A DNA stretch of 25,586 bases, from assembly GCA_009602725.1 (NCBI GenBank), contig WELB01000156.1, positions 165,279-190,864 of the forward strand, in the 5' to 3' direction. The stretch is from Spirogloea muscicola. Lineage: Eukaryota; Streptophyta; Zygnematophyceae; Spirogloeales; Spirogloeaceae. The first letter of the stretch is position 1. Each line of letters begins with the position of its first letter. Both the position numbers and the translations under genes were made by a program. Below, piece by piece: positions 1-25,586 of this stretch. A model generated the notes under the pieces. It was not told where the DNA came from, ran no database searches, and saw nothing but the letters and a program-made list of their open reading frames with translations.

Positions 1-211
1 GCAGCAGCGAGGGCTCTGCCTGCACGCAGGTGCAGCGCGCGGGCCATAGACCTCTGCAGCGAGACGGCCAAGCGCATGCGGTACACCTGCGCTAGCGACC
101 CTGCTGCATGGGAGTCCACCGGCTCCCCATGGAAGCGGCGGACAATGGCGTGACGTGAGACCTGGTTGAGCAGCTCGAGCCACCGAGCGCCCAGCGCCCC
201 GTGCGTATCGA
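1..211 (-). mobile_element. LINE C-terminal fragment (copy H), cut by window edge
   Basis: This stretch matches 23089-23300 in the same orientation almost base for base (one single-base gap and a handful of substitutions by eye). Read on the minus strand it encodes the tail of the LINE protein seen more fully at 23013-23809, including the segment around G-A-L-G-A-R-W and the arginine-rich stretch before the C-terminus. The match stops at 211. A short further match (about 322-375 against 23795-23840) corresponds to DNA upstream of the zinc-knuckle region of the 23 kb copy. The zinc knuckle and REL domain are therefore missing between the two matching blocks, an internal deletion or rearrangement. 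The copy runs off the left edge of the window. Confidence 0.75.
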
Positions 212-276
212 CAAGCTAACTTGGGGAGCTGGAGCGCCGCCACGAAAGCTGGAGGCCTGACTTAGAGCAGAGAAGG

Positions 277-335
277 CGCGCGGAGCGCATGAATGAAAGG
301 GAGGTGGCGCGGAGCGCATGAAATGAAAGGGAGGT
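277..335. repeat. Two-unit tandem repeat of about 29 bases
   Basis: Two near-identical units (277-305 and 306-335) each contain GCGCGGAGCGCATGAA followed by TGAAAGGGAGGT; the second has one extra A. They sit at the internal-deletion junction of LINE copy H. Only the last part of the unit (GAAAGGGAGG) has a counterpart in the 23.8 kb copy. Confidence 0.8.
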
Positions 336-534
336 CAATTCAAGCCAATACATAGTTCAGGCAGAACCTAGTGCAAAACAAACAGCCCTTGCCCCCATTG
401 GGAGAGCCACTTCTTCTTCAAACAAACAAGGCTACCTAAACAATTCAGAACAATTTATTGCCGGAACAATGCATTGACTTGAAGTGGCCTCCCGCTGATT
501 TTATGCGCACCGCGCGCCTTTTCTCTCTTCCAGA

Positions 535-760
535 GTGCGGCTGTGAGAAGCCAGGCCATGCTTCAATGACAGCGTTCGGAAAAGAAGGCGCCATCCCGAA
601 GGAAAGGTTCGTGTATTTGGAACGAACGAAGGCCAAATGGCCTAGTACAAAGGCAAGCACATCTTTTAACCTACAGCAGATTGACCCGCTCAGTAACCAC
701 GGGTCAAAACATAGAGGTCGCTAATCGATGCCTGAATACTGCATGACAGACACGAAGGGG
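535..760 (-). mobile_element. LINE 3' end fragment (copy E)
   Basis: On the minus strand a short open stretch ends in S-D-L-Y-V-L-T-R-G-Y-stop (stop codon complement at 690-692), the same C-terminus as the LINE copies at 1148, 23013, 24981 and 25450. Downstream on the same strand lies 3' untranslated sequence related to that at 3235-3320, ending in a hairpin of the family type (539-557). Upstream of about 760 the protein homology is lost. This is a non-coding remnant, apparently of a different subfamily from the copies at 1148 and 25450. Confidence 0.6.
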
Positions 761-837
761 GGGCGGAGGGCTGTGGAAAAAGCCGGCCACCAATGAATGA
801 CGAGAAGAAGGGGATGCGGCGGAGGCGGAGGCGCCTT

Positions 838-1260
838 GGACTCGGGCTAGGTGTCGACCTGGTGGCCGCAACGCCGAGCGCCGGCGGGCCCCTCGTCATC
901 GCTTACGTGCTTCCTGCCGACGCAGCCAATCACATCAAGCGGGACCCCTCGGCCACGCAGGCAGGGCACGCGGTCGCTAATGCCGCCCAGGGTAAGAGAG
1001 GAGCTGAAGAACGCCGACCATCCAGCCGAGCGTGATGTCGCCCTCGACATCCAAGGGACGTCCAAGAGAGGTTTTGGGCTTAGAGAACCATAACTTGACC
1101 TCTTCTGCTAGCTATTCAGATTTGCATCTACTGACTAGAGGGTACTGAGAGTCCGCTTGCTGCTGCTTCAGTCCTGAGCACTCGGGCTCCTTCAGACATT
1201 GTCCATTCCTTTGGGCTGGCCTCTCCCAGCCACCAGTTAATCTGGCCGCGCTTGCTTCTG
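838..1260 (+). mobile_element. LINE fragment with REL domain and 3' tail (copy D)
   Basis: The reading starts with V-D-L-V-A-A-T-P-S-A-G-G-P, clearly related to the REL segment of the 23 kb copy (R-V-D-L-V-A-T-P-P-A-G-G-P). It then needs a one-base frame change near 990 to continue through E-L-K-N-A-D-H-P to about 1070. It next jumps, by an apparent deletion, to the C-terminus Y-S-D-L-H-L-L-T-R-G-Y with stop TGA at 1146-1148. The 3' untranslated region follows, with the hairpin GGGCTGGCCTCTCCCAGCC at 1213-1231 and an apparent 3' end near 1255. The segment 1110-1260 is an inverted copy of 25345-25495. The catalytic second Asp of REL is not preserved (A-Y-V in place of D-V-V), so it is dead. 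Confidence 0.75.
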
Positions 1261-1422
1261 CACCCGCTTGCTCGAGGAGCGGTGTCCCGACGGCGGCAAA
1301 CGTAGCAGGCAGATATTAACACGCTTGAATACGCCCCGCATGCGCCATTCAGTTGTCCTGCAGCGTTCTCTTGTTTTACCGTTTTTCCTGGCCCCTTCGA
1401 AGTTTGTTTACTAAGTTTACGA

Positions 1423-1440
1423 GGCTGGCCTCTCCTAGCC
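1423..1440 (+). repeat. LINE 3'-tail hairpin
   Basis: GGCTGGCCTCTCCTAGCC folds on itself and is preceded by CCTGGCCCCTTC, as in the 3' untranslated region of the LINE copy at 22890-23013. It is therefore a LINE tail without recognisable coding sequence. Confidence 0.55.
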
Positions 1441-1549
1441 ACCGCCCTCTCCTGGAAGCGTCTTTCTTCTCTGGGTTATGCCTTGCATCTGCAGGCAGCC
1501 CGCTCCTTGACTGCTGCCATCGCCCCTCCTTTGTGAAGAAATTCTTTCG

Positions 1550-2110
1550 CGCTGTGAAGCTCTTGCCCGAGGACGACCTACAGAGGCGCCCCGGGCTGCA
1601 GTCTGCGTCCTGCCCAGGGGCAGCGGAGACATTGATGGCGCTCCCATCCTACGCAGCACGCGCTTGCCAGACGAGGTCTTCCGGACCGCCGTCCACCTCC
1701 TTCTCAGCCTTCATCCGCCCTGCCTCATGACGTGCAGCTGTGCGATGCGGAGATCGCAGCGCAGATGCAGCGCAGCTGGCTGTGCACATGCTCTGATGCA
1801 CCTCCTTAGGGACAGCATATTTGGCATTGTCCAGGAGGCTGGCTACCAAATGCCCATGAAGAACACGTCCATCATGCCAAACCAGGTTGGGGGCTGACGG
1901 TCGTCTAGACGTGGGGCGTGTTGACCTCGTCACCATTATGTCTAGTGGGGGCCCTAGCCTCATTGTCGACGTGGTCACTACGGACTCCTTCTACCCCAGA
2001 GGCCTTCTCCAATTGGATGGAAATGCGGGGCCCGTAATCTGCAAAGGCTGCAGGCGCCAAGGAGCACAAGTACAAAGACGACCCTGCAGGCCACGTCCAC
2101 AGTGTATTTG
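1550..2110 (+). mobile_element. LINE fragment: pre-zinc region, zinc-knuckle region and REL domain (copy F)
   Basis: Three frames must be stitched together. Around 1590-1640 a segment reads A-A-E-T-L-M-A-L-P-S. Around 1660 comes L-P-D-E-V-F-R-T-A-V-H-L-L-L, a pattern I recognise from the region between reverse transcriptase and zinc knuckle in algal LINEs. Then L-L-R-D-S-I-F-G-I-V-Q-E-A-G-Y follows, and finally R-V-D-L-V...S-L-I-V-D-V-V-T-T-D-S at about 1920-1990, matching the REL motif of the 23 kb copy with both acidic residues present. Stops and frame changes separate the blocks, so it is a pseudogene. No reverse transcriptase domain is visible. Confidence 0.65.
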
Positions 2111-2700
2111 GGACAGTGGGTCGACCTCCTTGCAAGGATCACGCACGAATTGTATCTGGTACTTGGAGGTCACAGTGTGACTCGCTAACGCGTTGTATGT
2201 ATCATGCTCCTAACATACATCTAGGGGTCAAGGATGTCTTTCTCCACTTTGTAAGGAATTCGGAAGCAAGCCGCTTTCTCAGGTAACAAAAGGCGTATAC
2301 CGCAGCGGCAAGGCTTGGCCTGTGACGAGCGCCGCCGCAAAGAGTGGCTCCACATCCTAGGTGTCACCCGTAGACTGCCCCCCTGGATGATGCAGCTAGG
2401 GATTTCTCGCAGCCAGCGTAGCTGTGTCTGTATTGCGTTGTCCGGCTCCTTCGGCCTTGTTCGATCCCTCTGGCGCTGGCATTTTCACTCATCTCGCCCC
2501 CTTGTGTGAGTGCTTCTTCTCGCAGCCAGCCGCAGGCGAGCGGCGGCCGCGGGCTGACTGCTGCAGAAGGCAGCAGCAGGGCGGCTGGTGACCACGACTA
2601 CTAAGCACCCATCCGTAGTAGGCACTCGCGTAGCTGCATGATCGGCTCTTACCGGGCCCTTTGGAATTCATCGATGGATCTTTGCGTGGCCGTTTCACAG
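2111..2700. other. No gene recognised
   Basis: Short open frames occur on both strands but none resembles a known protein and none has a convincing exon structure. The DNA lies between LINE pieces and may be decayed element sequence. Confidence 0.4.
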
Positions 2701-2714
2701 CTTGTCATCTTTGT

Positions 2715-2790
2715 GTGGGCTGGCCTTTCCGCTCTCTTTCCTCCCTTGTTCATTCCTCTGGGCTGGCCTCACAGCCATCGCCTCACTTAT
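2715..2790 (+). repeat. Pair of LINE-tail hairpin remnants
   Basis: TGGGCTGGCCTTTCC at 2716-2730 is a half hairpin. A more complete one, GGGCTGGCCTCACAGCC, is at 2760-2776 and is preceded by TTGTTCATTCCTCT, the sequence that precedes the hairpin in other copies. No coding sequence is attached. Confidence 0.6.
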
Positions 2791-3234
2791 AAAAAGAAGA
2801 AAGAGTGATCACCTTTTCTTTCTTATAGAAAGGGCTTCCCCTTAGAAGGTAGGGGCTGTCACAGGAAGCTGTTTCTTTCCCTCGGCTCGCTTCGGAGGAG
2901 ATGCTTTTCCTGCTTCCACGGCGAAGAACAGGGCGAGCAGCATGGCTGTCAGTGTGGCCGGGCCTCACTGGTTGGAGCCCCGCCCGCACTGCTGGGGGCG
3001 TCGGGCGGCAGCCAGCGGCGCCAGCGGCGGCGGCGCCGAGGGCGCTGCCGCCGCGGGCGCCAAGCGGCAGCCTCTCTCCCCGCTCGGCGTCGGCCACGTG
3101 GGGCGCACCAGGAGGCGGGCGCTGCCTGGGGACGGCAGAGCCGCGTCACGGTGCGGGGCCCGGGCCCCGAGCGCGCGCGCTTTTGGCAGAGGGAGGCTCC
3201 TCCCTAAGCTGAGCAGAAGCAACTTGCGTGATTC

Positions 3235-3425
3235 GAATTAAGAAAAGGCCCAAAAAGGGCCACAGCACAGTGGCAAGCACGTCTAGTGACGTACATTTTC
3301 CACTGCACAAAGACCCGCTCAGTAAACCAGTTGGCAGGATCCGAGCACCTTCTGAAAGTGGCTCTTCTGTCACCAATTGGAGCTCGCCCATAGAAGAAGA
3401 AGAGGGGCTGGGAGAGGCCGACAAT
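3235..3425 (-). mobile_element. LINE tail fragments (copy I)
   Basis: On the minus strand 3320-3240 resembles the 3' untranslated region of copy E: the shared blocks are TACTGAGCGGGTC, GTGCTTGCC and TGGCC. Immediately upstream is a hairpin tail (3404-3419) ending in CTATGGGCGAGC, the 3' end seen in other copies. The hairpin begins ATTGTC, like the 57-base element at 23317, but lacks the left part of the stem. A 5-base GCTCC lies on both sides, which is too short to be convincing alone. Confidence 0.5.
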
Positions 3426-3715
3426 CGACGGAGCAAGATTGGCAAGCCCATCTCGCCCGGTAGCAGCTCTCCTGCGTCGTCGTCGCAGAGGGTGCAGGTT
3501 CCGGCAGCGGAGCCGCGTCGGCAGCGGGGGGGGGGGCGGGGCGGCGGAATCCGGGGCTGCGAGAAGGCGGGGGAGAATATTCGCCGCTGCCCGCCCGGGC
3601 CCCCTCGTCCCTCCCCTCCCTCCGGGCTGCACCCAGCCGCTCTTCCATTGGGACAATCACACCTTTTCATTCCTCTGCGAGCCGTCTCTCGGCCCTCGAG
3701 CTGCAGGCGCCACTG

Positions 3716-3745
3716 CAGCCGCCGCCGCCGCCGCCGNCCGCCGCG
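3716..3745. repeat. (CCG)n tract
   Basis: About nine CCG units, with one ambiguous base near 3737, lie about 620 bases before the phosphatase start codon. Similar tracts precede the oxidoreductase, hydroxylase and alpha/beta-hydrolase genes. Confidence 0.85.
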
Positions 3746-4361
3746 CCCGCCGCGCCCAAGCCCGGCCACGGCGTTGGCGCGCCCGGCCTGGCTGCGCCCG
3801 CCTCCGTCTGGTGGCCCCGGTCGTGGCAATGGCCAGCGATCCAGCCTACCGACGGGGTCTTGTGCTTTCGAAGTCCTAGTCCGACGTGGGCAAGCATCTG
3901 CCGGCAGTCGCAGGCTGCGGCCGCTGGTGATTGCACGACTGCAAGCAGCAGCAGACGGAGTAACAGATGGCAAGTCTTCGATAGCCGCAGTCCAGGCTCG
4001 TCTTCTGCAGCTGGGCTCTGCAGCAGGTCGCGTTTGTCAACCAGGTGTTGCTGCCCCTGGTGATAGCTCCAACATGGTCGAGCACCATGGTGGCCTCCAA
4101 GTGCCTGGCGGATGTTTCTGGTCTCTTAGCATTGCTACTGTGGCACCGGATCATATATCACCACCTCCGGTAGCTAACCCTGCGGCCGAAGTTGCTGATC
4201 GATTGCCCGTGTAGGCCGCCCGTGTAGCCCGTCACCTCAACCCAGACTGCGGAGCTAGCTAGGCACACCGCTCGCTGCATGCCACGCTACTCACTCCAGC
4301 TACGGACGCAATAACCTCCCCTCTGAACTTTGCAGGGCTCGCCGCTTGGCGCACGAGACAT

Positions 4362-7300
4362 ATGGCCCCAGCTATGAGGATTGCCTTTGCTCTGCTGGCC
4401 CTGCTGGGGGGCGCAGCAGCAGCCTCCAAGCCAGCTCTGGTTATTTATGCAAACACGACAATCACCAAGAATGGCGTCTTCCTGCCGGTGTGCACTTGGA
4501 CCCCTGGTAGCTCTCATGCACTGGGTTAAAGTACTGTGCTGAGGCCGAGGCAGTCTGTGACAGGGTACTTGTCACTAGCTATCGACAACAGGGCCTCCTG
4601 TGTTGTGACAGGTCAACGTGTACAACCCGACCCCAGACAAGGGAGATGTCGTCGGCGTGTACCAGTATCTGGGTGAGAGCGATGTTGGCACGACCACAAA
4701 CAGGGCAGTCATCAAGTTCTTCTTCCCGGCTGCGAGGGACGCCAGTTACTTAAAGAACAATCACACGGTCATCTGGTACAGCTGCCCTCCTCGCTCAAAC
4801 TGGACATGTCGGGTAGCAGCATCAAGCCTGACTTGGGTCCGGTCACTTGGCTAGGCAACTCTCAAGAGCCAGTCAGCTCTGATCTGCTAGCGGTCAATGC
4901 GAAGCTGCCTCATGCAGATTGAGGTATGCAAACGTTTGCAGGGTCTACCTGCTCAACTTCCGGACGGACCTCATCCTGTACCTTTTCAACGGGGTGTGTG
5001 ACGCACAACTTGGAGCCTGTGGCGGGTTCTTGCTGCCGCAGTACATTATTGCCAAGTCGCCTATTATTGTGCAAGGGAATCCCAATGAGCCCACGCAGGG
5101 CCACGTCGGCTACCGTTCGATCACTGATCAGTCCGTGTGAGTCCCTGGACCACCTCAGCGATCCATTCGACGTTCTCAGAAGCTGGACACGCAAACTTTC
5201 AGTGCCAAATACACAGTCCCTCAGTTGTAGTGGCGTGGTTCCCTCTTGAGTCATCATGCTGACAGCAGCTGGTAGCAACGCGCAGGAATGTGGCCATCCA
5301 GTGGACAACCAGGGACTACCTGTCGCCCGTTGTCCAGTGGGGCCTGTCTGCAGATAAGATGACCTACACCGTTCCGGCGACGCCGTCAACATATGCGCGT
5401 GCAGAGATGTGCGGCCCGCCCGCCAACACCACCGGCTGGAGGGACCCTGGGACTTTCAACACTGCCTTTTTGAGCCTTCCCTTCAAGACACGAGTGTTTT
5501 ACCGTTATGGTGACATTGTAAGTGATACACTATTTCCATCAATACTGATGAGCGGCGCAAGGGAGGCCTACCTGCACTCGTCATGGACGAGTTGTTGTGT
5601 ATTGACTGAGGTGCCTCGGTCATCCTTGACAGTAGGTTCATCTAGTCACTTCGCCCGTGCTGTCTATTTGATTGTAATGCTCTGATGGAAGTCACAAGTG
5701 GAAAAACCTGGCATGCAGTCAACTAAAAACTTCGGCAGCACTTACTTCTTCACCACCGCTCCCAAACCCGGCCCCTACCCGACACGGATCTTGTGGATCG
5801 CCGACTATGGCAACGCCAACCCAGACGGGGCTGACCAGTTTGGTGTAGACTCTTCGAGCATCTTTTTCCGTCCGCCGCCCAGCCCAGGTAGCGGGATGCA
5901 AATGCATCGCCAATGATAGGGATTTGTGCAACATCAGCATCAGCATGAATGCTTGCTCTTGTGTCCCCAGCCGTGCTGACATTCTGAGTGAGAGGGACTG
6001 TGTCAGGCAATGCGCCGGACCCGACCAACTTTGCGAGGTGGTTCAGCGAGGACCAGCAGGTCATCAATTCGGACCAGGAGGAGCAGGGCGCGTCCTTGGC
6101 CACCGCCAATGCCCTCTACTACGAGGCATACAGGACTGGACTCAACTACAATGCTCTGTTCATCTCTGGTGACATCTCCTATGCCAGGTACATCTGACCG
6201 GATTGCTGTACAAGTTTCAGCCTAAAGAGCCAGGCCAGACTGCCGATACGAGCTGGCACTCTACTCCAACGAGCCGCATGCGACGCTTGTTGAGCAGGGG
6301 CTTCCAGGGCCAGTGGGAGCAGTTCTGGAAGCAGACGGAGGGGATCACGCAGCGCGTTCCCGTCATGATCACCATGGGGAACCATGAGCGCGATTGGCCC
6401 GGCACTGGCGACCGCTTCTCCCCATACCCACCCCTGGACCTCGACTCCGGTCTGCCGTCTGTCTCACTACTGACAAATGAGTCCACGTACCTTGGCGTAG
6501 GTTTGACGCTGTCGAATGCCTGTCTTCGCAAGTCAAGATTGTTAAGCTGGACCCATGTGGCTAACACTTTGACTTGAATCTCTTATCCTCGAATTATTTC
6601 TTGAGAGCAGGTGGAGAGTGTGGGGTTGCGGCCGACAAGCGCTTCTACAACCCGCCGCCCTTCAGCAGCTACAATCCCCTGCAACCATCGAAACCAGACA
6701 CCCCTTGGTAAAGACCACTGTGTGCTGCCATATGGGCAGGCCCACTTGGCCCTGCATGAGCACTGGTGGACAGCTGCATGTACAGCAATGCACGTCGTCC
6801 ACATAGGGGGAGTAAGGACAAAGCTGACGCCCTCAAACTGCGCTCTCATGTGCAGGTACTCAATTGACATTGGGGCTGTCCACCTGCTCCAGTACTCCAC
6901 AGAGCACAACGTCTCCAGGGGCTCGCCTCAGTGGACGTGAGTCCTCGATTCAATCTGCTGTTGCCAGACATCACGCAGATCGAGCCTTGCCCACATCAAC
7001 CCGCCAATGTCTGCCTCAGTGGCTATTTTCCTGACTTGGCACACGCTCTCATTCGGCAGCTACATTGTGGGGGACCTACAGAGTGTCAATCGCAGCAAGA
7101 CGCCGTGGGTGATCATCTCCGGCCATCGGCCGATTCACATTGACTCGCTGGACGGCGTCCTCCCCTCCTCCAACCTGCTTGCTGGCGAGGAGATACTAGC
7201 AAACTTGGAGGATGTGTTCATGCTGTACCAGGTCCTCGTCGCTCCGACACCGTGCCCCAAAGCTCTACCATGTTGTGCTGATCTGTTGTTGCCCTGATGT

Positions 7301-8595
7301 TCTTTGCAATTTCCTTCTTTCTGCTTGTCCCTGGCTAATGTCTTATCACTCACATGTGCTCTTCCATGAGAGACTGCCTACTGAGGCGATTGACCTAATG
7401 ATGGGCATTGACAGCATCTTGGCCGATTTTTACAGGTCGATTTGATCCTTGCTGGCCACCATCACACCTACCAGCGCACGTTCCCTGTCTACAAGAGGAA
7501 CGTGACAGCCACCGGCCCAGTCTATGTCGTTGCGGGCAATGCTGGCTTCCAGCTTACGCTCTATGTTCAGCCCACGGTGCCAGACTACTTTGCTGTTGTG
7601 GAATTCAAGCATGGCTTCCTGCGCTTCAACATTGACGCCACTACGCTCCAGTGTGACGTAAAAATCAGGAACTCCATGTTACAATCACGCAGACTAGATC
7701 ATCAACCACACACCCAGCTTCTGAATATTTACCCTGGCTGATAGCTACAAATGGGCAGCAGCGATACTGTTACCACGTCTACCAAGTCATTGGTGCGCCT
7801 CTGTTTGTGCAGTGCGTGTCTGTGGAGAACCGGACCAACATAATCGACACCTTCACACTCACCAAGCCGGTGAACTTCAAGCCCAACCCTGCGGGGCAGG
7901 CGGCCATCATTGCCCAGCGGGCCACTCTGGACGACCAATACAGCACCAAGCTCATCTCCAATTTCAGCTTTGGTGTTCTCATTTATTACTTCTCTGCTTA
8001 CGTTTCTCCCAACCTCAGCCCCCAGAAAATTGGCACTGCTCTCTACAACTTCGAGGTATGCTTCCCTCCAATGCTGATCCAAGAGTATGAAGGTGCAACT
8101 TGATACCTCACAGGACATTGTAACCACGTCAATGTCTCTGATCTGTCGCGAATTTGAAGAAGCTGGTAGCAGGAATGCATGTGTCTTTTGATTCCAGCAG
8201 CCAAAGTCAGTGGACTGTAGAGTTGATTGCTGCTGCTCAAGGCTGGCTACTAGATTACCAGCTGGAAGCTGACAGTGGTGCTCGATCTGGAAGGCCTTGA
8301 GAGTCAGTCGCAGTGTGGGCCTGACCAACCTGTGGCATGTGCTCCTATGTCATTGTTGCAGCATACAGCACAGCCACCAGCCAAGACTCAGCATGAGCTG
8401 GTCGACCTCCTCGCTGCTGACATCAACACTGACGACTTTCTGCATAACGACCTTGCTGTCTTTGACTTTTTCATCAATTACCTCTTTCCACAAGCCGTCA
8501 ATGGCAACGCAACAATCTCTGCAGACCAGGGTTTCCAGTTCTACTATTCGACCCTGGCTGCAATGGTTTCCTTCCTGAAGACTAAGATGTCCTAG
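4362..8595 (+). CDS. Secreted purple acid phosphatase, 13 exons
   Basis: Exons: 4362-4487, 4612-4775, 4942-5136, 5286-5517, 5719-5887, 5989-6187, 6298-6449, 6611-6707, 6856-6936, 7060-7231, 7436-7657, 7813-8055, 8269-8595. The sum is in frame, about 792 residues. It starts with a signal peptide (M-A-P-A-M-R followed by a Leu/Ala core), then a fibronectin-like N-terminal domain, then the metallophosphatase domain. All seven metal ligands of purple acid phosphatases are visible: A-D-Y-G (Asp ~268), G-D-I-S-Y (Asp ~357, Tyr ~360), G-N-H-E (Asn ~390), S-G-H-R-P (His ~494) and G-H-H-H-T-Y (His ~537 and ~539). D-S-G-G-E-C-G-V and S-T-E-H motifs place it with the large plant PAP27/PAP1 type. The family hydrolyses phosphate esters outside the cell or in vacuoles. 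About 180 C-terminal residues beyond the normal fold are unexplained. The exon 2 donor, the exon 6 acceptor and the exon 13 acceptor (8269 or 8362) are the least certain. Confidence 0.93.
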
Positions 8596-8957
8596 GCAAC
8601 CTCGACTGATGTCAGCCACCCAGTCGTCTTCAAAGCCAAGAAAGCCGGGGTAGCTCTACAGAATTGTCGAGTTTGGCTGCTGCAAAGTGCCCTAGCTTTG
8701 CTTTGCCAACGAGCTGGTCTTCAGGTGCTTGCCACTATTCGAAGCAGCCGCACCATTTGTCCAGAGCAGCCCAGACTTAGTGACCATGTCATTCTGCTCT
8801 GGCAGTCTGGGCAAGCTGGTAAGATGAGAGAGCACCAAATTTTGACCAATCTGGAGGTTAACATTACTACACATTTACTAAAGAGTACTTTGCTATTCGG
8901 TCTGCTTCAGCTTGGCTCTGACAGCAATGACATGTTGGCAGTTCTGCTAGATGGTTT
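8596..8957. other. Convergent intergenic region
   Basis: This lies between the 3' ends of the phosphatase (+) and oxidoreductase (-) genes and should hold both 3' untranslated regions. I see no gene and no clear polyadenylation signal. Confidence 0.6.
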
Positions 8958-9476
8958 TCATGAAGGCACGACGACAGCCACTGGGCTTCCGCCCTTTTCT
9001 CCGGACTGGAGCATGGCTTCCACTATGGCTAAGTCACGGATGGCTTCAAGAGGGGAGCTTCTTGAGTCAGCTTGATGTTGACCCCCCTGTCATCAAGCAC
9101 GTAGACTATGATTGAGCTTGCGATCTCAATATATCAGCATGATGATGCTGACTTGCTGAGGGACAGTGCTGAAGCCCACCTCGAGTACGGGAGTGTGAGC
9201 AGCAGTAAAGCATACCAGTGAGATTGTTGCTGCAACATCTTCTGCAAACACCTGCAGCTCCTCCTGTACTCCATTGAAGGGGTGGAAGCTTTGCTCTGGT
9301 GTCCCTCTTGCAGGATACGAAGTTGCCTGAACAACAGTAAAGCTCGTACTCAGCACCTCCGATTCTCCCAAACTTGGCACTATTTCAGAATCTTATCTCC
9401 ATGTCCTGCAGCTGCAGCTAGTGTAAGGATTGTTTTTGCTGTACTTCGGGAAGCTATAATCTTGCAAGCACTCTTG

Positions 9477-9509
<33 letters not shown>

Positions 9510-12500
9510 TAGAAAGAAACAAAGAAGAAAGCAAGAAAGGAAGGAGGGAGGGAGGGAGGANAAGGAAGGCAGGAAGGCAGGAAGAAAGGAAGAAAGAAAG
9601 AAAGAAAGGAAGAAAGAAAGAACAGAGAAAGGAAGAAAGTAAGAAAGAAAGAGACACAGAAAGATAGAAAGAGAGAAAGAATAAGAAAGGAAGAAAGAAA
9701 GAATGAAAGAAAGAAAGAAAGAGAGAAAGAGAGGAAAAAAAGGAAGAATGAAGAAAGAAAGAAAGGAAGAAAGAAAGGAAGAAAGAAAGGAAGAAAGAAA
9801 TAACAAAGAAAGAAAGAAAGGAACAAAGAAAGAAAGAAAGAAAAAAAGAAACAAAGCAAGAAAGGAAGAAAGAAAGAAAGAAAGCAAGCAAGGAAGGAAG
9901 GAAGGAAGAAAGAAAGAAAGAAACGAAAGAAAGGAAGAAACAAAGAAAGAAAGTATATTGATGACCATACCGTGTACCCATGCTGGCCATCCTCCACCCC
10001 TCGTTCTGCCTCCACAGTGCCGTTTTCACCCACAACTCGCCAGCTCATCTATTCAAAAGCAGATCCAAAGTGAAATCTGATATACTATATCTCGCAACTG
10101 CGCGAAACTAGAACAAACTAGAATAGAGCTTGTTGATATGTATTGGCATATACCCATGACAAATTGGACAAATATATGCAGCTCATTACCAAGTCTCTCC
10201 AGGGTACTGCTACATGGCACAAGAGCCAAAAGACTGGCGGGGTGAAAAGTCATGAGTAAATGCATGACATTACACATGACATTGTATAGCACCTTCCTTG
10301 ATGTTGCTGACCATGAAATGATCATTGCCCCAGTACAGCCCTTATCAAATTGCCTGCAGTCACAATGGTCATCCGCAGCAACTGCTCAATGCCAGGACAG
10401 TGTTGCTCAGGTCAACCGGCAAACGCAGGTCATCAGTGCATTTGCTATGCCGTTATGTAACAAGCATTGACCTGCTGTCTGGCTTCCTTCTTCACAGATC
10501 TTGATGCATTGCAAACATTCTGCATTCCTATGCCTTTTGAAGCAGTGTCAGAAGTGACACAACAACTATGGCTGTGGGAGCTGATGAACACCATGAAGGA
10601 TGAGCACATCACATACATGATAGCAGCAAGATTGTCAGGGGGTGGTAGCATCTCGTCCACATGAGTAGCCAAGGCACATACTGAAGTGGTCTCACAGCCT
10701 GACACCTGCCCATGACGAGACTCCTGGTCAACATGTCGCCTCCTTTGTCTACGCTTCACCAAGCAGGAATCAAGCAACCCAAGAGAGCACAGAGGATATA
10801 CCAATCGCAGTCCTCCAATGAAGTGGACACCGCCGTCGATCATAAAAGCTCCCTGCAGGATGCAAGGGCCACAATATACATAAGCATGCTACACGTTCTT
10901 ATGAGCAATTACAGCACCCACATTCTGGTGTCGGATACAGAGGCTATGATAGAATTTGCTCCATCTTGGTCACGAGTAAATGCTTGACATATGGAACACC
11001 GAGATAGATGAAGAGTGTAATCTCTCCACAGAGCTATGCCTGTGACTTCAGCAACTTGCAAGCCAGTACTCAACCTTCAAGTCTGGATCTCGCCTCCACT
11101 GGCTAGAGTAGTAACGGTTGCCTGTATTCATTGGGGCTTCCACAAAAAGTTCCACCATCATCAATTTTCCTAGTTCCTTCACAAGCTCTGCTGCCTGCAC
11201 GCGTATACAGCTGCCACCTCGGTCTTTCAGGTCACATTCTTAGAAGAGGACCTGTGATCTTTACAATAACAAACCACATTGACCACTTGTCTCGAGAAAG
11301 CTGGAGTCAGACAAGTACTATGACTGATCCTGACATGAATTCTCCAGGCTCAATATGATATGGCCGTGTTTGAACTTCTATTCTAAAGATCAGCAAGAGC
11401 CCACCTTCATAAGGCCTGCCTCAAATCTGTAGTTCTCAGCCACAGCCCAAATGAGCCCATGTTGACCCCCTTGTAAACTCTTATACACTTCCAACGTCTC
11501 CAAGGCCTTCTGAACAGCTGCAAACACCAACCAGCTCAAGAACGTCATGAAAGTATGCAAGGGATGACAGAGATTTCAGGCCAGGCTGAGAAGCACGCAG
11601 GAGCTGCTGGAAGTTGCATGAAGAGCTAGTGGACTGGTCAGCAAGGTGCTCGCATCTCAGGCTTGAATCTCAGACCATCCAGGAAGATGACATAGCGAAC
11701 TGTACAGAGGCTTGGAGCTGTGAGGAGACTGAGGGGTCATACTAGCGGCAACAGGCTTCTCTGCAGAAAAAGCAGAGCAGGAACAATTCACAGTCAGAGC
11801 AAGCAAAGCTCAACACAGCAGTCACTCATTTACAACTGTTGGACATAGTAGTGGCACCCAGGAGCGTCCAGCACAATGCAGCGAAGACAATTTCAGCCGT
11901 GACAGCCCACTTGGTGAGTACACTCCTGAAAGGCCAACTACACCCATTGGGGCAAGTCCTCCTCGGTGTACAGCACACCTGGGAGCAAGTTAAAGATGTT
12001 GCTCTACACAACAATTGCTGTAGAAGACACTGACTCCTCTTCGTGATGAGGGATACATACCTTGGATGACGTGCTTGCCAGCTCTCAACGCTCTGACCAC
12101 AATGTCCGGCTGCAGCACAATTGACACATTAGTGGATCGGCCCGTGCTGCCATGGTTGCCCGACTGCAATTCACTTGAAATATTTGACATAGCGATTAAA
12201 TTTGCCAGAGCTATGGAGTAGGCTCAGTCCTGCTGCATCTAGTATCGAGCAATGACAAAGAGCTCCTCGTGACTTGCAGAGGGCACTCGAGCTCCCAGTG
12301 TGCGGGCTCCGCTTGTACCTGCACCAGTGCCGGGAGGACGATTGCTACCGCATCGATGGACTTGTCGTCGAGGATGAGCTGGAGCCCCGCCTCGCCGTAC
12401 CGGAGCGCGACAGCGGGCGAGAAGCGCCGGACCTCCTTGAAGACGCCCTCTGCTGCTCCCTGGGGCCAGCCTATCATGGACACCGTCACTTGCTCATGCT

Positions 12501-12820
12501 CTCGCCACCAACGTCACCAGCACGTCTGCGTCCTCCTTGACGAGGCTCTCGCCTTTCCCTCACGGCCTTTGCAACGTCAACATGCGAGGAGTACCGTGCG
12601 CGTGCAGGACGCGGAGATGGAAGGAAAGAGCACCATTGAGCGCCGACGGCTCAAGGAGCAGCTCAGAGCGGGGAAAGCCGTTAGAGGCGCGCACCTTGGA
12701 CCTGCTCCATACGGCGGCGACGGTGATGGAGTCGACCAGGCTCCGCAGCTTCTCCACGTACTGGTCCTTGACGAAGAGCCCCGCCCCCAGCAGCGCCAGC
12801 GTCGGCCGCCGGGCCGGCAT
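8958..12820 (-). CDS. Gfo/Idh/MocA-family oxidoreductase, 12 exons
   Basis: Exons in coding order: 12820-12695, 12459-12319, 12109-12061, 11760-11743, 11517-11405, 11194-11075, 10852-10802, 10690-10617, 10353-10293, 10048-9971, 9326-9216, 9086-8958. All phases agree and give 356 residues. The N-terminal Rossmann fold starts P-T-L-A-L-L-G-A-G (Gly ~12-14). V-L-P-A-L-V-Q-P-D is followed by the signature E-K-P (~106-108), whose Lys is the catalytic/cofactor residue in this family. [10 protein letters not shown] (~135-144), D-G-G-V-H (~195-199) and a C-terminal [11 protein letters not shown] helix complete the domain. These enzymes are NAD(P)-dependent dehydrogenases of sugars and related compounds; the substrate cannot be told from sequence. 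No targeting peptide is evident. Exon 4 is only 18 bases, and the tenth intron holds a long simple repeat. Confidence 0.93.
9473..9953. repeat. Long (GAAA)n/(TTTC)n polypurine tract inside an intron
   Basis: About 480 bases of imperfect GAAA/GGAA/GAAG repeats, nearly all purine on the + strand, with one ambiguous base at about 9561. The tract lies in intron 10 (9327-9970) of the minus-strand oxidoreductase gene and begins about 17 bases inside the splice donor, so the pre-mRNA carries a long U/C-rich run. It makes this intron 644 bases. The open frames it contains (Phe/Ser/Leu-only) are artefacts of the repeat. Confidence 0.95.
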
Positions 12821-12879
12821 CCTGCCCGCCGCGCGCGGCGCTGGCTCGCGCAGCCAGTCGCCAGAGAGCGCGTCCTCGC

Positions 12880-12917
12880 CGCCGCCGTCGCCGCCGCCGC
12901 CGCCGCCGCCGGCTGCG
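12880..12917. repeat. (CCG/CGG)n tract in oxidoreductase leader
   Basis: A run of GCC/CCG triplets begins about 60 bases before the oxidoreductase start (12820), so it is probably transcribed as a CGG-rich 5' leader. A run of nine G residues follows at 12961-12969. Confidence 0.8.
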
Positions 12918-13018
12918 GCCGCTGAGCTGGCAGCGAGGGGCTCAGTTGGCGTCAGTTGACGGGGGGGGGCGGTTGAGCAGCAGCTGCGGATGTTGGACTG
13001 TGCCCACTGTTGTCTGTG

Positions 13019-13062
13019 GATTCGGGCAAGCGCGGCCAGATTAACTGGTGGCTGGGATTCGG
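13019..13062 (-). mobile_element. 30-base LINE-tail insertion with 7-base target duplication
   Basis: The 30 bases at 13026-13055 are identical to the 3' terminal 30 bases of LINE copy B (from 25344) and, inverted, of copy D near 1255. They are flanked by perfect copies of GATTCGG (13019-13025 and 13056-13062). Oriented like the LINE, the piece is the extreme 3' end, starting in the right arm of the hairpin (CCAGCC), as expected of a severely 5'-truncated retroposon. It lies about 200 bases upstream of the oxidoreductase start codon. Confidence 0.8.
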
Positions 13063-13936
13063 AAACAGTGGCCGCCATTCTCAATATCGCAGCCAGTGTT
13101 GTCGAGGAAGGCAGCCTTCCCCGCATGATGCAGGTCAAGCCCGCACGCTCACCACTATATGGGCGGCACCATTAGCAGATAATCGACACGGCTGGGCATA
13201 GTCAATGTAACCACATTGTCGTCCATGTGCTTCTGTGAGGGCGTGCCCGCTATCATATGGCGCAGCCAAGCTCCATCAATGGAATGAGCATCTAGCATCC
13301 AACACCCTCACTCCCTGGGCTGTACACTAAAGCACCCGGCGCTGAGCTGGTTCTCTGTTGTCAATTATGAAGAACCAGATTCTTTCGAGTAGGGCAAACT
13401 TCGCAAAGGTCGCCAGCCTTGCCCCCTCCATCTACTGGCTGCCTTGCCCTGAGGGCCATTGATGATCAACATGCTGCAGCAGCTCCACACAGCCATGGGC
13501 CAGAGTAGCTTGCACTTGGGGCCGCTACAGCTGTAGCTGCCAACTAGCTGCCCAGTATCATCATGACAGCCAAGCTTTCAAAAGAGTGCTGGCTTCTGAA
13601 GTTGGAAGCAGGCTGCTGACTCGCAAGCTCGGGGCATTTGACGATGTTGACGGCAAGGCATCACTGTCAAATTGCAGCAGTTGTGTAATCGTGTGAATTC
13701 GAGTCTCAATGAGTAGCACGAGTTCTTGAATCTGTACAACAGGCGCCAATGACAACGCACCAGCAGGGGTTGCGGACCAATTTACACTAAGCAGGTACGT
13801 GCCAGCAAATCCTTGCACCATGCGTCAAATCAAATATATCTACAAGCTATTGTCTCTTTTAAACAATCAATCGATTTTGTGGTGTAAAATTAGCACACCT
13901 AGTGAGAGGCAGGCCCTTGCTGTAGCACTTGTCAAA
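13063..13936. other. Intergenic region, no gene recognised
   Basis: This separates the hydroxylase 3' end from the oxidoreductase promoter, both on the minus strand. One 86-codon minus-strand frame (13561-13821) has no recognisable motif and no splice links to its neighbours. Confidence 0.5.
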
Positions 13937-16147
13937 CTACAGGGGAACGAGCTCTGGGCGGTGAAGAGTGGCAGCATATGAGTGCAGCTTCTCTGCGGCA
14001 TCGTTGAAGCTGGAGCACAAAAAGTATGTCTTCTGGAAACCTTCTTTGTAACTCATCTTTGGCAGCTTGGCAAAGGGATCCAGGTCCAAGAACTGGGGCT
14101 TCTTACCATCCTCTGTGCCCGACTGCATGTACTGCAGCTCACCAAAACTTGAGAGAAGTCCTGCGCCAAAGGCCTTGACCTGCCCCTGCTCCAAGATGGT
14201 ACCAAACTCGACCGTGTACCTGCATGAGCAAGAAAGGCATCTGCTGCTATAAGTTGAAAACCCAAGAAGCAAAGTATCCTGAGCAAGATGTGACTCTTAG
14301 CTCAGGCTGTGTTGGCTGTGCAGATGAGTAAGAACTGTGCCATGTAGCACCTGCTAAAGACAACATGCTGCCTTGACCTATCTGTGCCGAGCTTGGAAGC
14401 CGTGCAATGACCAGCATGACACCAGCACATTAGGCCTTCATGTGTTTCCAAGTTTTCGAAGTCACCCACCAGTACAGCTTGGTGAGCTGCCAAATCTCCT
14501 TCTTATTGGCTCCTAAAGATGCCAGGCCAATCTGATAGGCAAGATCAGAAAATCCGGGATCTGCAAGCATCGGGACGTGTCCCAGAAGCTCATGACAAAC
14601 GTCGGGCTCTGGCGTGTACATGGGGTTGCTCTTGTGGCGCACATACTGCTCGTCAAGCAAAGACGGTGAGGATGTCAGCCAATGCAGTGCTTCAGTAAGT
14701 GCACCGTGCAAAATGCACCAAGATCGTAAAGTCGAAACATCTGTCTAGGCAAGCTGCTACATCAAATATCTTCTCTGTGCTGATGTGGATGTTCATGAGG
14801 CAGATTCAAACATGTAGTATCTGCGGGGCAGCACCTGAGTAGAGTGAAACGTCCTAAATGCAAGTCCATTCAGAAAATCTCTTGGATGTAGCAATCCAGC
14901 CACTGGTCTGACTCGCCACCCTGTCTTCTGCTGGAGAATCTCTGATACATCTTGAAGCTGAGGAATGACATCTGCCTGGAAATGAAATAGTGGAAAGGTT
15001 GCCAGGTACTCCTGGCACGCATGTGTGGAGTAGAGCTTTGTCAGCTCATTGAATACCGTGCGCCAAACATATAATTCATCCTCTGTGTAGTCTACTTTTG
15101 GTATAGGCGTCCCTCTGTGGAACGAAAATTGCAGAAAGTTGCATAAGTGTGCACCCCGAGATTGTTCTAGAGGTTGACAACGCTTTAGCTCGTACAAAAG
15201 CTCAAATTGCTGCTCGAAGTCCAGAAATAGGAACTCAAATGTCTCAAAGGGTGATGCCCTTTGTGTAGCTTGAGCAGTTCCCAAAACAAGGCTGCTGTAG
15301 ATTGAAGGTACAAACTTACATGACATAAAATTTAGCAAGGTCGGCTATGAAGGTCCGTCGCTTCTTGTAGTCCTCGTCATGATAGCCCTGCTTGTGCATA
15401 GTAAGTGTCAGAGGCACAGATATGACTACAGTCAGCCGTTTGTTGACCAGATCTTACGCTCCCAACACATTCATTTCAGCACGTTCAGAATGTCTTCCAG
15501 CTTGCCATGTGGACAGTCAAGTAGACAGACGAGGATCAGACTTCTATTGCACGGCTCAGGAGTCTTTACCGGATGGTCTTTAGCAAGATTTGCACCAAAT
15601 CCCATTATGCGCTCGCCATTTGAAATGTCCTCAATCCGTCTCGGAATGATAATTTCCTCGTCATCTGGCACAGTGGGAGCTATCTCAGAGGCCGGTGCCT
15701 CGGAAGCGGGTGCCTGTGTGCCTGGACACCGACAGACGATGATGCAATTCAGGCCCAACCCCACCTTACTCCAGCGCAACCTGGGCTATACGAGAAGCAC
15801 CTGCCCTATCAACATCAGGCCCCACTCATGCAAAGCCAGGTTGACAAAGGGAGATTACGTCCATTCCTCGTATCACCTGCTGCTGAGGCCGAGACGGACC
15901 GAGCAGGACTCCTGAGCTCCTTGGTATCAAGGCCACCGACAGCCGCAGAAAGAGCAGCGCTCCTTTCCACGTGGCTGACCAGTCTGCCATCTAGAACGAG
16001 TGAAGGCCCTGTCATCGAACTACAGCATTTGGAGGGCCTTGACGAGCGCGCCGCAAGCGCTGGCCTCGTCCGTCGGCCCATTGGTCCAATTGCATCCGAA
16101 ACTGGTAGCGACAGGGCCGCCACAGTGGACGAGGCTGTCACAGCCAT
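13937..16147 (-). CDS. PAH: Phenylalanine (aromatic amino acid) hydroxylase, 6 exons
   Basis: Exons in coding order: 16147-15877, 15721-15570, 15387-15320, 15114-14835, 14645-14470, 14219-13937; 409 residues, phases consistent. The start ATG sits in GCCACCATGGCT. The first ~90 residues are Ser/Ala/Arg-rich with few acids, like a plastid transit peptide, and there is no visible ACT regulatory domain. Then come [16 protein letters not shown], the pterin-site segment [12 protein letters not shown], and the iron ligands H-E-L-L-G-H (His ~275 and ~280) and V-E-F-G (Glu ~320). The 40-residue spacing to Glu equals that of human PAH (290 to 330). The enzyme converts phenylalanine to tyrosine; homologues in non-flowering plants are reported to be plastidial and folate-dependent. 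The exact substrate preference (Phe, Tyr or Trp) is inferred. Confidence 0.93.
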
Positions 16148-16387
16148 GGTGGCTTCGGAACAGCCTCGTGCTCCGAGCTGGACGAGCGAGCTAAGCAAGG
16201 CCTCCGTATCGGTGGCGCTGAGACGCGCGAGTCCTCGTCGCCGTCGCAAGCTTCGCCCGAGAGGGCCCCTCGCTTGCTCCGAGTGGTCGACCGCAGGTTA
16301 TCGGCCTCAAATATGAGCCAGGCAGCCGATTCGAGCCTAGCCGATTGCGACGTTTGCGACGACTGCGACGGGCTTAGACGAAGCTCT

Positions 16388-16475
16388 CTGCGGCGGCGGC
16401 GGCGGCGGCGGGCGGCGGCGGCGACGACGGCGGCGGCGGTGGCGGGCGACGGCGGCGGCGGCGGCGGGCGACGGC
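16388..16475. repeat. (CGG)n tract upstream of the hydroxylase
   Basis: Runs of GGC/CGG triplets broken by GACGAC and GGGCGAC lie 240-330 bases upstream of the hydroxylase start, in the head-to-head gap shared with the ribosomal protein gene. Long Arg- or Pro-rich frames across it are compositional. Confidence 0.8.
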
Positions 16476-16763
16476 TGACCGGGCTCACGCGAGTTGTTCG
16501 CACGGTGGCGGCGTTCCCATGGGGGGCCGGCCACAGAAGCGCTGTGGCTGACTGATACAGTCGTTGGGCGCCGTTAGGAGACGCCACCGCTTGCTGGTTC
16601 AGATCGTGACGGGAGGCGCACTACTAAGGGGGAGAGCGGCCACTTGGCAAGGACCTGGCCCGGTCCCACGCCGACCAGGGCGGATGCTGACGCGGCCCGG
16701 GCCCCCGAGGACTGCGGAACGCGACGGAACTGCAACGCCTTGCTGACGATGGAGGAGCGACTG

Positions 16764-16823
16764 AACCCTAATCACCCCGCCGCCGCCGGGTAAAGCCCCC
16801 CGGAGCAGAAAGCCCTAGGGTTT
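16764..16823 (+). promoter_or_regulatory. Telo-box motifs upstream of eL33
   Basis: AACCCTAA (16764-16771) and its inverse form TAGGGTTT (16816-16823) lie 100-160 bases before the eL33 start codon. In plants the telo-box (AAACCCTAA) is a recurrent promoter element of ribosomal protein and other translation genes. The motifs are seen; their function here is inferred from position. Confidence 0.6.
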
Positions 16824-16922
16824 AAGCGCCCACATCCCCTCGCCCCGACCCCTGAACCCGCGCCGCGGCTCGCGGCGGCGCCTGCGGCGCGAGCTCCGGC
16901 CCGCTGTCCTCCGGCGGCGCCC

Positions 16923-17990
16923 ATGGCGAGCCGCCAGGGCGAGCGCATCCGGTGAGCTGCTGGCCCCCCCCAACCCAAAGCCCTCTCCCGCTCCAGCCGG
17001 CGCTGCCCTCCGCGGACGCCGCCGGCTGCTGCGGCGGCGAGACGCGACGCCGCCCTGCGCCCCATGCACCGCTCTGGCCGCGGTTTCGGCTGCCTTGGTC
17101 ATGGCCGCCGTCGCCCATTTTTGACGTCGGGACGGGCTCTCTCGTCCGCACTTTGCTGCGCCGGGGGGGACCATGCAGGCTGTACGTGCGCGGCAGCATC
17201 CTGGGCTACCGGCGGTGAGGCCCCGCACCCCGTCCGACTACGCCAGGCGGTTGCAAGGCCCGGCCTGCATTGCCGTCGGCAGGACCGTAGCGGCAGCGCT
17301 GCGACAGCCCTGCGGGCTGCCCCTGCCCGCCGTGTCTGCTCACGGCGCCAACTTCGGGCGATGCTCTGCGGGCTACCATACTTTCTGCGTCTGCGAAACT
17401 TAGCTCACGAAGGGTGCCGGCGGACTACCTGGCCAAGATGCGCCACAGGGCCCCAAGCCCAAGGCCCGTTGATGCAGCACTGATGCCGCGCGTATCGCTC
17501 TCTGTGGCACCCGCCGCTCCTCCAGGTCCAAGTCGGACCAGTACCCCAGCACGTCACTGCTGCAGATCGAGGGCGTGGCCACAAAGGGCGAGGTGGAGTG
17601 GTACGCAGGCAAGAAGGTCGCGTACGTGTACAAGGCCAAGACCAAGAAGAAGGGCTCGCTGTATCGCGCCATCTGGGGCCACGTATGCCGGCCACACGGC
17701 AACAGCGGCATCGTGCGTGCCAAGTTCCGGAAGAATCTCCCACCCGCTTCGCTGGTAAGCTTGCACCGCCGAGGTTGCTGTAAGGCTTGGGTGCAGAGTC
17801 AATTCTGGGGTACACGACCTTGGCCATAGCATATGACACGTCTTGTCTCTTATACTTACACCCTGCAGTTAATCTTGTCGGCAATTCATCCAAGGAGCTG
17901 TTTGGCTGAGTGCTATCATCTGATGGTTTAGCTGGGTGTATTGCGCAGGGGGCCAAGGTCCGAGTTTTCATGTACCCTAGCCGGATATGA
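16923..17990 (+). CDS. RPL35A: 60S ribosomal protein eL33 (L35a), 4 exons
   Basis: Exons: 16923-16951 (29 bases), 17179-17214 (36 bases), 17526-17754, 17949-17990; 111 residues, the usual length. The protein begins [10 protein letters not shown], runs through [45 protein letters not shown] and ends [10 protein letters not shown]. These are the conserved blocks of eL33, a component of the large cytosolic ribosomal subunit. The N-terminus (M-x-x-R-Q-G-E-R) is of the plant rather than the animal type. All introns are GT-AG. It is transcribed away from the hydroxylase gene and toward the alpha/beta-hydrolase gene. Confidence 0.97.
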
Positions 17991-18375
17991 GAGCAATAGC
18001 CTGTAGTCAGCACTTTATCCGGGGCCAGACAAGTTGGTGATGGCGATCAACCCTGCAAAGGGTGCGAAGGAGCCACTTGATTAGACAGTTGACACCTGCC
18101 AATCGTGAGTCCTACATGTAAGAGACTGTGCTACCTGGTCCAACACATCTTTGAAGAGAAGTCCTCTGTTGAAATCACCTCACAGTTATGCTTAAGCAGG
18201 TGATGTGTGACTTGACGACAGTTTGCATCAGGCAAGGGGTTAGTCAATATTGTCAAAGTTAAAAGTTGCAATGTGGGCTGTAAAGAATGGGTGGACGACT
18301 ACTGTTCTGGATCATCCACAGCTCCATAGAACGAATGAGCTGCTTGCAATGATTCTATCAAGAACAAAATTGCCT
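17991..18375. other. Convergent intergenic region
   Basis: This is 3' sequence between eL33 (+) and the alpha/beta-hydrolase (-). TGTAA, a motif used as polyadenylation signal in several green algae, occurs near 18114 and 18278, but I cannot say which, if any, is used. Confidence 0.4.
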
Positions 18376-20646
18376 CTATGATGTACCAGCATCAGCAGGC
18401 TCAGGAGCAACTGTTTCCTCAGGAAGTTGTGAATCTTGTGCCCTGGTCGCGGCAAAGGCCTCTTGGGGGATACTGGCTTCTCCTTGTTCTCGCTTGTCAC
18501 TTGATAACGGCCACTTCTCTAGGAGCAGGCACATGAGGGCCTCGCAGACTTGAGCGGCATTGGCCTCCTTGGTATTGGGTTTCGCCGGACTGTACACCAT
18601 CCAGCCATGATCGTACTTCTTATCCGGCCTAACCACAATTGAACCTGGCACCTCGGCGTCCTTCCTGGCAACAAGACCATCGCTCTGTAGACCAAAATAT
18701 TCTAATTCATAGTTAGGCTTAGGGCGTACAGGGGCCTTAATCAAGTAAATGTGGCAATGGAGAAGCAAAAGAGTTCGTGCACAGCACAGTGGGACAGCAA
18801 GAAATTCGGGTTTGTCATAGAGTGATTTCTGAGGCTACTATAAACATCATCATCACTAAGTATGCATCAGCGCATGTCTCATACCTTCTCGCCATATCGA
18901 AGCTCCAAATGAAGTGCACAGACGGCCATTGCAGCCGCTAGCGGCATGGCCACAGGAACCTTTGCCGGGGAGGGAATCTCGCCAACATCATCCCCTGAGA
19001 GGGATGGCAAACTAGCTTGTCAGCACCGCAACATCAAAAGCACCTCGAGACTGAAAGAAGTAAGCCTCCAGACTGAAACAGGTCAAGGTGTTTCCGAGGT
19101 GTTCCTTTGAAGAGTCAACAGACAGACTGCAGGACTAGAGCGAGTGTGATGTGGTCATGAAGGGCTGGATTTGTGTTGACCTCCAAGGCTTGGCTTGCTG
19201 GCCCATGGAATCTCAGCATGCGTCACATGTGAGAGGGTTGAAAGCACAGCTGGTGCCTTGCTGGCTTCACTATGAAAGGAGACCATTGGTATGCCAGCTG
19301 GCATGGGGTACTTCTCAAGGAACTCTCTTCGCTTCTCATACGTGATGTCAGTGATGGAACCCAGATCACCCTGAGGCCGACAACCAAGTACACTTAACTG
19401 CTCAATGTCGGCCCTCCATCAGAGAGCAACAAATGGCAGACAATGTGAGTACCAGTCACGAACTGCAGCACATGGGCTGGAGCTGACCTTAATCACTTTG
19501 GAGAAGATCATTTCCAAGATTTGTCGTGATTGTAGATCCCCAATCTGACCAGGGCGTAAAATGTCAGAAGCTACTGGGCTACCTGCATACGGACTTTGGA
19601 CAAATATGATGCCAGCCACCTTGTGACGCAGCTCAGGGTACATGGCCACGGCTGCTGCGCTGTCCACGCTTCCCTTGCTGTGGCCTAGGAGCATCACACG
19701 CTTGCCTGTGGCCCAGTAAAGCTCATCAACATATGCCCTTATCTCCTGAGCATTCTTCTCTACCGCAGCCTGCACCAGGACGGGAAGTCACTTAGGGCAG
19801 TACATAAGCAGTGGCCGTTTGGCTACTCTTCAAGAATTGGCAAGCAGAGAACCTCTTGGAACCTTCATCATCATCCTCCCCAGTTTGACTAAGTAGACAG
19901 GTAAAATCAGGAGTAGAGGGTTTTTCAAGTGTCTGGACATACAAGATAAGCCATCAAGAATTTGAATGCTGACCTCACTGTGAATTTTGGCAATGTGGCA
20001 CGTCAGACCCAATTGTGAGAGGTGCTTTTTTGTGTTCACAAAGTACAGATTACCAAGTCTGCTGAATAAGCCTGAAAGGAGGACCATCAGAAAGTAGGTC
20101 ATTTTGGTAGCTCTCTCAAGCATGTTGGACTAGCAACTTGCACATGGTAATGACTTGGTGTGATCCATCAACACAAGATGCCATCTACAGTCCAACTCTA
20201 CTCAAACTTCAAAAGAGACAGCATCACCACATGGACACAAGGACGACTCACTACCTGGAACAAGCAAGTATACCAATGAATCTGGGAGCGTGTGAACACC
20301 ATTTCTGAATCCACACCGGGCAAGGAATCAATCGAAGTGTCCTTGAGGATGTTGGAGAGGAGAGTGATGAAAACCAGCATTCAGCTCGAACTTGCTTGCA
20401 GTTGCATGAAAGAAGTGAGACCTGCTATTATCATGCAATTGCAGGAGTATGAACCATCTACAAACGATTGAAGGAGCATACTGAGAGGTAATGCTTAGAT
20501 TACTTAGAGCTTCAAAGCTAAGCATATCATGCTCACAATATCCTGTTGATATGGTTGTTGAATCTCTCTGTTCCATCCTCTACTGGAGGCAGGTTGATTT
20601 CCTTTTGTATCCAGCCAATGTCATCACCTGATCCTCTTAGGGTGGT
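18376..20646 (-). CDS. Alpha/beta-hydrolase, plant lipase-like (5' end unresolved)
   Basis: Exons traced in coding order: 20646(or 20635)-20537, 20304-20255, 20071-19974, 19769-19488, 19370-19181, 18994-18885, 18684-18376; about 382 residues in frame to the stop. Recognisable blocks are G-S-G-D-D-I-G-W, P-P-V-E-D-G-T-E-R-F, L-V-Y-L-L-V-P-G-L-F, L-T-C-H-I-A-K-I-H-S-E, the nucleophile elbow L-L-G-H-S-K-G-S (catalytic Ser), V-Q-S-P-Y-A-G-S-P-V-A-S-D-I, K-S-D-G-L-V and D-H-G-W-M-V-Y-S (probable catalytic His). This is a plant family of uncharacterised hydrolases, probably lipid or ester hydrolases. The last ~50 residues are an acidic, low-complexity tail. Plant relatives have a further N-terminal region, so the true start lies upstream, possibly near 22480. 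Confidence 0.88.
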
Positions 20647-20826
20647 CTGCACACGTGCGATTAGACTGTCTTCCTGGAGTCAGATTTCCTAGATCCTATA
20701 CAAGTGCACCACAGTACCCAGGACATGCAATTGGTTGTTGTGTGTACTCTATAGGTGCAAACCAGCCCGGACTATGTGTTGTACCGCGACTAGCTGCTAG
20801 AGCTTAGCATAATTTCCATCAATGGT

Positions 20827-20885
20827 CTAATACCTGAGATCATCAGTTTCTGACTTCTCCATCCGACTGGTCATTGCAAAGTCAA
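20827..20885 (-). CDS. Possible upstream exon of the alpha/beta-hydrolase
   Basis: A minus-strand open stretch reading M-E-K-S-E-T-D-D-L ends at a GTATTA donor (exon end near 20831). Its phase fits an acceptor at 20635/20636, giving D-D-L-R-G-S-G-D-D-I-G-W across the junction. The alternative acceptor at 20646 (after GTGTGCAG) would need a different upstream exon. The 5' limit of this exon is not clear. Confidence 0.4.
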
Positions 20886-21787
20886 GACGTATTGTGAATG
20901 CAATGATGGTGCAGTTAAATAGAGGACTTATGATGCCAGTAAGCGCATCCTTGGTACCTCTGTACGTGTGTGTGCGGTGGCCTAATCAATCGTTTGTGCA
21001 CGAAAGACATGCAACTGTATGCGAACCTCCAGACATACTTCAATCCCCAGATGTTGGGAAGCCACCTGCATATTACCCATGCCAAGACTTGCTTGGCTCC
21101 TTGGTGAGCCACCATGCCCTGCATTCCTCTCAGGAATTGCCTGGACCTGGTCTCGGACTTTCAAGGAGGCAAGTACTTGACGCTACTCCCAGCAACCCGC
21201 ACAGTAGTAAGAGTACAAGGTAGATGGAAGTTGGAAGGCCAGGATCTGAGGCGTTGGCTATGGTCAGAATACCTGGCCCATGTGAAGCTGCCGTACGGGG
21301 ATGCAGAGCTGTCCTGATTACTGGTTGACAAAGTCCTGTGTTGATACTCGGCTTCCGCGTCCAAGTCTGGTGGAGTAAGTACGTGTGATTTGCCCTCCTC
21401 TGCATCCTGTATGTCTTTGTCTTGTATATCCTTGTATTCTACCACTTTCTGTGTCTGGCCCAAAGTGTCCCCTGTGTCCCAGAGACTCGCAAGGCATCAG
21501 CAAGCACTCTGGTCCCTGTCAAACTGCACTATCAGAAGTGTTCTACAGGCACCATAGTGGAAGCAAGTCCAGAGTACTGCTTAGCCAGCCAAGAAAGGCC
21601 TCCCTGATGCAGAAGTAAAGAATACTGGAAAAGCAGTGTTATAACTAGCACTCCGAGGCATAGGCATAATAGCAATCACTATTGCTTGTGGTGCTGGTGG
21701 AGATATATATATGTTTGGGAGTGGCAACCACATCTGTGCTAATTGTCACAGTTGCAGAAGTTGATGTGCCAGTGCATGGTATCTCAC

Positions 21788-22032
21788 CTACAAAGCTAGC
21801 TACTGCTTTGCCAAAAGTGGAAGAGGTGACCACCGATTGCACAACTCTGACTGCATTGCTGACTTGTTCCAAGGCAGGCTCCGTGAAGTCCCGGACTTGA
21901 CTCACTAAGGAAGGACCACCAAGTGGCCGCTCTTCCTCCTCATTGACTACCTCAGCACCCTGCAAGGGATCAGGGCAGGAGTCCTGGCTCAGATCAGCAA
22001 GAGGCTCTAGTGGAGGTTTGTCTGAGCCTGCT
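21788..22032 (-). CDS. Candidate N-terminal exon, alpha/beta-hydrolase gene
   Basis: An open frame on the minus strand reads D-K-P-P-L-E-P-L-A-D, an acidic E-E-E-E-R segment and then an amphipathic stretch ending S-S-T-F-G-K-A-V-A-S-F-V before a good GTGAGA donor at 21787. Composition looks coding and it lies in the expected direction, but I could not connect it by phase to 20831 with confidence. Another possible exon (E-S-P-V-N-E-E-G-F-A-G-G-D) is near 22202-22245. Confidence 0.4.
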
Positions 22033-22521
22033 TCTCAAGGCCTCTGCGCAAAAAAGCTGACGAGCCCGTCCTCTCCCTCAGCATACTCATGGTTACAGAC
22101 GATGAAGAGCAGGGATTTAGCCTGGCAGGCTTAGTCAATCTGTGGCCGTGAATGCAGTCTGGATAGGTTGGCAAATCTATCAGCTGGCTAACCTCTTGCT
22201 GGTTGTCACCACCGGCAAACCCTTCCTCGTTCACAGGACTCTCGTCTGGCAAGGCATGTGATGGATGTGAGTACCTCGCAGCACACTCTCGTGCTGCACA
22301 GCACCATGTCAGGCATGCGATGCAGGGTCGCGCTTTGGGCCTGCTTTGCGTCAAAGAGAGCGTGTAGGTGAATTCGGTGCACGCAGGCAATTGCAGAGGC
22401 TTCCAAAGGCAGGCGAGCTCAAGGATGCACCGATGCGTCGAGGCACCCGCCGCTCACCTCCCGGCGCTCTCATGCCTGCCACCAAGTCGTCATTGCCGCT
22501 CCGGGGTCACGGCCGCGCCTT

Positions 22522-22565
22522 ACGGTGGTGGCGACGGCGGCGGCGGCGGCGGCGGCGGTGGCAGC
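22522..22565. repeat. (CGG)n tract
   Basis: GGC/CGG triplet run, minus-strand upstream of the alpha/beta-hydrolase exons. By analogy with the other genes here it may mark that gene's 5' leader, with ATG candidates at about 22472-22492 just downstream of it. Confidence 0.8.
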
Positions 22566-22803
22566 GGCGGGCGAGAACGGCCAGCGCCTGGCCACCTGGT
22601 GGTAGCCGGGGAATCGCGGCGACTGATATCCAGAGCCGGCTGTGGAAGCCTGCGAGTGCACAAAAGGTGGGGAGCCGGTGGGTATGGGGAAAACGAAGCA
22701 GCTCCCCAACGAATACATACGTGTATGTATATGTCTTCCAAATACACGAAATCCCCCCAACGGCGGCGAGGGGCCGCGAAAGCAGGTCTTCCAAATTAAG
22801 GGG

Positions 22804-22900
22804 ATGGCTGCGAGAGGCCAGCCAAATGATCGAACCAGGTCTGAACGGCCGAGGACGTGCTCGCCCATAGAAAAAGAGAGAAAGGGCTCGCCCATTGAGG
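22804..22900 (-). repeat. LINE-tail hairpin and duplicated 3' end
   Basis: A second hairpin (ATGGCTGCGAGAGGCCAGCC, 22804-22823) lies beyond the 3' end of LINE copy A. The terminal sequence GCTCGCCCAT occurs twice, at about 22859 and 22886, separated by a purine-rich spacer. This is either two nested tail insertions or a duplication of the LINE terminus. Confidence 0.55.
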
Positions 22901-23840
22901 CTAGGGGCTGGAAAAAGCCAGCCCAGAAAAGAATGAACAAAGGACGAGAAGGGGCCAGGGGAAGTACAAAGAACAACAAGCACATTAAAGAAACGAAGCA
23001 GCTACGAAGCACTCAGTAACCCCTGCTAAGCAGCCTCAGGTCAGAGAGACTGGGTTCCTGGAAGCGGGTCCCCTGGCCAGAGCCAGAGGCAGCAGCGAGG
23101 GCTCTGCCTGCACGCAGGTGCAGCGCGCGGGGCCATAGACCTCTGCAGCGAGACGGCCAAGCGCATGCGGTACACCTGCGCTAGCGACCCTGCTGCATGG
23201 GAGTCCACCGGCTCCCCATGGAAGCGGCGGGCAATGGCGTGACGAGAGAGCTGGTTGAGCAGCTCGAGCCACCGAGCGCCCAGCGCCCCGTGCGTATCGA
23301 TGGCGAGCGGGAAGAAGAGCGCGCCCATAGAAAAGAGGGGCTGGCAAAGCCAGCCCAAAAAAGAATGGACAATGGAAGAACTCGTCTTCCTGCGGATGAT
23401 CTGCGTATTTTAGCTCCTTGGCCCGAGCTGCGCAGGCTACTGCATACCCAGCTTTGGTGGCACACTGGGTTGGATGTGAGCGGTCATAGGAGTCGGTGGT
23501 CACCACGTCCAGGAGAAGACGTGGCCCGCCTGCCGGTGGGGTGGCCACAAGGTCCACGCGACGAGCGTGGAGACCGTTGGCCCGTTGCTGGAGCGGCATG
23601 ACGGCAGAGTTCTCGGCTGCCACCGAGAAGCCAGCCTCCACAAGGATGCCATGCATCGCATCCCGGAGATGGTAATGGGCCGCTGTCCGCTCTCCGCCGT
23701 GGGAACAGCGCAGAACATGAGCGGCCAGCTCCCCATGCTCGGCCCCTCGCTCACCACACTCACACCGTTGCACACCGGAAGGCGCACAAGTACCTGAAAG
23801 GGAGGCCAATATAAGCCTGTTCAGGCAAAAGCTAGTGCAA
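22886..23840 (-). mobile_element. LINE 3' part: zinc knuckle, REL endonuclease, C-terminus, hairpin tail (copy A)
   Basis: This is the most complete copy here. From about 23809 the minus strand encodes a CCHC knuckle (C-E-C-G-E-R-G...H-V-L-R-C), then L-R-D-A-M-H-G-I-L-V-E-A-G, then a REL domain with R-R-V-D-L-V and L-L-L-D-V-V-T-T-D, both acidic residues present, and K-Y-A-D-H-P. After a 57-base insertion (23317-23373) the frame shifts and continues P-L-A-I-D-T-H-G-A-L-G-A-R-W. A second frame change, near the G run at 23140, leads to L-H-L-R-A-G-R-A-L-A-A-A and ends S-D-L-R-L-L-S-R-G-Y with the stop at 23013-23015. A 3' untranslated region with hairpin 22904-22924 follows. REL-type LINEs use this endonuclease to nick target DNA. 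No reverse transcriptase domain is present in the window. Confidence 0.85.
23310..23380 (-). mobile_element. 57-base hairpin element inserted in LINE ORF, with 7-base target duplication
   Basis: The insert 23317-23373 is flanked by perfect GGAAGAA copies (23310-23316 and 23374-23380). It has the family tail structure: on the minus strand ATTGTCCATTCTTTT, hairpin GGGCTGGCTTTGCCAGCCC (complement at 23337-23356), then CTATGGGCGCGC. Insert plus one duplication is 64 bases, which shifts the frame. Conceptually removing it joins D-E-F-F to P-L-A-I-D-T-H-G in one frame. It is therefore a genuine later insertion into copy A. Confidence 0.88.
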
Positions 23841-23959
23841 ACAGTGGTACTACACTTATCGAAAACCTATGCTGAGGAGGGCTAAGGTACAGTATGACGT
23901 TAGTAATCACGATATAAACTCAACAGGCTACAGTAGAAGAAGTGTTTCTTCTTTTTCCA

Positions 23960-24020
23960 TCTGTAAAAGAAAGTGGCTATCCCAAAGAGGGCGAGGCTGT
24001 GAACAGCCAGCCCGATCAAA
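23960..24020 (-). repeat. LINE-tail hairpin, solitary
   Basis: The hairpin GGCTGTGAACAGCCAGCCC (23995-24013) is followed on the + strand by CGATCAAAGTTGACAATG, matching the CATTGTC...-to-hairpin layout of the tail on the minus strand. No coding sequence adjoins it. Confidence 0.6.
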
Positions 24021-24110
24021 GTTGACAATGTCCAAAGGGGCCAAGAATTTCACTACAGCATTTCCGGTAGGATAATCACTTAGTAAGTACCCTCATAGAC
24101 CTTGGCCTTT

Positions 24111-24129
24111 GGGCTGGCCTCTCACAGCC
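24111..24129 (+). repeat. LINE-tail hairpin
   Basis: GGGCTGGCCTCTCACAGCC is preceded by CTTGGCCTTT. It is a solitary tail copy about 40 bases upstream of another one. Confidence 0.65.
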
Positions 24130-24137
24130 ATTGCTGT

Positions 24138-24214
24138 CGATTTGGAAGAGCTTTGGGCTGGCCTTTCCCAGCCTTCTTCTATCCCAGCCCCTCTACTCTA
24201 TGGGCGAGCGATTT
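24138..24214 (+). mobile_element. 65-base LINE-tail insertion with 6-base duplication
   Basis: The hairpin GGGCTGGCCTTTCCCAGCC (24155-24173) is followed by CCCAGCCCCTCTACTC and the terminal CTATGGGCGAG. The unit 24144-24208 is bounded by CGATTT at 24138-24143 and 24209-24214. The 3' boundary coincides with the 3' end seen in other copies, which supports a real target duplication. Confidence 0.6.
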
Positions 24215-24830
24215 CTTTTGGACCAGAGGGCAGACTGCCCTCTGTCCCTCTTTCCTGCCTTCTGGAAACGCTGCAAACTAAGCGAAAGCAGCAACCTGAA
24301 ATAAGCTGCTGTAATAAGCACCAAAAGCTCGCGGGAAAGTAGAATGCGCTAAGCTATTGGCCCGACTACGACGACGTGCGTCGGTCAGGTGGGGAAGACC
24401 ACTAATCTGATGTGTTTAAAGTCCTATCAAAAAGAAATCTTGCAAGGCTTTGTATCTGTTATTTTGTTATTGTTGTCTACTTGTAGTATGGCTCGATACC
24501 TTAGCCGCCATGTATGTCCATAGCGCATGCATCGGTTTCCCTAGGGGTGGTCCTTGTACTGCCGATCCTTCTTTCGTTCCGCAAGGTCTACCGCCCAGCC
24601 AGGCACAATTGGCGTAGATGCCCCCCAAGGCAACAGTTCTTAAAGTATGGCAATGCCGGTGAGAGGCCAGGCCCTGAGAAATAACATGTCCGAAAAGGGT
24701 CTGAAGGCGCAAACACATGTGACCAGTTTAATGGGATGGTTGTTGACATTTTCCAGCTGCAACTTACTCCGACGTTGCGGGTGCTGACTAGGCATTATTC
24801 AGCTCTTGTTGGGGTGCCTCTTTTCCACCT
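24215..24830. other. No gene recognised
   Basis: Only short frames without motifs occur. One hairpin-like remnant (GAGAGGCCAGGCCC) lies near 24661. Confidence 0.4.
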
Positions 24831-25120
24831 GGCCATATCGCTTCAATGCTCCCTTGCCCACGCCGTCCACACGCGAGCAGGCCATGCTATGGCCGCCGCC
24901 TCTGGGTCTCGGCGGAGTGCCTCTTTCTCTTTCTCTGCAGCGCGCTACTCAGACCTGATGTTGCTCACTCGTGGGTACTGAGCTTCCCTCTGCATCGTCT
25001 CTGTGTTCTGCAGTGTTTTGTATTGTAGTCCTTTTTCCGGCTCCTCTTTCTTTGGCTTTGCACATTGTCCATTCTTTCTTGGGCTGGCTTTGCCGGCCCC
25101 TCTTCTCTATGGGCGCGCAC
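24831..25120 (+). mobile_element. LINE C-terminus and 3' tail (copy C)
   Basis: The + strand reads A-I-S-L-Q-C-S-L-A-H-A-V followed by H-T-R-A-G-H-A-M-A-A-A-S-G and ends Y-S-D-L-M-L-L-T-R-G-Y with stop 24979-24981, uninterrupted over about 48 codons. The 3' untranslated region runs through ATTGTCCATTCTTTCTT to a hairpin with a wobble-paired stem, GGGCTGGCTTTGCCGGCCC (25081-25099), and ends CTATGGGCGCGC near 25117. Confidence 0.75.
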
Positions 25121-25187
25121 TTCTCTCGAAGGGGCCAGATTACAATGTGAGTGGCCCAAAAACGGATCAACAAGAACAACATGACGG

Positions 25188-25335
25188 AGTGCGCGCCCAA
25201 ACAGAATAGGGGCTGGGAAAGGCCAGCCCCAAAAAAAAGAGGATGAACAAAGTGCGAATGGGCCAGGGAAATCTTTTCCAGGGGAAGGGCAAGCTAGCAC
25301 GTATGGAATCAAGCAGCTAAGAATCACTCGAGAAG
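25188..25335 (-). mobile_element. LINE 3' untranslated fragment (copy G)
   Basis: On the minus strand this matches the 3' untranslated region of copy A in blocks (TAGCTGCTT, CTTCCCCTGG, TTTGTTCATC) and ends in the hairpin at 25209-25230 and GGGCGCGC. It has no coding part and is therefore 5'-truncated within the untranslated region. Confidence 0.65.
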
Positions 25336-25343
25336 AAAGAGAG

Positions 25344-25586
25344 CAAGCGCGGCCAGATTAACTGGTGGCTGGGAGAGGCCAGCCCAAAAGAATGGACAAG
25401 GTCTGAAGGAGTCGGAGTGCTAAGGACTGAGACAGCAGTAAGCGAACTCTCAGTAACCTCTCGTCAGTAGATGCAAGTCTGAGTAGCTAGCAGGCGGAAA
25501 GACGTCGCCCTGACGGAAGCCGGAGGCCGCCGCCAGAGCGCGGCCTGCGCGCAAGTGGACCGCAAAAGCTAGGGACCGCTGCACAG
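25344..25586 (-). mobile_element. LINE C-terminus and 3' tail (copy B), cut by window edge
   Basis: From the right edge inward the minus strand is open for 44 codons, reading L-R-A-G-R-A-L-A-A-A-S-G-F-R-Q-G and ending Y-S-D-L-H-L-L-T-R-G-Y with stop 25450-25452. The 3' untranslated region, hairpin (25367-25385) and terminus near 25344 are closely similar, inverted, to 1110-1260. Being open and close to copies C and D, it may be the end of a more complete element lying outside the window. Confidence 0.75.

Follow-up and report, generated by a model that had tools for sequence, protein, structure and literature searches.

Genomic copies of non-LTR retrotransposons are often truncated at the 5' end through incomplete reverse transcription, as described in a passage of PMC2881922. 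The insertion reported here, which lies in the ORF of a LINE copy in Spirogloea muscicola, resembles such copies in that the 3' end is kept, the 5' end is variable, a short target duplication is present and empty sites are found in relatives. It differs from typical 5'-truncated LINE copies in that the copies of its family are very short, with 5' ends at a median distance of only 66 bases from the tail hairpin in 30 copies taken in contig order. In many LINE families typical copies are longer. A second point of comparison is provided by SINEs that share the 3' tail of a LINE, since these are also short, bear the stem-loop of a LINE tail and would depend on the LINE enzyme for their movement (discussed in parts of PMC5135761 and PMC3747384). 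Unlike SINEs, the insert carries no separate 5' body, since all of it is LINE tail, and its family is variable in the position of the 5' end. A literature search, outside which the species' own genome paper fell, found nothing on this LINE.

The insertion and the empty sites

The features of the window, the whole stretch of 25,586 nucleotides that was analysed, which concern the insertion are as follows.

23317..23373, minus strand (LINE sense on the minus strand): 57-base insert, 3' tail of a family-B LINE, read directly, with a two-stem fold predicted
23310..23316, no strand assigned: GGAAGAA, first copy of the target duplication (direct reading; chance rate)
23374..23380, no strand assigned: GGAAGAA, second copy of the target duplication (direct reading; chance rate)
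22870..23820 (approximate), minus strand: host of the insert, a 5'-truncated family-A LINE copy with the ORF end and its own tail (tblastn; tail read directly)
24828..25124 (about), plus strand: longer family-B copy, extending 253 bases in the 5' direction from the hairpin, including the ORF end and a tail like that of the insert (tblastn)

The window insertion is real. A 57-base insert with a perfect 7-base target duplication had been proposed in the preliminary description, and was borne out by direct reading and by the other loci of the host family, which were empty in 29 of 29 cases. A 7-mer is repeated 64 bases further on at 24 of 25,515 window positions; 21 of the 24 lie inside one simple-sequence tract (9691-9845), leaving three elsewhere in the window, the 23310-23380 junction among them. 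The surrounding region at 9580-9940, the source of the 21, is a purine/pyrimidine simple-sequence tract.

Host-family loci were fetched for the best 30 of 40 matches listed, 40 of 1123 candidates having been scored. One locus (L064) was the window itself, with the insert, and the remaining 29 all showed an unbroken site, therefore the insertion is particular to the window copy among the loci read. The exact 21-base pattern of the empty site occurred 159 times (81 + 78), while the reversed control gave 0. LINE copies with the empty site, for which a search had been proposed, are thus present both among the loci read and as exact matches, and the 57-base segment is not a constituent of all intact LINE copies at this ORF position, as it was lacking at 29 of 29 sites. 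The claim that the reading frame is restored on removal of the insert and one duplication also agreed with the data: two long open copies, L065 and L068, read DEFFPLAIDTHG across the empty site (D-E-F-F-P-L-A-I-D-T-H-G).

The host copy was delimited by tblastn with the ORF of L065, a longer family-A copy. Residues 454-588 were placed at 23779-23375, residues 587-648 at 23316-23131 and residues 649-686 at 23129-23016, with 96-100% identity in these segments. The host's own family-A tail lies at ~22870-22950 on the minus strand and is similar to the tail in the insert but different from it. The open frame of L065 runs to 686 residues and includes a match to reverse transcriptase (Pfam RVT_1, E 1.6e-10), after which come a C-x-C...H...C motif and an R-V-D...L-L-L-D-V stretch, motifs that we take to mark restriction-like endonuclease LINEs. 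The Pfam search of the family-A ORF returned nothing besides the reverse transcriptase, the region after it included, so the endonuclease label rests on these motifs; comparison of this ORF with solved structures gave no match. Family A is like the R2, CRE and NeSL-type LINEs in the order of a reverse transcriptase followed by putative endonuclease motifs, and differs from them in that its ORF lacks any solved-structure match and any Pfam match other than the reverse transcriptase, and in that no single-site targeting was seen.

The insert belongs to a sister family

The preliminary description had recognised the insert as the terminal tail of the LINE family. Tail identity upholds this, but the two families had not been separated in that account, and the 3' tail that makes up the insert comes from a sister family, B, rather than from the host family, A. 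At least 42 matches listed have tails identical or near-identical to the insert (40 of 886 candidates were scored). Longer family-B copies extend upstream of this tail into an ORF end that shares ~52 to 66% identity with its family-A counterpart; in the window's own longer family-B copy the tblastn match spans 24823-24978 at 52% identity to family A. Alignment with the longer copies accounts for all 57 bases of the insert as LINE tail, with no sequence of other origin. No full-length family-B ORF was identified.

Copy number and the spread of 5' ends

A 34-base core of the tail had 649 exact occurrences (314 + 335), with 0 in the control, and the tail continued to GTCCAAAG in 455 rows. The 5' ends were assessed in the first 30 core copies in contig order (contigs 1 to 5), taken irrespective of where they ended and each containing the exact 34-base core. 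The distances upstream of the tail hairpin were 8, 25, 25, 25, 30, 32, 34, 36, 41, 50, 50, 55, 59, 61, 66, 66, 98, 110, 115, 134, 146, 179, 196, 256, 302, 308, 331, 524, 737 and 737 bases. Both values of 737 are limited by the extent shared among the reference copies, and two of the values of 25 (L039 and L052) are underestimated owing to internal deletions; the copy at L060 appears in these measurements as L059 position 1855. The genome search and tabulation of 5' end points that had been suggested thus yielded a continuous 5' truncation in family B, from 8 to 737 bases upstream. The window insert ends 18 bases upstream of the hairpin, a point at which 0 of the 30 copies end, and it lies near the short end of this continuum; L046 is even shorter. 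A discrete element with a fixed 5' end common to most copies was not supported, as these 30 copies end at many points.

Copies sharing the window's 5' end were sought by pattern. With C kept before ATTGTCC, 25 rows were obtained, consisting of nine short copies (L002 = L011, L013, L015, L022, L025, L028, L029, L033 and the window), two apparent family A/B chimeras (L010 and L021) and 14 that ran into LINE sequence. With another base before ATTGTCC there were 19 rows, of which seven were short copies representing six events (L109 and L110 have identical flanks and were counted as one) and 12 ran into LINE sequence. A pattern a few bases nearer the hairpin gave 11 rows, the flanks of which are unverified. 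A further 5'-end pattern had another family's next two bases in 36 of 40 rows and was for that reason not used as a truncation count. The roughly corrected counts were ~12 and ~11 copies at two adjacent positions and up to ~20 (unverified) nearer the hairpin. No peak of 5' ends at the window's point was proven, and counts this small could hide a two- to threefold excess.

At the locus centres of L010 and L021, a family-A body appears to be joined to a family-B tail, as if the families had exchanged tails.

Flanking duplications in other copies

Flanking duplications were assessed in 15 short events with the window's 5' end within one base, L010, L017 and L021 being left out as they are not short copies. 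Each event was scored by the longest word common to the 14 bases before and the 28 bases after the insert, and the scores were compared with those from 2000 re-pairings of the flanks. A shared word of at least six bases was found in seven of the 15, compared with a mean of 2.5 in the shuffles, of which 2 of 2000 reached seven. The mean shared length, 5.53, was greater than in all 2000 shuffles (mean 4.32, maximum 5.27). The remaining eight events had no shared word of six or more bases. In L002 the junction repeat, CTTCTTTC by reading, is distinct from the longest shared word. Among 29 of the contig-order copies, whose 5' ends are less exact, a test of the same kind scored seven, weakly above the shuffle mean of 3.8 (up to 10). 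Copies of the tail elsewhere in the genome are therefore not devoid of flanking duplications, the absence of which had been named in the preliminary description as an observation that would count against insertion.

Target sites

The ends of the elements resemble ...GGGCGCGCACTTCT, followed by pyrimidine-rich sequence. The 3' flank matched the host family A in 20 of 78 tails, at many positions, demonstrating that LINEs, and not only genes, are targets. The locus L015 (~1383-1700, plus strand) carries an equally short tail, which shares with the window insert (junction at 23310-23380) both its 5' end and the LINE-ORF codon that it occupies. The two hosts are ~65% identical, while the two inserts are 94.5% identical. 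The shared codon represents either two events at a preferred site or conversion, and a truncated-LINE reading of the window insert needs one or the other, target preference or conversion, to account for the second tail. If repeated use of this codon holds up, the target preference of these LINEs becomes testable.

A pattern spanning the 3' junction gave 92 rows (controls 0 and 1), and matches on contigs 78, 330 and 276 have the appearance of tails that terminate at the shared codon. The corresponding 5' junction pattern was non-specific, with 16 rows and 16 in each of two reversed controls, and gave none on contigs 78, 330 and 276; the same-codon tails counted here are those of the window and L015 only. 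Among the 3' junction rows, ten at G000:C353:49946-57911 are exactly 882 bases apart, a tandem array in which the unit includes a LINE tail junction. The tail end is joined to TTCCCCTGGC in at least 25 of the 92 rows, on many contigs, and this recurrence could reflect either a hot spot for insertion or amplification of a composite LINE. Three further tails (L056, L062 and L085), one of them on the opposite strand, end in family A at points no more than ~20 bases apart, close to its CCTGCACGCAGG palindrome.

Predicted fold of the tail RNA

In the LINE sense the insert is predicted to fold into an outer stem (UGUCCAU/AUGGGCG) and an inner 8-bp hairpin, with an energy of -23.8 kcal/mol and a z score of -4.72; 0 of 200 shuffles were as good. 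The 5' end of the insert coincides with the base of the predicted outer stem, and the unit spans the whole two-stem fold. Conservation was assessed in an alignment of the window tail with 51 tails hand-chosen from 106 that had been picked out of 196 representatives, tails with different 3' layouts being left out. The predicted pairs were kept in 89.8% of cells across these 52 tails, compared with 28 to 55% with slid partners. This conservation of pairing was not above that of shuffles in the 52 chosen tails (107 of 500 reached 89.8%), and the same tails gave no covariation support for the fold, including the outer stem, as the score was reached by 181 of 500 shuffles. The outer stem was absent from the RNAalifold consensus, which kept only six pairs of the inner hairpin, and a search of Rfam with window positions 22800-25586 gave no match. 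The structure of the tail may be the feature that is recognised by the LINE enzyme.

Origin of the insertion

These data suggest that the insertion is, with high probability, a family-B LINE copy that arose by target-primed reverse transcription and was severely truncated at the 5' end, an ordinary event of an extreme kind. A LINE enzyme would nick the pyrimidine-rich sequence TTCTTCC (LINE sense) inside the ORF of the host LINE, cDNA synthesis would be primed at the 3' end of a family-B RNA and would halt after ~57 bases, and repair would leave the 7-base duplication; here we infer the priming step, the acting enzyme and the cause of the early stop. The preliminary description had left a choice between a tail-only LINE product and a discrete hairpin element. 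The range of 5' truncation, the duplications and the empty sites support the former, whereas the varied ends and the want of a proven peak speak against the latter. It is unlikely that the insert is a discrete miniature non-autonomous element, in which the two-stem tail RNA alone would be made or protected and then mobilised by the LINE enzyme, even though the insert starts at the predicted base of the outer stem and takes in the complete two-stem fold with its low z score, at least 15 events have the same 5' end within one base, and parts of PMC5135761 report recognition of a 3' UTR stem-loop as shown for stringent-type LINEs. The 15 events share that end because they were sought by pattern; the 5' ends of the contig-order copies are scattered, with none at the window's point, the corrected counts are comparable at the adjacent positions and as high as 20 (unverified) nearer the hairpin, the outer stem has neither covariation support nor a place in the consensus fold, and the insert is wholly LINE tail. 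We consider it distinctly unlikely that the two-stem tail RNA would be protected by the LINE protein as the remainder of the transcript disappeared, with the 57-base domain serving as a preferred minimal template that would insert at pyrimidine-rich sites and repeatedly at the same F-F-P codons in LINE ORFs.

It is very unlikely that a tail fragment was instead captured with no target-primed synthesis, through recombination, gene conversion or break repair among the many LINE tails. L010 and L021 do resemble a family-A body with a family-B tail, and the tails of the window and L015 sit at the same codon of diverged hosts, as conversion could give; this account is opposed by the clean 7-base duplication here, by the duplications above shuffled levels in other short copies, and by the flanks of the window copy, which are unbroken host sequence when compared with the 29 empty sites. 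Almost no weight can be given to the idea of an introner, meaning a short element which enters ORFs and is removed by splicing. A short unit, a target duplication and an ORF frame that is whole in copies lacking the insert would all fit, and sections of PMC9860276 describe introners as elements inserting into many genes. However, by direct reading, no 64-base removal that restores the empty site starts with GT or GC on either strand, and the absence of splice dinucleotides at the ends contradicts an introner. The sequence that hosts the insert is a truncated LINE copy, and the 20 of 78 tails with family A at the 3' flank show that LINEs are also targets.

As a truncated family-B LINE, the window insert is an example of how little sequence a LINE may insert while still producing a clean target duplication, and some at least of the hairpin repeats of this genome are truncated LINE tails, not separate elements. 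Such tail scraps can disrupt ORFs, and annotation may mistake them for miniature transposons. Elsewhere in the window, an ORF at 14793-15338 on the minus strand has a Pfam match to biopterin-dependent aromatic amino acid hydroxylase (E 1.4e-38).
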